From positions 186,001 through 250,000 of the forward strand of contig NZ_CP049057.1 of the NCBI RefSeq assembly GCF_011044175.1: a DNA stretch of 64,000 nt. Direction: 5' to 3'. The position numbers and the translations under genes were made by a program. This DNA is from Rasiella rasia. GTDB taxonomy: Bacteria; Bacteroidota; Bacteroidia; Flavobacteriales; Flavobacteriaceae. The notes beneath the pieces were generated by a model that ran no database searches, was not told where the DNA came from, and saw only the letters and a list, made by a program, of their open reading frames with translations. Shown piece after piece: positions 1 to 64,000 of this stretch. Numbering within the stretch: the stretch's first letter is position 1; every line of letters begins with the position of its first letter.

Positions 1-822
1 TTTGTAGGTACAAGTACGGGGAGTTTACTAATCTCTCATTTGGCATTGCACAAGGTTGAAAAAATCAAGGAAATTTATACCTCTGTAAATCAGCAAAGTA
101 TTTTTAGTACTTGTCCGTTTGTAATTAAGAAAACGAAGTACGGTGGAAAAGAGATTGCTATTAATCATTTTACTGTTTTGAGAAACTTTCTGAAGGGGAG
201 TAAAACCTTCGGCGAAAGCCACAACCTTCGTGCACTTATTGAGGAAACATTTACAGAGGCAGAATTTAATGAATTGAAACAGGGGCCTAAGGAGATTGTT
301 GTAACGGTTTCGAATTTATCATTGAATCAAGTAGAGTATAAGTCTATTAACGATTTCAGTTATAGTGATTTTCTAGATTGGATTTGGATCTCTTGTAACT
401 ACGTTCCTTTTATGAGCTTGGTTAAAAAAGATGGCTGTGAATATGCCGATGGCGGTTTTGGGAGTATGGTGCCTATTGAAGAAGCTATACATAGAGGCGC
501 TACCGAAGTGGATGTTATTATCTTGGAAACAGACGTAACGTATTACAATCGGTTGCCGGTAAAAAATGTTTTTTCTTTGCTGACTTCTATTCATAGCTTT
601 ATGTTAGATAGGGTTGAAAAACAGAATATTAGAATTGGTAAGTTTGTTGCCGCCAATAAAAATGCGATTATCAATCTGTACTACACGCCTACGGTACTTA
701 CCACGAACTCACTAGTTTTTAACAAAAAAGATATGTCCTTGTGGTGGGAGCAAGGATTTAGTTATGCCAAGTTGAAAAACAAAGAATTAAATGAAACGAA
801 GGTTGAAGAAGCCTCTGAATAG
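1..822 (+). CDS. Patatin-like phospholipase (5' end outside window)
   Basis: The frame is open from base 1, so the true start lies upstream. The first codons read GTSTGSLL, which is the patatin nucleophile elbow (GxSxG). The partner Asp lies in YADGGFGSM (about 430-460), the D-G-G half of the Ser-Asp dyad. Patatins are lipid acyl hydrolases acting on membrane phospholipids. No signal peptide can be judged because the N-terminus is missing. The C-terminal tail is charged and probably not catalytic. It is followed on the same strand by a signalling cassette after about 217 nt, so co-transcription is uncertain. The family call is firm; the substrate is unknown. Confidence 0.85.
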   Translation, partial: FVGTSTGSLLISHLALHKVEKIKEIYTSVNQQSIFSTCPFVIKKTKYGGKEIAINHFTVLRNFLKGSKTFGESHNLRALIEETFTEAEFNELKQGPKEIVVTVSNLSLNQVEYKSINDFSYSDFLDWIWISCNYVPFMSLVKKDGCEYADGGFGSMVPIEEAIHRGATEVDVIILETDVTYYNRLPVKNVFSLLTSIHSFMLDRVEKQNIRIGKFVAANKNAIINLYYTPTVLTTNSLVFNKKDMSLWWEQGFSYAKLKNKELNETKVEEASE

Positions 823-1039
823 ATAGAGATGCCTATAAAATTATGATGCTACCACAAATTTTCGCAACCTTTTTTGATAAGGGGAAAAACCCTTTTTTGC
901 TCAGTCTATTCCCCCAATTTTGAAAGCTTAGTAGTTGTAATCAATTCATTTTCAATACTTTTAGTTTTAGTTAAGATTATAGTTGTGCTTTTAGTGCTTA
1001 TTTTTAGTGTAACTTTATGGAACTAAATACATAGAAACT
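823..1039. other. Intergenic region with G4-A5-C3 palindrome before the first signalling cassette
   Basis: There is no gene in these 217 bases. At 881-892 a GGGGAAAAACCC palindrome is followed directly by a T run, so it could be a weak terminator for the patatin gene or an operator for the cassette. A related GGGGTTTTCCC palindrome sits at 59446-59456 ahead of the paralogous cassette, which favours a regulatory role. Close to the lipoprotein start the DNA is very AT-rich, but no perfect TAnnTTTG element is visible. Confidence 0.5.
881..892. promoter_or_regulatory. Palindrome shared with the second cassette, candidate operator
   Basis: The sequence GGGGAAAAACCC starts about 160 nt before the lipoprotein start at 1040. 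The counterpart before the second cassette is GGGGTTTTCCC. A shared palindrome upstream of two cassettes that each encode a LuxR-type regulator suggests autoregulation, but this is inferred. The following T6 run means a terminator hairpin cannot be excluded. Confidence 0.35.
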
Positions 1040-1783
1040 ATGAAAACACTAAGAAAATCAATTCAATTTACGGCAATAGCATTGCTTGCAGTTTCATTTC
1101 TAGTAGGATGTGAAGAGCATCAAACTCCTCCTGTAAATGACGACCCACCGCGGGAGTTAATTTCTGTAGAACAAGCTAAAGAAATGTTCGATACTTATTA
1201 TGAACGAAGAGTAACGCTTATACGAACGTACGAAGAGGGTGTAGACAGTACGCGAGAATTTCATCCAACACGTTTTGGAGAATACGATTACGCAACAGTA
1301 AAACAATATATGGCATTTATTGAGTCTGAAGCTAAACTGGCAAATGTAGAAATTGGCGGGTTACGCTTTTATCTCACAAATTATCCTAATGCAAACGAAT
1401 TTAACGATGGCACGGCCGTTAAATATCCGCGTCAAAATTCTTTTGTACTTGTACCAACTACGGTAGTTGACGGAAAGCAACGCGGATTTATAACTCGTGT
1501 AAATTCTACTGGCGGTCGGGATGTTGTTTTGGTAAGCGATTTAGTTCAAGGGGGGCAAGACGATGAAGAAACTCAGGAGAACCAAAGTGTTCAGGAGAGT
1601 AAGGTAACAGGTTTAAATACCCAAAAAGCAGGTTATGGCGCCGCAAAACCTAAATTTTTGTATATAAATGCGATGATGGGGGCCAATATGTCGCAAAATC
1701 CAGGAGACCTAGTAAGTTTATTGTTGAACGAATCTAATCTAGTACCACCGCCGCCTCAGGAAGATACCGATTTTGATGATTAG
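1040..1783 (+). CDS. Lipoprotein of signalling cassette 1, unknown function
   Basis: A 247-residue protein with a lipoprotein signal peptide ending in LVGC (Cys24). I do not recognise a named domain. The middle part starts with ISVEQAKEMFDTYYERR, continues through IESEAKLANVEIGGLRFYL and matches, in order, the 118-residue protein at 59533-59889 (ISIEEAKELQNNW, VRAESAKLGVLNPGIRIYF). The C-terminal third is rich in Q, E and P and looks flexible. It is the first gene of a four-gene cassette with a seven-helix protein, a histidine kinase and a response regulator. It could be a ligand, a signal-binding subunit or an output protein. Confidence 0.8.
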   Translation: MKTLRKSIQFTAIALLAVSFLVGCEEHQTPPVNDDPPRELISVEQAKEMFDTYYERRVTLIRTYEEGVDSTREFHPTRFGEYDYATVKQYMAFIESEAKLANVEIGGLRFYLTNYPNANEFNDGTAVKYPRQNSFVLVPTTVVDGKQRGFITRVNSTGGRDVVLVSDLVQGGQDDEETQENQSVQESKVTGLNTQKAGYGAAKPKFLYINAMMGANMSQNPGDLVSLLLNESNLVPPPPQEDTDFDD

Positions 1784-1797
1784 CCACCCTATGAAAC

Positions 1798-2448
1798 TTG
1801 GACAACCCATTGTTACATACCGTTTTATTTTATGCTGTATTAGCCTTTGAAGGAATAGCCGCGCTATTTGCCTTTATATGTTATAAAAAATATAGTCATA
1901 CGTATTTACGGTTTTTTCCTTGGTTGTTGCTGTATGTCTTTGTTACAGAAGTTTCGGCAATCTTTGTGCTAGAGCGCTTTCACACCAATGTTGTTATCTA
2001 TAATGTTTATAATATCATTCTGTTCCTGTATTTCTACTTCGTATACTATAAGAATACTACAAGTAGCAGGAACAGAAAGGTAATTCTTACTGCGGTATTA
2101 ATATTTGTGTTAAGTAGTATTGCCAATGCAGTGTTTAGCTCGTTTTATACCAATCCGCAGCTGTTGGCTTACATCGTTGGAGCGTGTATGCTTATATTGT
2201 GTATTATCTTGTATTTTATAGAAATCTTGTACACGTCGCAGGAGCTTAAGATAGATCGTGACTTATTGTTTTGGGTGAGCATCGGACTGTTGTTGTTTTA
2301 TGTTGGCTATATCCCAATAAAGCTATCTCGACACTTTTTTGAAAGTAGGGAGATAGCATTTATGACCTTGTTGGTGGTGCATCGAATATTAATTTTAATT
2401 ATGAATGGTTGCTTTATAATAGGATTTTTATGGACCAGACAGAAATAG
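1798..2448 (+). CDS. Seven-helix membrane protein of signalling cassette 1
   Basis: A 216-residue protein, almost entirely hydrophobic, with about seven predicted transmembrane helices (around 8-28, 38-57, 66-84, 95-113, 123-146, 157-177, 187-212). The only in-frame start after the upstream stop is TTG at 1798, 14 nt after the lipoprotein gene. The 3' end overlaps the histidine kinase gene by 19 nt, so translation is probably coupled. A paralogue of the same size and gene position lies at 59889-60608. I infer that it is the sensory membrane partner of the kinase, which has only one helix of its own. No named family was recognised. Confidence 0.8.
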   Translation: MDNPLLHTVLFYAVLAFEGIAALFAFICYKKYSHTYLRFFPWLLLYVFVTEVSAIFVLERFHTNVVIYNVYNIILFLYFYFVYYKNTTSSRNRKVILTAVLIFVLSSIANAVFSSFYTNPQLLAYIVGACMLILCIILYFIEILYTSQELKIDRDLLFWVSIGLLLFYVGYIPIKLSRHFFESREIAFMTLLVVHRILILIMNGCFIIGFLWTRQK

Positions 2449-3179
2449 CTGCACTCGTTTCGGTACTTATACTATTGGTGTTGGTAGGTATCATTATCAC
2501 CTTGGTTACTGTTTTTGTTCGTCGAAAAAACAAGCTCTTACGAGAACAGAAAGATGCTCAAGAGGCTTTTGAAACAGAACTTTCGGAAACACAAATAGAG
2601 ATTCGTGAAGAAACACTGCGAAATATAAGTTGGGAATTACACGACAACATAGGACAGCTAATGACCTTGGCAAAGATTCAAGTGCAACTCGCAAAGGAGA
2701 AGCCTGAAACCATAGACGAAGCCTCTGAAACTATAGGAAAGGGGATTAACGAGTTAAGGGCGCTCTCAAAATTAATTAATCCCGAAGCGCTTAAGAGTCT
2801 AAATTTACGCGAAGCTATTCGATTAGAAATGGAGCGTTTTAATAGAATTGGATTTATAAACGCCAATTACAGTGTGGTAGGATTGCCTTTTTCTATTGGA
2901 TCTAAAAAGGAAATTATTGTATTTAGAATTTTACAGGAATTTTTCTCGAATACAATTAAACACTCTAAGGCAACTCATTTGGATGTTGTGTTAATATATA
3001 CTGAAAACGAACTACTAATTACTGCAAAGGATAATGGAGTAGGTTTTTCAGACGAAAAAGATTTCTCAGGAATTGGTATTAAAAACATGAGAAATAGAGC
3101 TAAAGTGATTGATGCAGAGTTTAGCATTAGCTCAGAGCCTAAGGTAGGCACTATGCTACGCATGCTCTGCAAAGAATAA
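2430..3179 (+). CDS. Sensor histidine kinase, HisKA_3 (NarL/DesK type)
   Basis: The ATG at 2430 is preferred over the TTG at 2409 because the paralogue also starts just before its single helix. One transmembrane segment (about 8-30) leads into a short coiled coil and then the dimerisation box WELHDNIGQ with the phospho-acceptor His71. The ATPase domain has the N-box (FFSNTIKHSKA) and the G-boxes DNGVGF and GIGIKNMRNRA, all intact. There is no extracytoplasmic sensor domain, so signal input probably comes through the overlapping seven-helix protein. The cognate regulator follows 66 nt downstream. Confidence 0.93.
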   Translation: MDQTEIAALVSVLILLVLVGIIITLVTVFVRRKNKLLREQKDAQEAFETELSETQIEIREETLRNISWELHDNIGQLMTLAKIQVQLAKEKPETIDEASETIGKGINELRALSKLINPEALKSLNLREAIRLEMERFNRIGFINANYSVVGLPFSIGSKKEIIVFRILQEFFSNTIKHSKATHLDVVLIYTENELLITAKDNGVGFSDEKDFSGIGIKNMRNRAKVIDAEFSISSEPKVGTMLRMLCKE

Positions 3180-3245
3180 GATTTAACAATATTATAATCA
3201 AATTATTACGTAAATTTAAGTGACGACACCTAACAAAATATACCC

Positions 3246-3881
3246 ATGAAAAATTCAGTTGTAGTAGTAGATGATCATACCTTATTGCTCCAGGCAATTG
3301 GAGGGTTGGTCTCAGATTTTGACGACTTCGAGGTCTTGTACCTTTGTAAAAATGGCCAAGAACTTTTAGAAAAATTTAAAAATCCGAAAAACATCCCAGA
3401 CATTGTTTTGATGGATATAAATATGCCTGTTTTAAATGGTATTGAAACCACGCAGTATATTTCAGAGAAATATCCCGATGTTCATGTTTTAGCGCTTTCC
3501 GTAGAAGAAAATGAAGAAACCATCTTAAAGATGCTACGTGCCGGAGCTAAAGGATATCTTATGAAAGACACCAAAAGTTCTGTGCTAAAAGAAGCACTTA
3601 AACAAGTGATGAGCAAGGGGTATTTTCATACAAATACTGTGAGCAAGTTATTGGTTAACTCCCTTCATAAAAATCCAGATGACATCCAGTTAAAAGAGCG
3701 GGAAAAGGAATTTTTACAATACGCATGCAGTGAAATGACGTACAAAGAGATTGCAGACAAAATGTTTTTAAGTCCGAAAACAGTAGAAGGATACCGCGAC
3801 TCAATTTACGAGAAGCTTAATATTAGGAATAGAATAGGGCTGGTGCTTTTTGCTATTCGCAACAATTTATTTACGCCTTAG
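3246..3881 (+). CDS. Response regulator, receiver plus LuxR-type HTH
   Basis: A 211-residue NarL/LuxR-family regulator. The receiver domain shows the acidic pair D9-D10, phospho-acceptor D57 (VLMDINMP) and K107 (LMKDT). The C-terminal helix-turn-helix has the usual pattern MTYKEIADKMFLSPKTVEGYRD. It pairs with the kinase just upstream. Its stop overlaps the stop of the convergent gene at 3878-4402 by 4 nt. The paralogue at 61353-62003 has the same length range and architecture. Target genes are unknown; autoregulation through the G4-A5-C3 palindrome is a guess. Confidence 0.95.
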   Translation: MKNSVVVVDDHTLLLQAIGGLVSDFDDFEVLYLCKNGQELLEKFKNPKNIPDIVLMDINMPVLNGIETTQYISEKYPDVHVLALSVEENEETILKMLRAGAKGYLMKDTKSSVLKEALKQVMSKGYFHTNTVSKLLVNSLHKNPDDIQLKEREKEFLQYACSEMTYKEIADKMFLSPKTVEGYRDSIYEKLNIRNRIGLVLFAIRNNLFTP

Positions 3882-4402
3882 AATAATTCTGCGACCTCCT
3901 TTTTAATGTACGCCAGTGCTTTTTGAGAAGGAGTGATTTCCTCCATAAAATGCCTTAAAAGGTACTCTCGTAAAGCATCTGAACTTGTGCCTTGTTCGTG
4001 CATAGCTGCTTGGCGAATGATATGTATTGTAGCGTTTTTGGCAGCACTAATTAAATTCCAACATTCTGGAGTTACATAAATTTGTTGGGTGACATTATGT
4101 TCAAACTCCTTTTCGATAGTGTCTACTAGTAATTTTTCATATTGATCGGTACTATCAGAAAATGGTTTAATTCTCAATAGAAGACTGTTGGGATCTATGC
4201 GTTCTAGGAGAAGTGTGAGACGTTCATACGACTGTAAACGGGTAGGCAAAATTTTGTTTTGCGCCTCTTTCTGAATTAAATAGCGCCGTCTTCCTTCTTC
4301 ATTGGCAGTATGACCTTTAAAAAAGAAATAGGCAATAATTCCCACAACGATTGCGGGTAACAAATAGGCTACATATTGTAAAACTTGAGTCATTTCTTCC
4401 AT
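3878..4402 (-). CDS. Single-pass membrane protein of unknown function (DUF7935-like)
   Basis: A 174-residue protein with one N-terminal transmembrane helix (about 8-28) and a mostly helical cytoplasmic part (LQSYERLTLLLERIDPNSLL, then HNVTQQIYVTPECWNLI). From memory it resembles a widely conserved Bacteroidota family catalogued as DUF7935; no function is known. It lies 29 nt beyond the glutamate-synthase-like gene on the same strand and may be co-transcribed with it. It converges on the response regulator with a 4-nt overlap. Confidence 0.75.
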   Translation of the reverse strand: MEEMTQVLQYVAYLLPAIVVGIIAYFFFKGHTANEEGRRRYLIQKEAQNKILPTRLQSYERLTLLLERIDPNSLLLRIKPFSDSTDQYEKLLVDTIEKEFEHNVTQQIYVTPECWNLISAAKNATIHIIRQAAMHEQGTSSDALREYLLRHFMEEITPSQKALAYIKKEVAELF

Positions 4403-4431
4403 AATGGCATTTTTTTTATGCTTTCAAACTA

Positions 4432-6060
4432 TTAATAACGTACTTCATCTTTATCCATTGCCTTTTGTACTTCTTTTTCTGCATCTGCAGGGATATAATT
4501 TCCGCCAAGGTGATTGCACGCAAGTAGCGATGCTACCCCTTGAAATGATACAGGCACTTTGTTATACCCAAAGGAAGCTGATAAGGGTTGAACTAAATTT
4601 TTATCACCAAGGCTAAACTCTACATCTTCCATGGTAAATTGGCAAGGATGCTCATAACCGCATGCGTGTGTCATCTCTAAGAGCTCTTTTCTAAAATTTT
4701 TGAAATAGTAATGGGTACGCCTTGCTTTATCTTCAATATTAATACCACGTTGCCTCCATTTACTCTGGGTAGCAACACCACTTGGGCATGTATTGTTATG
4801 ACAAACTTGAGCTTGAATACATCCAACCGCCATCATCGCTTCTCTGGCTACGTTAATACAATCTACACCCATGGCAAATGCCATACTTGCGCGCGCTGGG
4901 AAACCTAATTTCCCGCTTCCTATGAATACAGTGCGTTCACATAAGTTATGGCGTTTAAAAATTTGATAAACATCAGAAAAACCAAAAACCCATGGTAACG
5001 CTACGTGATCTGCAAAACTTGGAGGTGCCGCTCCCGTACCCCCTTCACCACCATCTACGGTAATAAAATCGGGTCCCTTTTCTGTAGCTGCCATTTTTTT
5101 AGCGAGTTCTTCCCAATCTGATAATTTACCAATAGCGGCTTTAATCCCAACAGGAAGCCCAGTTGCATCTGCAATAGCTTCAACGAAATTAATAAGACCA
5201 TCTACACCTTCAAAAGCCGAATGAGTAGGAGGTGAGAGTACATCTTTTCCTATGGGAACATGTCTAATGCTTGCTATTTCCGCAGTAATTTTAGAACCAG
5301 GAAGTACGCCGCCTTTACCAGGCTTAGCTCCTTGACTTAATTTTACCTCTATAGCTCTCACCTGCGGGTTCTCACGAACTAATGCTACCATTTTGTCCAT
5401 AGAAAACTTTCCGTGGTCATCTCGAACGCCAAAGTAACCCGTGCCAAAATGAAAAACCACATCGCCCCCTTTTTTATGATAAGGTGACAATCCGCCTTCT
5501 CCAGTATTGTGATAGGCATGTGCTTGGTGGCAGCCACGATTTAAACTTTCAATAGCACGCGCAGAAAGAGAACCAAAACTCATAGCCGAAACATTGATTA
5601 CAGATGCTGGTCTATATGGCTTTTTTCTCCTACCAGCACCCATCACTTTGGCACAGGGTAGAAAGTAAGGATCTTTTCTATTGGGATGGTCTTGAGCTAC
5701 TTTAAACGGAAGCATGGCATTATTTATAAACACATAGTTAGGTTCGTAAAAATTACGATCACTACCAAATCCTTCGTAATTATTTTCATTTTTCGCAGAG
5801 GCATAAATCCAGCCTCTCTCAATGCGGTTAAACGGAAGTTCTTCTCTGTTGTTTGCCACAATGTATTGTCGTAGCTCTGGCCCAATGCTCTCTAAGAGGT
5901 ATCTAAAATGGCCTACAATAGGAAAATTTCTAAGAATGGTGTGTTTTTTCTGAAAGAGATCGTACAACGCCACAATGACTAACACTAGAAGTGTCCAGCC
6001 CCACCAAGGTATATTTCCTAAAAATTCTAATATATTTTCCATAGATATCTTAAAATCCAA
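4432..6060 (-). CDS. FMN-binding glutamate synthase family protein, membrane-anchored
   Basis: A 542-residue protein with a transmembrane helix (about 18-37) followed by the GltB central/FMN domain. Motifs include SAMSFGSLS, the glycine-rich FITVDGGEGGTGAAP and the three cysteines of the 3Fe-4S cluster at C414, C420 and C425 (C-x5-C-x4-C, as in GOGAT large subunits). It lacks the N-terminal glutamine amidotransferase domain and the C-terminal GXGXG domain, so it is not a complete glutamate synthase. This class is annotated as glutamate-synthase-like oxidoreductase and its substrate is uncertain. It precedes the DUF7935-like gene, with which it may form an operon. Confidence 0.9.
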   Translation of the reverse strand: MDFKISMENILEFLGNIPWWGWTLLVLVIVALYDLFQKKHTILRNFPIVGHFRYLLESIGPELRQYIVANNREELPFNRIERGWIYASAKNENNYEGFGSDRNFYEPNYVFINNAMLPFKVAQDHPNRKDPYFLPCAKVMGAGRRKKPYRPASVINVSAMSFGSLSARAIESLNRGCHQAHAYHNTGEGGLSPYHKKGGDVVFHFGTGYFGVRDDHGKFSMDKMVALVRENPQVRAIEVKLSQGAKPGKGGVLPGSKITAEIASIRHVPIGKDVLSPPTHSAFEGVDGLINFVEAIADATGLPVGIKAAIGKLSDWEELAKKMAATEKGPDFITVDGGEGGTGAAPPSFADHVALPWVFGFSDVYQIFKRHNLCERTVFIGSGKLGFPARASMAFAMGVDCINVAREAMMAVGCIQAQVCHNNTCPSGVATQSKWRQRGINIEDKARRTHYYFKNFRKELLEMTHACGYEHPCQFTMEDVEFSLGDKNLVQPLSASFGYNKVPVSFQGVASLLACNHLGGNYIPADAEKEVQKAMDKDEVRY

Positions 6061-6103
6061 AAATTAAATCTCAAATTAGTATTCTTTAAAAGTCAGAAGA
6101 TTT

Positions 6104-7384
6104 TTAATTCGCATTCAAATAGTCTATTGCAACCTGTGTCATTGTTTTAACCCCAAGCAGCATAGAACTGTCGTCAATTTTAAAGTCTGGCGTATGATGC
6201 GGATACGGAGTTGTGTTTCCTGGGGTCATTCCACCTAAGAAAAAGTAAAATCCAGGTACTTTCTCTTGAAAGAAGCTGAAATCTTCCCCACCTGTAGTAG
6301 CCTTCATTAATTTTACATTCGCCGCACCCGCTGTTTTTTCTAAGGTTGGTAACATTTGTGCAGTAAGCGCTGGGTCGTTGTAAGTAACTACCGTATTATT
6401 CTGCCAATCTATACTTGCTTCGCCACCATAGGCTTTTGCAATATCGCGGGCCATTTCGGTCATTCTTCTAATTATTAACTCACGCATTTGAGGGTCTAAT
6501 GTTCGTACGGTACCAATCATTTCTGCAGATTCTGGAATGATATTAAATCGAACTCCGCTCGTAATCTTTCCTACGGTAATAACGGCAGCTTCTTGCACTA
6601 ATGGCGATTCACGACTAATAATAGTCTGAAAACCATCGATAATTTTTGCTGAAATAAGAATAGGATCAACCCCTGTCCAAGGCGCAGAACCGTGCGTTTG
6701 TTTTCCTTTTACAGTAACCACAAAGCGCTCTACTGCTGCCATAGTGCCGCCTGGTTTATATCTAATGGTACCTACCGGAGTACCAGAGTTAATATGTAAA
6801 CCGAAGATTGCGTCTACATTTGGGTTTTTTAAAACACCTTCTTTTACCATAAGTTTGGCACCACCTTCTTCTCCCGGAGGTGGTCCTTCTTCGGCAGGTT
6901 GAAAAATGAATTTTACCGTTCCGTTAATTTTGTCCTTGTTTTTTGAAAGTACCTCTGCAACACCCATTAATATAGCAATGTGAGTATCGTGGCCGCAAGC
7001 GTGCATCACTCCCGTTTCGTTTCCTAGAAACGTATCGATTTTTGTGCTTTTAAACGGGAGATCATTTCGTTCTGTAACAGGTAAGCCATCTATGTCTGCT
7101 CTTAAAGCAACAACTTTGCCTGGATTGTCACCTTTTAAAATGCCTACCACACCTGTGATTGCGATACCTGTTTGCACCTCCATACCTAAACTTTTAAGAT
7201 GCTCTTCAATTTTTTTAGCGGTGTTAAATTCTCTGTTAGAGAGCTCTGGATTCTCATGAAAATAGTGCCGCCAGTCTATTACCTGACTTTCAATGGCATT
7301 AATGTCTTTTAAAAGTTTGCTATCCATTTGGGCATGCACGTTGATGGTAAGTAATAGCAGAAGGCAGTAAAGAATATATTTCAT
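6104..7384 (-). CDS. Secreted M20-family amidohydrolase (hippurate/N-acyl amino acid type)
   Basis: The start is set at the ATG at 7384, which begins a clean signal peptide (MKYILYCLLLLLTINVHAQ); longer frames use poor starts. The mature protein has the M20D metal-binding pattern: HACGHDTH, PAEEGPPPGEEGG and a C-terminal GGEDFSFF. These enzymes hydrolyse N-acyl or hippuryl amino acids with two metal ions. The secretion signal indicates action in the periplasm or outside the cell, which fits a peptide-scavenging marine bacterium. It lies 43 nt upstream of the glutamate-synthase-like gene on the same strand, so the two could share a transcript. Confidence 0.92.
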   Translation of the reverse strand: MKYILYCLLLLLTINVHAQMDSKLLKDINAIESQVIDWRHYFHENPELSNREFNTAKKIEEHLKSLGMEVQTGIAITGVVGILKGDNPGKVVALRADIDGLPVTERNDLPFKSTKIDTFLGNETGVMHACGHDTHIAILMGVAEVLSKNKDKINGTVKFIFQPAEEGPPPGEEGGAKLMVKEGVLKNPNVDAIFGLHINSGTPVGTIRYKPGGTMAAVERFVVTVKGKQTHGSAPWTGVDPILISAKIIDGFQTIISRESPLVQEAAVITVGKITSGVRFNIIPESAEMIGTVRTLDPQMRELIIRRMTEMARDIAKAYGGEASIDWQNNTVVTYNDPALTAQMLPTLEKTAGAANVKLMKATTGGEDFSFFQEKVPGFYFFLGGMTPGNTTPYPHHTPDFKIDDSSMLLGVKTMTQVAIDYLNAN

Positions 7385-7565
7385 GATAGAAGTTTTATGG
7401 GCAACCGCAACTCGCAACTGCCTACTATAAGAGGGTTAAAGATATTCAAATTTGAAGAAATTGACAGAAGAAAGCGATGTTTATAATTTCTGAAAGTTTC
7501 AGCTAGTAAATCAGCGCAATTTCAGTATTTTTCATCTTTCGTTTAAACTTCAGATTACATACAAA

Positions 7566-9884
7566 TTGCAAGATTATTTAGAACAATTAAATGACGCCCA
7601 GCGTGCACCTGTACTGCAGAAAGACGGGGCAATGATTGTTATCGCTGGTGCTGGTTCGGGAAAAACACGAGTGCTTACCTTTAGAATAGCCTACCTAATG
7701 AGTCAAGGAGTTGATTCTTTTAATATTCTAGCGCTCACTTTTACCAACAAGGCTGCGCGTGAGATGAAAAAGCGAATTTCTCAAATAGTTGGAACCAGCG
7801 AAGCCAAAAACCTTTGGATGGGGACTTTTCATAGTGTCTTCGCTAAAATTCTTCGTTTTGAGGCCGATAAATTAGGCTATCCCACCAACTTTACCATTTA
7901 CGATACCCAAGACTCGCAAAGTGTTATTCGGGCTGTAATAAAAGAAATGAATCTAGATAAAGACGTGTATAAATATAAGCAGGTGTATTCGCGTATTTCT
8001 AGTTATAAGAATAGCCTAATTACAGTTAAGGCGTATTTTAATAATCCAGAGTTACAAGAGGCAGATGCTATGGCTAAGATGCCACGTTTAGGTGATATTT
8101 ATAAGAGCTATGTAGAAAAATGTTTTAAAGCTGGCGCAATGGACTTTGATGATTTGTTGCTGAAAACCAACGAGCTTTTAACACGGTTCCCAGAGGTGTT
8201 GGCACGCTATCAGAATCGTTTTAGGTACATTTTGGTAGATGAGTATCAAGATACCAACCATAGTCAGTACCTTATAGTTCGTGCCCTTTCAGATCGCTTT
8301 CAGAACATTTGTGTAGTGGGAGATGATGCGCAGAGTATTTATGCCTTTCGCGGGGCGAATATTAATAATATTTTAAACTTTCAGAAAGATTACGACGACG
8401 TAAATGTATATAGACTCGAGCAGAATTATCGTTCTACCAAAAACATTGTAAATGCTGCTAATAGCATCATAGAAAAAAATAAAACCCGTCTCGATAAAAT
8501 TGTTTGGACTGCTAACGACGAAGGTGCCAAAATCAAGGTGAATAGAACCATGACAGATGGTGATGAAGGTAGATTTGTTGCAAGCAATATTTTTGAAACT
8601 GCAATGAATGAACAGTCTAGCTTTGGAAATTTTGCTATTCTGTACAGAACCAATGCACAATCTCGTGCTATGGAAGATGCGCTTCGTAAAAAGGATATTC
8701 CTTACAGAATTTATGGCGGATTGAGCTTTTACCAGCGTAAAGAAATTAAAGATGTAATTTCTTATTTACGTCTTATTCTAAATCCGAAAGATGAAGAAGC
8801 ATTAAAACGGGTAATCAATTATCCGGCGCGTGGCATAGGCCAAACGACAGTAGAAAAATTAACGGTAGCAGCCAATCATTACCAGAGGTCTATTTTTGAA
8901 GTGATGAAGGCTATTGATAAAATTGACTTAAAAATTAATAGTGGTACTAAAAATAAGCTACAGAATTTTACTACTATGATTGAGAGCTTTCAGGTAATCA
9001 ATCAGAACTACGATGCGTTTCAAATAGCCGAACATGTAACCAAGAAGACAGGTCTGGTAACAGAGCTAAAAAAAGACGGAACGCCTGAAGGTATTGCTCG
9101 TATCGAAAACATAGAAGAGTTATTAAACGGGATGCGCGATTTTGTTGAAGAACAAAAAGAACTAGCCGATACTACAGGCTCTTTAGCAGAATTCCTTGAA
9201 GATGTGGCGTTGGCAACCGATTTAGATAATGACAAAGGCGATGAAGATCGAGTGGCGCTTATGACAGTACACTTGGCAAAGGGGCTAGAATTTCCGTATG
9301 TATATATAGTAGGAATGGAAGAAGAACTTTTTCCAAGTGGGATGAGTATGAGTACTCGAGCAGAATTGGAAGAAGAGCGTCGTTTGTTTTATGTAGCACT
9401 TACCCGAGCTGAAAAGCAAGCGTATTTAACCTATACGCAGAGTAGATACCGTTGGGGGAAATTAATAGATGCAGAACCTAGCAGATTTATTGAAGAGATT
9501 GACGCTAGTTTTTTAGAATATTTAACTCCCATTACCGAACATCGCTACAAACCCTTAATCGATGCCGATATATTTGAGGAAGTAGACCATAGCAAGTTGC
9601 GTTTAAAAAAACCAACTTCAGGAACACCGCCTAAAGGCCCAACCGAAGAACAACTTCGAAAGTTGAGAAGATTACGACCTGTTAAAAGTAGTGCGAGTAA
9701 AGATTTTAATCCTGCAGCATCCAACCTTGCCGTTGGCACCTTTGTGGAGCACGTACGTTTTGGGAAAGGTAAAATCACCAAGATTGAAGGCGTTGGAGCC
9801 GATACCAAAGCAGAAATTAATTTTGAAAATGGCGGCTTGAAAAAACTGCTTTTACGTTTTGCAAAGTTGAACGTATTAGACTAG
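7566..9884 (+). CDS. uvrD: UvrD/PcrA-type DNA helicase
   Basis: A 772-residue superfamily 1A helicase. The TTG start at 7566 gives the N-terminus typical of the family (LNDAQRAP, the Q-motif region). Walker A is IAGAGSGKTR (around residues 26-35), the DEXX box is LVDEYQDTN, and motifs GDDAQSIYAFRG and VALMTVHLAKGLEF are intact. The C-terminal tail (GTFVEHVRFGKGKI onwards) is the Tudor-like domain that contacts RNA polymerase in PcrA. It should act in nucleotide excision and mismatch repair and in clearing stalled replication. It stands alone on the plus strand and faces the redoxin gene tail to tail. Confidence 0.95.
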   Translation: MQDYLEQLNDAQRAPVLQKDGAMIVIAGAGSGKTRVLTFRIAYLMSQGVDSFNILALTFTNKAAREMKKRISQIVGTSEAKNLWMGTFHSVFAKILRFEADKLGYPTNFTIYDTQDSQSVIRAVIKEMNLDKDVYKYKQVYSRISSYKNSLITVKAYFNNPELQEADAMAKMPRLGDIYKSYVEKCFKAGAMDFDDLLLKTNELLTRFPEVLARYQNRFRYILVDEYQDTNHSQYLIVRALSDRFQNICVVGDDAQSIYAFRGANINNILNFQKDYDDVNVYRLEQNYRSTKNIVNAANSIIEKNKTRLDKIVWTANDEGAKIKVNRTMTDGDEGRFVASNIFETAMNEQSSFGNFAILYRTNAQSRAMEDALRKKDIPYRIYGGLSFYQRKEIKDVISYLRLILNPKDEEALKRVINYPARGIGQTTVEKLTVAANHYQRSIFEVMKAIDKIDLKINSGTKNKLQNFTTMIESFQVINQNYDAFQIAEHVTKKTGLVTELKKDGTPEGIARIENIEELLNGMRDFVEEQKELADTTGSLAEFLEDVALATDLDNDKGDEDRVALMTVHLAKGLEFPYVYIVGMEEELFPSGMSMSTRAELEEERRLFYVALTRAEKQAYLTYTQSRYRWGKLIDAEPSRFIEEIDASFLEYLTPITEHRYKPLIDADIFEEVDHSKLRLKKPTSGTPPKGPTEEQLRKLRRLRPVKSSASKDFNPAASNLAVGTFVEHVRFGKGKITKIEGVGADTKAEINFENGGLKKLLLRFAKLNVLD

Positions 9885-9887
9885 CTC

Positions 9888-10442
9888 TTATTTCCACTTA
9901 ATATTACAGCCCATGCTTGGCTTTTGTTCTTCGCGCTGCGGATGGTTATTCAATATATTGTCTATTGCTTCCCGAAGGTCTCGACCGTTTACCGGAATTC
10001 CGTTTCCGGGACGAGAATTGTCTAGTTGTCCACGATAAACAAGTTTAAGAGCATCGTCAAATAAGTAAAAATCGGGTGTGCACGCGGCATCGAATGCTTT
10101 GGCAACTTCTTGTGTTTCGTCAAATAGATACGGGAATGGGTAGTTTTCGTTTCTAGCCACGTCCCACATATATCTTGGGCCGTCTTGCGGGTATTTTTCT
10201 ACATCATTACTACTAATGGCAACAAAACCAAAACCTGTTACGCGATAGTCGTTTGCAACACGTACTAATTCTTCATTTACATGTTTTACAAAAGGGCAGT
10301 GGTTGCATATAAACATGACTATAGTTCCCTTTTCGCCTTGTATTTCGGCTAGACTAACTGGTTTGTTGGTACTAGCATCTATAAGTGTAAAATCTGGAGC
10401 AACCGTGCCTAATGGCAACATGGTGGAAGGAGTTAAGGCCAT
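9888..10442 (-). CDS. Thioredoxin-fold redoxin (AhpC/TSA-like)
   Basis: A 184-residue thioredoxin-fold protein. It has the family opening GTVAPDFTLIDAS and an atypical CNHCPF active-site pair (CxxC) after a VMFI strand. No signal peptide is present, so it is cytoplasmic. The sequence resembles the family labelled thioredoxin family or redoxin domain proteins, likely a thiol peroxidase or disulfide reductase; the substrate is unknown. It converges with uvrD with only 3 nt between the stops, and is divergent from the small gene at 10610. Confidence 0.88.
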   Translation of the reverse strand: MALTPSTMLPLGTVAPDFTLIDASTNKPVSLAEIQGEKGTIVMFICNHCPFVKHVNEELVRVANDYRVTGFGFVAISSNDVEKYPQDGPRYMWDVARNENYPFPYLFDETQEVAKAFDAACTPDFYLFDDALKLVYRGQLDNSRPGNGIPVNGRDLREAIDNILNNHPQREEQKPSMGCNIKWK

Positions 10443-10609
10443 AAAATATCTTTCTTTATTAGTAGAAAATTGGTTTGGTGTGTTACATACAAAGATACAA
10501 TTCTACACGTTCTCTCTGTGTATACAGTATTGTTGTAATATATTAAAGGTTTTATAAAAATTTGAAAGTCTCTATTTGCCTATGTATCTTTAATGAAAAC
10601 CAATGTATT

Positions 10610-10921
10610 ATGGATCATGGATATAGTTCGCTTTCGGTAGCGATTGCACAATTACAAAAAGAAGGATATACCGAAGATTTTAATTTGGTAGAAGAAGGAA
10701 TCGTGTCAAAAGGATTAAAACAAGAATGGAAAGCAGGAGACTGTGAAGTAGTTAGATACTTTCGGTTTGAGGGAATGACTGATCCTGGAGACAATTCTAT
10801 ATTATTTGCTATTGAGACTTCAGACGGAAGGAAAGGACTGCTTGTAGATAATTATAGTGCGGCTGGAACATACATTTCTGAAGAGATGCGTAAAAAACTT
10901 AAAATTACCCACGATGAGTGA
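10610..10921 (+). CDS. Small conserved protein, unknown function
   Basis: A 103-residue soluble protein starting at ATG 10610 (MDHGYSSLSVAIAQLQKEGY); the longer frame from 10562 has a weak start and a non-conserved extension. Features are YTEDFNLVEEGI, VRYFRFEGMTDPGDNSILFAIE and a C-terminal basic helix. Homologues in Bacteroidota are, as I recall, often labelled phosphoribosylpyrophosphate synthetase, but this protein is far too short for that enzyme and lacks its PRPP motif, so the label is probably wrong. Its stop overlaps the start of the next gene (ATGAGTGA), so translation is coupled. Confidence 0.75.
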   Translation: MDHGYSSLSVAIAQLQKEGYTEDFNLVEEGIVSKGLKQEWKAGDCEVVRYFRFEGMTDPGDNSILFAIETSDGRKGLLVDNYSAAGTYISEEMRKKLKITHDE

Positions 10922-11249
10922 TTTATCTTGGCAAGATTTTGAAAAAGTAGAGATGCGAGTGGGTACCATTATAGAGGTCGCCAACTTTCCGGAAGCTAGA
11001 AATCCTTCATATAAGCTTAAAATTGATTTTGGTGCTGAAATAGGTGTGCTAAAATCATCTGCTCAGATTACTACCTTGTACACTAAGGAAGCACTGTTAG
11101 GGAGACAAATTGTGGCTGTCGTAAACTTTCCGAAGAAACAAATAGGACCATTTATGAGCGAGTGTTTACTTTTAGGCGCGGTTAACAACAAAGATGTAAC
11201 CTTGCTGCACCCTGGACTTAAGGTAGAAAACGGACTTAGGATTTCTTAG
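10914..11249 (+). CDS. csaA: CsaA-like tRNA-binding domain protein
   Basis: A 111-residue protein starting at ATG 10914 (MSDLSWQDFEKVEMRVG), 8 nt inside the previous gene. The whole protein is one tRNA-binding OB-fold domain, as in CsaA and the C-terminus of MetRS: FEKVEMRVGTI at the start, KSSAQITTLY in the middle, QIGPFMSECLLLG and NGLRIS at the end. CsaA is reported as a secretion-related chaperone in Bacillus, but its role in flavobacteria is not established; tRNA binding is the safer call. Confidence 0.9.
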   Translation: MSDLSWQDFEKVEMRVGTIIEVANFPEARNPSYKLKIDFGAEIGVLKSSAQITTLYTKEALLGRQIVAVVNFPKKQIGPFMSECLLLGAVNNKDVTLLHPGLKVENGLRIS

Positions 11250-11423
11250 CCAAATGCTACTTAGATTTTATTCTTCAAATACAAAATGTAAAATATTGAT
11301 GAGGAAACTTGGCTAGAAGAATGTCTTTTATCAAAAAAATGTACATTTTAATCGAAATGACATTTTAACATTCTTATTGGCTCTTTTGTTTGATATACAT
11401 TGTGGTCTGTTAAAGACTATCTG

Positions 11424-11606
11424 ATGGGAGATACCTATTATGCTATTATAATATCAGTAATGTTAGTGATAGGTGGAGTGGCCGCAATATCAATTCTGGT
11501 AAAGTACAAAATTGAAAAAGCTAGAATTAACGGAACTGATATTTCCAAGAAAACATTCTTTCATAGAATAATTACAAAACTATTTATTAGGGAACACCCT
11601 CGCTAA
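11424..11606 (+). CDS. Small single-pass membrane protein, hypothetical
   Basis: About 60 residues from the ATG at 11424 (a TTG at 11400 would add 8). One strong transmembrane helix (YAIIISVMLVIGGVAAISIL) is followed by a basic cytoplasmic tail (FFHRIITKLFIREHPR). I recognise no family. It stands alone, 150 nt after csaA. The membrane helix and positive tail make it look like a real small protein, but codon evidence is limited. Confidence 0.5.
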   Translation: MGDTYYAIIISVMLVIGGVAAISILVKYKIEKARINGTDISKKTFFHRIITKLFIREHPR

Positions 11607-11828
11607 TTGCGCTACTTCCTTAACTTCTCACGGTAAATGCTAGTGCATTGTAGGTCTTTTATTAAGCTGAAATTTTATCGAATTACAACCTATTTAGTAG
11701 GTTTTGGCATGTAGCTACAACATGCTAAGATTGTTAAAATATGTTAAAATACTACTTTGTAATACATAGTACTGTAACAAAAATAAAAGTTAAGCGTCTC
11801 TTTAATATAACCCTTTAAAACTATTATT
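11607..11828 (+). other. Leader region with stacked palindromes and 10-nt direct repeats
   Basis: No ORF is seen here. Visible structures are an AACCTA/TAGGTT stem at 11687-11703, a nested palindrome at 11707-11725 (GCATGT with ACATGC, enclosing GTAGCTAC), and two back-to-back copies of TGTTAAAATA at 11732-11751. This arrangement looks like a promoter/operator or a structured 5' leader for the small ORFs that follow. A TACTTTG at 11753-11759 is close to, but not exactly, the Bacteroidota -7 element. Confidence 0.35.
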
Positions 11829-11915
11829 ATGAGAACCTTAGACAGCGATGCATTAACATCGAGAGTAAAACAATCTAAAGCCTATGCTTGGAACAGTAAG
11901 AGACGTTACCGATAG
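11829..11915 (+). CDS. Candidate small ORF (28 residues)
   Basis: ATG at 11829 opens a 28-codon frame (MRTLDSDALTSRVKQSKAYA, then WNSKRRYR). The protein is polar and basic with no signal peptide or helix. The start context, tattATGagaaccTTA, is nearly repeated at the next small ORF (tattATGacaaccTTA), which argues for translation of both. No homology is recognised. It is too short for statistical support from one sequence. Confidence 0.4.
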   Translation: MRTLDSDALTSRVKQSKAYAWNSKRRYR

Positions 11916-11962
11916 ATACGTAATCTCGAGCATCAATCAGCATTCAAAAAACGAAACCTATT

Positions 11963-12100
11963 ATGACAACCTTATCAAAACTCTGGAGAGATCAGAAGGG
12001 CAGAGGCCCTGCTAGAAAATATCATGCAATTACTGATATGGTCTTTTCAAGCCAAGTGGGCGATCCGCTCTTAAAGAAACTAGATTATAGTATGATGTAA
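11963..12100 (+). CDS. Candidate small ORF (45 residues)
   Basis: ATG at 11963 opens a 45-codon frame (MTTLSKLWRDQKGRGPARKY, then a less basic half containing VGDPLLKKLDY). The protein is soluble and basic at its N-terminus. It lies 47 nt after the 28-residue ORF, shares its start context and is followed 30 nt later by a strong intrinsic terminator, as expected for the last gene of a short transcript. Function is unknown. Confidence 0.45.
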   Translation: MTTLSKLWRDQKGRGPARKYHAITDMVFSSQVGDPLLKKLDYSMM

Positions 12101-12130
12101 TCTATTAAATTCATCAATCAAAAACGGAAG

Positions 12131-12164
12131 GCTGCATTCTCTTAATCACGGAATGCAGCTTTTT
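12131..12164 (+). terminator. Intrinsic terminator after the small ORFs
   Basis: A perfect 9-bp stem (GCTGCATTC at 12131-12139 with GAATGCAGC at 12151-12159) is followed by TTTTT. It ends the short transcript carrying the small ORFs. It also sits just beyond the stop of the minus-strand mscS-like gene and may serve both strands. Confidence 0.8.
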
Positions 12165-12183
12165 AATTTCATACGTTTTGATA

Positions 12184-14052
12184 CTACTCCTTTTTATTCA
12201 TAAAACGGAACGAAGGTGCTTTGTAGTCTTTTGGTAGGTAATTCTCGGGAATAGTTGTTGTATTACCATCTCTAGCAGCACGATAGTGTGGTGATAAAAT
12301 TTCAATACCATTTTCGTTACAAACATCCTGAATGTTTTGATGTAGGTTGCTGTAAATAGCAGCTTGCTTATTTGCTTCACGAACGTAAGCATTAATTTGA
12401 TATGCAACGTAGAAATCTTCTAAACTAGTTTGTAGTACAAAAGGTTCTGGGTTTTCCAACACCAAATCTGTTCTTTTGGCAGCTTCAATAAGCGTTTCAT
12501 GCATTTTTTTCCAAGGAACGTCATATCCAATTGTCACGGTACTGTGAATGATTAATCCTTTTTCGGGTGCATCGCTACTATAATTTATAGTATGACTATT
12601 CATTACCGTACTATTTGGGATTGAGATAATTTCATTTTTAACTGTACGTACTCTAGTTACTAGCGATGATTTCTCAATTACATCACCTGTAACTTCTCCA
12701 ATTTTTACACGGTCACCTATGGTAAATAATCGCATATAGGTAAGCACCAATCCGGCAATGATATTTGAAAGCGAACCCGCTGAACCAAACGTGAATAAGA
12801 ACCCAAGAAAAACAGAAATCCCTTGAAATACAGGAGAATCACTTCCTGGAATGTACCTCCAAATAGACACAATCATAAAAGCAATGATAAGTACGCGTGC
12901 AATTTGGTATGTAGGATTTGCCCAATCTGGATAAAAACCATTGATTTTTAAATTTCCTTGTGCAATTTCATTTTTTAGAAAGTGTACACCCTTTAAAACG
13001 TACCTAAAAACAAATACAATTACTATTATGGTTATAAGGTTAGGGAGGTAGTCCCAAATGCTTGATAGAATAGACTTTACCGGGTTGAGTACATAGCCAA
13101 AAAGCGTGTCTGCAAAATTTCTAGTCCAAGGAAAGATACCAAACAGAATAGGTAAAGTGATGTAAATAGCAAAAAGAAGCGTAATCCATTTTAAAATTTT
13201 ATTTAAGAATAAAAATGCACCAACCTGACGCTTTGCATCAAACAGAGTATACTCTTTAATTTTTACTCCTTTTATACGTTTATTTTCTTCCCCTTCAATT
13301 TTTTTAGCTGTCCACTGAAAGAATCGTGCGATATATTTTATGAGAAACCAGATAGCTACAAGTACTAGTAGTGCTAGTCCGATATTGATTAACAGGGTCC
13401 AAATACTTGTTTCTTCTTGATAGCGCAGTACTGCATCGCTAATCTTAGTTTTGTAGACGTTTGCTAACTCGGCTGTGGTTGTTTCTTCCCAAAGGGCGTC
13501 ATTTTGAGAGATACTAATTACACTATCTTCTCCATACACCACATCAAATGTTGCTTCGGCTTCTACTATTTTTAGAGAATCAACACTGAAATCGCGGTTG
13601 TCTGGTAATCTTTTTATTCTAGTTGTTATTACCTCTGCACGTTCTTTGGCCGAAAAGCTTCCTAATTTTGTGTGAATTAGAAATAAGGTGTCATTAAAGA
13701 AGCCTATTACTGGGTGTCCTTTAGTGCTCTTTCTTAACGCGGCAATTTCTAATTTTTTCTGAAGGAGTAAAGCTTCTTCTTGCTGGTTAAGAGTGTTTAT
13801 TTGTTGTTGAAGTTCGCTACGTTTATAGGTGTCATCAGTCTGTAATGAAGCAATTTGTTGCTGTAAGTCAACTTTCCGAATAGAATCTAAAAGCCTTTGT
13901 TTTTCGAGATCAGCGAGTTTTTTTTGAATATTTTTTTGCTGAATTTCAACCGAATCTGTTGTCTTTACAGCTGTTGAATCAGTTTGAGCGATGGCTGCGT
14001 TTAACGAAATTAAAGCGATACCTAAGATTAATTTACAAGCTAAATTCTTCAT
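12184..14052 (-). CDS. MscS-family mechanosensitive ion channel, large form
   Basis: A 622-residue protein: a signal peptide (about 1-22), then a coiled-coil periplasmic region rich in K, Q and L (about 25-110), a mixed domain, about five transmembrane helices (220-440) and the MscS pore and beta domain. The pore-lining helix includes GSAGSLSNIIAGLVLTYMR and the beta domain IGDRVKIGEVTGDVIEKS. It is about twice the length of E. coli MscS, closer to MscK/YnaI-type channels. Its role is release of solutes upon osmotic downshift. It is monocistronic, with the bidirectional terminator at 12131 downstream. Confidence 0.93.
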   Translation of the reverse strand: MKNLACKLILGIALISLNAAIAQTDSTAVKTTDSVEIQQKNIQKKLADLEKQRLLDSIRKVDLQQQIASLQTDDTYKRSELQQQINTLNQQEEALLLQKKLEIAALRKSTKGHPVIGFFNDTLFLIHTKLGSFSAKERAEVITTRIKRLPDNRDFSVDSLKIVEAEATFDVVYGEDSVISISQNDALWEETTTAELANVYKTKISDAVLRYQEETSIWTLLINIGLALLVLVAIWFLIKYIARFFQWTAKKIEGEENKRIKGVKIKEYTLFDAKRQVGAFLFLNKILKWITLLFAIYITLPILFGIFPWTRNFADTLFGYVLNPVKSILSSIWDYLPNLITIIVIVFVFRYVLKGVHFLKNEIAQGNLKINGFYPDWANPTYQIARVLIIAFMIVSIWRYIPGSDSPVFQGISVFLGFLFTFGSAGSLSNIIAGLVLTYMRLFTIGDRVKIGEVTGDVIEKSSLVTRVRTVKNEIISIPNSTVMNSHTINYSSDAPEKGLIIHSTVTIGYDVPWKKMHETLIEAAKRTDLVLENPEPFVLQTSLEDFYVAYQINAYVREANKQAAIYSNLHQNIQDVCNENGIEILSPHYRAARDGNTTTIPENYLPKDYKAPSFRFMNKKE

Positions 14053-14165
14053 TTATAACTTTTTAAAAAGAGGACGAATGTAATATATAAAGACAGTGGT
14101 AAAACATATCAAATCATAAATATTTGATAAATTTATTAAAATGTATAGGGCTAGAAACTGCTAAG

Positions 14166-15815
14166 TTAAACTTCAGAATCCATCATGTCTGTTACTACGT
14201 GGTAGCGAGGGTCATCAATTGCGTCTTGAATAATGGTACTAAATTCTGGGTTCCATTTTAGAAGCATGGCTTTGCAATCTGGGCTAAGGTGTGTGAGCGT
14301 TACCTTTTTACCGCTGTCAATGTACTTATTTGCTAAGTTTCGTAAGGCTTCAACACCAGAATGATCTGAAATTTTAGATTCAATGAAATCTATTTCTACG
14401 TGTTTTGGATCTCCATTTACGTCAAATTTACTATTAAACGCCGTTGTAGATCCAAAGAATAAGGGCCCCCAGATTTCATATACCTTGGTGCCATCTTCTT
14501 TTATGTGTTTGCGTGCACGAATCATTGTAGCACTTTTCCATGCAAATGACAATGCGCTCATAATTACCCCAGCAATAACAGCAATCGCTAAATCTTGCCA
14601 TACAGTTATGGCCGATACGGCAATTAATACAATAGCATCTGTTAAAGGAATTTTATTAAGAATTCTAAAGCTACTCCAAGCAAACGTACCAATCACTACC
14701 ATAAACATTACCCCAACCAGTGCAGCAATAGGAATTTGCTCGATTAATGGCGCACCAAATAATACAAAGCAAAGCAACGCAACTGCGGCAATAGTACCCG
14801 AAAGCCTTCCACGTCCGCCAGAATTTATATTAATAATACTCTGACCAATCATTGCACATCCGCCCATACCGCCAAAGAGTCCGTTAAGAATATTTGCACC
14901 TCCTTGCGCTACACATTCACGGTTACCACTACCTCTTGTCTCGGTCATTTCATCTATAAGGCTTAAGGTCATTAGTGATTCTATTAAACCAATTGCAGCA
15001 AGAATAAAGGCATACGATAAAACTGTCCATATATTATCTTGTAGTGTGTAAAATAATGTGAAAATTTGATCTTGGAAGGTAGGCAGTCCGCCTTGTAGAC
15101 CATCACCGCCACCATCTCTAATAAAAGAACCTACGGTGCTTACGTCAATCTTTCCGAAGATAACCAAGGCCGCTACAATTATAATAGCTGTAAGCGCGGC
15201 AGGTATTTTTTTTGTAAGCTTAGGCAGGCCGTACATTATGGCCATGGTTAGTGCAACTAGACCAAGCATAATCCAGAAGTCTTGATTGCTAAACAAAGCA
15301 CTAAACCATTCTCCAGTATTGTTTACTATTGAAATTCCCTCTACTGCAACTTCAGGAAATAGACCTAATTGCGACTTAAATATCACAATGGCGAGACCAT
15401 TCACAAAGCCCATCATTACAGGATGCGGAATTAAACGTACAAATTTACCCAAGCGAAGTACACCCGCTAATATTTGAATACCACCAACGGCAAGTAGGGT
15501 AATAAATAACCATTGTAAACCTAGGTTTTCTATTGGAGTGGCTAATGCTTCACCAACTTCGTTCCCTTTCGAAATAAGATGAACCATTACTACAGCCATG
15601 GCTCCAGTAGCACCAGATATCATTCCTGGGCGCCCACCAAATAGGGCTGTAATAATTCCCATCATAAATGCGCCATAGAGTCCCACTAATGGGTCTATTC
15701 CTGCAACAAATGCAAATGCAACTGCCTCTGGAACCAGCGCAAGTGCTACGGTTAATCCAGAAAGAATATCGTTCTTGGGATTCTGAGTAAAGTTCTTTAT
15801 TGTTTTCTGCCACAT
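14166..15815 (-). CDS. SulP-family inorganic anion transporter with STAS domain
   Basis: A 549-residue protein with about 10-12 membrane helices followed by a C-terminal STAS domain. The N-terminus (SGLTVALALVPEAVAFAFVAG) is the SulP signature region. The STAS domain has DHSGVEALRNL, the site that is phosphorylated in SpoIIAA relatives. Members carry sulfate, bicarbonate or other anions, often with sodium; the ion cannot be read from sequence. A TATATTTG on the minus strand at 15838-15845 is a plausible -7 element. Confidence 0.93.
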   Translation of the reverse strand: MWQKTIKNFTQNPKNDILSGLTVALALVPEAVAFAFVAGIDPLVGLYGAFMMGIITALFGGRPGMISGATGAMAVVMVHLISKGNEVGEALATPIENLGLQWLFITLLAVGGIQILAGVLRLGKFVRLIPHPVMMGFVNGLAIVIFKSQLGLFPEVAVEGISIVNNTGEWFSALFSNQDFWIMLGLVALTMAIMYGLPKLTKKIPAALTAIIIVAALVIFGKIDVSTVGSFIRDGGGDGLQGGLPTFQDQIFTLFYTLQDNIWTVLSYAFILAAIGLIESLMTLSLIDEMTETRGSGNRECVAQGGANILNGLFGGMGGCAMIGQSIININSGGRGRLSGTIAAVALLCFVLFGAPLIEQIPIAALVGVMFMVVIGTFAWSSFRILNKIPLTDAIVLIAVSAITVWQDLAIAVIAGVIMSALSFAWKSATMIRARKHIKEDGTKVYEIWGPLFFGSTTAFNSKFDVNGDPKHVEIDFIESKISDHSGVEALRNLANKYIDSGKKVTLTHLSPDCKAMLLKWNPEFSTIIQDAIDDPRYHVVTDMMDSEV

Positions 15816-15837
15816 AAGTATTCCCTTGAAAAAGCGG

Positions 15838-15845
15838 CAAATATA
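15838..15845 (-). promoter_or_regulatory. Candidate -7 promoter element of the SulP gene
   Basis: On the minus strand this reads TATATTTG, an exact fit to the Bacteroidota TAnnTTTG element. It lies about 22 nt before the start codon, leaving a short leader. No TTTG was seen at the -33 distance. Confidence 0.4.
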
Positions 15846-15882
15846 CTTTTTAAATAAGGAAGAAGTTAATTTTAGGCATTAA

Positions 15883-15906
15883 AAAAGCCCCAAACTTGGG
15901 GCTTTT
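15883..15906 (-). terminator. Intrinsic terminator after the cyclophilin-FKBP gene
   Basis: An AAGCCCCAA/TTGGGGCTT stem with a very short loop is flanked by A and T runs on both sides, so it can work on either strand. It lies just past the stop of the minus-strand prolyl isomerase gene. Confidence 0.8.
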
Positions 15907-15914
15907 AAAAATTA

Positions 15915-17021
15915 TTAGTTGGCTGGTCCAACGAGTTCGACTTCAAATACCAGATCGGTATTTCCTGGTATTCTAGCTCTTGGGTTTCCAGCTTCGCCAT
16001 ATCCTAGGTGTGACGGGATATACATGAGGGCTTTGTCACCAAATTTCATATCCAACAGTCCTTCTCTAAAACCAGCAATGAGCTGTGCTTCTGGACTATA
16101 ATCTGTTGTTAATGGGTCGTATGGGTTTCTAGGGTTTAACACGTCATAGTCTATGGCTACATCCTTATAGGTAGTAAAGAAAAGGTCTCCATTAGTAAGG
16201 TAGCCTGTACAATGTACTAGTACTTTATCACCAATTGCTGGTTGTGGGCCATCACCTTTTTCAGTGTATAGCATTTTTAAACCAGAATCTAATTCGGTTG
16301 CTTCTCCCTTTTTGGCTACAAACATCTGAGCTTTATCACTCTTCATTTTGTTCATTTGTTCAAGCTTCGCTTTTTCTTCAGCTTCAATATCGGCCATTTT
16401 ATCGCTAAAGTTCATCACTTTCTGATTTCCTTTATTGATAATATTTACCTCCTGCATGATGACATCGTCAATAGGTTTGTCGCCAGGTTTTGTCACCGGA
16501 ACTAAGCTAATTGCTTCTACAATGTCGTATCCAATTACAATCTCTCCAAAAACAGAATGCTTGCCATCTAGCCACGGTGTAGGCTTTACAGTCACAAAAA
16601 ACTGACTTCCATTGTTATCAGGACCTCCATTGGCCATTGATAAAATTCCGGGTCTGTCGTGTTTTAGTGTATCTACAAATTCATCTGGGAATACATATCC
16701 TGGGTTCCCCATTCCACTTGCCAAAGGATCTCCTCCTTGAATCATAAAGTCTTTCATGACACGGTGAAAGGTAAGTCCGTTAAAGTAAGGCTTTCCTTTA
16801 TAGGTAGAATCTACCATTTCATTTTTCCCTTCAGCTAACCCTACGAAGTTTGCCACTGTAAGTGGTGTTTCTTCGTTATATAGTTTTGCTACGAAAGTTC
16901 CTTTATTCGTAATAAATTCGGCATAAACTCCATCTCCTAATTCTGGATACTTGTCTTCACAAGCTGTCATGGTTACTGCCAAGGTTAAAATAACAAGGGC
17001 ATAAAGCGATATTTTTTTCAT
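15915..17021 (-). CDS. Lipoprotein prolyl isomerase, cyclophilin-FKBP fusion
   Basis: A 368-residue lipoprotein (signal peptide ending in TMTAC, Cys21) with two isomerase domains. Residues about 35-195 are a cyclophilin (YFNGLTFHRVMKDFMIQGGD, NGSQFFVT, WLDGKHSVFG). After a charged helical linker, residues about 245-366 form an FKBP domain (GDKVLVHCTGYL, GFREGLLDMKFGDKALMYIP). Both catalyse proline cis-trans isomerisation, here on envelope proteins. It follows gldI by 19 nt and is probably in the same operon. Two unrelated isomerase folds in one chain is unusual but known in Bacteroidota. Confidence 0.93.
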   Translation of the reverse strand: MKKISLYALVILTLAVTMTACEDKYPELGDGVYAEFITNKGTFVAKLYNEETPLTVANFVGLAEGKNEMVDSTYKGKPYFNGLTFHRVMKDFMIQGGDPLASGMGNPGYVFPDEFVDTLKHDRPGILSMANGGPDNNGSQFFVTVKPTPWLDGKHSVFGEIVIGYDIVEAISLVPVTKPGDKPIDDVIMQEVNIINKGNQKVMNFSDKMADIEAEEKAKLEQMNKMKSDKAQMFVAKKGEATELDSGLKMLYTEKGDGPQPAIGDKVLVHCTGYLTNGDLFFTTYKDVAIDYDVLNPRNPYDPLTTDYSPEAQLIAGFREGLLDMKFGDKALMYIPSHLGYGEAGNPRARIPGNTDLVFEVELVGPAN

Positions 17022-17040
17022 CTTTTAATCAAATTTTGTT

Positions 17041-17592
17041 TTAGTTATTCTCTGTTGTTTCAATCGATTTTAAGGTCACTGTACTTTGAATAGGTGTATT
17101 TGTGGCAAGTTTTTCTTCTATACCATAATATCCGTATGCTTTGTACGATGGAAATATAAAGGTAATTGTCTCACCTTCCTTCATTAACTTAAGCCCATCT
17201 CTAATTCCTGAAATAAGCTCTTGATTGCTTTCATCTATCTTATAGTGTTGCAGTCCATTATCAGCTTCAGTTAGAATGGTAGCGCCTTTAAGGTCTTTCA
17301 CATTATACGTAAATGTCACTACGTCTCCTTTTTTTGGCACCGCAGTTGCTAACGTGTCTTTACTATTGTAGAAATACCAAAAGCCATTAGGAGACGATTC
17401 AAATTCTGTATCTGGGCTTTGAGCGATAAGTTGCGTAATAAATGCCTCTTCTTTTTGGTACAATTCTTTGTTTCTCTCGGCAGATTTTTTAATAAAACTC
17501 CCTGAAAAGCGCTGTTCGGGCCTGCGTGCTTCTGGACTTTTACAAGATACCACAAGCATGAGCAATAGTAGGACGTAAGAAAATTTATGCAT
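17041..17592 (-). CDS. gldI: Gliding-motility lipoprotein GldI (FKBP-type isomerase)
   Basis: A 183-residue lipoprotein (signal ending LVVSC, Cys17) with an N-terminal charged helix (KSAERNKELYQKEEAFITQL) and one FKBP domain (PKKGDVVTFTYNV, GIRDGLKLMKEGETITFIFP, YGYYGIEE). This is the size and layout of GldI, which is needed for type IX secretion and gliding in Flavobacterium, probably as a periplasmic folding factor. It overlaps the preceding DHH phosphoesterase gene by 8 nt and precedes the cyclophilin-FKBP gene, so the three form an operon. Confidence 0.85.
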   Translation of the reverse strand: MHKFSYVLLLLMLVVSCKSPEARRPEQRFSGSFIKKSAERNKELYQKEEAFITQLIAQSPDTEFESSPNGFWYFYNSKDTLATAVPKKGDVVTFTYNVKDLKGATILTEADNGLQHYKIDESNQELISGIRDGLKLMKEGETITFIFPSYKAYGYYGIEEKLATNTPIQSTVTLKSIETTENN

Positions 17593-18607
17593 TGGTATTC
17601 AGGGCATTTTTATAGTTCGGCAATATACTAATAAATTCAGTAACGGTTTCTTGCAACGATTTGTTGCTTCTGCCCCCAGCGGCATTTGTGTGCCCTCCAC
17701 CGTTGTAATGAGTTCGTGCAAATTCATTTACCGAAAAGGCACCTTTACTTCTGAATGAAATTTTTACAATAGCATCTTGCTTGCTTTCAATAAAAATCAC
17801 AGCAAATTTAACCCCCAATACAGAAAGTGCATAGTTTACAAACCCTTCTGTATCGCCCTTTTTAAAATTATTACTGTCTAATTCTTCTTGAGAAAGCGTA
17901 ATGTATGCTGCGTTATAAGGCTCTAAGATCTTCATGTTTTGCAAGGCAAGACCAAGAAGTCTTAATCGGTCTGGAGTATTTGTGTCGTAAATATTTTCAT
18001 GAATTTGAGTGCCATTAGCACCGGCCTCCATGAGATGCGCAATTACCTTATGGGTAGTAGGAGAGGTGGCCGGAAACCGAAAGCTTCCTGTGTCGGTCAT
18101 GATTCCTGTGTATAGATTTGTTGCCATAGACGGAGACAAAAGTTCCAATCCGTCTAATCCTGCTATAAAATGATAGACCATTTCGGCAGTAGAGCTCATA
18201 CGTACATCACTATATGTAACGGCGGCGTACGCTCCTGGCGCTTGATGGTGATCTATCATCACAAAAGTAGCTTGACATGATTCTAAGGCACCTTGCATTT
18301 CTCCTACACGATCTAAAGCGTTAAAGTCTAATGTACAAACTATATTGGCTGCAGTTAGATGGGCTTCTGCTGTTTCTTTTTGTTTATCGTAGATGATGAT
18401 ATCTTGACATCCAGGCATCCATTTTAAAAAATCTGGGAAGTCATTTGGCATGATAACCTGCGTTTTATGCCCAAGCTGATCTAAAAATTGAGAAAGAGCT
18501 AAACATGAACCTATTGCGTCTCCGTCAGGATTTTTATGTCCTACAATAACAATTTGTTTGGAGGTGTTAAGGAGTTGTTTTACTTGATGCGCCAATTCAT
18601 TTTTCAT
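17585..18607 (-). CDS. nrnA: DHH-family phosphoesterase (NrnA-like oligoribonuclease/pAp phosphatase)
   Basis: A 340-residue protein with the DHH motifs in order: GHKNPDGDAIGS (motif I), LDFNA (II), MIDHHQAP (III), and the C-terminal DHHA1 substrate motif HYNGGGHTNAAGG. NrnA-type enzymes degrade short RNA oligomers and dephosphorylate pAp. The flavobacterial members are small, soluble and metal dependent. It is the first gene of the operon with gldI, a gene order I have seen in other flavobacteria. Confidence 0.9.
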   Translation of the reverse strand: MKNELAHQVKQLLNTSKQIVIVGHKNPDGDAIGSCLALSQFLDQLGHKTQVIMPNDFPDFLKWMPGCQDIIIYDKQKETAEAHLTAANIVCTLDFNALDRVGEMQGALESCQATFVMIDHHQAPGAYAAVTYSDVRMSSTAEMVYHFIAGLDGLELLSPSMATNLYTGIMTDTGSFRFPATSPTTHKVIAHLMEAGANGTQIHENIYDTNTPDRLRLLGLALQNMKILEPYNAAYITLSQEELDSNNFKKGDTEGFVNYALSVLGVKFAVIFIESKQDAIVKISFRSKGAFSVNEFARTHYNGGGHTNAAGGRSNKSLQETVTEFISILPNYKNALNTNA

Positions 18608-18693
18608 AGAATGCGAAGATACGATTTATCCTTTTTCTAAGACTTATAATTCAATTTCATATAAAAAGCCATTATTAAACAATTGTTAAGCAC

Positions 18694-18723
18694 TTGTCAT
18701 TGTGTATTAAATACCTATTTTTG
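18694..18723 (+). promoter_or_regulatory. Promoter of ndk, Bacteroidota type
   Basis: TTG at 18694-18696, a 19-nt spacer and TATTTTTG at 18716-18723 match the TTTG-N19-TAnnTTTG layout of Bacteroidota sigma factor promoters. The leader to the ATG at 18742 would be about 10 nt. Confidence 0.6.
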
Positions 18724-18741
18724 CCAAAATTTTAAAAACCT

Positions 18742-19161
18742 ATGAGAACAGATAGAACGTTTACAATGTTAAAGCCAGACAGTGTTGAAAAAGGACACGT
18801 TGGTGCTATTTTAGAGAAAATTACAGCGAGCGGTTTCCGAATCGTTGCAATGAAATTAACACAAATGACTTTGGCCGATGCCCAAGAGTTTTACGGTGTG
18901 CACAAAGAGCGTCCATTTTTTGGTGAGTTGGTAGAATATATGACAAGAGGACCAATTGTGGCTGCCATTTTAGAAAAAGCGAATGCGGTAGAAGATTTCC
19001 GTACACTTATTGGTGCTACTAACCCAGCAGATGCTGCAGAAGGTACCATTCGTAAAATGTTTGCAGATTCTATAAGCGAAAACGCTGTTCACGGAAGTGA
19101 TAGTGACGAAAACGCTGCTATTGAAGGAGCATTTCATTTTTCAGGACGCGAGATGTTCTAA
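18742..19161 (+). CDS. ndk: Nucleoside-diphosphate kinase
   Basis: A 139-residue protein, the normal length for Ndk. It transfers the gamma phosphate of ATP to NDPs through a phosphohistidine. Visible motifs are RTFTMLKPD at the N-terminus, [11 protein letters not shown] and the active-site NAVHGSDS with His117. It stands alone between a good promoter (18694-18723) and a strong terminator (19185-19219), so it is a one-gene transcript, and it is divergent from the DHH/gldI operon. Confidence 0.97.
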
Positions 19162-19184
19162 GATATATTCTGAAATTTTAGTAC

Positions 19185-19219
19185 AAACCCTTCTGCATTA
19201 TTGGTGGAAGGGTTTTTTT
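19185..19219 (+). terminator. Intrinsic terminator of ndk
   Basis: A perfect 9-bp stem AAACCCTTC (19185-19193) with GAAGGGTTT (19207-19215), a 13-nt loop and a T run that continues from the stem. Confidence 0.85.
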
Positions 19220-19250
19220 GTTGGTTGTGTAGAAAGGTGATTACTTCTAG

Positions 19251-19547
19251 TTAACGTAAAATCAATTTGGTTACTAACGTTTTGTTCACTTCTTCATTAA
19301 GAAGTTTTATGATTTTTTCTTTTCCATAACTTAGCTCCTCCCTAAGTACAGAAGAACTTAAACTCACATATAGCGTATCTCGGTCTAATGAAATAGCTGT
19401 TGTGTATTTTGAGATAGCTTCCCCCAGTACATTGTGCCAAGCATCCTGAATAGAAACCTTATCTAATCCTTTTTCCAACCGATTGGATGAAATAAATTGC
19501 TTTAAAACATCACCTATTGGAGTTTCTTCTGCGTTTCTCTTGGCCAT
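19251..19547 (-). CDS. DUF721 domain protein
   Basis: A 98-residue protein covered by the DUF721 domain: MAKRNAEETPIGDVLKQFI, a DAWHNVLGEAISKYT core and a LREELSYGKEKIIKLLN tail. DUF721 proteins resemble the nucleic-acid-binding DciA family, which loads the replicative helicase in many bacteria that lack DnaC. The location in the recF operon agrees with a link to replication or repair, but this short version has not been shown to be DciA. It is the third gene after recF and the lipocalin-like gene. Confidence 0.85.
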   Translation of the reverse strand: MAKRNAEETPIGDVLKQFISSNRLEKGLDKVSIQDAWHNVLGEAISKYTTAISLDRDTLYVSLSSSVLREELSYGKEKIIKLLNEEVNKTLVTKLILR

Positions 19548-19568
19548 ATTCTTTAAATGTGTAGTAAA

Positions 19569-19988
19569 TTAGTTGAAATCAAATTTTTCAAACTTCTTGT
19601 AAAAGTACGTTTTTCCATCACTATTTAAGACTACTAAACTACTATCCTTTGCTTTTAACACTGTTTCTTTCCACGAATCGTATGGGGTTTTATAATACAT
19701 TCGTAAACTATCGTCTTCTACCTTTAGCTGAAATGTTTCTGCGTCATTATTCGTTATAAAAGTACCATCAAGTCTGGGTTGCATTTTTTTGCGAACACCA
19801 GCATTGCCATTTACCTCAATAAAATCTACTGTCGTACTCATCTGAAACTTCTTTTCATTGCCATCTGTTAAAACTACTTTTTCTATAGTCCAATAGCCAT
19901 TAAGATTTTCTTTGTTTATCACTATATCTTGCTTTCCGCAGGAAGAAAATAGTACGATGCAACTTGTTATGAATAGAAATTTTTTCAT
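19569..19988 (-). CDS. Lipocalin-like lipoprotein
   Basis: A 139-residue lipoprotein (signal ending LFSSC, Cys17). The mature part begins with LNGYWTIEKVVL, the opening strand typical of lipocalin-like (Lipocalin_4/5) proteins, and continues as alternating beta strands. The ligand is unknown. It sits between recF and DUF721 with small gaps, so it is probably transcribed with them, although no functional tie is evident. Confidence 0.7.
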   Translation of the reverse strand: MKKFLFITSCIVLFSSCGKQDIVINKENLNGYWTIEKVVLTDGNEKKFQMSTTVDFIEVNGNAGVRKKMQPRLDGTFITNNDAETFQLKVEDDSLRMYYKTPYDSWKETVLKAKDSSLVVLNSDGKTYFYKKFEKFDFN

Positions 19989-20039
19989 GTGTTTTGGTTC
20001 TAGAGTTATCGCGGTTAATCTGTTATCGAAACGCCTTTA

Positions 20040-21128
20040 TCATTCCCTAGCTAATAGAAACATTTTATAGGTCTGACTTACTTCCTTAACAATCGCTTCG
20101 GTGCGTTCTGGGTGGGTATCACTTATAAATAGTTGTCCGAAATGTGCATTGTCTACCAAAGAAATGAGCTGGGCCACGCGTTGCTCGTCTAGTTTGTCGA
20201 AAATATCGTCTAACAATAGAATAGGCGTCTCTTTACTTTGTGTTTTTATAAAATCGAATTGTGCCAATTTCAATGCAATTAAATACGATTTTTGTTGTCC
20301 TTGTGATCCAAATTTCTTCACAGGAAATTCATCTATCTTAAACTTTAGATCATCTTTATGAATCCCAAAATTACTGTACTGCGTTAGTTTGTCTTTCGAT
20401 TGGTTTTCTTGTAACAGCTGTGATAACGGTTGTTCTGCTAGCTGACTCCTGTAGCTTAGACTCACTTTTTCAGAACCGTTGCTAATAGAGGTATAGCGTT
20501 CTAGAAAAATAGGGGTGAATTCTTTTACAAAAGCCGCTCGTTTTTCAAATATTGGGGTGCCCAACTCATGTAGTTGAGTGTCGTAAATACTTAGTTGGTC
20601 GCCATTAAATGTTCTATTTGCAGCAAAGTATTTGAGTAATGCGTTACGCTGCGCAAGTACTTTGTTATAATTAATAAGAGTATGGAGGTAGTGAGGATCT
20701 CCTTGTGAAATAACACCGTCCATAAATTTTCGCCTAGTATCGCTGCCTTCCGTTATGAGATCTCGATCTGCCGGAGAAATTATTACCAACGGAAGAAATC
20801 CTATATGCTCACTAAACTTTTCATACGCCTTGCCATTTCGCTTAATTAGTTTTTTTTGCCCACTTTTTGCGCTAACAATTACCTTTTCATCTCGGTCATT
20901 TTTCTGGTAGTTTCCTTCAATAACAAAGAAATCTTCACCGTGTTTTATGTTTTGTCCTGTAATTGGGTTGAAATAGCTTTTTCCGAAGGAAAGATGATAG
21001 ATTGCGTCTAAAACATTGGTCTTTCCAACACCGTTTTTACCAACAAAACAGTTAATCTTAGGGTCGAACTGAAAACTTTCGGCTTCAAAATTCTTGTAGT
21101 TAATAAGTGAAACAGAAGTTAAGTGCAT
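20040..21128 (-). CDS. recF: DNA replication and repair protein RecF
   Basis: A 362-residue SMC-like ATPase. Walker A is [12 protein letters not shown] (about 27-38), the ABC-type signature is FGSQGQQKS, and Walker B is [12 protein letters not shown]. RecF works with RecO and RecR to load RecA at gaps. The length is standard. It is the first gene of a minus-strand run with a lipocalin-like gene and DUF721. The upstream TPR gene is divergent. Confidence 0.96.
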
Positions 21129-21268
21129 GCAAACAAAGGGATTGTAGTTTTTGTGAATGAATAAAATTTCCGCAGAAATCTAGCTGCAAATTATTGAAAA
21201 ATAAGAACTTTTTTCCCTTTTAATTTCTAATAAAAATTTTATTTTTGCGCGTTAGTAAACCAAAAATA

Positions 21269-22039
21269 ATGGCTACATATAAAAAGAGAGGCTATAAGCC
21301 TAAGACCAAAGCAGAGAAAGAAGAAGTTATCGAAGACGGTAGTGCAACGGCAGAGGTGTTTAACACCTTAGATGAAGGTGCATCCAAAACGGAGGCTTGG
21401 GTAGAAAAAAACCAGAAAGCCATCTTAACTGTGGTTGGAGTGATCGCAGTTGCGGTTTTAGGATATTTAGGCTATCAGCAATGGGTTCAGGAGCCAAAGG
21501 AGACTGAGGCCATGAACGAAATGTTTCAGGCACAGGAGTTTTTTGAGCAAGCGCTTAGTAATACTTCGGCAGTAAAAGATTCTTTATACGACCTTTCTTT
21601 AAATGGTGGTAGAGGAAAATATGGCTTTCTTGAAATTATAGACAACTATGGTGGTACCAAAGCAGGAAATCTTGCAGAGTACTACGCGGGGATGGCTTAT
21701 TTAAGTACAAGCAAATACCAAGAAGCAATCAACCACTTAGATAATTTTAAAAGTGATGATGAAATGCTAGCCCCATTGGCAAAAGGTGCAATAGGTGATG
21801 CCTTTGCGCAATTAGACCAGAAGGAAGAAGCATTAAAATATTACGAAGAAGCCGCTTCAATGAGAACCAATGAAGTAACAACTCCAAGGTTCTTACTGAA
21901 AGCAGGTGTAATAGCTATGAATTTAGGAAAAGCAGATGTTGCCTTAAAACATTTTGCTGCGCTAGATGAAAACTATCCTACTTCTGCCGAAGCAACAAAG
22001 GCAAAAGGTTATAAAGGTGCTGTAGAAGCAATGCAGTAA
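21269..22039 (+). CDS. Membrane-anchored TPR protein (YfgM-like)
   Basis: A 256-residue protein from ATG 21269 (MATYKKRGYKPKTKAEKEEV). A basic cytoplasmic N-terminus precedes one transmembrane helix (about 48-67), and the rest is helical TPR repeats (AEYYAGMAYLSTSKYQEAI, KGAIGDAFAQLDQKEEALKYY). This layout matches YfgM-type ancillary translocon proteins. It is 28 nt upstream of ribH, so co-transcription is likely. Confidence 0.85.
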   Translation: MATYKKRGYKPKTKAEKEEVIEDGSATAEVFNTLDEGASKTEAWVEKNQKAILTVVGVIAVAVLGYLGYQQWVQEPKETEAMNEMFQAQEFFEQALSNTSAVKDSLYDLSLNGGRGKYGFLEIIDNYGGTKAGNLAEYYAGMAYLSTSKYQEAINHLDNFKSDDEMLAPLAKGAIGDAFAQLDQKEEALKYYEEAASMRTNEVTTPRFLLKAGVIAMNLGKADVALKHFAALDENYPTSAEATKAKGYKGAVEAMQ

Positions 22040-22067
22040 AAATTTCCCGGCTTCTCGGGCAATAAAT

Positions 22068-22571
22068 ATGGCAACTACAAACAACAATTTATCGGTTTAC
22101 GATAAGACTGCAATCCCAAACGCGAAAGATTTTCGGTTTGGGATTGTTGTTTCTGAATGGAATGAGAACATCACCCAAGGGATGTTTCAAGGAGCTTTTG
22201 ATGCTATTTTAGATTGTGGCGGACAAAAAGAGAACATCGTACGATGGAATGTTCCTGGGAGCTACGAGCTAATTTATGGTTGTAAGAAAATGACCCAAAG
22301 CTTCGACATGCTAGATGCAGTGATTGCAATTGGTAGCGTTATTCAAGGTGAAACTAAACATTTTGACTATGTATGTGAGGCCGTGGCGCAGGGCATTAAA
22401 GATCTTAATGTACAAGGCGATATACCTGTAATATTCTGTGTGCTTACCGATAATACTATACAACAGTCTATAGACCGAAGTGGTGGTAAACACGGCAACA
22501 AAGGAACAGAAGCCGCTATTGCCGCTATTAAAATGGCACAGTTGCGAAAAGATGCAAAATTCTATAAATAG
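22068..22571 (+). CDS. ribH: 6,7-dimethyl-8-ribityllumazine synthase
   Basis: A 167-residue lumazine synthase that condenses 5-amino-6-ribitylamino-uracil with dihydroxybutanone phosphate in riboflavin synthesis. Motifs include FGIVVSEWNENIT, VPGSYELIYGCK, GSVIQGETKHFDYVCE with the catalytic His, and IPVIFCVLT. The length agrees with the icosahedral type. It follows the TPR gene. No FMN riboswitch was seen upstream. Confidence 0.96.
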   Translation: MATTNNNLSVYDKTAIPNAKDFRFGIVVSEWNENITQGMFQGAFDAILDCGGQKENIVRWNVPGSYELIYGCKKMTQSFDMLDAVIAIGSVIQGETKHFDYVCEAVAQGIKDLNVQGDIPVIFCVLTDNTIQQSIDRSGGKHGNKGTEAAIAAIKMAQLRKDAKFYK

Positions 22572-22697
22572 ATAGAAAGCATCTTTAAATAAAATCTACC
22601 CCTTACCACTCACACTTACATATGTCTTACAAAACGTGGTACAAAAATTGTTAATACATTCCTCGTGAAACCGCTTCAAAAACTGCTACATTTTAAG

Positions 22698-22705
22698 TAC
22701 ATTTG
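22698..22705 (+). promoter_or_regulatory. Candidate -7 promoter element before the 95-residue gene and mutL
   Basis: TACATTTG fits TAnnTTTG exactly, 17 nt before the ATG at 22723. There is no TTTG at the usual -33 distance. It would drive the small membrane gene and probably mutL and the rhomboids behind it. Confidence 0.45.
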
Positions 22706-22722
22706 AAGGTAATACGAGCAAT

Positions 22723-23010
22723 ATGAAAGTTAGCTTTTTAAAACGTACCAAACCCAACAATCGTTTCAACTATACTCCGCGTTACTACAAGGGGAAAGAA
22801 GATGCCAACGAGTACAACTTCGCCAATAAGTTTGAGAAGTACTACGAAACATACAATAAAAACGATTTTGGTTCTCATTGGCGCGATGCTCGATACGCAA
22901 GCCGTAATAGAGGTAATGCTGGATTTAACAGAACCATTCTTGTCATTGTGTTAATTCTTGTATTTGTTTGTTTATGGATTTTAGACTTTGACCTTACAAT
23001 TTTTAGTTAG
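22723..23010 (+). CDS. Small basic protein with C-terminal membrane helix, unknown function
   Basis: A 95-residue protein. The N-terminal two thirds are polar and aromatic (RFNYTPRYYKGKEDANEYNF) and the C-terminus is a transmembrane helix (TILVIVLILVFVCLWIL). In flavobacterial genomes proteins like this are, as I recall, often labelled riboflavin synthase subunit beta because of the neighbouring ribH; nothing in the sequence supports that. It precedes mutL by 8 nt. Confidence 0.75.
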   Translation: MKVSFLKRTKPNNRFNYTPRYYKGKEDANEYNFANKFEKYYETYNKNDFGSHWRDARYASRNRGNAGFNRTILVIVLILVFVCLWILDFDLTIFS

Positions 23011-23018
23011 CACTCTGC

Positions 23019-24896
23019 ATGGCAGATATCATAGCCTTATTGCCCGATCATGTTGCCAATCAAATTGCTGCTGGAGAAGTGGTGCAACGCCCAGCTTCTG
23101 TAGTAAAAGAATTGCTAGAAAATGCCATTGATGCGAAAGCAACAAGTATTACCCTTATTGTAAAAGACGCAGGAAAAACACTTGTGCAAGTTACAGACAA
23201 CGGTATTGGTATGTCTACCACAGATGCCCGCCTTAGTTTTGAACGGCACGCTACCAGTAAGATAAAAATTGCAGACGATTTATTTAATCTCAGCACCAAA
23301 GGATTTCGTGGAGAAGCACTTGCCTCCATTGCAGCCATTGCGCATGTTACGTTAAAAACAAAGCGAGAAGAAGACGAAGTTGGTACCGAAATCGCTATAG
23401 AAGGAAGTCAGGTGACTTCTCAAGAACCTGCAGTAGCTCCAAATGGTACGACTATTTCAGTAAAAAACTTATTCTATAACATTCCTGCAAGGCGTAACTT
23501 TTTAAAAAGTAATGCCGTAGAAATGCGACATATCATCGATGAGTTTCACCGCGTTGCTCTCGCACACCCCTCAATAGCCTTAGTTCTAACGCATAACGAC
23601 AATGCGCTATTTAACTTGCCTGTGAGTAATAGCAGACAGCGTATTGTGAATATCTTCGGAAATAAGACGAACGAGAAACTGGTTCCTGTTGCAGAGGATA
23701 CCGAAATTGTAAAAGTTTCGGGCTTCGCACTAAAACCAGAATTTGGAAAAAAGAGTAGAGGAGAGCAGTTCTTTTTTGTAAACAATAGGTTTATAAAGAG
23801 TCCGTATTTACACCACGCTGTTTCAGCAGCATTTGAAGGACTTCTAAAGCAAGGAACGCATCCCGGGTATTTTTTATTTTTAGAAGTAGACCCAAAGTCT
23901 ATCGATATAAACATTCATCCTACTAAAACTGAAATTAAATTTGACGATGAACATAGTATTTATGCTATGTTACGGGCTACCATAAAACATGCACTTGGGC
24001 AATTTAACGTGGCTCCCGTACTCGATTTTAATAAAGATACCGGGTTTGAAACACCATATTCGTACGCTAAAAAGCATCCTTCTGCCCCTAAAATTGAAGT
24101 AGATAGTAGTTTTAATCCGTTTGTAGAAGATACAACTCCTAAACAACGTAACATCAGCTTTCCTTTTAAGCGGGAGAAAAAACAACCACAATGGGAATCG
24201 TTGTATGTTGGACTGAAAGATGACGATGTGCTTTCAAAACCTTCAGATATAGATACGAGTAGTGCTTTTGATAATGTAGAGTACGAGAGTGACGAAATTA
24301 CGGGTAGTCTTTTTACTACTTCCGAAGAACAAACAACACATACTACATTTCAACTTCAGAATAAATACATCATTAGCACCATAAAAAACGGGATGCTTGT
24401 AATTCATCAGCATTTGGCTCATTATAGAGTGTTGTACGAAGAATTACTAAAAAATATAACGGTAAACGAAGGAGTGAGCCAACAACTTTTATTTCCATTA
24501 CAGTTACACTTTTCGAAACCAGATTTGGTGATACTTGAAAGTCTTAAGGAAGCACTAGAGCACACCGGGTTTGTATTTGGTGAAACAGAAGAAGACACTA
24601 TACAGCTTACAGGCTTGCCTATATCACTTACAGAGAGTCTAGCTGGAAGTACATTAGAAAAGTTGGTTAGAGATATTAAAGAAGAAGTACCAGACGCCGG
24701 GTTTAGTCAGAACGATTTGCTTGCGAAGAGCATGGCGAAAAGCATGGCGATAAAATCTGGAACTACCTTAAGTAAAGAAGCACAAGAACATTTGGTACAC
24801 CGCCTGTTTGCATGCAAAGAACCAAGTGTTTCACCAGATAATACGGCCGTACTTGTTACTATAGACGCAAACGACCTCGATAAAAAGTTTCAATAG
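23019..24896 (+). CDS. mutL: DNA mismatch repair protein MutL
   Basis: A 625-residue MutL. The N-terminal GHKL ATPase is complete: AAGEVVQRPASVVKELLENA, DNGIGM, TKGFRGEALASI. The C-terminal dimerisation domain lacks the metal-dependent endonuclease signature: the place of DQHA(x)2E(x)4E reads HQHLAHY (463-469), and CPHGRP is replaced by SPDNTA (605-610). It should therefore not nick DNA by itself if these motifs are essential here. The next gene, a rhomboid protease, begins one base after the stop. Confidence 0.95.
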   Translation: MADIIALLPDHVANQIAAGEVVQRPASVVKELLENAIDAKATSITLIVKDAGKTLVQVTDNGIGMSTTDARLSFERHATSKIKIADDLFNLSTKGFRGEALASIAAIAHVTLKTKREEDEVGTEIAIEGSQVTSQEPAVAPNGTTISVKNLFYNIPARRNFLKSNAVEMRHIIDEFHRVALAHPSIALVLTHNDNALFNLPVSNSRQRIVNIFGNKTNEKLVPVAEDTEIVKVSGFALKPEFGKKSRGEQFFFVNNRFIKSPYLHHAVSAAFEGLLKQGTHPGYFLFLEVDPKSIDINIHPTKTEIKFDDEHSIYAMLRATIKHALGQFNVAPVLDFNKDTGFETPYSYAKKHPSAPKIEVDSSFNPFVEDTTPKQRNISFPFKREKKQPQWESLYVGLKDDDVLSKPSDIDTSSAFDNVEYESDEITGSLFTTSEEQTTHTTFQLQNKYIISTIKNGMLVIHQHLAHYRVLYEELLKNITVNEGVSQQLLFPLQLHFSKPDLVILESLKEALEHTGFVFGETEEDTIQLTGLPISLTESLAGSTLEKLVRDIKEEVPDAGFSQNDLLAKSMAKSMAIKSGTTLSKEAQEHLVHRLFACKEPSVSPDNTAVLVTIDANDLDKKFQ

Positions 24897-25676
24897 ATGA
24901 ATAGAATAAGCGATACCGTTAAACATATCATTATCATAAACGTGATTTTCTGGGTAGCCACACTACTTATTGGAAAGAATGGTGATGTAATGACTAATTT
25001 ATTTGCCATGCACTTTCCGTTAAGTGACGGATTTAAACCTTGGCAAATTATTACCCATATGTTTATGCATGCCAGCTATGAACAGGGGGGAGGCATTGCA
25101 TTTTATCATATACTCTTCAACATGTTTGGAGTGTGGATGTTTGGTACACCCCTTGAACAAATGTGGGGTAAAAAGAAGTTTATTTTCTTTTACATCTCAG
25201 CAGGATTAGGGTCGCTACTGCTATATACGGGAATCTTATATTTTCAATTTAATAGCGCCTTAGATACTTTAATAGCCGCTGGCTTTGACCGTGCCGAAAT
25301 ATTTGAAACATTAAATTCTGGAGCCTATATGTACGATACGCGCTGGGAAACTGTTCTTGGTGGGCAAGAAGGAACTATGGATATTTTACAGCCGTTCAAC
25401 TCGGTAATGCTTGGAGCTTCGGGTGCCCTCTACGGAATATTGGTAGCTTTTGCTATGACGTTTCCAAACACACCGCTTATGCTCATCTTTTTACCCATAC
25501 CTATTAAAGCGAAATATTTTGTACCTGGTGTTATAGCCATGGACCTGTTTTTTGGACTTACATCATACTCTATCGGGCCTATAGCGCACTTTGCGCATGT
25601 TGGAGGAGCTATTGCAGGTTTTATTATGGCGTATTATTGGAAAAAGAATAGCTTTAATAGTACCCGCTGGAATTAA
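24897..25676 (+). CDS. Rhomboid-family intramembrane serine protease (first of two)
   Basis: A 259-residue polytopic protein with about six membrane helices. The catalytic pair is visible as Ser175 in LGASGALYG and His234 in HFAHVGG. Rhomboids cut transmembrane helices of substrate proteins in the membrane. A loop of about 60 residues between helices 2 and 4 is longer than in short bacterial rhomboids. It begins directly after the mutL stop and is followed after 8 nt by a second rhomboid gene. Confidence 0.93.
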   Translation: MNRISDTVKHIIIINVIFWVATLLIGKNGDVMTNLFAMHFPLSDGFKPWQIITHMFMHASYEQGGGIAFYHILFNMFGVWMFGTPLEQMWGKKKFIFFYISAGLGSLLLYTGILYFQFNSALDTLIAAGFDRAEIFETLNSGAYMYDTRWETVLGGQEGTMDILQPFNSVMLGASGALYGILVAFAMTFPNTPLMLIFLPIPIKAKYFVPGVIAMDLFFGLTSYSIGPIAHFAHVGGAIAGFIMAYYWKKNSFNSTRWN

Positions 25677-25684
25677 ATGCAACC

Positions 25685-26557
25685 ATGAACACGAACAATC
25701 TGTCATATCAATTCAAAACCGCGAACGTAGTCATTAAGTTGATTGTGGTGAATCTTCTTATTTTTTTAGTAGTACGATTGACAGCTTTTTTTATGCAAAT
25801 AGCCCCAAAGAGCCTAGTAGCATGGTTTATGCTGCCAGATGCCATCTCAGAGGTTATAGTACAGCCTTGGGCATTTCTCACCTACAGCTTCTTGCATTTT
25901 GGTTTTTGGCATTTACTATTTAATATGCTGTGGTTGTATTACTTCGGAAATTATGTGCTTAATCTATTTACGGGTAAACGTTTGTTAACCATATATCTGC
26001 TAGGAGCAATTTTTGGCGGATTACTATACGTAGTAAGCTATAACCTATTTCCAGTGTTTGAAAACTCACGTAGTGACTTAATTGGAGCATCTGGTTCTGT
26101 AACTGCTATCATTGTCTTTATTGCTACGTATACACCCAATGCAGAAATGCGTTTGTTTAAATGGAATATTAAACTTTGGCACATTGCAGTTTTTCTAGTG
26201 CTAATGGATTTAATTAGGTTGCCTGTGGCTGGCAATGAAGGAGGTATGCTAGCACACTTAGGCGGCGCTCTCTTCGGATATGTTTATGCAAAACAGCTGG
26301 CAAAAGGTAACGATATTGGTAAATGGTTTGAAGCCACGATAGACTGGTTCACAAATCTTTTTAAAACCCGAAAACAAAAACCATTTAAAAAGGTACATCG
26401 CACAACAACTACCGCTTCAAGTCGTTCTAGTAGCAAGTCTCCTGTTACTGCCAACCAAAAAAAAATTGACGCTATTCTAGATAAAATTGGCAAGAGTGGG
26501 TACGATAGTTTGACCAAAGCGGAAAAAGATTTTTTGTTTAAGGCAGGAAAAGAGTAG
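25685..26557 (+). CDS. Rhomboid-family intramembrane serine protease (second of two)
   Basis: A 290-residue protein with about six membrane helices, catalytic Ser136 (GASGSVTAI) and His191 (LAHLGG). A cytosolic C-terminal tail of about 80 residues, basic and Ser/Thr-rich (TTTTASSRSSSKSP), ends in a small DUF6576-like module (IDAILDKIGKSGYDSLTKAE). The adjacent rhomboid lacks this tail, so the two probably have different substrates or regulation. The gene is in the mutL-rhomboid-rhomboid-EEP run. Confidence 0.92.
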   Translation: MNTNNLSYQFKTANVVIKLIVVNLLIFLVVRLTAFFMQIAPKSLVAWFMLPDAISEVIVQPWAFLTYSFLHFGFWHLLFNMLWLYYFGNYVLNLFTGKRLLTIYLLGAIFGGLLYVVSYNLFPVFENSRSDLIGASGSVTAIIVFIATYTPNAEMRLFKWNIKLWHIAVFLVLMDLIRLPVAGNEGGMLAHLGGALFGYVYAKQLAKGNDIGKWFEATIDWFTNLFKTRKQKPFKKVHRTTTTASSRSSSKSPVTANQKKIDAILDKIGKSGYDSLTKAEKDFLFKAGKE

Positions 26558-26570
26558 CGATATTTAGTAC

Positions 26571-27596
26571 ATGAAAAAATTGGGGTTTTTCGGAAAGCTT
26601 TTATTTTGGGTTAACTCCCTGACAGTATTTTTATTAATACTAAGTTTTTTTTTACCCTTTGTGCCACCCAGCCAATCGCCTACACTCTCTATACTTAGCC
26701 TTGCAGTTTCACCCTTATTAGGTCTTAATTTTTTCTTTTTACTCTATTGGTTATTAAGAAGGAAACGAGCATTTTTATTATCGGCTATAGCCTTATTAAT
26801 TGCATATTTTGTCTTTAACCCGTTTTATAAATTCTCGTCAGAAGGGATCGTTGCTGAAACAGACACATCTCTGAGTATTCTTTCATACAACGTTCACTTG
26901 TTTAATCTTTATGAAGAAGGAAACACCCTAAAGGAAGCTTCAACAACCTTGTCTAATATTCTTGCGAGCGAAATGCCCGATATTATTTGCCTTCAAGAAT
27001 TTTATGGTAAAAATGACACAGATTTTTCAGAATACCCTTATAAATACATTCACGCCAGAAGCACCAATAACTTTGGGCATGCTATTTATTCTAAATATCC
27101 TATCGTAAACCAAGGGGCATTCGATTTTAAAAAGACACATAACAATGCATTATTTGCAGATGTTCTCGTAGGCACAGACACCGTTAGAGTTTATAATTTG
27201 CACCTACAGTCTATTGGCATTGCTCCATCGGTTGGAGAGCTGCAAGACGAAGATAAGGAGCGGGTACGGCAGCGACTTTCTTCTGCATTTGTACGTCAAG
27301 AGGCACAAGCCAAAGAAATTTTAGCTCATAAAGAACAATCGCCCTACCCGGTTCTGTTGGCGGGCGATTTCAACAATACGCCTTTTTCATATGTACATAG
27401 ATTGTTTAGTGCTACTATGCAAGACACTTTTTTAGAAAAAGGGAATGGAATTGGTACTACCTTTATGTTTGACTTCTACCCAATGCGCATTGATTTTATA
27501 TTTGCTTCGGAAAATTTAGAGGTTGTAAGCTTTAATAGGTTTAAGACCACCTTTTCTGATCATTACCCTATATTTTCAAAGGTGATACTGAAATAG
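26571..27596 (+). CDS. Membrane-anchored endonuclease/exonuclease/phosphatase-fold protein
   Basis: A 341-residue protein with three N-terminal membrane helices (about 5-90) followed by an EEP domain. Motifs are LSYNVHLFN, IICLQEFYG (catalytic Glu), LLAGDFNNTPFS and the closing FSDHYPI (His). Members cleave phosphodiester bonds in nucleic acids, phospholipids or sphingomyelin; with a membrane anchor, lipid or extracytoplasmic nucleic acid is likely. It is the last gene of the mutL run, 13 nt after the second rhomboid, and converges with wbqC. Confidence 0.9.
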   Translation: MKKLGFFGKLLFWVNSLTVFLLILSFFLPFVPPSQSPTLSILSLAVSPLLGLNFFFLLYWLLRRKRAFLLSAIALLIAYFVFNPFYKFSSEGIVAETDTSLSILSYNVHLFNLYEEGNTLKEASTTLSNILASEMPDIICLQEFYGKNDTDFSEYPYKYIHARSTNNFGHAIYSKYPIVNQGAFDFKKTHNNALFADVLVGTDTVRVYNLHLQSIGIAPSVGELQDEDKERVRQRLSSAFVRQEAQAKEILAHKEQSPYPVLLAGDFNNTPFSYVHRLFSATMQDTFLEKGNGIGTTFMFDFYPMRIDFIFASENLEVVSFNRFKTTFSDHYPIFSKVILK

Positions 27597-27611
27597 TACA
27601 AAACCAATGGT

Positions 27612-28241
27612 TTATGCTAACAAGCTCAAATCCTGGCTTTCAAGATAGAGTAGGGCATTTGGCCCTTCATTAAAGAGTAGGTCTAAAATGGAAAGATTAG
27701 GCAACCACTCGTGGTGTGCTCCTAAAACTTGAGTATAGGTGTCTAAAGGATAAACTATTTTACTTTTGGCAATCGCCAAATTTCTTAAATCGGTTACGTT
27801 TGGAGAGACCTCATAAGTAGTTGTTTTTGAAGCAGGGACTTGCAAACCGACCATTTCAGCAAGCACATCATAAATGGCTAAATTGAAATTTAGAATAGTG
27901 GTTACAGGCGTCTGAAACAAAGGCGCTAAATCATCTTCGTAAAATTCAAAAAAAGGAGATGTTCTGTATGCATTCTGAATACTTCTCCAATGCTCTTTTT
28001 GCCAAGGAAAAGCGTTTTCAGCAACCACTTCGCTCATTTTCTGTCGGGTTTTATCTTTGCTGTGCTTTACCGGAACATTAAGTAGTAATTTTCCATTGGT
28101 ATGTGCAATATAGCAGCGATTACGGTAGGTTTGTTTCTGGTAATTACCACAAACTTCAAACACAACGGCTTCTGCCTGTGCAAGTGCCGCCATTTGCACA
28201 ATACTAGGGAAATACGTAGGATGTACTAAAACAGTTTTCAT
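27612..28241 (-). CDS. WbqC family protein
   Basis: A 209-residue protein with the WbqC-like layout: VLVHPTYFPSIVQMAALAQA at the start, NRCYIAHTNGKLLLNVPV in the middle, EHWRSIQNAYRTSPFFEFY and a C-terminal NLSILDLLFNEG. WbqC proteins are often in polysaccharide loci and their reaction is not established. Here it is the last gene of the parA-parB-DUF5683-dapB-lepB run, 33 nt after lepB, a position I recall as typical in flavobacteria. Confidence 0.88.
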   Translation of the reverse strand: MKTVLVHPTYFPSIVQMAALAQAEAVVFEVCGNYQKQTYRNRCYIAHTNGKLLLNVPVKHSKDKTRQKMSEVVAENAFPWQKEHWRSIQNAYRTSPFFEFYEDDLAPLFQTPVTTILNFNLAIYDVLAEMVGLQVPASKTTTYEVSPNVTDLRNLAIAKSKIVYPLDTYTQVLGAHHEWLPNLSILDLLFNEGPNALLYLESQDLSLLA

Positions 28242-28274
28242 ACAGTATCTTAACCTTGTAATGGCTTACATTGC

Positions 28275-29849
28275 TTATTTAGCAGCCGATTTACGCTTCT
28301 TTCTGAAATAGTTAAAACCAAAGAGTCCTACCAAAGCAATTAAGAAAAATTTGAAATAAGAGACTGTCTCTCCATTTCCTCCAACCGTTGTAAAGAACCG
28401 GTCCCAACGAGGTTTCCAGTTAAAAACACCTCTGTTTGTATTGTCGAAACTTGCCCAAACAAATACTGGTTTTCCTACTACGTGATTAAAAGGCACATAT
28501 CCCCAGGTACGCGCGTCTTGAGAGTTGTTTCTGTTATCACCCATCATCCAGTAGTAATCCATTTTAAAGGTATACTCGGTAATGGGTTGCCCGTTTAATA
28601 GTACTTGAGTTCCGTTTTGGGTAATCTTGTTGTCTAATCCCATTTCGCTCCCTTCATATACTTCTAGGATACGTTTGTAAAAAGGGATGCTTTCCGCAGT
28701 AATAGCTACTGTCTTGCCTGCTTCTGGAATATAAATAGGGCCAAAGAAATTATTATTAAAGGCGTATTGAGCATCATGCGGAAATACATTTTGGTCGTAG
28801 CCACTATCTATTTCACTCATAGCTACAACTTTTACAACGTCTGGATAATTTCTAAATTTCTCTAAGGCAGCATCTGTTGCGTGAAATAAGTAGGCCGTGC
28901 GTTCTTGGTTTAAAGGATAAATATCTGAAATATCATAGCGGTCTTTTACAAACTCTAAGTTTAAAGGCTTGTTGGTTAACACCTGATAACCAAACTGTAA
29001 CCGCGCGCGATCATTCAACTCTAAAGGTTCTCCATTAATATAAACACTTCCGTTTTTTATAGAAAGCGAATCGCCCGGAATACCAACACAACGTTTTACA
29101 TAATTCGATTTTTTATCGATAGGTTTATAGGCATAACCAGAAGGTGGTGGACCAATATTTTCGAACTCATCTATTGGCCAACTAAACACCACAATATCAT
29201 TTCTCTTTATCTTCTGAAAGCCAGGAAGCCTAAAGTAAGGTACTTCGGGGCTCGAAATATAAGATTTGGTTCGTACTACCGGGATGGTATCATGAACCAT
29301 AGGGAAGGCAAGCGGCGTAATAGGAACACGCGCACCGTAATGAAATTTACTTACAAATAAGAAATCACCTACCAATAACGTTTTTTCAAGCGATGAGGTT
29401 GGGATAGTAAATGGTTGCATTACATAGGTATGTACAATGGTAGCCGCCACCACAGCAAACAGAATAGAACTTACCCATTCTCCTGCAGATGTTCTAGGCT
29501 TTAAGCTTCTATCGGCAATATGCGTAACGTCTTGAGTATAATTAATATAATAGATGTAGAGACCAAAGGTTAAGATGCCTAATGCCGTGTCTAGTGCGCT
29601 ATTTCGACCAAAACTTCGAAGGGTTTCGACCCAAACAACTGGAAACATAATAAGGTTAACAATTGGAATAAAAAGAAGAATTGTCCACCACCATGGTCTA
29701 TTAATAATCTTCATGAGAACAACGGCGTTGTAAACTGGCACTCCAGCCTCCCATGCTTTTCTTCCTGCTTTAACGTACAATTTCCAAGTTCCTAAGAAAT
29801 GAATTACTTGTACAATCAATATAAATAGTAACCAACTCGTCCAACTCAT
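28275..29849 (-). CDS. lepB: Signal peptidase I
   Basis: A 524-residue type I signal peptidase that removes Sec and Tat signal peptides. There are about four helices before the catalytic region, more than in E. coli LepB. The catalytic dyad is Ser153 (IPTSSLEKTL) and Lys252 (YVKRCVGIPGD). The late motif GDNRNNSQDARTWG and a final membrane helix are present. A long insertion (about 260-410) lies between the lysine and the GDNR motif, so it is about 200 residues longer than the E. coli enzyme. The gene lies between dapB and wbqC. Confidence 0.95.
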   Translation of the reverse strand: MSWTSWLLFILIVQVIHFLGTWKLYVKAGRKAWEAGVPVYNAVVLMKIINRPWWWTILLFIPIVNLIMFPVVWVETLRSFGRNSALDTALGILTFGLYIYYINYTQDVTHIADRSLKPRTSAGEWVSSILFAVVAATIVHTYVMQPFTIPTSSLEKTLLVGDFLFVSKFHYGARVPITPLAFPMVHDTIPVVRTKSYISSPEVPYFRLPGFQKIKRNDIVVFSWPIDEFENIGPPPSGYAYKPIDKKSNYVKRCVGIPGDSLSIKNGSVYINGEPLELNDRARLQFGYQVLTNKPLNLEFVKDRYDISDIYPLNQERTAYLFHATDAALEKFRNYPDVVKVVAMSEIDSGYDQNVFPHDAQYAFNNNFFGPIYIPEAGKTVAITAESIPFYKRILEVYEGSEMGLDNKITQNGTQVLLNGQPITEYTFKMDYYWMMGDNRNNSQDARTWGYVPFNHVVGKPVFVWASFDNTNRGVFNWKPRWDRFFTTVGGNGETVSYFKFFLIALVGLFGFNYFRKKRKSAAK

Positions 29850-29925
29850 GTTTTTTCTGTAAAAATGTTATTTTATGCTTAAGTAACTCGGTACTTGCGT
29901 ATTTTAATTTTGCTAGTCGTTAATT

Positions 29926-30627
29926 CTATTTTATGCCAAGTACGTCTTTCATTGTATACACACCTTGTTTTCCTACCAACCACTCGGCAGCTAAAATAGC
30001 ACCTTTTGCAAAACCTTCACGGGTATGTGCCTCATGTTTTATAGAAATAGTGTCTATATCTGATGTATAATAAACACTATGTGTTCCTTTTACATCCCCT
30101 TCTCGTTTGGCAATAATGGAAATTTCATCGTTAGCGCCTCCGTCGAGTTTCCATTCTTTTTTATGGGTGTTTTCAATAATTTCTTCGGCTATGGTAATTG
30201 CTGTACCACTAGGCGCGTCTTTTTTTTGTGTATGATGAATTTCTTCTACGGAAATATCATATTCTTTCCAAGGTGCCATTAATTTGGCAGCATAGGCATT
30301 TATGTTAAAAAATAGATTTACGCCAATACTGAAATTGGACGCATAGATGAAACTTCCGTTACAGTCTTCACATTTTTTTATCATTTCTTCATAGCTCGAA
30401 AGCCATCCAGTGGTTCCTGAAACTACCGGAATGCCAGCTTCTAAGCACTTAGAAATATTAGTAACTGCTGCTTCGGGAATTGAAAACTCTATAGCCACAT
30501 CTGCCTCACTAAATACGCCATCTTCGAAGCTACTCCCTTTCTTATAGACTATTTCATGCCCCTTAGCTTCAGCCAATGTGCCAATGATAGCACCCATTTT
30601 ACCATATCCAAGTAATGCTAACTTCAT
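29926..30627 (-). CDS. dapB: 4-hydroxy-tetrahydrodipicolinate reductase
   Basis: A 233-residue DapB of the lysine/diaminopimelate pathway. The N-terminal dinucleotide fold shows LALLGYGKMGAIIG and the active-site region IEEIHHTQKKDAPSGTA carries the conserved His-His and Lys. It is slightly shorter than the E. coli enzyme (273). Its start overlaps the end of the DUF5683 gene by 4 nt (ATGA), so the two are translationally coupled. Confidence 0.96.
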   Translation of the reverse strand: MKLALLGYGKMGAIIGTLAEAKGHEIVYKKGSSFEDGVFSEADVAIEFSIPEAAVTNISKCLEAGIPVVSGTTGWLSSYEEMIKKCEDCNGSFIYASNFSIGVNLFFNINAYAAKLMAPWKEYDISVEEIHHTQKKDAPSGTAITIAEEIIENTHKKEWKLDGGANDEISIIAKREGDVKGTHSVYYTSDIDTISIKHEAHTREGFAKGAILAAEWLVGKQGVYTMKDVLGIK

Positions 30628-31220
30628 TGTAGCTTTAATTTTAGTGCAAGTCCGTAATTTGGTTGTGTATCTATAGGGTTGACCTCAAAATTGGGAGTAA
30701 GAGATAAATCATCACTCACGTTAAACTGCCTAAGGTGTGCATCTACATTTGCATCAATCACATTTACCAAATAGAAGGCAATAGCAACAATTAAGCTTAC
30801 ATCTTTATTTCGTTGTGCAGAGCGTTGGGCGTCTATAAGTCTATCGTCACTTATTGCCGCCGTTGCGCCATCTCCAAAAAACTCGTCGTCTGTAAATCCT
30901 GCTAACCTTCTTTTATAGGCATTTCTAAACCTATCGTAGTCTTGATCATTTTTTATGTGAAAGTAAATCCCTGTGCCAATTCCCGCATAAATAATGGGGA
31001 TTTTCCAATATTTTTTATTGTACGCTTGTCCCAACCCCGGTAATACGGCAGAGTAGAAAGCCGCCTTGCTTGGAGCTAAAGGATTGTACAGTTCTTTTTG
31101 TATTAGGGTATCTTTTACAACCAATTGCGTGTCTTCTTTAACTTGTAAAGAATCACTAGTTTGTGCCAATAACGGAAGCGCAAAAAGAACAAAGAGAATA
31201 TGTAGAAGTTTATTTCTCAC
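30624..31220 (-). CDS. DUF5683 domain protein
   Basis: A 198-residue protein with an N-terminal signal peptide (MRNKLLHILFVLFALPLLAQ). The DUF5683 core starts at about 48 (PSKAAFYSAVLPGLGQAYN) and includes a hydrophobic hairpin (KIPIIYAGIGTGIYFHI). The protein is probably anchored in the inner membrane or envelope; no function is known. It overlaps parB by 11 nt and dapB by 4 nt, in line with the conserved order parA-parB-DUF5683-dapB. Confidence 0.85.
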   Translation of the reverse strand: MRNKLLHILFVLFALPLLAQTSDSLQVKEDTQLVVKDTLIQKELYNPLAPSKAAFYSAVLPGLGQAYNKKYWKIPIIYAGIGTGIYFHIKNDQDYDRFRNAYKRRLAGFTDDEFFGDGATAAISDDRLIDAQRSAQRNKDVSLIVAIAFYLVNVIDANVDAHLRQFNVSDDLSLTPNFEVNPIDTQPNYGLALKLKLQ

Positions 31221-32109
31221 TTTTTAAAATACCGAGGATTCGATTAAAATCTTCCTTATTTTTAAATGGCACTACAAATTGTCCTTTTCCTGACTTAGAA
31301 ACTTTAACGGCAACATTGCTATCTAAAATATCTGTTAGTTCTCTCCTGGCTTTGTTGGCGTAGGTTGGTAGTGCTTTTTTTACAGGAGCATCACTATCGG
31401 TAGGCGATTTATATGAACGTACTAAGGCTTCGGTAGCCCGTACCGAAAGCTTGTTGCCTAAAATCTTCTCATAAATATCTAGTTGATCATTTAGGTCTTC
31501 TACGTTAATTAAAGCTCGCCCGTGGCCCATGGAGATAAAGCCATCTCGCATTCCTGTTTGAATGATTGGGTCTAGTTTTAAAAGACGTAAGTAATTTGCT
31601 ATAGTCGATCTATTTTTACCTACACGGTCACTCAGCTCTTCTTGAGTAACTTGAACTTCTTCAATAAGTCGTTGGTAGGAAAGCGCAATCTCAATGGGGT
31701 CTAAATCTTGTCGTTGAATATTTTCAACCAAAGCCATTTCTAACGACTCTTGATCGTTGGCAATCCTGATGTACGCAGGAATGCTATCAAGGCCAATAAG
31801 TTTAGAAGCGCGGAAGCGTCGTTCCCCACTTACTAATTGATAGTTGTTAAATCCTAATTTACGAACTGTGATGGGCTGAATAACACCTAATTCTTTAATA
31901 GATGAAGCTAACTCTCGTAATGACTCTTCATTAAAGCTAGTTCGGGGTTGAAACGGATTTACTTCTATAGCGGCAAGCTCAAGTTCAACAATATTACCCA
32001 CCACCTTATCGGCGTTTTTGTCTTTAGCAGATTGTATATCGTTGGCAGGATCTTTCAGCAGTGCAGAGAGCCCACGTCCAAGCGCTTGTTTTTTTGTTGC
32101 TTTTGCCAT
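31210..32109 (-). CDS. parB: Chromosome-partitioning protein ParB
   Basis: A 299-residue ParB. The N-terminal part has GLGRGLSALL-like residues, the CTPase motif region NPFQPRTSFNEESLRELASS, then ISGERRFRA-type motif LVSGERRFRASKL. The helix-turn-helix (EELSDRVGKNRSTIANYLRLL) binds parS. It acts with ParA in chromosome segregation near the origin. It lies 54 nt after parA. I could not identify a parS palindrome in this window. Confidence 0.96.
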   Translation of the reverse strand: MAKATKKQALGRGLSALLKDPANDIQSAKDKNADKVVGNIVELELAAIEVNPFQPRTSFNEESLRELASSIKELGVIQPITVRKLGFNNYQLVSGERRFRASKLIGLDSIPAYIRIANDQESLEMALVENIQRQDLDPIEIALSYQRLIEEVQVTQEELSDRVGKNRSTIANYLRLLKLDPIIQTGMRDGFISMGHGRALINVEDLNDQLDIYEKILGNKLSVRATEALVRSYKSPTDSDAPVKKALPTYANKARRELTDILDSNVAVKVSKSGKGQFVVPFKNKEDFNRILGILKSEK

Positions 32110-32163
32110 AATTATTGCCCGTAAAGGCGGATGTTTTTTTAAGTAACCTGCTACGATGGCACG

Positions 32164-32934
32164 TTACTTTTCAGCATTTTTTTCAATTAATTCTTGTGCC
32201 AAACTTAAGTAATTATTAGCACCTTTACTACCAGCGTCATAACTAATAATGCTCTCACCATAGCTAGGTGCTTCACTTAAACGCACATTACGCTGAATGA
32301 TTGTTTTAAACACCATTTGGTCAAAATGTTTTTTCACTTCGTCTACAACTTGGTTGGAGAGACGCAGGCGTGAGTCGTACATCGTTAAAAGTAAACCTTC
32401 AATGTCTAGATGCTCATTGTGTATTTTTTGTACGCTTTTAACAGTGTTTAGTAGTTTGCCTAGCCCCTCTAATGCAAAATATTCACATTGAATTGGTATA
32501 ATAACTGCATCTGCCGCTGTGAGGGCATTTAAGGTAAGCAAACCCAAAGAGGGTGCACAATCTATGAGAATAAAATCGTAGTCATCTTTTAGGCTAGTAA
32601 TAGCCTGCTTCATCATGTATTCTCTTTGCTCTTTGTCTACCAGTTCTATTTCAATAGCAACAAGGTCTATGTGCGAAGGGATAATATCTAGATTAGGCGA
32701 TGCCGTTTTTACAATGGCATCTTTGGTCGCTACGCTATGTTCTAGCAGTTGGTAGGTTCCAATTTCTACACTTTCTACATCAATTCCCAATCCTGAAGTT
32801 GCATTGGCTTGAGGATCTGCATCAATAAGCAATACCTTTTTCTCTAGTACCCCTAGCGAAGCAGCTAAATTTACACTTGTGGTAGTTTTACCTACCCCAC
32901 CTTTCTGGTTAGCAATAGCAATTATTTTACCCAT
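32164..32934 (-). CDS. parA: Chromosome-partitioning ATPase ParA (Soj)
   Basis: A 256-residue ParA/Soj ATPase. The deviant Walker A is NQKGGVGKTTTSVNLA (about 9-24), and Walker A' and B regions are LLIDADPQANATSG and FILIDCAPSLG. It drives separation of chromosome origins with ParB. The absence of an N-terminal HTH places it with chromosomal rather than plasmid ParA proteins. It is the first gene of the minus-strand run ending in wbqC. Confidence 0.97.
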   Translation of the reverse strand: MGKIIAIANQKGGVGKTTTSVNLAASLGVLEKKVLLIDADPQANATSGLGIDVESVEIGTYQLLEHSVATKDAIVKTASPNLDIIPSHIDLVAIEIELVDKEQREYMMKQAITSLKDDYDFILIDCAPSLGLLTLNALTAADAVIIPIQCEYFALEGLGKLLNTVKSVQKIHNEHLDIEGLLLTMYDSRLRLSNQVVDEVKKHFDQMVFKTIIQRNVRLSEAPSYGESIISYDAGSKGANNYLSLAQELIEKNAEK

Positions 32935-33037
32935 TAAGTTTGTTTCCGTTTGAAGGATAAAAATACGATTAATTATGCGGGGAGAAAACGAATTTTGTTA
33001 ACAGGAAGTGAACAAATTAAATGAACCTATAGCCTTA

Positions 33038-33742
33038 TTAAAACAGTTCGTAACTTGCTCTAAGGTAGAGGTTTGTTTTTTCTAATTTCAGTTGTCCAGA
33101 ACTGTTTGTGAAGAAATATGAATACTGAACGCCGCCAGAAACACCTAACAACTTGTTTCCTGCAGGTACAAATGCACCAATTTCAACAAATGGCCCTAGA
33201 GCCGCTTTTGGCCCTTTCGTTTGATAGGCAAGAGGTGCGTTAAAATTTTCAACATCAAATATGGGGAATTCTAATCCGTTTTCATCAATAAAGGTATAGG
33301 CATCATCATCTTTTGAAATTTTCTGCTGAAATAAAAACCCAGCACCTATGTAGCCATCTACTTTGGTTTGTGTAGCAAAACGATAGGCAAAGAAGAGTTC
33401 AGCATTGGCAAAACTAATTGCCGCTTTGGTAGCAACTGACTGATTTTGAAAAAGAAAAGTGCTGTTGTTTTCTGAAGTTTCTTTAGAATAATATCCCGCT
33501 AATCGCAAGTAAAAATTGCTGAATTCATAGTCAGGAAAAACATTAAACTGAAGCCCTAGACTATACCCTGTTCCAAAATTGGTATCTTCATAAATGACAC
33601 CACTAGAATGCATCTGACTAAAATTAAGTCCACCAAAGGCACTTACAAAATATTTGGCATCGGTATCTGCATCATCAGATTGTGCGACAGAAATGGTTGT
33701 AGTAAGTAGTAGCAGGATACTTAAAAGTCTTGCGATTTTCAT
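33038..33742 (-). CDS. Outer-membrane beta-barrel protein, unknown
   Basis: A 234-residue protein with a signal peptide (MKIARLLSILLLLTTTISVAQ). The remainder alternates hydrophobic and polar residues as in a beta barrel (FGTGYSLGLQFNVFPDYEF, FVEIGAFVPAGNKLLGVSGG), ending in an aromatic residue (YELF), the usual outer-membrane sorting signal. I recognise no specific family beyond PorT-like small barrels. It is a single gene between the parAB operon and the reductase. Confidence 0.75.
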   Translation of the reverse strand: MKIARLLSILLLLTTTISVAQSDDADTDAKYFVSAFGGLNFSQMHSSGVIYEDTNFGTGYSLGLQFNVFPDYEFSNFYLRLAGYYSKETSENNSTFLFQNQSVATKAAISFANAELFFAYRFATQTKVDGYIGAGFLFQQKISKDDDAYTFIDENGLEFPIFDVENFNAPLAYQTKGPKAALGPFVEIGAFVPAGNKLLGVSGGVQYSYFFTNSSGQLKLEKTNLYLRASYELF

Positions 33743-33852
33743 AAATTTTCAGAAGTTATTAACCAATTAAAATATCACCAGCCAAATCGGCAAACACAAT
33801 CAAAAATTAATTGTTTTTCACCTTTCGCCACCTTGGAAGATGAGGAATTTGT

Positions 33853-34737
33853 TTACGACTTATTTTTTTTCGACCGTATCATCATCTCCAGCATATCCCA
33901 CATTTCTTCGGGCACTTCTTCTAATAAATTCATTTGCCCAGCGCCTTTAAGCCATTCACCACCATCTATGGTAATAACTTCACCATTGAGGTATTGCGCA
34001 AAATCTGACACTAAATAGGCTGCGAGATTGGCGAGCTCTTGATGGTCGCCCACTCGTTTTAATGGGACTTTTTTGGCCAAATTGAATTTCTCTTTTAATT
34101 CGCCTGGTAGTAACCTGTCCCAAGCGCCTTTGGTCGGGAAGGGGCCTGGAGCTATTGCATTAAATCGTATGCCATATTTTGCCCATTCTACTGCGAGCGA
34201 TCTTGTCATCGCTAGTACACCAGCTTTGGCTGTAGCACTAGGCACTACATAAGCAGATCCTGTATAGGCGTATGTGGTGACGATATTAAGTACTGTTTTA
34301 TTCGTTTCTTTTTTGGCAATCCAATGTTTTCCTAAAGCTAAGGTGCAATTTTTTGTTCCTTTTAAAACAATATCAATAATCGTATCAAAGGCATTTGCCG
34401 AAAGACGCTCTGTAGGAGAAATAAAATTTCCTGCGGCATTGTTAAGTAGCACATCTACACTACCAAACGCGTCGTGTGCAGCTTTTATCATGGCCTCAAC
34501 CTCTTCGTAATGCCTTACATCGCACTGTACTGGTAGCACTGTTCCTCCTGTTTGTTCTTCCAGTTCTTTTTTTACCGTCTGTAATTTATCAATGTTTCTA
34601 GAAGTGATGACCACATTAGCACCTAATTCTAAAAAGTAGGTCGTCATAGACTTTCCTAAGCCACTTCCGCCCCCTGTAACAATAATTGTCTTTCCTTTTA
34701 ACGCGTCGTCACGCAACATTTTTGCTTTTAAGTCCAT
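33853..34737 (-). CDS. SDR-family oxidoreductase, 2,4-dienoyl-CoA reductase-like
   Basis: A 294-residue short-chain dehydrogenase. The cofactor motif is TGGGSGLGKS (about 21-30), followed by NNAAGNF. At the catalytic site the usual Tyr-x3-Lys is replaced by PSATAKAG, keeping the Lys and a nearby Ser but no Tyr, as in peroxisomal 2,4-dienoyl-CoA reductases. NADPH-dependent reduction of dienoyl-CoA from unsaturated fatty acids is therefore the favoured reaction. It is monocistronic. The C-terminal tail EEVPEEMWDMLEMMIRS is extra. Confidence 0.85.
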   Translation of the reverse strand: MDLKAKMLRDDALKGKTIIVTGGGSGLGKSMTTYFLELGANVVITSRNIDKLQTVKKELEEQTGGTVLPVQCDVRHYEEVEAMIKAAHDAFGSVDVLLNNAAGNFISPTERLSANAFDTIIDIVLKGTKNCTLALGKHWIAKKETNKTVLNIVTTYAYTGSAYVVPSATAKAGVLAMTRSLAVEWAKYGIRFNAIAPGPFPTKGAWDRLLPGELKEKFNLAKKVPLKRVGDHQELANLAAYLVSDFAQYLNGEVITIDGGEWLKGAGQMNLLEEVPEEMWDMLEMMIRSKKNKS

Positions 34738-34904
34738 GGTTTGAAATTTTATTGAATGTAAAAATACGGCTATTCTAGAAAGTAGTATGCATGCATAGCA
34801 ATCTATTTCTTCGGAAATTTTAAAGAATTAAATCGATTTAGTAGTTAGGTGCTTTCAGTAAAAGTACTTAAAAGGTTTTTGTTTAAATAGTATTGATAAA
34901 GAAG

Positions 34905-35432
34905 TTAGTTTGAAATAAATTCTGGAGGCGTTTGCGCAGGAATTTTCAAATTGGAATTAAAATTTGGGAAGATATCAAGTACATTTTCGTCTGTTAATTG
35001 TGTTGCATCAATAAAATACCATCGCTTTCCGTTATTTGATGATACGGCAAGCAAATACGATTTATTTACGATAATACCTTGTGGAGTCGTTAATTCTATA
35101 GTTTGCGGTACTAAGCAGTGTAGCTCTTCTCCGGCTTTGTATATTTCAGCAGGTTTTCCTAACACAACTGTCTTAAAATCAATTCCCTGTTGCTTCATTT
35201 GAGTTGTCGCATTTTCTGTAAGTGATATCATAGTATCTCTTCCTCCCATCAACTCAATAATATATGGATATGTGTAATCGGCTAACGTTTCAAAATCTCC
35301 ACGCTTAATAGCATCTGCCATAATGGTACTGTCTTCAATAATTTTATCTTCAAATTGATTTTGCGACAGTAGGAGGTTCGATGAGCATAAAAGAAATACA
35401 AACAGTACTCTTGTCAATGTTTTTTTAATCAT
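34905..35432 (-). CDS. Secreted protein of unknown function
   Basis: About 175 residues from the ATG at 35432, which starts a signal peptide (MIKKTLTRVLFVFLLCSSNL). The body is an alpha-beta domain with an early helix (DKIIEDSTIMADAIKRGDFE) and later strands (ELHCLVPQTIELTT, KRWYFIDATQLTDENV); this resembles NTF2/SnoaL-like folds but no family is certain. It follows panB by 7 nt, so the two are likely transcribed together, with no evident functional link. Confidence 0.7.
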   Translation of the reverse strand: MIKKTLTRVLFVFLLCSSNLLLSQNQFEDKIIEDSTIMADAIKRGDFETLADYTYPYIIELMGGRDTMISLTENATTQMKQQGIDFKTVVLGKPAEIYKAGEELHCLVPQTIELTTPQGIIVNKSYLLAVSSNNGKRWYFIDATQLTDENVLDIFPNFNSNLKIPAQTPPEFISN

Positions 35433-35439
35433 AGCTATT

Positions 35440-36258
35440 TTAGTATTGTTCGCTGTCATTCGGAAAGCTTCCTGTCTTTACGTCGTCGATATATTGCTCA
35501 AAAGCACCGGTCATTTCAGCATACAGATCTAAATAACGGCGCAAAAACCTAGGATTAAATTCGTATGTCATACCTATCATATCATGTGTAACAAGAACTT
35601 GTCCATCTACACCATTTCCAGCACCAATACCAATAATTGGGATGGTGAGGCTTTTAGCGACTTCTTCGGCCAATTTAGCGGGTACTTTTTCAAGAACAAT
35701 GGCAAAACACCCTGCTTTTTCAAGTAAAAGTGCGTCTTGCTTTAGTTTTTCTGCTTCTTCTTCCTCTTTTGCACGAACGGTATAGGTTCCAAATTTGTAG
35801 ATAGATTGAGGCGTAAGCCCTAAATGCCCCATCACTGGAATACCTGCGTTAAGAATACGCTTTACAGACTCTTTAATTTCTTTACCACCTTCAACTTTAA
35901 CAGCATGTGCCCCGCTTTCTTTCATAATTCTAATGGCAGAACGCAATGCTTCTTTTGGGTCACTTTGGTAGCTTCCAAAAGGGATGTCTACTACGACCAA
36001 GCTACGTGTTATTCCGCGTACCACAGAAGACGCATGATAAATCATTTGATCTAATGTAATGGGTAGTGTGGTTTCATGACCCGCCATAACATTAGAGGCA
36101 GAATCGCCAACTAAAATGACCTCAATTCCGGCGCCATCTACAATTTTGGCCATGGTAAAATCGTATGCGGTTAGCATCGAAATTTTATCGCCTTTCTTTT
36201 TCATGTCTACCAGAGTTTTGGTAGTAATACGCTTATATTCTTTTTTAGCAACGCTCAT
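35440..36258 (-). CDS. panB: 3-methyl-2-oxobutanoate hydroxymethyltransferase
   Basis: A 272-residue PanB, first step of pantothenate (coenzyme A) synthesis. The metal- and substrate-binding residues lie in [17 protein letters not shown], and later motifs [17 protein letters not shown] and [11 protein letters not shown] are intact. The length equals other PanB proteins. It is divergent from the NTF2-like gene (63-nt region with TACTTTTG at 36288). Confidence 0.96.
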
Positions 36259-36287
36259 ATTTGTAACATTTTGAACTGTAAAAGTAC

Positions 36288-36295
36288 TACTTTTG
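36288..36295 (+). promoter_or_regulatory. Candidate -7 promoter element of the NTF2-like gene
   Basis: TACTTTTG matches TAnnTTTG, 26 nt before the ATG at 36322. TTTG sequences upstream lie at 14 and 24 nt spacing, neither ideal. Confidence 0.4.
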
Positions 36296-36321
36296 ATATT
36301 GAACCTTTTTATAATTACGCT

Positions 36322-36783
36322 ATGAAAACTATTCTTTTCTGTTTTACACTTTTCATTTCAGTATCTATTTCAGCACAATCATCTTTTACGCCGCAAGATG
36401 CAAAACACCTTGTAGATACCTTTTTTGAAGGGTTTCACAAAGGCGACACGCTAATTATGCGAAGTACATTAGCCAACAAGGTACAGCTGCAAACGGCTTT
36501 TTCTACAAAAGATGGAGTAGCCAAGATAACGGAAGGAAGTGTAACCGATTTATTACTTGCCATAGCAAAAAGGCCTGCAGATCAAAAATGGGACGAACGT
36601 TTGTTAGACTATAAAGTTAGTATAGATGGCAACTTAGCTCATGTTTGGACACCTTACGAATTTTGGGTGAACGGAAATTTTAGCCATTGTGGGGCAAATG
36701 CCTTTACCATTGCCAAGAGCGATACAGGTTGGAAGATTGTTCACCTGATTGACTCTAGAAGGCGGGAAGGATGTACCGAGTAA
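36322..36783 (+). CDS. Secreted NTF2-like (SnoaL fold) protein
   Basis: A 153-residue protein from ATG 36322, which starts a signal peptide ([19 protein letters not shown]). The body fits the nuclear transport factor 2-like fold: [58 protein letters not shown] and [11 protein letters not shown] at the end. This fold is used by enzymes and by binding proteins, and no catalytic residue can be assigned. It is a single gene before yifB. Confidence 0.8.
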
Positions 36784-36867
36784 TTTTTACTTCAGGACAA
36801 TAAGTGCCAAATAATTTGCCTATCTTCACAGTTAGTTAACTCCCACTAACTTTATTAGAATTTTGAT

Positions 36868-38409
36868 ATGCTTACAAAAGTATACGGGAGTGCTGTGTTT
36901 GGTGTTGAAGCAACCACCATCACGGTAGAAGTAAATACAGATATTGGTATAGGCTACCATTTGGTAGGTTTGCCAGATAATGCCATTAAAGAAAGCAATT
37001 ATAGAATTGCCGCCGCACTTCAGAATAATGGATATAAAATTCCAGGAAAGAAAATTACGTTAAACATGGCGCCCGCCGACATGCGTAAAGAGGGCTCGGC
37101 ATACGATCTTACACTGGCCATGGGTATTTTAATTTCTACAGCCCAAATTGAAGAGAAGAATGTCCTCGAAGAGTATATTATTATGGGCGAACTTTCTTTA
37201 GATGGTTCGTTGCAGCCTATACGTGGAGCGTTACCTATTGCAGTTAATGCAAAAGCCGAAGGGTTTAAAGGGTTTATTCTTCCCATCCAGAATGCTAAAG
37301 AAGCTGCTATTGTAGAAGGTTTAGAGGTGCTTGGCGTAAGCACGATTAAAGAAGTAATCGATTTTTTTCATGCTGAAATTCCCTTACAACCCACTATTGT
37401 AGACATGAAAGCAGAATTTTATGAACACCTCCAAAATCCAGAATACGATTTTAGTGATGTAAAAGGACAAGAAAGTATAAAGCGCTGCATGGAAATTGCC
37501 GCGGCCGGCGGTCATAATATCATACTCATCGGTCCACCAGGTAGTGGTAAGACCATGCTTGCAAAAAGACTCCCAAGCATTTTACCTCCGTTAAGTCTCT
37601 CTGAAGCCTTAGAAACTACAAAAATTCATAGCGTCGCAGGGCGTACCAAACAGAAAGGGGGCATTATGACCTCAAGGCCATTTCGGAGCCCACATCACAC
37701 CATCTCAGATGTAGCGCTTGTAGGTGGTGGCCAATACCCACAACCTGGAGAAATATCTTTGGCGCACAATGGCGTGTTGTTTTTAGACGAATTACCTGAA
37801 TTTAAACGAAGTGTTTTGGAGGTTATGCGGCAACCGCTAGAAGACCGCGATGTAACAATTTCTAGGGCGCGATTTACGGTAACCTATCCTTCAAGTTTTA
37901 TGTTGGTAGCAAGTATGAACCCGAGTCCGGGTGGCTATTTTAATGATCCGGAGGCTCCGGTAGTCTCTTCCCCCGCTGAGATGCAGCGATATCTCAGTAA
38001 GATTTCGGGGCCTCTTTTGGATCGAATTGATATTCATATAGAAGTAACGCCAGTTCCTTTTGAAAAGCTTAGCGAAGAGCGAAAAGGGGAGTCTAGTGTT
38101 TTTATCAGAAAGCGAGTAACTCAAGCTAGAGATGTACAAACGAAGCGATTTGAAGCGCTCGAAAATATTCATTACAATGCGCAAATGGGTGTAAAGGAGA
38201 TTCGTAACTTTTGCAAAATAGACGCAGTATCGTTAGAGCTACTTAAAACAGCAATGGAGCAATTAAACCTCTCTGCACGAGCCTACGACCGTATTCTGAA
38301 AGTTTCTCGCACCATAGCCGATTTAGATGGATCAGAACATATTTCAGGCGTTCATATTTCCGAAGCCATTCAATATAGGAGTTTAGATAGAGAAGGGTGG
38401 TTAGGGTAA
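36868..38409 (+). CDS. comM: YifB/ComM family Mg-chelatase-like AAA+ ATPase
   Basis: A 513-residue protein with a Lon-type N-terminal fold (1-170), an AAA+ core (Walker [16 protein letters not shown], Walker [10 protein letters not shown], sensor SMNPSPGG) and a C-terminal Mg-chelatase domain. In Vibrio and Acinetobacter ComM is a hexameric branch-migration helicase used in natural transformation; many bacteria keep it without known competence. The length is standard. Confidence 0.94.
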
Positions 38410-38528
38410 ATATTGGTGTTTAGTGCTTAAAATGATATGTCACCTCATATTTCCATAGAAAATTGACTTGGTAAGACTTTTGAAAAAAATACGCCATTTG
38501 CCTTATGGTTTTGATAATCAAAGTGAAA

Positions 38529-38536
38529 TACATTTG
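38529..38536 (+). promoter_or_regulatory. Candidate -7 promoter element of the secreted YD-like protein gene
   Basis: TACATTTG fits TAnnTTTG, 24 nt before the ATG at 38560. A TTTG at 38510-38513 leaves a spacer of only 15 nt. Confidence 0.4.
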
Positions 38537-38559
38537 AAAATCACTTAAAAACAAACACC

Positions 38560-39411
38560 ATGAGACCGTTATTTATAGTAATTGTATGTTTTCTTACAAC
38601 ACATGTTGCTACAGCTCAACTTGAGCCAAGTTATTTTGAGAATGTAAGAAACAGTCCAAAAGCAATGACCCTCGACATTTTAAAGCAAAAAAAGACAGGA
38701 GACAAATTTGAAACTACCAAACATACACGTTACGAGCTAACGTTAAAAGGGCCTGCAATACAGTCGCAAAAAGTGTATGATACCATGAGTAATATAGCCT
38801 ATAATAAGTCACTTAGCTATAAATACGATTCAACTATAGATGAAAATTTAATTGAAATCGTTCAAAATGATTTTGAAGAAAACATCATGAAGCAAACTAA
38901 ATATACCTATGACGAGCGTGGACTTTTATTATTAAAAGACGAACAGTTTGATGGTAGTGGAGCAATTTTACAAACTATTACGCAAGATTTTGGAGGCTGT
39001 ACCGATGCCGCACTCATTGAAGGTCTTCCAAGTGATGTAAAGTATACATGTGTAACTAAAGATTTTACCAATAGAGTAAGTAGTAGAAAGTCTGTAGAGG
39101 TATTTGGAAGTATGGGGATGCTCGTTAAAAAAATAAATTATCAAGACGACGGGAGTATAAGCAACACCGAAACTTCACAATATGACGAAGACGGAAAACT
39201 TGTATTGCAAGAAAAAACAACATCTTCGGGTCGTAGTTATAAAACAAACTATACGTACAACGAAAAGGGTGAAATTGCAACTAAAAAGGCCAGCTTTGTA
39301 GAATTTCACTATGCGTACGAGTACGATAAAAATGGAAATTGGACTCAAATGATAGAAACCACAAAAGTACCTACGAAGCGCGTTGTATATAAAAGGACGT
39401 TTGTGTATTAA
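38560..39411 (+). CDS. Secreted protein with RHS/YD-like repeats
   Basis: A 283-residue protein with a signal peptide (MRPLFIVIVCFLTTHVATAQ). Several short stretches follow the YD-repeat pattern (YTYDERGLLLLKDE, QYDEDGKLVLQEK, YTYNEKGEIATKK, YEYDKNGNWTQM), as in RHS and teneurin shells, but the array is far too short to form such a shell. No toxin domain is present. It is a monocistronic gene with its own -7 element and terminator. Function unknown. Confidence 0.75.
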   Translation: MRPLFIVIVCFLTTHVATAQLEPSYFENVRNSPKAMTLDILKQKKTGDKFETTKHTRYELTLKGPAIQSQKVYDTMSNIAYNKSLSYKYDSTIDENLIEIVQNDFEENIMKQTKYTYDERGLLLLKDEQFDGSGAILQTITQDFGGCTDAALIEGLPSDVKYTCVTKDFTNRVSSRKSVEVFGSMGMLVKKINYQDDGSISNTETSQYDEDGKLVLQEKTTSSGRSYKTNYTYNEKGEIATKKASFVEFHYAYEYDKNGNWTQMIETTKVPTKRVVYKRTFVY

Positions 39412-39433
39412 AATCAAAGAAATTTTGACTAAA

Positions 39434-39469
39434 AACGCAGTTTACTTTACTATAAAACTGTGTTTTCTT
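39434..39469 (+). terminator. Intrinsic terminator after the YD-like gene
   Basis: ACGCAGTTT pairs with AAACTGTGT (one G-U pair) across a short AT loop and is followed by TTTTCTTTTT. Confidence 0.65.
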
Positions 39470-39656
39470 TTTGAAATAACAGCTGACCAGCATTTATAAA
39501 TCTTCACTGTTTTGACTTTGAAAGTGCCATTTTATGGGGTTTTCGATCTCTCCCAGAAATAGTGTTTCATGTGTGGTTATTTATAAATTAAGACCATTAG
39601 CGTTTTTGAAATCTTTCTTTTCAGCCTACATTTAAAGAAGATTTACTAACCGTCTT

Positions 39657-42443
39657 ATGAAACAACGCCACCTCTTTAAACAGCCGCTTTTCTTCTTTCT
39701 AATGTTCTTATCAATTTTTGGGTTTGCACAGCAAGAACCAAAAACTATCAGCGTAACATTTTATGAAACACCACTTGAAATCGCTTTGGAGACCATAGCC
39801 ACAAAAGCGGGGTATCAAGCGTATTATGTAATAGATTGGTTAGATACTGCTACTGTAACGGGTTCGTTTACTAATAGTACGGTCAACGAGGTATTAGAAA
39901 CTATCTTAAACAAAACAGTCCTTAACTTCTACATTACTAGAGATAACAAACTTATTCTGACTAAAAATAACCGTATTTATGATGAGTTACCTAAAAACTT
40001 TTTTGAAGAGGTGCCTACAGAAACAACAACGCAAGCCAAACCTACCGAAATTGTAAAATCGCCTGTATTTTACAACCAACCTCAAACAATCGCTACAAAA
40101 TTACTAGAAACAGTACGAATAGGGAAAGAAGATAAAAACAATGCTAAAACAAGCTTTGTACTAAAAGGTACTGCAAGAAATCAAGAAACAGGAAAGCTTG
40201 TAAGCAATATTGCAATTACCGTTGAAGGTACTACGCTGGGCGCAATAACTTCGGAAAAGGGCGCTTTTAAATTGCAACTACCTGGAGGTGTTTATATACT
40301 TTCGGCACAATCTTTAGGCTTCCAAACACTTCGGAAACGTGTTGTACTTTACAACGATGGTACTTTAGATTTAACTCTTAGTGAAGCCTTAGAAGGGTTA
40401 GATGAGGTGATTGTTACTGGGAAAGTAAAAAATGTTGTAGCCTCGACCGATATGGGAACAACAGAAGTTGATGTGGAGCAAATTAAAAACATTCCACTTG
40501 TATTAGGCGAACGTGATGTTTTTAAAGCAGCTGCTACATTGCCCGGCATATCCTCTGCGGGCGAAGGCGCGGCGGGCTACAATGTAAGGGGAGGGAGTTC
40601 TGATCAGAATTTGATACTGCTAGATGATGGAGTATTGTATAACCCAGCACATTTCTTCGGAATTTTCTCTGCAGTAAACCCGTTTACCACTCAAGATCTT
40701 ACCATTTATAAAGGGCATATCCCAGCGCGCTTTGGTGGCAGATTGTCTTCAGTATTCGATATCACAACAAGAAATGCAAATGTTAACGAGTTTGAAGGCG
40801 AGGCTTCTATTGGTCCTGTAACGAGTAGTGTGGTTATAGAAACTCCTTTGGCTAAAGAAAAAGCGGCAATAATGGTGGGTGCTCGAGGAACGTACTCAGA
40901 CATTATACTTAAAAATTTAGATGAAGAAGAACTTCGGAACAGCCAAGCCAATTTCTACGACGTCATTTTAAAGTACAACCACAAACTAAATGATAAAAAT
41001 AGCCTCCAAGCAACGGGATATTATTCGCGCGACGCTTTCAGCATTACGTCAGATTCGCTCTACAGATATAGCAATCGCCTAATAACCTTGCACTGGAATC
41101 ATACTATTAACGAAAAGCATAAAGGCACCATGGTATTATCTAATAGCAACTACCAGTTTAATGTAGATTTTGAAGGCCAAACAAACACCAATTTTGAATT
41201 GGGCTATGGCATTAATGAAACCGAGTTAAAACTAAAAATGAACTACGAGCTTAACAAACAACACACATTTCAGTATGGCTTGTCTAGTAAATTGTATGCG
41301 GTGCGACCTGGAGATATTAATCCGTTGGGAGATTCCTCTATCATTGTACCCATCTCCATCGATAAAGAACGAGCGCTAGAATCTGCATTGTATGTGTCAG
41401 ACAACTTTGAGATAAATAAGAAACTAGCCGTAGAGGGAGGTATAAGACTTTCTGTATTTACTGCCTTGGGAGAAGCTTCTCAAAATATTTATGCTGAAGG
41501 CGCTTCAAACACAGCCAATAACCTAATTGAAACACGAAATTATGGAAGTTTTGAAACTATTAAAACCTATCTAGCGCCAGAATTTCGAATCGCTTCTCGC
41601 TACCTTTTTACACCTAAATTTTCAGTAAAAGGCAGTATAAATACGCACTATCAATACATACACAAATTGTCTAATAATACCACGGCATCGCCAATTGATA
41701 CTTGGAAGTTATCTGACCTAAATATCGAGCCAGAACGTACTGTACAGTATGCATTGGGGCTTTTTCATAATTTTTCTGAAAATATCTACGAACTAAGTAT
41801 AGAAGGGTATTACAAACGTTCAAGCAATGTTTTGGACTACAAAGTTGGTGCCCAGTTGCTACTAAATGAAGCCGTAGAGCAAGAGGTGCTACAGGGAGAA
41901 GGAAAGGCGTATGGTGTCGAGTTGTTATTAAAAAAATTAAAAGGAAAGTTGAATGGTTGGGTAGGTTACACCTATTCTAGATCATTTTTAAAGTTGGATG
42001 GAAATTCGCCTGAAGAACAAGTTAACAATGGAGCGTTTTTTAGGTCTAATTACGACAAGCCTCATGATTTTAGTCTGGTAGCGAACTACAAAATTAGTAA
42101 GCGTTTTAGCTTCTCAGGTAATTTTGTATACCAAACTGGTAGACCCGTAACAGTACCAATAGGCAATTTTGTGGTAAACAACACCGAACTAGTATTGTTT
42201 AGTGATAGAAACGCGTTTAGAATCCCAGATTATTACCGTCTTGACCTTGGTTTTAATGTAGAAGGCAACCATAAAAAGAATAAACTAGCACATAGCTTTT
42301 GGAATATTTCAGTTTACAATGTGTTGGGAAGAAACAATCCTTACTCTGTTTTCTTTGTCGCAAAAGATGGCGATGTAAAAGCGTATAGAACATCTATTTT
42401 CTCGGTTGCGATTCCTACGATTAGTTATAATATAAAATTTTAA
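39657..42443 (+). CDS. TonB-dependent receptor with STN and carboxypeptidase-like domains
   Basis: A 928-residue outer-membrane receptor. After a signal peptide (ending GFAQQ) comes an STN (secretin/TonB short N-terminal) domain (about 30-105), a linker, a carboxypeptidase-regulatory-like domain (about 160-245, FVLKGTARNQETGKLVSNIA), the plug (VNVRGG-type SSAGEGAAGYNVRGG and LLDDGVLYNPAH) and the beta barrel to the terminal aromatic residue (YNIKF). An STN domain often goes with anti-sigma signalling, but no sigma/anti-sigma pair is near. The next three genes follow on within 15 nt and probably form one operon with it. Confidence 0.93.
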   Translation: MKQRHLFKQPLFFFLMFLSIFGFAQQEPKTISVTFYETPLEIALETIATKAGYQAYYVIDWLDTATVTGSFTNSTVNEVLETILNKTVLNFYITRDNKLILTKNNRIYDELPKNFFEEVPTETTTQAKPTEIVKSPVFYNQPQTIATKLLETVRIGKEDKNNAKTSFVLKGTARNQETGKLVSNIAITVEGTTLGAITSEKGAFKLQLPGGVYILSAQSLGFQTLRKRVVLYNDGTLDLTLSEALEGLDEVIVTGKVKNVVASTDMGTTEVDVEQIKNIPLVLGERDVFKAAATLPGISSAGEGAAGYNVRGGSSDQNLILLDDGVLYNPAHFFGIFSAVNPFTTQDLTIYKGHIPARFGGRLSSVFDITTRNANVNEFEGEASIGPVTSSVVIETPLAKEKAAIMVGARGTYSDIILKNLDEEELRNSQANFYDVILKYNHKLNDKNSLQATGYYSRDAFSITSDSLYRYSNRLITLHWNHTINEKHKGTMVLSNSNYQFNVDFEGQTNTNFELGYGINETELKLKMNYELNKQHTFQYGLSSKLYAVRPGDINPLGDSSIIVPISIDKERALESALYVSDNFEINKKLAVEGGIRLSVFTALGEASQNIYAEGASNTANNLIETRNYGSFETIKTYLAPEFRIASRYLFTPKFSVKGSINTHYQYIHKLSNNTTASPIDTWKLSDLNIEPERTVQYALGLFHNFSENIYELSIEGYYKRSSNVLDYKVGAQLLLNEAVEQEVLQGEGKAYGVELLLKKLKGKLNGWVGYTYSRSFLKLDGNSPEEQVNNGAFFRSNYDKPHDFSLVANYKISKRFSFSGNFVYQTGRPVTVPIGNFVVNNTELVLFSDRNAFRIPDYYRLDLGFNVEGNHKKNKLAHSFWNISVYNVLGRNNPYSVFFVAKDGDVKAYRTSIFSVAIPTISYNIKF

Positions 42444-42444
42444 T

Positions 42445-43653
42445 ATGAAAAATTTACTTTTTAAACTCGGCGCTTTATTTACACTACTGCTTACTATTAT
42501 TGGATGTGTAGAAGAAATTCGTTTTGATAATGAAACTTTTGAAAATGTGCTGATTATTGATGCTACCCTAACCGACGAAGAAAAATATCATCATATATAT
42601 ATTAACCGCGCCCATCGTTTTAATGAAGACGGCCCCAACAGAGTATCTGGTGCAACGGTGCAAATTCTCACACATACTGAAACCTACACTTTTGAAGAGG
42701 AGGCCGCTGGAATTTATACTTCAGTACAGCGTTTTAAAGCCAGTCCTAATACTACATACAAATTACAAATAACCACCCAAAACGGAAGCGTATATACTTC
42801 CACTGGGATGGCACTTACTACTGCTACAGCAATCGATAATTTATATGCTCGTCGAGACACCAATGATGATGGTGTAAACGGAATGTCCATCTATGTAGAT
42901 AGTTACGACCCGAGCAATACATCAAAATTTTATAGGTACGAATTTGAGGAAACCTTTAAAATTGTGGCTCCATTTTGGAGAAATCAGGATTTATATATTG
43001 TTGACGATGTTTACCCCAATTGTATTTTAGGGTTAACCCCAAGAAGTGAGGATAAGATAATATGTTACAGAACAGAGGCTTCAAATTTTATAAATTTAGC
43101 TACTACCAGTACCTTAGCCGAAGATAGAGTGTCAGAACATTTAGTTAGGTTCTTGTCAAGCGAAAGTTACAAAATATCATACCGATATAGCATTCTTGTA
43201 ACACAATATGTGCAGACAGAACAGGCTTATAACTACTTTAAAACTTTAGGTTCATTTAGCGACGAAGGCAGCTTGTTTTCGCAACTACAGACAGGATATA
43301 TTGCAGGAAATATAACTTCAGAAAATAATTCATCTGAAAAAATAGTAGGTTTCTTTGAAGTTGCGGCAGTAGCTAGAGAACGATTATTCTTGAATTACAC
43401 AGATTTTTACCCTGATGAAGCATTACCACCGTATGTAGTGCCTTGCACAACATCTGCACCAGAGTTGTACGATATTTCGCATAACTATATGTGCGGTGCA
43501 GTTATGAATATTATTAGAAATAATGCGCTAGTCTATCTTAAAGAAAACACAGGGCAGTTCCCGCGTGGAGGACCATTTGTTATGGTGCCTAGATCTTGCG
43601 GCGACTGTACAGCCCTTGGAGAAACTACATCACCCGAATTTTGGGTAGAATAA
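42445..43653 (+). CDS. DUF4249 lipoprotein (first tandem copy)
   Basis: A 402-residue lipoprotein (signal ending TIIGC, Cys21). The DUF4249 features are the opening LIIDATLTDEEKYHHIYINR, an early Ig-like domain and the C-terminal motif RSCGDCTALGETTSPEFWVE. It begins one base after the receptor stop, so it is translationally linked. DUF4249 proteins are common partners of TonB receptors in Bacteroidota; by analogy with SusD it may bind substrate at the cell surface, but this is inferred. Confidence 0.9.
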   Translation: MKNLLFKLGALFTLLLTIIGCVEEIRFDNETFENVLIIDATLTDEEKYHHIYINRAHRFNEDGPNRVSGATVQILTHTETYTFEEEAAGIYTSVQRFKASPNTTYKLQITTQNGSVYTSTGMALTTATAIDNLYARRDTNDDGVNGMSIYVDSYDPSNTSKFYRYEFEETFKIVAPFWRNQDLYIVDDVYPNCILGLTPRSEDKIICYRTEASNFINLATTSTLAEDRVSEHLVRFLSSESYKISYRYSILVTQYVQTEQAYNYFKTLGSFSDEGSLFSQLQTGYIAGNITSENNSSEKIVGFFEVAAVARERLFLNYTDFYPDEALPPYVVPCTTSAPELYDISHNYMCGAVMNIIRNNALVYLKENTGQFPRGGPFVMVPRSCGDCTALGETTSPEFWVE

Positions 43654-43668
43654 TTTAATAATGATTGC

Positions 43669-44886
43669 ATGGAAGTAAAACAATTACATATTTACAAATG
43701 CCTTTGGATATTTATATGTTCACTAGGACTAGCTTCATGTGTTGAAGAATTTGATTTTGTAAGCGAAAATTTTGAAGACATTCTTATTATTGATGCTACA
43801 ATCACGGACGAGATGAAACATCATGAGGTGTTTTTAAGTCGTACGTTTCGTTTTGAAGACAAGCCAGACGCCCCAGAAAGTGGAGCAGTAGTTACTCTTT
43901 TGTCAGAAAATACCACCATTGTATTTTCTGAAATCGAGCCTGGGCACTATGCATCGGTAGACAAATTTAGAGCGCAGCCCAATACGGCGTATCAACTTCA
44001 AATTAATACAGCTTTTGGAAGGTCTTATCGTTCAGAAAACGTACAGCTTACACCAGAGGTAGCGATAGATGCCTTATATGCTGAAAGAGAAGTAAATAGC
44101 ACTCTGGGCGATGGTATCTCTTTATTTATAGATAGTTACGATGCTACAGGAGATGCCAAGTATTTTAGATACGGCTTTGAAGAAACGTATAAGATTATTG
44201 CGCCATTCTGGAGAAGTGAAAAAGTTAAGGTTATTGCAAATGATTTTCCTAAGTGTGAAGTGGCCTTGGAAAAACGACCCGATAGTGTGCGAGTATGCTA
44301 TAAAACACAACCGTCTGATGTTATTTCAGTTGCTTCTACTGCCACTACTTCTGAAAATAGAATCCGAAGACACCGAGTTCATTTTTTATCCAACCAAAAT
44401 GCGAAAATCTCTCATCGCTACAGCATGTTGGCAATTCAATATGTACAAACTCAACAAGCAAATAATTACTACAAAACACTACTAGAGTTTAACCAAAATG
44501 AGAGTTTGTTTAGCCAAGTTCAGGGAGGGTACATTCAAGGAAATTATACATCAGAAACAAATAAAAATGAAAAGGTTATTGGCTTTTTTGAAGTGGCTTC
44601 GGTAGCCAAGAAAAGAATATTTTTTAACTACGAGGATTTTTACGACGGAGAACCATTGCCCCCTTATTTTGTAGATTGTTATAAGTCTGCGCCGCAGCTT
44701 TTCGGGCCAATTGGTTCTATGCGTTGTGGTCCATTACCACGTTTAGTAGAAATGGAAGCTATCTCCTATCTAAAAGATAATGATGGAGAGTTTAAGTTAG
44801 GTGGGCCTTATATCATGTTGCCAAGGACGTGCGGAAATTGCACAACTATTGGAGACGTCTCACCACCCGAATTTTGGATTGAATAA
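43669..44886 (+). CDS. DUF4249 lipoprotein (second tandem copy)
   Basis: A 405-residue paralogue of the preceding protein with the same order of motifs: lipoprotein signal (ASC, Cys24), LIIDATITDEMKHHEVFLSR, FRYGFEETYKIIAPFWRSEK and RTCGNCTTIGDVSPPEFWIE at the C-terminus. The two differ at many positions, so the duplication is not recent. It is 15 nt after the first copy. Two partners for one receptor suggests specialisation for related ligands. Confidence 0.9.
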   Translation: MEVKQLHIYKCLWIFICSLGLASCVEEFDFVSENFEDILIIDATITDEMKHHEVFLSRTFRFEDKPDAPESGAVVTLLSENTTIVFSEIEPGHYASVDKFRAQPNTAYQLQINTAFGRSYRSENVQLTPEVAIDALYAEREVNSTLGDGISLFIDSYDATGDAKYFRYGFEETYKIIAPFWRSEKVKVIANDFPKCEVALEKRPDSVRVCYKTQPSDVISVASTATTSENRIRRHRVHFLSNQNAKISHRYSMLAIQYVQTQQANNYYKTLLEFNQNESLFSQVQGGYIQGNYTSETNKNEKVIGFFEVASVAKKRIFFNYEDFYDGEPLPPYFVDCYKSAPQLFGPIGSMRCGPLPRLVEMEAISYLKDNDGEFKLGGPYIMLPRTCGNCTTIGDVSPPEFWIE

Positions 44887-44895
44887 AATATTATT

Positions 44896-46598
44896 ATGAA
44901 ACAATTATTTACAACTATCTTACTCTTTTATGTTGCCATTGGCACTGGTTTTTGTCAGTCTTTTGTACAAAGTCAGTTACCACGAGAATCACTATCGTTA
45001 CAAGTAAACGCAACTACGTTTTTAACGGGTGAATATCTTTATTATAGTATTCATCTTAAAAATACTACAAGCGCCAAAGGTTTTAAAGGTAGTAGTATAG
45101 CCTATGTCACGCTTGTAGATACAAACCTTTCCGAAGTATTTAAACATAAAATCGCTTTAAACAAAGGAAGGGGACATAGCGATTTCTTTATCCCGAATAG
45201 CGTGGTTTCAGGAAGTTATAAGTTACTAGCCTATACGCATGAAATGCTCAATGCAAAGGCAGAACAATTTTTTGAAACAGATATATTCATTATCAATCCG
45301 TATCAGGCAGATCAGAAGGCAATTATAGGTGCTTCGGAAACGGTCTCGACGGAAAGTGAATGTACCATACCTGAAACTTCATTTCAAAGATTAGCCGTTG
45401 TATTAGATAAAACGCAGTTTGGTACAAGAGAGAAAGTAAACGTTATTATCCAGAATAAAATTGCTGAAAACGGCTTCGGAAAGTATACAATTTCTGTAAA
45501 AAAATTGGATAAACTACCCGCTGTAGGCAAAACTATTAGGGCTAAAAACAACAATTCGAATGGTAGTTTTACTCCAGAAACAAAGGGATATACTTATGAG
45601 GGTATATTGCTTTCTAAAAGTGGTGCCCCGTTAGCGAATGAAAGTATTGGCATGTCGGTTCCAGGAAATGACTTTTACTTTAAAGCAACTGTAACCGATG
45701 CTTTAGGAATGTTTCAGTTTGAGATACCTTCTAGTATTGAAGGAACAGTAGCCTATATAAGGCCCTTGTCTTCAAAAATTGATAGTTTTGTTATTCAGCC
45801 AAATACCCAAGAACATATCGATTATTCGCGGCTCACTTTTGCGAAATTTGCCATTAAACCAGAAATGAAAGATGAGCTACTAGCTCGTAGTATCGCAAAC
45901 CAAATCGAGAATGCCTATTTCAGCCAAAAACCAGATACCATTATACCGCGAGCTAACAAAAAGTCTTTTTTGTTTTATGAGGCGGGACAAAGTACAATTT
46001 AGACGACTATACTCGCTTTGGTACTCTAGAAGAAACCTTCACCGAATTTATTCCTTCAGTATATGTCAGAAAAAATAAAGCAGGCCTGAAGGAAATTCGT
46101 GTCTTTGAGAAAAAATTTGGCGCCCCAACAAATGATTTACCGCTTTTCTTTGTAGACGGACTTTGGGTTAGAAATTCAGAGCAACTCTTGTCACTTGACG
46201 CAAGAACAGTGCAGTCAATAAAGGTAATAAGGCGCGGTTATCAATTTGGAAATCAAGATTTTTTCGGTTTAATACTTCTCACTAGTATAGATAAAACCAA
46301 AAATAAACAAGTACTTAGTAGCAAGATGGAGACGGTTACCTTATTTAAACCACAAGCGCTTAAAACTTATTATAAGCAACATTATGACGCCTTTACAACC
46401 AATTTCAATAAAATACCAGATTATCGACACCAACTTCTTTGGTTGCCTTCTTATAATGTGAACTCAGCCTCAAATAATTTTAACTTTTATACGTCAGACA
46501 TTACGGGTACATTCATAATCACTATTAACGGTTTCACTAATAATGGTGAATACATTGAACTGTGTAAGCAATTTACAGTCGCTAACCTTGTAAAGTAG
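44896..46598 (+). pseudogene. Plug-domain/MG2-type secreted protein disrupted by a -1 frameshift
   Basis: The 5' part (44896-46002) encodes a signal peptide, macroglobulin-like beta domains and EGILLSKSGAPLANESI, then stops at TAG 46000-46002. The continuation reads on in the -1 frame from about 45993 (YNLDDYTRFGTLEETFTEF onward) to 46598 and ends in a TonB-plug-like segment (PLFFVDGLWVRNS, SIKVIRRGYQFG). Reading AGQS then YNLDDYTRF would need one extra T at 45993. Intact homologues I know of keep both parts in one frame of about 560 residues, so this is a 1-nt deletion (or sequencing error). It is the fourth gene of the TonB receptor/DUF4249 operon. Confidence 0.75.
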
Positions 46599-46646
46599 TG
46601 GCTTTTCATTTAACAACAAATTAACAACATGGGTTCTTTCCAATTG

Positions 46647-46654
46647 TATCTTTG
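46647..46654 (+). promoter_or_regulatory. Candidate -7 promoter element of the M16 peptidase gene
   Basis: TATCTTTG matches TAnnTTTG, 26 nt before the ATG at 46680. No clear -33 element. Confidence 0.45.
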
Positions 46655-46679
46655 AAATTCAATCAAATACATCACAACA

Positions 46680-49553
46680 ATGACATTTAAAACCCTTTAC
46701 AAAGGTTCTGCAGCTTTACTTGTTGCAACGAGCCTATTTTTTGTTTCCTGCGATGAAAAATCAGGAAAAACGGCTTCGGCAGATGACACAAATTTTTCAA
46801 TAGAGTTTGAGAAATACGAACTAGAGAATGGTTTAGACATTATTCTCCATCAAGATAAAAGTGACCCTATTGTTTCTGTAGCGATACAGTACGGGGTAGG
46901 TTCTAACAGAGAAAAGGCAGGACGCACCGGATTTGCGCACTTGTTTGAGCACATGCTTTTCCAAGAATCTGAAAATGTACCACAAGATCAATTTTTTAAG
47001 AAAATTCAGGATGCTGGTGGTACACTAAATGGTGGAACCTGGAAAGATGGTACCGTTTATTATGAGATTGTACCTTCTAATGCCTTAGAACAAGTATTGT
47101 GGATGGAGAGTGACCGAATGGGGTTCTTTATTAATACGGTAACTGCTTCGGCTTTTGCCAACCAACAAGAAGTTGTACAAAATGAAAAGCGTCAACGTGT
47201 AGATAACAATCCGTATGGACATACAAACTGGGTGCTCGATAAGAATATATATCCAGCAGACCACCCGTACAACTGGCAAGTAATAGGTGAACTTGAAGAT
47301 CTTCAAAACGCTACAGTAGACGATGTGCGTGAGTTTTATGATCGTTTTTATGGCCCAAATAATGCAACGCTCGTAGTGGCAGGTGATTTTGAAACTGAAG
47401 ATGCCAAACAACTTATAGAAAAGTATTTTGGTGAAATTAAAAAACGTCAGGAAGTAGGAAAACTTGAGCCACGTCCTGTCACAATTTCAGAAACTAAAAG
47501 ACTATATCACGAAGATAACTTTGCTACCGCTCCACAATTAAATATGGTTTGGCCTACGGTACAACAGTATACCGAAGATGCTTATGCATTAGATTTTCTA
47601 GCCGAAATATTATCGAGTGGAAAAAAAGCGCCTTTGTACAGAGTATTGGTAAAAGATAAGGAATTAACATCCAGAACTACCGCGTACAATAACTCACAAG
47701 AGTTAGCAGGAGAGTTTCATATTATTATTACAGCCAATGATGGTGTAGACTTAGACGAAGTAGAAGCAGGAATTAATGAAGCGATGGCACTCTTCGAAAA
47801 AGAAGGTGTCACAGATCGTGATGTAGAGCGTATTAAAGCTGGTTTAGAAACAAGTTTCTATAATGGCATTAGTAGTGTTTTAAGTAAATCGTTTCAGTTA
47901 GCAAGTTATAACACTTTTACAGGTGACCCTTCGTACATTGAAAAGGATATAAAAAACATTAAAAAGGTAACAAAAGAAGATGTACAAAATGCTTACAACA
48001 AGTATATAAAAGGAAAGCCATTTGTGTTAACCAGTTTTGTACCTAAAGGAAAAGTAGAGCTTATTGCAGAAAATTCTGAAAAAGCAGAAGTAGTTGAAGA
48101 AGAGATTACAGAAAATGTAGAAAAAACAGTAGTAGATGAAGCTACTGAAATAGCAAAAACGCCGTCAAGCTTTGACAGAAGCGTTGAGCCAGGAACAGGC
48201 GAATCGCCAAGCTTAAATATTCCAACAAGCTGGAATGCAGAACTTTCTAACGGAATGAATGTTTACGGAATTGAGCAAAATGAAATTCCAACAGTAAACT
48301 TCAGTTTAGTGATAGAGGGTGGTCATTTACTAGACGATAAAAATAAAAATGGTGTGGCAAACCTCATGACAGATATCATGATGGAAGGTACGGCTAACAA
48401 AACGCCAGAGCAATTAGAAGAAGAGATTGAGCTACTAGGTGCTAATATTAATATGTACACCACTCGAGAATCTATTGTAGTGCAAGGAAACACGTTAACT
48501 CGTAATTTCGATAAGACTATGGATTTGGTAGAAGAAATTTTGCTAGAACCACGTTGGGATGAAGAAGAGTTTGCACGAATTAAAACGGCTACAATTAATG
48601 GTATTAAACGTAATGAAGCAAATCCTAACGTAGTTGCAAGAAATGTTTACAATAAATTACTGTACGGCGAAGACCATATTTTTAGCTTACCAACTAGTGG
48701 TACAGAAGCATCTGTTAGTGCATTAACTATAGACGATTTAAAAGCGTTTTACGCTAATAATTTCTCGCCAACTGTTAGTCGTTTTCATGTTGTAGGGAAG
48801 ATAGACAAGGCAACCGTTTTAAATACACTTAAAGATTTAGAAAATGGTTGGGCTGCTAAAGAAGTAACAATACCAGAATATCCAATTGCAGAGGCACGAG
48901 ACAAAGCAAGTCTGTATTTTGTAGATGTACCAAATGCAAAGCAATCGGTGATTAATATTGGGTATGTTTCTCTTCCTAGAACTGATAAGGATTTTTATCC
49001 AGCCGAAGTTATGAACTACAAATTAGGAGGTTCGTTTAGCGGAAATGTAAATCTAGTGCTACGTGAAGAAAAAGGATATACCTATGGAGCTCGTACCGGA
49101 TTTAGCGGAAGTAAAATCCCAGGTACTTTTACAGCTTCGTCAAGTGTGAGAACAAACACAACAGGAGAGTCGGTACAGATTTTTAGAGATCAGATAGCCA
49201 AGTATAAAGAAGGTGTTTCTCCAGAAGATTTAGAATTCACTAAAAACGCGCTTATAAAGTCGAATGCCCGCCGTTTTGAAACACAATTCTCTTTGTTGGG
49301 TATGCTGCAAGAAATGAGCGGATATGACTTAGATCCTAACTATATTGAGAATGAGGAATCTATTGTAAGAAGTATGACCTTAGAACAGCACAAGGAGCTT
49401 GCAAACAAATACCTAGACGAATCTAAAATGGCATATCTTATTGTTGGTGATGCCGCGACACAGTATAATCAATTTAAAGATATGGGCTTCGATGAGGTTA
49501 AATTGTTAAACAAAGAAGGTGAAGAAGTGAAGCTTACAGACGTAAAGCAGTAA
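46680..49553 (+). CDS. M16-family zinc metallopeptidase, two-domain lipoprotein
   Basis: A 957-residue lipoprotein (signal ending FVSC, Cys24) with two M16 peptidase halves. The first half has the inverted zinc motif HLFEHMLF (HxxEH) and the downstream Glu region NEKRQRVDNNPYG. The second half (from about 520, ELSNGMNVYGIEQNEIPTVN) lacks HxxEH and serves as the structural partner, as in pitrilysin-like proteins. A Glu/Val-rich linker joins them. It should degrade peptides in the periplasm or at the cell surface. It is monocistronic with its own promoter element and terminator. Confidence 0.95.
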   Translation: MTFKTLYKGSAALLVATSLFFVSCDEKSGKTASADDTNFSIEFEKYELENGLDIILHQDKSDPIVSVAIQYGVGSNREKAGRTGFAHLFEHMLFQESENVPQDQFFKKIQDAGGTLNGGTWKDGTVYYEIVPSNALEQVLWMESDRMGFFINTVTASAFANQQEVVQNEKRQRVDNNPYGHTNWVLDKNIYPADHPYNWQVIGELEDLQNATVDDVREFYDRFYGPNNATLVVAGDFETEDAKQLIEKYFGEIKKRQEVGKLEPRPVTISETKRLYHEDNFATAPQLNMVWPTVQQYTEDAYALDFLAEILSSGKKAPLYRVLVKDKELTSRTTAYNNSQELAGEFHIIITANDGVDLDEVEAGINEAMALFEKEGVTDRDVERIKAGLETSFYNGISSVLSKSFQLASYNTFTGDPSYIEKDIKNIKKVTKEDVQNAYNKYIKGKPFVLTSFVPKGKVELIAENSEKAEVVEEEITENVEKTVVDEATEIAKTPSSFDRSVEPGTGESPSLNIPTSWNAELSNGMNVYGIEQNEIPTVNFSLVIEGGHLLDDKNKNGVANLMTDIMMEGTANKTPEQLEEEIELLGANINMYTTRESIVVQGNTLTRNFDKTMDLVEEILLEPRWDEEEFARIKTATINGIKRNEANPNVVARNVYNKLLYGEDHIFSLPTSGTEASVSALTIDDLKAFYANNFSPTVSRFHVVGKIDKATVLNTLKDLENGWAAKEVTIPEYPIAEARDKASLYFVDVPNAKQSVINIGYVSLPRTDKDFYPAEVMNYKLGGSFSGNVNLVLREEKGYTYGARTGFSGSKIPGTFTASSSVRTNTTGESVQIFRDQIAKYKEGVSPEDLEFTKNALIKSNARRFETQFSLLGMLQEMSGYDLDPNYIENEESIVRSMTLEQHKELANKYLDESKMAYLIVGDAATQYNQFKDMGFDEVKLLNKEGEEVKLTDVKQ

Positions 49554-49620
49554 TCATTTCAACGATAGGAGGGGTCGCACTTTGCTTCCTAAACCTTTAT
49601 GGAAATTTAGATTAAAAGCA

Positions 49621-49652
49621 AAAAGGGATATCAATTTGGTATCCCTTTTTTA
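49621..49652 (+). terminator. Intrinsic terminator of the M16 gene
   Basis: A perfect 10-bp stem AAAAGGGATA with TATCCCTTTT, extended by TCA/TGG inside, followed by TTTTT. Confidence 0.85.
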
Positions 49653-49663
49653 TTATAACCCAT

Positions 49664-49788
49664 CGTCACTTCGAGTGATTTTAAAACGCGAGTAGGCGTT
49701 TTAGAATAGTTTAGAGAAATTCTAATACCTCTCGATACAACTTTTCCTTCAACCTTTAGGGTCGAAGAAAAACTCACTCGAGGTGACG
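49664..49788. repeat. Two-hairpin repeat unit R1 (isolated full copy)
   Basis: Starts CGTCACTTCGAGTG and ends CACTCGAGGTGACG, so the two ends are inverted copies with one mismatch. Inside are a left hairpin (AAAACGC/GCGTTTT, loop GAGTAG) and a right hairpin (CTTCAACC/GGTCGAAG). R1 lies between the M16 terminator and the DUF6090 gene and is 1.1 kb from the next copy. Confidence 0.9.
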
Positions 49789-49934
49789 TTGTTTATTTTT
49801 TTCACCGAGTTTGTATAACGCTAGTGGCGTGGTGTTTTCTTTATTTTAGGGAATGAATTTACGCATTTTGTAGGAAACTAATTAAGTTTATTTAACTCGT
49901 AACGCCATTAGTGTTATACGTTGTTGTGCTTTCG
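49789..49934. other. Intergenic region with an imperfect inverted repeat
   Basis: There is no gene. The sequence after R1 (GTTGTTTAT then a T-rich tract and TTCACC) also follows the other repeat copies. The rest is occupied by the 18-nt inverted repeat at 49813-49919, which ends 15 nt before the stop of the DUF6090 gene. Confidence 0.6.
49813..49919. repeat. 18-nt imperfect inverted repeat, attC-like in outline
   Basis: GTATAACGCTAGTGGCGT (49813-49830) and ACGCCATTAGTGTTATAC (49902-49919) are reverse complements at 16 of 18 positions; both differences are C-to-T changes that keep G-U pairing. The arms are 71 nt apart. A GTATAAC box, 5-nt spacer and TGGCGT, mirrored by ACGCCA, 5-nt spacer and GTTATAC, recalls the layout of integron attC sites, but the spacers also pair and no integrase is present. 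Confidence 0.55.
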
Positions 49935-50711
49935 TTATTTATTCAATTTATCAAGTTCTTCTTTAATTCCGTAAATCACACTATCTATTGCCTTAATAGT
50001 TTCTGTTTCTTCATCAATTATTTTACCTCTATTGTAGAGTGATAACTGCAAATTCTTCATAAGGTCATTGTCATTTAAAAATTTATCGTAATTATCTATT
50101 CTTAATTTGTAAATAGATATAGAGTCAGAATGCATAAACCCATATTTTGTTGGTTGATTATAATCCGCAGACAAATATTTGAATAGAAATGGTTGAATTA
50201 GCTTTGTCATATTAAATTCAGCTTGTTTCATTCCAAGTTCATCCTCTAATCGCTTTAAATTTAATTGAAATAAATTGGTTATAGCAATACGAAGACTGTC
50301 ATTAGATAAGGTGTTCAATCCAATGTTTTTTAAATTTTCAAAAGCACTTGTTTTAGGAATAATTTGAAATTCAGCACTGGAAGTTGTAAAAGACTCATAA
50401 ATTGTTTGAGAATTTGATTTCTTATCATAGATATCATTTAAAAGCTGTTGACTTGTTTTGAATATTTCTTTATGCTTTGAAATTGTTGTTTTTATATCAT
50501 TTCTAGTTTGTAGTAAATCACTTTTTAGTTCTGTGTAAATCTGTGCTTCTAGTTTTTGTACTTTTCGATTTTCATTCCAATTATTAATCTGAAGGGCAAT
50601 AAGAATCCCAATAACCACAAGTACAATTTCTCCAATAGCATACTTAAAATACTTTCCAGTTTTATTGTTTCCTATAAGATCGTAGCGAATTTTTTGAAAG
50701 AATTTTATCAT
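49935..50711 (-). CDS. DUF6090 family membrane protein
   Basis: A 258-residue protein with one transmembrane helix near the N-terminus (AIGEIVLVVIGILIALQINN, about 26-45) preceded by the family signature NNKTGKYFKYA. A long helical extracytoplasmic part follows (LEAQIYTELKSDLLQTRNDI and others). DUF6090 proteins are abundant and often multi-copy in flavobacteria, with no known function. It lies between repeat copy R1 and the split repeat R2, and has a low-GC, lysine-rich composition, so it may be an acquired accessory gene. Confidence 0.85.
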   Translation of the reverse strand: MIKFFQKIRYDLIGNNKTGKYFKYAIGEIVLVVIGILIALQINNWNENRKVQKLEAQIYTELKSDLLQTRNDIKTTISKHKEIFKTSQQLLNDIYDKKSNSQTIYESFTTSSAEFQIIPKTSAFENLKNIGLNTLSNDSLRIAITNLFQLNLKRLEDELGMKQAEFNMTKLIQPFLFKYLSADYNQPTKYGFMHSDSISIYKLRIDNYDKFLNDNDLMKNLQLSLYNRGKIIDEETETIKAIDSVIYGIKEELDKLNK

Positions 50712-50798
50712 TAGAGGTTAGTTTCTCTAAAGATATGATTTTAATTGGATTAGGAAGTTCAAATAATGAAGCACAACATATTTTAAGCTTAACCCATC

Positions 50799-50855
50799 GT
50801 CACTTCTAGTGATTTTAAAACGCGAGTAGGCGTTTTAGAATAGTATCGAGAAGCC
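50799..50855. repeat. Repeat R2, left hairpin half
   Basis: A single hairpin: AAAACGC/GCGTTTT inner stem, loop GAGTAG, and an outer stem between CTTCTAGTGATTTT and AGAATAGTATCGAGAAG with bulges. It ends TATCGAGAAGCC like R6, not with the junction seen in the full units. It is preceded by the same ATATTTTAAGCTTAACC spacer as R4-R6. Confidence 0.85.
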
Positions 50856-50857
50856 AC

Positions 50858-51151
50858 CTATTTCGAGAATTTCTTTTTTGATAAATTAGGTAGAGCTTCA
50901 AAGTTTCCTTTAATTAACGCTTCTTTCTTGGCTCTTGACCATTTTTTAATTTTCTTTTCCCAATCAATTGCCATTTGTATATCTGTAAATTCAGCATAAA
51001 AGGATAGTTCAACAGGTCTTTTTGTATACGTATAACAGTCTTTAAAAAAACCAGAAATATGCTGTTCTAGTCGTTTGATAAGGTTTGAAGTTACTCCAGT
51101 ATAATAAGAATTGTCAGCACAGGTTAATATGTAGACGAATGACTTTTGCAT
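50858..51151 (-). CDS. Small GIY-YIG nuclease (UPF0213/YhbQ-like)
   Basis: A 97-residue protein that is one GIY-YIG domain: VYILTC, YYTGVTSNLIKRLEQH (YIG variant, catalytic Arg27) and the metal-binding Glu65 in DWEKKIKKWSRAKKEALI. This is the size of YhbQ-type nucleases, which are reported to act on damaged or branched DNA. The basic C-terminus (LSKKKFSK) fits nucleic acid binding. Flavobacterial genomes often carry several copies. Here it lies exactly between the two halves of a palindromic repeat, which suggests that nuclease and repeat belong together. Confidence 0.92.
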   Translation of the reverse strand: MQKSFVYILTCADNSYYTGVTSNLIKRLEQHISGFFKDCYTYTKRPVELSFYAEFTDIQMAIDWEKKIKKWSRAKKEALIKGNFEALPNLSKKKFSK

Positions 51152-51191
51152 TGTATTAAGATAGTGAATATTAGTATACTAGTCGTCAAAA

Positions 51192-51254
51192 TACCTCTCG
51201 ATACAACTTTTCCTTCAACCTTTAGGGTCGAAGAAAAACTCACTCGAGGTGACG
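51192..51254. repeat. Repeat R2, right hairpin half
   Basis: From ACCTCTCGATAC to CACTCGAGGTGACG, with the central hairpin CTTCAACC/GGTCGAAG. It begins 40 nt before the GIY-YIG start codon and is identical or nearly so to the right halves of R1, R3 and R4. Confidence 0.85.
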
Positions 51255-51291
51255 TTGTTTATGATTCCACCATATTTTAAACCTAACCTAT

Positions 51292-51415
51292 CGTCACTTC
51301 TAGTGATTTTAAAACGCGAGTAGGCGTTTTAGAATAGTTTAGAGAAATTCTAATACCTCTCGATACAACTTTTCCTTCAACCTTTAGGGTCGAAGAAAAA
51401 CTCACTCGAGGTGAC
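51292..51415. repeat. Two-hairpin repeat unit R3 (full copy)
   Basis: Same organisation as R1. It is the first full copy of a tandem series with starts at 51292, 51455, 51618 and 51780. The left end reads CGTCACTTCTAGTG, a variant shared with R2 and R4. Confidence 0.9.
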
Positions 51416-51454
51416 GTTGTTTATTTTTTTCACCATATTTTAAGCTTAACCCAT

Positions 51455-51579
51455 CGTCACTTCTAGTGATTTTAAAACGCGAGTAGGCGTTTTAGAATAG
51501 TTTAGAGAAATTCTAATACCTCTCGATACAACTTTTCCTTCAACCTTTAGGGTCGAAGAAAAACTCACTCGAGGTGACG
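51455..51579. repeat. Two-hairpin repeat unit R4 (full copy)
   Basis: Nearly identical to R3, starting 163 nt after it. The intervening spacer (TTTCACCATATTTTAAGCTT then AACCCAT) is also conserved, so the repeating unit includes it. Confidence 0.9.
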
Positions 51580-51617
51580 TTGTATATTTATTTCACCATA
51601 TTTTAAGCTTAACCTAT

Positions 51618-51742
51618 CGTCGCTTCGAGTGATTTTAAAACACCAGTAGGCTTTTTAGAATAGTTTAGAGAAGTTCTAATACCTCTCGATACAATTTTTC
51701 CTTCGACCTTTAGGGTCGAAGAAAAACCCACTCGAGGTGACG
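51618..51742. repeat. Two-hairpin repeat unit R5 (full, diverged copy)
   Basis: It carries several substitutions relative to R3 and R4. In the right hairpin the stem is now perfect (CTTCGACC/GGTCGAAG), while the left inner stem is partly broken (AAAACACC against GGCTTTTT). Base pairing is thus kept in one arm despite sequence change. Confidence 0.9.
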
Positions 51743-51779
51743 TTGTTTATAATTTCACCATATTTTAAGCTTAACCCAT

Positions 51780-51837
51780 CGTCACTTCGAGTGATTTTAA
51801 AACGCGATTAAGCGTTTTAGAATAGTATCGAGAAGCC
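51780..51837. repeat. Repeat R6, left hairpin half at the end of the array
   Basis: Only the left half is present, ending TATCGAGAAGCC as in R2. The loop has changed to GATTAA while the AAAACGC/GCGTTTT stem is kept. It closes the array 52 nt before the DUF2891 start. Confidence 0.9.
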
Positions 51838-51889
51838 ATATCACCTAAATTCAATATCTTTAAAACTGAAAATTAAATCTTTACAACTC

Positions 51890-53014
51890 TTGAAAATATA
51901 TTACTATCTCATCGCTTTCGTTTTTATACTTACTGGCTGCAACGAAACCAAAGAACAACCTGAGGAAAACACAACATCACAGGAAATTTCAGAAGTAAAA
52001 CAATTTCAAACTCCTGTTTTTACACTAGCCGAAGCTAATAAACTTATTGAGCTTCCACTTCACTGCGTCACCACAGAATACCCAAATAAACTCGGACAAA
52101 CAATTGGTGCCGATACAGATCTTCAACCTCCACGTTTATTACATCCTACATTTTATGGTTGTTTCGACTGGCATAGCGCTGTGCATGGCTATTGGTCTAT
52201 GGTTACATTAGTTAAAGAATTTCCAGAAATTGATAAAGCAGATGAAGTGCTTCAAATTTTAGAGCAAAACATTACCAAAGAAAAGATTGAACTGGAAGTA
52301 GTCTATTTTCAGCAAAAATTAAACACTTCGTATGAACGAACATACGGGTGGGCTTGGCTACTTAAACTTTCCGAAGCATTGCATACGTGGGACCATCCTA
52401 TTGCAAAACAACTAGAAACAAACCTAGAACCACTCACACAACTCATAGCAAACCGCTATATCGAATTTTTACCCAAATTAGTATACCCAATTCGAGTAGG
52501 GGAGCATACAAACACAGCATTTGGTCTCACATTTGCCTACGATTATGCTAAAACAACAGAACACACAGAACTTTTAAGTGCAATAGAACAACGTGCAAAT
52601 GATTTTTATGCGCAAGATATCGAATGCCCGCTACAATGGGAGCCTAGTGGGTACGACTTTTTATCGCCTTGCTTAGAAGAAATAGATATCATGCGTCGCA
52701 TACTTCCAGAACAAGAGTTTACTGCATGGATTGAATCGTTTCTCCCTTCTATGCTAGCGCCTACGTTTGCCTTAGCTCCAGGAAAAGTAAACGATCGTAC
52801 AGACGGAAAGTTGGTACACTTAGACGGACTTAATTTTAGTAGAGCATGGGTTTTGTACGGCTTAGCAAATCAGTACCCAGCATTTGGCCACCTTAAAAAT
52901 GTGGCTAATGAACACGTAGCTTACTCGTATCCTAACTTAGTAGGAGATAGTTATGAAGGTGGGCATTGGCTAGGAAGCTTTGCAATTTATACTTTAACGC
53001 AATTAGAAAATTAA
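51890..53014 (+). CDS. DUF2891 lipoprotein
   Basis: A 374-residue lipoprotein starting at TTG 51890 (signal peptide MKIYYYLIAFVFILTGC, Cys17). The DUF2891 core is recognisable from HPTFYGCFDWHSAVHGYW, TYGWAWLLKLSEAL, EPSGYDFLSPCLEE and LDGLNFSRAW, an alpha/alpha-toroid-like protein. The conserved acidic and His residues suggest an enzyme, but no reaction is known. I recall DUF2891 genes next to pyrrolidone-carboxylate peptidase genes in Firmicutes. Here it is 4 nt upstream of an Nramp-like gene and near pxpABC, which again points to pyroglutamate metabolism. Confidence 0.88.
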   Translation: MKIYYYLIAFVFILTGCNETKEQPEENTTSQEISEVKQFQTPVFTLAEANKLIELPLHCVTTEYPNKLGQTIGADTDLQPPRLLHPTFYGCFDWHSAVHGYWSMVTLVKEFPEIDKADEVLQILEQNITKEKIELEVVYFQQKLNTSYERTYGWAWLLKLSEALHTWDHPIAKQLETNLEPLTQLIANRYIEFLPKLVYPIRVGEHTNTAFGLTFAYDYAKTTEHTELLSAIEQRANDFYAQDIECPLQWEPSGYDFLSPCLEEIDIMRRILPEQEFTAWIESFLPSMLAPTFALAPGKVNDRTDGKLVHLDGLNFSRAWVLYGLANQYPAFGHLKNVANEHVAYSYPNLVGDSYEGGHWLGSFAIYTLTQLEN

Positions 53015-53018
53015 AAAT

Positions 53019-54239
53019 TTGTTTAAAAATCCACTTAAAAATATAGGCCCGGGAACGCTAATCGCCGCAGCGTTTATAGGTCCAGGAACCGTCACTGTTT
53101 GCACACTAGCGGGTGTTCAGTTTGGTTTTGAGCTCTTGTGGGCAATGGTTTTATCTATCGTGGCTACAATTGTCCTTCAAGAAATGGCAGCACGACTTGG
53201 ACTAGTAGGAGGCAATGGATTAGCTGCTACCGTAAAAGCACAAATCAAAAACCCAATAATTAGGTCCTTAGCTGTTGCACTTATTATAGCTGCAATTTTA
53301 GTTGGAAATGCCGCGTATGAAGCAGGAAATATTAGCGGAGGCGTACTAGGTCTGCAAACCATTTTAGAATCGACAACAGTTTCTGTGGGAAGTTTTAATT
53401 TGAATTATGTTAGCATCATTATTGGTATTATCGCGTTTGTACTGCTATTTATAGGAAACTATAAAGTAATTGAACGGGCGTTGGTTGCCTTGGTACTGCT
53501 TATGAGCATTAGTTTTATCATTGCGGCAGTTATGACAAATCCTAATTGGCTTTCTGTAGTAAAAGGTATGGTTTCACCTAAGGTGCCTTCGGAAAGCGTC
53601 TTAACGATTATTGCTTTGGTAGGTACCACTGTAGTGCCTTATAATTTGTTTTTACATGCCTCATTAGTAAAAGAGAAGTGGAAGGGAGCAAACCAGCTCG
53701 GGGCGGCGCGGAAAGACTTATATGTTTCAATTATTTTAGGAGGTTTGGTATCTATGTCTATTATTATTTGTGCAGCTGCTATTCAACAAACAGAAGTGAA
53801 TAATGCCGCAGATTTAGCCAAAGGCCTTGTTCCCCTCTACGGAAGTTTTGCAAAATACATCTTAAGCATCGGACTTTTCGCTGCTGGAATTACTTCTGCT
53901 ATTACAGCACCTCTTGCCGCTGCATATGTAGCTCGTGATTGTTTTGGATGGCAGGGCGGTTTGAAATCGGCACAATTCCGCAGTGTTTGGATACTTATCT
54001 TAGGTTTGGGCGTGGTGTTTTCTTCTATTGGATTTAAATCAATTACCATCATTCAAGTTGCTCAGGTAGCCAATGGCTTATTGTTACCAATAATTGCAGG
54101 GTTCTTAGTTTGGGTTGTAAATAAGCAAACGGTTCTTGGTAGTTATCGAAATAGTAGGTTCCAAAATATACTTGGCACTATTATCATTTTAGCAACCGTG
54201 ATACTAGGAGCAAGGAGCTTATGGAAGGTATTCGGATAG
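53019..54239 (+). CDS. Nramp-fold transporter lacking the canonical metal site
   Basis: A 406-residue protein with about 11 membrane helices and the Nramp/LeuT-type fold (NIGPGTLIAAAFIGPGT, TYEAGNISGGVLGL-like segment). The two metal-binding motifs are altered: DPGN of helix 1 reads GPGT (21-24) and the MPHN-like motif of helix 6 reads VVPYN (205-209). It is therefore unlikely to carry Mn or Fe in the usual way. In Bacillus an Nramp-like gene (ycsG) lies beside the pxpABC genes, as here. A role in uptake of 5-oxoproline or a related acid is a reasonable guess. TTG start. Confidence 0.88.
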   Translation: MFKNPLKNIGPGTLIAAAFIGPGTVTVCTLAGVQFGFELLWAMVLSIVATIVLQEMAARLGLVGGNGLAATVKAQIKNPIIRSLAVALIIAAILVGNAAYEAGNISGGVLGLQTILESTTVSVGSFNLNYVSIIIGIIAFVLLFIGNYKVIERALVALVLLMSISFIIAAVMTNPNWLSVVKGMVSPKVPSESVLTIIALVGTTVVPYNLFLHASLVKEKWKGANQLGAARKDLYVSIILGGLVSMSIIICAAAIQQTEVNNAADLAKGLVPLYGSFAKYILSIGLFAAGITSAITAPLAAAYVARDCFGWQGGLKSAQFRSVWILILGLGVVFSSIGFKSITIIQVAQVANGLLLPIIAGFLVWVVNKQTVLGSYRNSRFQNILGTIIILATVILGARSLWKVFG

Positions 54240-54240
54240 A

Positions 54241-54408
54241 CTAGGCGTCTTTTTCCTTTTTTCTTTCAATTAGATAAGTACCACCTAAAGTAACCATAAT
54301 ACTGGCTGTGCTAAACAATGAAAATATAGGATCATCGCCACTAAAATAAATCATTCCAGATATACAAACTATCATAAGTGCGGTAAATAAAATAACTATC
54401 GATTTCAT
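54241..54408 (-). CDS. Small two-helix membrane protein, hypothetical
   Basis: A 55-residue frame on the minus strand, from ATG at 54408 to TAG at 54241, one base beyond the Nramp stop. Two hydrophobic stretches (VILFTALMIVCISGMIYF and FSLFSTASIMVTLGGTYLI) are linked by SGDDP, and the tail is RKKEKDA. The layout is typical of small flavobacterial membrane proteins. It is convergent with the Nramp-like gene and divergent from pxpA. Function unknown. Confidence 0.6.
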   Translation of the reverse strand: MKSIVILFTALMIVCISGMIYFSGDDPIFSLFSTASIMVTLGGTYLIERKKEKDA

Positions 54409-54442
54409 ACTTTTAACTTTAATAAATAGGTAGTTACTTTTA

Positions 54443-54450
54443 TATTTTTG
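54443..54450 (+). promoter_or_regulatory. Candidate -7 promoter element of pxpABC
   Basis: TATTTTTG matches TAnnTTTG, 17 nt before the ATG at 54467. It would give pxpABC its own promoter separate from the DUF2891-Nramp transcript. Confidence 0.5.
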
Positions 54451-54466
54451 TTACACTAAGAATGCA

Positions 54467-55213
54467 ATGGTCCAAAATTTAAAATATATAGATATTAACG
54501 CAGACGTGGGAGAAGGCATTGGTAATGATGCCGATATTATGCCGTATATATCTTCTTGTAATATAGCTTGTGGAGGGCATGTTGGCGATTTAAATTCTAT
54601 GGTGCAAACTATTAGGCTTGCTAAAAAGTATCATGTGCATGTAGGAGCACATCCCTCATTCCCTGATACCGATAATTTTGGCCGAGTCTTAGTAACAATG
54701 ACTAAAAGCGAGCTTACAAATAGCATTTTTGAGCAGTTAACGCAATTTTACGCGGTATGCCAATCGGAAGAAGCAACCATACATCATATAAAACTACACG
54801 GTGCTTTATACAATTACGCCGCAAAAGATGCGCCAACGGCAGATGCAATTGTCGATGCTATTGTTGCCACTAAGGTAAGACCAACACTGTATGTTCCCTA
54901 CAATTCTGTGTTGCATAAAAAAGCAGAGAACCTGATGCCTTTGGCTTTTGAAGCATTTATTGATAGACGTTACAACGACGATTTATCGCTTGTGTCTCGA
55001 AAGCAGGGTAACGCGATTATTCATGATAAAAACAGTGCGTGGACACAGCTAAAGCAACTGGTTTTTTTACAAGAAGTAACCACAGTTTCAGGAATCAATA
55101 CATCACTTCTGGCAGATACATTTTGTATTCATGGCGATCACCCCCATGCGGTTGAAATTTTAAAGTACCTTCATGCACAATTTACAATTCACCAACTAAG
55201 GTTGCAGCGATGA
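54467..55213 (+). CDS. pxpA: 5-oxoprolinase subunit A (LamB/YcsF family)
   Basis: A 248-residue PxpA. Motifs are IDINADVGEGIGNDADIMPY, SCNIACGGHVGD, VHVGAHPSFPD and HHIKLHGALYN. Together with PxpBC it performs ATP-dependent opening of 5-oxoproline to glutamate, the damage-control route described for E. coli. Its stop overlaps the pxpB start by 4 nt (ATGA). Confidence 0.95.
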   Translation: MVQNLKYIDINADVGEGIGNDADIMPYISSCNIACGGHVGDLNSMVQTIRLAKKYHVHVGAHPSFPDTDNFGRVLVTMTKSELTNSIFEQLTQFYAVCQSEEATIHHIKLHGALYNYAAKDAPTADAIVDAIVATKVRPTLYVPYNSVLHKKAENLMPLAFEAFIDRRYNDDLSLVSRKQGNAIIHDKNSAWTQLKQLVFLQEVTTVSGINTSLLADTFCIHGDHPHAVEILKYLHAQFTIHQLRLQR

Positions 55214-55935
55214 AAGCACCAACCATATTCATTTCAACACCCCACAGCCTTTTCTTACAATGGGACGGTGCTATTTCTGAAGAAACTGAGCGAACGATTC
55301 TACAAACTACAATGGTTATACAATCTCACTTTGTTGAAGACATTATAGAGGTGGTGCCTAGCTATAAAGAGCTAGCTATCTATTTAAAACCAACTGTACA
55401 TGCTGTAGCTTTTCAAGCTAGATTGAAAGCTGTTTTACTAAAAAGTGCTCTCACCAACAGTAACACCACACGATATCTAATTACTGTGCCTGTGTGTTAT
55501 GATAAGGCCTATGGAACCGATATACAGGCTGTGGCTAATTATCATTCATGTTCGGTTACAACCGTAATTGAACGTCATAGCGCGGCCTTATATCGCGTTT
55601 CGTTTTTGGGTTTTCTACCTGGGTTTCCATATTTAACGGGGCTTCCAACGCATCTGCATACACCTCGAAAAAAAACGCCTAGACCACGTATAGATGCCGG
55701 AAGTGTTGGCATTGGGGGAGAACAGACAGGAATATACCCGCAAAATTCACCTGGAGGATGGAATATCATTGGGAAATCTCCGCTACAGTTTTTTGACGTG
55801 TCGCATAAATTACCCTCTCTTGTGCAAGCTGGAGACTTGGTAAAATTTTCTCCAATTAAATTAGATAGGTTTCAGCAAATACAAGCAGAAATTGCTGCGG
55901 GTTCGTATTCACTTCAAAAACGTGTGTATGATTGA
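55210..55935 (+). CDS. pxpB: 5-oxoprolinase subunit B (KipI-like)
   Basis: A 241-residue PxpB/KipI-type protein (allophanate hydrolase subunit 1 domain). Visible motifs are VPVCYDKAYGTDI, FLGFLPGFPYLTGLP and SVGIGGEQTGIYPQNSPGGW. In B. subtilis KipI inhibits the sporulation kinase KinA, but in a pxpA-pxpB-pxpC context the oxoprolinase role is expected. It overlaps pxpC by 8 nt. Confidence 0.95.
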   Translation: MKAPTIFISTPHSLFLQWDGAISEETERTILQTTMVIQSHFVEDIIEVVPSYKELAIYLKPTVHAVAFQARLKAVLLKSALTNSNTTRYLITVPVCYDKAYGTDIQAVANYHSCSVTTVIERHSAALYRVSFLGFLPGFPYLTGLPTHLHTPRKKTPRPRIDAGSVGIGGEQTGIYPQNSPGGWNIIGKSPLQFFDVSHKLPSLVQAGDLVKFSPIKLDRFQQIQAEIAAGSYSLQKRVYD

Positions 55936-56776
55936 AGTACTTAAACCAGGGTTATACACCAGCGTTCAGGATTTAGGTCGCATTGGTTACAGAAAACAAG
56001 GCGTTCCTTTAAGTGGCGCTATGGATTCTGAAGCGGCGCTGTTAGCAAATAAATTAGTAGGGAACCTAGCTAGTAGTGCAGTTTTGGAGTGCACCATGCT
56101 AGGCCCTACACTTCGGTTTATGAGCGCTACAACCTTTGTAGTTACTGGAGGGTCTTTTAAAATGCTGCTCAATGCTTCGGAAATATTAACCCATCAGGTA
56201 GTTTCGGCAAAACAAAACGACGTCTTAACCATTGGAACTGTAGTACGTGGTATGCGTTGCTATCTGGCAGTAGAAGGCGGTATACATACTCCTGAAATTT
56301 TAGGTAGCCGAAGCTTTTATAGTTCTATTACACCTTCAGAAGTTGTAAAAAAAGGAGATAAATTACCAATTGGCACTATAAAGCAAAATCGCGCCTCTAA
56401 GAATATTTCCGAAGTAAAAACAACGCCTTTTTCCGAAGAAATTGAAGTCTACAAAGGCTCAGAAATTAATCAGTTATCAGTAGCGCAACAAAAAGTGTTA
56501 CTAACATCTCATTTTGAAATCTCACCGCAAAGCAACCGAATGGCGTACCTTTTGGATGGCCAACATCAACTTTCGGCTTTAGAAATAATTACAGCACCAG
56601 TACAACCAGGCACCGTGCAACTAACCCCATCTGGAAAAATCATTGTGCTTATGAGAGACGCACAAGTTACGGGAGGATACGCTCGCATTTTTCAGCTAAC
56701 AGAGGCTGCGATTAATAACTTGGCACAAATGCGGGGAGGACAGCGTGTTCGGTTTAAATTAAGCGATTCCATCTAG
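55928..56776 (+). CDS. pxpC: 5-oxoprolinase subunit C (KipA-like)
   Basis: A 282-residue PxpC from ATG 55928 (MIEVLKPGLYTSVQDLGRIG). It belongs to the allophanate hydrolase subunit 2 / biotin-dependent carboxyltransferase-like family: GVPLSGAMDSEAALLANKLV, CYLAVEGGI, LGSRSFYSS and QVTGGYARI. It forms a complex with PxpB. The gene converges with the large patatin gene with 3 nt between stops. Confidence 0.95.
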   Translation: MIEVLKPGLYTSVQDLGRIGYRKQGVPLSGAMDSEAALLANKLVGNLASSAVLECTMLGPTLRFMSATTFVVTGGSFKMLLNASEILTHQVVSAKQNDVLTIGTVVRGMRCYLAVEGGIHTPEILGSRSFYSSITPSEVVKKGDKLPIGTIKQNRASKNISEVKTTPFSEEIEVYKGSEINQLSVAQQKVLLTSHFEISPQSNRMAYLLDGQHQLSALEIITAPVQPGTVQLTPSGKIIVLMRDAQVTGGYARIFQLTEAAINNLAQMRGGQRVRFKLSDSI

Positions 56777-56779
56777 CTA

Positions 56780-59371
56780 TCATAAGGTATCGTTTTTTGT
56801 AGTGATGTACCCATTAATTTCGTCGAATCGTTTTTGCAAGTAAGGGTGATTCAAAATAGAATCTACATAGCGTAAACTACTTTTACTTAAGTGGCGTGAT
56901 AATGTTGGTTCATAGCTATTCCAAGGAGAAAATAAGTTTTCACGTTCTTTATCGGTAAGATCGATTATCTGATTATTTTTTACACCAAAGAAGCTATCAA
57001 GTTTTACCCGCAAATGCTCGTTTTCTATGGTGCCACCTAGCACACCTTGCGCATCTTTCATGGTTATTTTATGCGGCATCATGAGGCGAACATAGCCAAC
57101 ATTTCTGCTGTTATCATCTAAATTTTCGAAGAAGTCACTTAGATAATTCGGAATTTTATCAAGGTTTAAACCTGTTTGTAAATCGGCTACAATATTGTCG
57201 GTTTCTTTTTCATCTATGGTAATATGGGTGCTGTCAATATTAGTTCTAAACTCTTCAATGAGATGCTTAATGTAAATACTTTTACTATTAATGATTTCTA
57301 TAAAAACTATCTTCTTTTGGTCTAGTACTTTATCATCTAACCGCAGGTAATTATACAAATCCAAACAACCAAGGAGTCCGCTATTATCAATGGCGCCAGC
57401 ATCTATAAAATGTCCAAACCCTTTGATTTTAGCAGCGGGGCTTAAAAATGGAAAACGGTTTGTGGTAGATACTGCTTGGTAAAATGGAATTGTTGTGTTT
57501 TCTGAAATATCTGCAAGATTCACCGAATTTGGAAACACCTTCTGGAAGTTTTCGCTTGCTACAGACCAGAAAATACCGCGACCACCACTTGTGCCCGCTG
57601 TATTCATAATAAGTGAGGGAAAATACCCGTTCTTAGTGTAGGCATCGGCCCAGTAAGCCCTATACGATTGATTAGAGAGCTTTTCATGGGGCTTACGCTC
57701 TATAGCATCTTGGTATTTTTTCATGGCATGGTAGGGGCGATCTTTGAGTCCGATGTTTTTGTACAGCGGCCACAATTTTCTATAAGTATCAATGCCTAAG
57801 GTAAGCGATAGGTCTAAAGAGGTGTAGTTTTGTTGTGCTAGAACGTTTATTCGCTCCTTAATTTTATCAAAATCTTTTCCCTCTTCTCTGTAAAGTCCGG
57901 TGTAGAGCGCCAAGCCCAAAGAACCGCCAGAAGCACCAGATAAGCCTATTGTTTGGTCTAGTAACTTACCATTGGTCTTTTTTTGCAACTCGTTAACCAC
58001 ATTCAGTGTCCAGACATTGGCTTTTAATCCACCTCCGTGAGATGCAATAAAAAATAGGGTACTATCTGTTTTGGTTTTTAATTTTTCAATAAAAGTAGTT
58101 TCATCTATGAGATTTTGAGATTTTGCAACGGTATCTAGTTGGTGTGTCGTTACCTCCTTATCTAGAAAGAAACCAATTGCAGCAAACGAAATAACGAGAA
58201 TAAAAAGCCCAAAGATTACTTTATAGGTTATGGTTCCAAATAAGTATAGTTTTTTCGTGACGAAGAAAAACTTATTTACACTTGCTATGATGTAGTAATA
58301 AAAATAGAAAAACGCTAGAATTATAGGAATACCGTTTAGAAGCGAACCTCCATTGCTACTAGCAACCATAGACCAAATAATAATCACAGTTGCCACAACA
58401 AAATTAAAAAAGTAAATAAGTAAGTATTTTTCTGAAACCGCTAGGGGCAACAACCATTTGAGTATTGGTTTAAAAATAGAACGGCTATGAGAAGCCTCAA
58501 AGGCATTACAAATACGGGGTAATTTAGAACGAAGCAATCTAAAAAACACATAGTTGAACATAAAAGCGTAGCTCGTAAGTAGCATAAGCAAAAGTTTGCC
58601 TAAGCTAAACTGTTTTATGACCAATGTTGTAATAAGTAAAATAACACACAGTAATGCGGTAATGGTATAATATGCTCCAAGACGTTTTAGAAGTGCATTG
58701 GTTTTATTTTGAAATTTCTCTTGGCGAACAATCATATTTTCTTTGATTGCCAGCGTTGTAATACGCTCGTATTTTGTCACTTTCTCTTTTAAGAAGATGT
58801 ACATAATAAAAGGTACAAAGAGCAGTGGGTACACAATTAAGTTCCATGTAAGTGGCGAAAAATTTTCTTCGAAGATGAGGTTAGGCATAAAACTTCGCAA
58901 GATGAAATGAATCCAAACCATATGAATTAAAATACCAATAAAGTATCTGAAATAGTGTGCAAGGTTATCAGGTACATAGCTAGATGCTGGATTTTTCGTA
59001 AACACATAGACGGTAAAGTGATGCAACGGACCAAAAATGCGAGGGATGGGCTTTTTGGGTGCCCACTTGGTATAATCCCCACTATCGTTAAGATCTGCAG
59101 CGTAGTAATTATAAATTGGATAATGAGAGAGCACAAGGGCCAGCGCATTAATAAAAAAGAACGAAAACAAAAGTGCCACCCAATCATTTTCTACCAAATC
59201 TACCATCATGGTAAATGCCTGTGCCATTTGCGTAAGCAGTAATAAAATGATGGTAATGACAAGAAGACTCAGAAAAGAAGATCTAAAAAAGTTCTTTGAT
59301 GATCTGATAAGTCGATTTACCAAACCTACCACCTTTTCAAAGAAAGGTTTGGTATTTTTTTTTGGAGACAT
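56780..59371 (-). CDS. Large membrane-anchored patatin-like phospholipase
   Basis: An 863-residue protein. The first half (about 30-430) has about nine membrane helices; the second half is a patatin domain. The nucleophile is Ser481 in GLSGASGGSLG and the partner Asp657 is in IDAGAIDNSG; SHGGGLKANVW provides the oxyanion-hole glycines. The catalytic part should face one side of the inner membrane and act on lipid substrates. It is an unusual fusion, much longer than soluble patatins (about 300 residues). It is divergent from the second signalling cassette, while the first cassette also has a patatin gene upstream. Confidence 0.9.
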   Translation of the reverse strand: MSPKKNTKPFFEKVVGLVNRLIRSSKNFFRSSFLSLLVITIILLLLTQMAQAFTMMVDLVENDWVALLFSFFFINALALVLSHYPIYNYYAADLNDSGDYTKWAPKKPIPRIFGPLHHFTVYVFTKNPASSYVPDNLAHYFRYFIGILIHMVWIHFILRSFMPNLIFEENFSPLTWNLIVYPLLFVPFIMYIFLKEKVTKYERITTLAIKENMIVRQEKFQNKTNALLKRLGAYYTITALLCVILLITTLVIKQFSLGKLLLMLLTSYAFMFNYVFFRLLRSKLPRICNAFEASHSRSIFKPILKWLLPLAVSEKYLLIYFFNFVVATVIIIWSMVASSNGGSLLNGIPIILAFFYFYYYIIASVNKFFFVTKKLYLFGTITYKVIFGLFILVISFAAIGFFLDKEVTTHQLDTVAKSQNLIDETTFIEKLKTKTDSTLFFIASHGGGLKANVWTLNVVNELQKKTNGKLLDQTIGLSGASGGSLGLALYTGLYREEGKDFDKIKERINVLAQQNYTSLDLSLTLGIDTYRKLWPLYKNIGLKDRPYHAMKKYQDAIERKPHEKLSNQSYRAYWADAYTKNGYFPSLIMNTAGTSGGRGIFWSVASENFQKVFPNSVNLADISENTTIPFYQAVSTTNRFPFLSPAAKIKGFGHFIDAGAIDNSGLLGCLDLYNYLRLDDKVLDQKKIVFIEIINSKSIYIKHLIEEFRTNIDSTHITIDEKETDNIVADLQTGLNLDKIPNYLSDFFENLDDNSRNVGYVRLMMPHKITMKDAQGVLGGTIENEHLRVKLDSFFGVKNNQIIDLTDKERENLFSPWNSYEPTLSRHLSKSSLRYVDSILNHPYLQKRFDEINGYITTKNDTL

Positions 59372-59445
59372 ATGTGGTTAGCTTTATCTAGCTAAGATAT
59401 AGACATTAAGCAAGTTACACAATAGGCTTTTTCCTATTTGAAAAA

Positions 59446-59456
59446 GGGGTTTTCCC
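59446..59456. promoter_or_regulatory. Palindrome shared with the first cassette, candidate operator
   Basis: GGGGTTTTCCC lies 77 nt before the 118-residue gene and 75 nt before the divergent patatin start. The GGGGAAAAACCC at 881-892 is its counterpart. Its position between divergent genes fits a regulator site better than a terminator. Confidence 0.35.
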
Positions 59457-59532
59457 TGTTTTTTTGTTTTTATTTTCACAACGTGCTCATTTTTTATAAT
59501 TTGAAACTTTATGAATTTCTAAAAAGTAAACT

Positions 59533-59889
59533 ATGTCTAAACCAACCAAATGTATTTCGATTGAAGAAGCTAAAGAGCTTCAGAACAACTGGATAACGTC
59601 ACGTGGAGCTACAATTACGAGCAGTCGCGGCGCGCAAGATGCATCAGATTTCACCTTCAGTTTAGCCGAAATGGAAGAGTTTTTAGCCTATGTGAGGGCA
59701 GAATCTGCAAAACTAGGAGTGTTAAATCCAGGAATTCGAATTTATTTTGCGGCTTACAATAATAGTAAGTCTACAAAGGCCACTGTGTTTCTAGCACCCA
59801 CCAACGGAAGTGATGAAAATGCATCGAATAATTATGATATTGATCCTTTGAATAGGAGCAATACAGGTTGGCCACCTAACGAATACTAG
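59533..59889 (+). CDS. Small protein of signalling cassette 2, unknown function
   Basis: A 118-residue soluble protein with no signal peptide (an in-frame stop lies just before the ATG). It is a shortened paralogue of the lipoprotein at 1040-1783: CISIEEAKELQNNWITSRGA, FSLAEMEEFLAYVRAESAKL and GIRIYFAAYNN align with the middle of that protein. The lipoprotein anchor and Gln-rich tail are missing. The gene heads a cassette with the same order as the first. Its stop overlaps the next start by one base. Confidence 0.8.
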   Translation: MSKPTKCISIEEAKELQNNWITSRGATITSSRGAQDASDFTFSLAEMEEFLAYVRAESAKLGVLNPGIRIYFAAYNNSKSTKATVFLAPTNGSDENASNNYDIDPLNRSNTGWPPNEY

Positions 59890-60608
59890 TGGAATTAAGT
59901 GATTTTATACTAAATATGATTCCTGTCTTGCTCCTTGAAATAGTTGCAGCAAGTGCGGGAGTATATTATTTAAGAAAGAGGCGAGGAGATAGAGCAGAGA
60001 AACTTCTTGTCGCTTTCTTGTGGTACACTGTTTTTAATGAAATTCTTAGTAGCTACGCCGGCATCGCCTATTTTTCAAACTATGAAATTTTCGGATTTAT
60101 AGAGCATACCGTATTTAGGAATAATTATTGGCTAGGTAATTGTCAGTTACTTGCTGGTAATATTGTATACGTATACTTTTTTTCAAGTAAACTAAATAAA
60201 ATTCAAGCAAAGAAGGTTTTAAACGTACTTACAATACTTATGGTGATGGCTGTGTTGGTAGATTTTACAATGAGTAATTTCTTCGATGCATTTTCTAAAG
60301 TATCTACAATTTTTGGTAGCCTTTTAATACTGTTGGCGATTTTGTTGTATTACCTCGATTTGCTTGCTTCAGAAAAGTTGCTAAACCTTTCCTATAATTT
60401 GGCGTTCTATATTTCTGTAGTTTTACTAATACATACCTTGTGTACATCGCCGTTAGACTTCTTATCTAACTACTTCAAAACCTCTACAGGAAACGAATTA
60501 TTTGTTTCGTTTAGAGTGTATACATTGTTCTTTTTAAATATCTTGCTTTACCTAACCTATACTATAGCTTTTATATTATGCTCGAAAAAGAGGCACTTGT
60601 CTTATTAG
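59889..60608 (+). CDS. Seven-helix membrane protein of signalling cassette 2
   Basis: A 239-residue protein starting at GTG 59889, with about seven transmembrane helices and little soluble sequence. It occupies the same place and has about the same size as the membrane protein at 1798-2448. Identity between them is low in the helices, and the shared pattern is mainly topology. It overlaps the kinase gene by 31 nt. I infer that it is the sensor partner of the kinase. Confidence 0.8.
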   Translation: MELSDFILNMIPVLLLEIVAASAGVYYLRKRRGDRAEKLLVAFLWYTVFNEILSSYAGIAYFSNYEIFGFIEHTVFRNNYWLGNCQLLAGNIVYVYFFSSKLNKIQAKKVLNVLTILMVMAVLVDFTMSNFFDAFSKVSTIFGSLLILLAILLYYLDLLASEKLLNLSYNLAFYISVVLLIHTLCTSPLDFLSNYFKTSTGNELFVSFRVYTLFFLNILLYLTYTIAFILCSKKRHLSY

Positions 60609-61348
60609 GCTATTTAATCGCTATTATGCTCTTTCTATGCGCATTTATAGCAGTTTTTGTGATGTTTTTTCTGAAAAGGAAAAACCTCCTCGTGCTTCAG
60701 AAAATGCAAGAACAGCAAAAATTTGAAAAGGAACTCGCTAAAACTGAGATTGAAATAAAAGAAAACACGCTCAAAAATATTGGGTGGGAACTACACGATA
60801 ATGTAGGACAACTCTTATCTGTTGTAAATATTCATTTAAATATGCTGGAGCAAAAAAGTAGCGGAGAGCAAACATCACAGATAAAAGAAACTAAAGAGGT
60901 GGTGTCTCACGCGCTTCAAGAAGTTCGTTCACTTTCCAAAACACTTAACAATGACGTGATCTTAAAAAATGGGTTGGTAACATCTATACAAACCGAGGTC
61001 GAACGATTTAACAGGCTTAAGTTCCTGGAGGCGAGCATCCTGGTAGAAGGCGAGGAGAAAAGATTAAATAGTTCAGACGAAATCATTATTTTTAGAATAG
61101 TCCAAGAGTTTTTGTCGAATGTAATTAAACACGCAAAAGCAACTTCTCTGCAAGTTTTTGTTACGTTTTCTGAAACGACATTAACCATAGTAATGCAAGA
61201 CAATGGAGTAGGTTTTAGTACTAAAACAAAATCTACTAACTCTGGAACAGAAACAATGCGCAGTAGAGCTGAAATGATTGGTGCCACATTCGAGTTAAAT
61301 TCTGAAATAGGGCAGGGCACAACCCTTAAACTTTCTTATACCTTTTAA
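60578..61348 (+). CDS. Sensor histidine kinase, HisKA_3 type, second paralogue
   Basis: A 256-residue kinase with one transmembrane helix (about 8-32) and phospho-acceptor His73 in WELHDNVGQ. The N-box (FLSNVIKHAKA) and DNGVGF are intact. The second G-box is atypical: NSGTETMRSRA where the first-cassette kinase has GIGIKNMRNRA, so one glycine of GxG is lost and ATP handling may differ. Its partner regulator follows after 4 nt. Confidence 0.93.
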   Translation: MLEKEALVLLGYLIAIMLFLCAFIAVFVMFFLKRKNLLVLQKMQEQQKFEKELAKTEIEIKENTLKNIGWELHDNVGQLLSVVNIHLNMLEQKSSGEQTSQIKETKEVVSHALQEVRSLSKTLNNDVILKNGLVTSIQTEVERFNRLKFLEASILVEGEEKRLNSSDEIIIFRIVQEFLSNVIKHAKATSLQVFVTFSETTLTIVMQDNGVGFSTKTKSTNSGTETMRSRAEMIGATFELNSEIGQGTTLKLSYTF

Positions 61349-61352
61349 GCAC

Positions 61353-62003
61353 ATGGAAGAAAGAACCTGTAAAATTGCGATTGTAGATGATCACACCTTG
61401 CTGGCAACATCGCTCGAGCAGCTCATTATTTCCTTTGGAAATTTTTCGGTGCTTCATGTTTCTAAGAACGGTAAAGAGTTTCAGCAAAACTTATTGGCTT
61501 GCGCCGAAATGCCAGATTTAGTATTACTCGACATCAATATGCCAGTTATGGATGGCTACGAAACAGCAAATTGGCTAAAAGAGCAGCATCCAAAAATTAA
61601 CGTGCTCGCGCTATCTATGGAAGACGATGAAGCTGCCATTATAAAAATGATACATAACGGAGCGAAAGGGTATCTTCTAAAAGACACGCCTCCAGAAACA
61701 TTAAAAGTTGCCATTTCCGAAATTATTAACAATGGTTTCTATCATTCAGACTTAGTGGCAAATACGCTAGTTCATGCATTTAATAAAAAGCACGAAGTAG
61801 AGGGGCTCGGACTTAAAAACACAGAATTAAGGTTTATTAAACTTGCGGCTACCGATAAAACATATAAAGAAATTGCAGACATCATGAACCTAAGTCCTAA
61901 AACGATAGATGGCTACCGTCAAGATGTTTTTAAACGCTATAACATTAAAAATAGAGTAGGACTGGTGTTATTCGCAATAAAAAACGGCTTGGTAGAGGTT
62001 TAA
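61353..62003 (+). CDS. Response regulator, receiver plus LuxR-type HTH, second paralogue
   Basis: A 216-residue regulator with acidic pair D12-D13, phospho-acceptor D60 (LVLLDINMPVMDG) and LLKDT lysine. The C-terminal helix-turn-helix is KTYKEIADIMNLSPKTIDGYR, close to the first-cassette regulator (MTYKEIADKMFLSPKTVEGYR), so the two may bind similar sites. Its stop overlaps the stop of the convergent rluA-type gene by 4 nt, as in the first cassette. Confidence 0.95.
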   Translation: MEERTCKIAIVDDHTLLATSLEQLIISFGNFSVLHVSKNGKEFQQNLLACAEMPDLVLLDINMPVMDGYETANWLKEQHPKINVLALSMEDDEAAIIKMIHNGAKGYLLKDTPPETLKVAISEIINNGFYHSDLVANTLVHAFNKKHEVEGLGLKNTELRFIKLAATDKTYKEIADIMNLSPKTIDGYRQDVFKRYNIKNRVGLVLFAIKNGLVEV

Positions 62004-62710
62004 ACACAGGCAGCCCAGATTGCATCTTTGGGTGGTGCAGCCGTAACCGTTATTTTCTCTTTTTTTACAGGATGCATAAAAGCTAGAGTTCTAGCGTGCA
62101 AGTGAATACTTCCATCTTTATTACTTCTGTCAAAACCGTATTTTAAATCACCTTTAATCGGACAACCTATAGCGGCTAATTGAGAGCGAATTTGATGATG
62201 TCGCCCAGTCTCTAAATCAATTTCTAATAAATAGTAATTATCTAACTTTTTTAGTATTCTATACGTTAACGCAGCTTTTTTACTGTCAGGAACTTCCTTG
62301 GCATGTGCATACGATTTATTCTGTTTCGGATTGCGTTTTAGATAATGAACTAACCGATCTGCGTCTTTGGGAGGCGCGTTTTTTACTACTGCCCAATATG
62401 TTTTTGAAGTTTCCCGAGCAGCAAATTGAGCATTTAGTCGGCTAAGGGCTTTAGAGGTACGAGCAAAAAGAACAATGCCACTTGTAGGACGATCTAACCT
62501 ATGTACTACACCTAAATAAACAGCGCCAGGCTTATTGTATTTTTCTCCAATATAGTTTTTAACTACTTCGGAAAGAGGCATATCTCCAGTTTTATCACCT
62601 TGCACAATATCTCCAGCTCGTTTGTTTACAACTATTATATGATTGTCTTCCTGAAGCACTTGTAAATTTTGTTGATTGCTATGTAAAGGCCTACCGTTTT
62701 CTTTGCTCAT
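62000..62710 (-). CDS. RluA-family pseudouridine synthase
   Basis: A 236-residue protein starting at ATG 62710 (MSKENGRPLH). The RluA signature is VHRLDRPTSGIVLFART with the catalytic Asp, and the C-terminal motif is LETGRHHQIRSQLAAIGCPI. It has no S4 domain, so it is a short member modifying rRNA or tRNA; the target cannot be read from sequence. It is divergent from the esterase gene. Confidence 0.92.
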   Translation of the reverse strand: MSKENGRPLHSNQQNLQVLQEDNHIIVVNKRAGDIVQGDKTGDMPLSEVVKNYIGEKYNKPGAVYLGVVHRLDRPTSGIVLFARTSKALSRLNAQFAARETSKTYWAVVKNAPPKDADRLVHYLKRNPKQNKSYAHAKEVPDSKKAALTYRILKKLDNYYLLEIDLETGRHHQIRSQLAAIGCPIKGDLKYGFDRSNKDGSIHLHARTLAFMHPVKKEKITVTAAPPKDAIWAACV

Positions 62711-62780
62711 CAATACTTTTTCTGGAGTCTAAAAATAGGGTAATTTTTCGTACTTTTAGATACTACCAACCTCTTCTATT

Positions 62781-64000
62781 ATGAAAAAATTTCTTCTCTG
62801 TATTGCTATAATCTCTACATTTCTTTCATGTATTACCGTAAGTACAAAACCCAAGTTGGAAATAGTAGTGCAACTATCTGATAGCCTTACTGCGGAAAGT
62901 TTAGATGGCAGACTTCTACTCATGCTTTCCACTAACACAGAAGCAGAACCTAGGTTTCAGATAAATGACGGACTGAAAACCCAATTAATTTTCGGAAAAA
63001 ATGTAGAAAATTTGAAACCGGGAGACAAAGTTACATTTACCGAAAATGATTTTGGTTTTCCTATTGAGAATTTAAGCGATGTACCCGCCGGAACCTACCA
63101 AATGCAGGCTTTATTACACGTTTATGAAACCTTTAATCTTTCCACAGGTCATACGGTAAAATTACCAATGGATAATGGCGAAGGCCAACAATGGAACAAA
63201 TCGCCAGGAAATATTTACAATGAGCCTGTTTCAATAGATATTAGTAAGGTAGTGGGCACTACAACAACGGTAACTATAGACAAAGTAATTCCCCCAATTG
63301 AAGAACCAAAAGATACAGAGTGGGTAAAACATATTAAAATGAAGTCTGAAAAACTTTCAAAATTCTATGGGCGAGACATGTATCTCGGGGCTCATGTTTT
63401 ACTTCCTAAAGATTTTGACAAACATCCCGAAGCCAAATATCCACTTATGGTTTTTCATGGTCATTTCCCAAGCGATTTTGGCGATTGGCGCACCACACCT
63501 CCAGACCCAAACCTAGAAGAAGACTATTCAGAACGTTTTAAAGTAAATGGTTACAATAAAATGGTGCAACAAGAAGCTTATGATTTTTATAAGCGCTGGA
63601 ATTCTCCAGATTTCCCGCGAATGTTAATTATTGAAATTCAACATCCTACACCTTATTATGACGACAGCTATGCGGTTAATAGCGCTGCGCAAGGACCGTA
63701 TGGCGATGCTATTACATATGAGCTTATACCATATATTGAAAAGCAGTTTAGAGGCATTGGGGAAGGTTGGTCTCGATTTTTATATGGAGGTTCTACTGGT
63801 GGTTGGGAAGCACTTGCTGTACAAGTTAAGTACCCAAATGAGTACAATGGTTGTTTTGCCGCGTGCCCAGACCCAATAGACTTTCGAGCTTATACCTTAA
63901 CCAATATTTATGAAGATGAGAATGCCTATTATTATGACTCTCAATTCAACACCTTGGAAGTCCCAGGTAGAAGAGACTATTTAGGTCAAATTTCTACTAC
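62781..64000 (+). CDS. Secreted esterase-like alpha/beta hydrolase (3' end outside window)
   Basis: A lipoprotein frame open to the window end (over 400 residues seen) with signal peptide MKKFLLCIAIISTFLSC (Cys17). An N-terminal beta-rich domain (about 20-180) precedes an esterase domain of the EstD/IroE-like type: YPLMVFHGHFPS (oxyanion region), GPYGDAITYELIPYIE and the nucleophile elbow YGGSTGGWEA. Such proteins hydrolyse esters of sugars, siderophores or lipids. The catalytic His is beyond the window. The gene is divergent from the pseudouridine synthase. Confidence 0.85.
   Translation, partial: MKKFLLCIAIISTFLSCITVSTKPKLEIVVQLSDSLTAESLDGRLLLMLSTNTEAEPRFQINDGLKTQLIFGKNVENLKPGDKVTFTENDFGFPIENLSDVPAGTYQMQALLHVYETFNLSTGHTVKLPMDNGEGQQWNKSPGNIYNEPVSIDISKVVGTTTTVTIDKVIPPIEEPKDTEWVKHIKMKSEKLSKFYGRDMYLGAHVLLPKDFDKHPEAKYPLMVFHGHFPSDFGDWRTTPPDPNLEEDYSERFKVNGYNKMVQQEAYDFYKRWNSPDFPRMLIIEIQHPTPYYDDSYAVNSAAQGPYGDAITYELIPYIEKQFRGIGEGWSRFLYGGSTGGWEALAVQVKYPNEYNGCFAACPDPIDFRAYTLTNIYEDENAYYYDSQFNTLEVPGRRDYLGQIST

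Follow-up and report, generated by a model that had tools for sequence, protein, structure and literature searches.

A GIY-YIG nuclease gene set among CGTC-tagged hairpins in Rasiella rasia: a candidate enzyme for a REP-like repeat system

A small nuclease gene which lies between two hairpins, with gene-less copies of the same hairpins close by, raises the question of whether the nuclease is the enzyme of these repeats or merely shares a site with them. The locus belongs to the window, by which we mean the whole stretch of 64,000 nucleotides that was analysed. A preliminary description, made from the sequence alone, placed a GIY-YIG gene between the two halves of a palindromic repeat at 50799-51254, with the left half 2 nt from the stop of the gene and the right half 40 nt beyond its start codon. 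Both claims held, and the 456-nt arrangement, an intact gene for a 97-aa GIY-YIG protein flanked by two hairpin halves, is confirmed at about 50798-51254. The features of the region are the following:

49664-49788, + strand: R1, gene-less dimer of both halves
49935-50711, - strand: DUF6090 gene between R1 and the nuclease element (PF19578, E 1.1e-12)
50798-50855, + strand: hairpin half 3' of the nuclease gene, GTCA-tagged, stem arms CTTC/GAAG, TA in place of GA in one arm
50858-51151, - strand: GIY-YIG nuclease gene, 97 aa (Pfam PF01541, E 3.6e-18)
51194-51254, - strand: hairpin half 5' of the nuclease gene, GTCA-tagged, stem arms CCTC/GAGG, with a tandem GA mismatch and a bulged T
51292-51416, + strand: R3, gene-less dimer, part of a 163-nt tandem array
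51455-51579, + strand: R4, gene-less dimer
51618-51742, + strand: R5, gene-less dimer
51780-51837, + strand: R6, lone left-type half, unpaired, both arms intact, closing the array

The left half can be delimited as a strict hairpin (50799-50853) or as the span from CGTC to GCC (50798-50855), which stops 2 nt off the nuclease stop codon; the hairpin of the right half (51194-51253) begins about 40 nt upstream of the ATG. The DUF6090 gene inside the repeat cluster is probably a bystander.

The gene-less copies R1, R3, R4 and R5, which had already been described, are real, at 91-96% identity, and the unpaired half R6 is to be added to them. The outer-end sequences first given had to be corrected: the copy adjoining the gene reads CGTCACTTCTAGTG, with one change, and CGTCACTTCGAGTG is the reading in R1 and, at 51781-51835, in R6. 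The proposal that the gene-less copies are derivatives of the element also needs correction. The inner arm of their left hairpin is eroded, with TTTAGAGAAATTC in place of TATCGAGAAGCC, and since all of them have this erosion and the same spacer, they have the appearance of tandem copies of a single amplified dimer, not of fresh deletions of the element. The 163-nt repeat has seven matches in its own 3.39-Mb single-contig genome, all at window positions 49656-51834, and the matches to the tag pattern are confined to the same region. A second GIY-YIG gene of this genome (G000:C1:1812040-1812303, locus L009) is broken by two stops and has a different CGTCA hairpin, CGTCATGCTGAACTTGTTTCAGCATCTCA, alongside.

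The window protein has the defining domain of the GIY-YIG superfamily (PF01541), including its conserved Y, Y, R, H and E. Residues Y17, R27, H31, E65, K69 and K76 are invariant in all 115 aligned proteins and Y7 is found in 113 of the 115. The protein is a GIY-YIG family nuclease with its catalytic residues conserved; the nuclease activity itself is inferred. Small GIY-YIG proteins of the UPF0213 or YazA type (PDB 1zg2 and 1ywl) are its sequence relatives (1zg2, E 1.4e-11), but yazA of Bacillus subtilis is without such hairpins, unlike the window gene.

The association between hairpin and nuclease is not local to the window. A similarity scan gave 80 relatives of the protein in named Bacteroidota genomes and more were added by genome searches. 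The flanks were scanned for a generic hairpin consisting of GTCN, a 4-nt stem, GAG, up to 80 nt, CGA and the complementary 4 nt (GTCN-NNNN-GA-G...C-GA-N'N'N'N'), which occurs 619 times across 123 GIY-YIG loci as against 0.4 times in shuffled sequence. A hairpin lies within 300 nt of the gene in 114 of the 123 loci and in almost none of the shuffles; hairpin density peaks within 200-400 nt of the gene and is near background past about 1 kb. The check proposed for the mobile-element interpretation, whether the halves flank the GIY-YIG genes of this group, is by this count answered in its support, and the rate around GIY-YIG genes is far above that around other genes in the same loci. Long proteins with a GIY-YIG domain, such as UvrC, have no such hairpin in any of 11 loci from repeat-holding genomes. 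The claim that the gene lies exactly between the two halves describes the commonest layout but does not hold throughout: of the 85 loci where a hairpin was detected on both sides, 50 have the order A-gene-B in the nearest pair and 35 have other orders. When neither tag nor mismatch was fixed in the tally, GTCA was still the most frequent prefix, and of the inner motifs TC/TC with G:C came first and GA/GA with a G:C pair second. The 123 loci were collected through their similarity to the window protein, one record among them is double (L013 = L093) and they are phylogenetically related, so tests which treat genomes as independent are optimistic.

The layout is also present in alpha-, beta- and gamma-Proteobacteria. 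In Rhizobium, Sinorhizobium, Shinella, Azospirillum and Sphingobium, whose loci were taken from plasmid-collection records, the GIY-YIG gene has an A hairpin on its upstream side, at 52-124 nt, and a B hairpin on its downstream side, at 10-111 nt, and in Aeromonas, Neisseria and Photobacterium one or more hairpins adjoin it. The flanks of yazA of B. subtilis and of GIY-YIG genes of Legionella and R. tumorigenes were scanned and have no such hairpin. By eye only we find hairpins of the form GTCATTCTGAGTGAAACGAAGAATCTC in the cyanobacterium Planktothrix, unscored in the stricter scan, and GA-type hairpins in Sphingomonas and Methylobacterium.

Selection on the folded form is supported by the way the arms vary together. 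A 2-nt stretch of the stem is Watson-Crick paired in 225 of 243 cases where 97 would be expected, and at the inner Y:R pair T:A (316 of 538) alternates with C:G (201) next to a constant T. Folded as single-stranded DNA, one window half per side and one half from a relative do better than their shuffles. The hairpin class follows the class of the nuclease: on the protein tree two hairpin classes separate cleanly, with 2 label changes among 112 labelled tips compared to 26-38 when the labels are shuffled. In 100 genomes of the family, for which repeat and gene counts were transcribed by hand, the numbers of T-class versus C-class repeats track the nuclease class present (T/C balance p=0.002), and two or more repeats are found in 14 of 16 genomes with a close nuclease relative versus 22 of 84 others (p=6e-6), kinship being ignored in both tests. 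Five sampled genomes hold 7-21 T-class repeats yet are without a close nuclease relative. We regard the association and the class matching between enzyme and hairpin as shown, and both as strong.

Support for a mobile element is comparative only and comes from occupied and empty sites. In Azospirillum lipoferum 4B the gene and its hairpins lie between sufB and sufC, and in A. ramasamyi, A. oryzae and B510 this site is empty of both, with flanks 95-97% identical. The fnrL site of Sphingobium is found in three states: TYG46, MM7A and MM15 have the gene together with two hairpins, TYG64 and TYG74 have a single hairpin without the gene, and TYG72 has neither. The window's own site differs across five species: the window has its array, G004 has two gene-less dimers, G001 one other hairpin, G003 none, and G002 (L155, L103; G002:C5, about 22900-26100) a GIY-YIG gene of another subfamily, set in an array of hairpins of a different class. 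Gene-bearing and gene-less states of one site are in this way shown for related strains and species, and gain cannot be separated from loss by these data. In G003 the intergenic site is filled by short tandem repeats of the CAGTTAT and CGACTAA types (L158, positions 946-1505).

The closest published repeats are the CGTC-tagged REPs (Di Nocera, De Gregorio and Rocco, 2013; PMC3733652), among them dRS3 of Neisseria and RPE-4 and RPE-6 of Rickettsia, which according to that survey "apparently lack a dedicated transposase"; no GIY-YIG gene is named there. They share with the present repeats the CGTC/TGTC tag, a short hairpin, head-to-head dimers and clusters, and also a range which includes Bacteroidetes, Azospirillum lipoferum and Sinorhizobium meliloti. 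The tag requirement, an unpaired CGTC (or TGTC/CCTC) at one hairpin end, is met, the window copies having CGTC and the base before GTC being mostly T (431) or C (163); a palindromic stem with compensatory changes is likewise present. The published stems are short and perfect, whereas in many of the present Bacteroidota copies there is a tandem GA mismatch together with a bulged T and long inner hairpins. A stem of 8-9 bp almost always opening with A-T pairs, a loop of 4-5 and a CCA tail are not found in the window copies; many Proteobacterial copies fit this description, and in the window copies and the majority of those from Bacteroidota the stem is of 4 bp with the GA mismatch, the inner hairpin often being long. 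We therefore term the Bacteroidota repeats CGTC-like and do not file them in the four published families.

The comparison with REPs and their RAYT transposases is apt as an analogy. REP/REPIN systems with RAYT (TnpA-REP, a Y1 HUH transposase) share tagged hairpins, inverted dimers, dispersed gene-less copies and one small enzyme with its own repeats on either side, but they have a GTAG tag and a Y1 HUH enzyme where the present system has a GTC(A) tag and an unrelated, hydrolytic GIY-YIG protein. A RAYT as driver of the repeats is rejected for the genus, as the Y1 HUH transposase (PF01797) is absent from 5 of 5 genomes searched, and in the 100 genomes RAYT presence is uncorrelated with the repeats (odds ratio 0.99, p=1). 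Other identities were also rejected: there is no Rfam match up to E 0.1, nothing suggests a defence system beyond a weak partial PADLOC match (E 0.0064), and a transposon with target-site duplication is not supported, there being no clear excess of direct repeats at the ends of 128 gene-less dimers. The preliminary statement that no described pairing of YhbQ-size GIY-YIG proteins with such repeats was known agrees with our search, in which the open-licence PMC literature (preprints excluded) gave no link of GIY-YIG to REP, REPIN, CGTC or dRS3, and "GIY" is absent from the two most relevant papers citing PMC3733652; this is no proof of novelty.

The model which we favour, with moderate confidence, is a REP/REPIN-like repeat system with a stand-alone GIY-YIG nuclease as its enzyme. 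That the gene lies within or next to CGTCA-tagged hairpins, that the hairpins are structurally constrained and that their class follows the nuclease is shown; an action of the enzyme on the hairpins, and their spread by it, is inferred as the most economical reading, as there is no biochemistry and no observed movement. In this model a repeat folded in single-stranded or cruciform DNA would present its GTCA tag and mismatched stem to the nuclease, which would recognise both and would nick or break the DNA there. GIY-YIG enzymes hydrolyse DNA without a covalent intermediate, and for this reason the copying is predicted to be completed by host repair or replication, with another repeat copy as template. 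The outcome would be the spread of gene-less dimers, of the gene between them and of tandem arrays.

Three other explanations were considered. The nuclease could be a passenger, an independent small selfish gene which lands or survives in repeat-rich intergenic sites while something else spreads the repeats. Repeats do exist in genomes without a close nuclease relative, and the DUF6090 gene likewise lies within the repeat cluster. We find this explanation unlikely nevertheless, as hairpin class tracks nuclease class, the layout recurs in distant phyla, the repeats are not explained by RAYT, and the loci of UvrC and other long GIY-YIG proteins lack the hairpin. Also unlikely is that the gene is a free-standing homing endonuclease which targets hairpins spread by another mechanism. 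GIY-YIG is a known homing endonuclease fold, and the single gene-less hairpin of Sphingobium TYG64 and TYG74, where relatives have the gene between two, could be read in this way; repeat number across genomes, however, tracks the nuclease, and no Y1 transposase was found in the genus. Spread of a nuclease gene through the repair of breaks would be common to the present system and the GIY-YIG homing endonucleases of group I introns, but the window gene lies between intergenic repeat hairpins and no intron is seen.

Hardest to defend is regulation or domestication, in which the nuclease is controlled by the hairpins, acting as RNA terminators or as control elements, or is itself a repair enzyme of the host with the repeats as landmarks. 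Hairpins are near both gene ends, and REPs have been proposed to act as RNA (PMC3733652). Against this, most copies in several genomes are far from the gene, tag and layout are symmetrical around it, and presence at orthologous sites is patchy.

A bolder version of the favoured nuclease-hairpin model, for and against which we see equally good grounds, makes stand-alone GIY-YIG nucleases the dedicated mobilising enzymes of a CGTC-REP superfamily in several phyla, a second REP-enzyme system independent of RAYTs in which nuclease and hairpin co-diversify. CGTC REPs form a large class of widespread intergenic repeats, long known, whose origin the 2013 survey left open. As the enzyme that is missing for their spread the GIY-YIG nuclease is a good candidate, the association being shown and the action inferred. 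If they have a cognate nuclease, their origin becomes directly testable, a common uncharacterised gene family gains a function, and a non-RAYT enzyme is added to REP biology.

Three minor observations concern repeats. At G016:C15:33525-36839 two equal-scoring GIY-YIG copies lie 1,036 nt apart in a repeat array with a period of about 180 nt, and at L034 a dense array of GGTTACGGGTAACAGGTGACGG-like units lies about 220 nt upstream of the GIY-YIG gene. Elsewhere in the window, positions 5030-5066 and 33941-33977 are two 37-nt copies, 81% alike.
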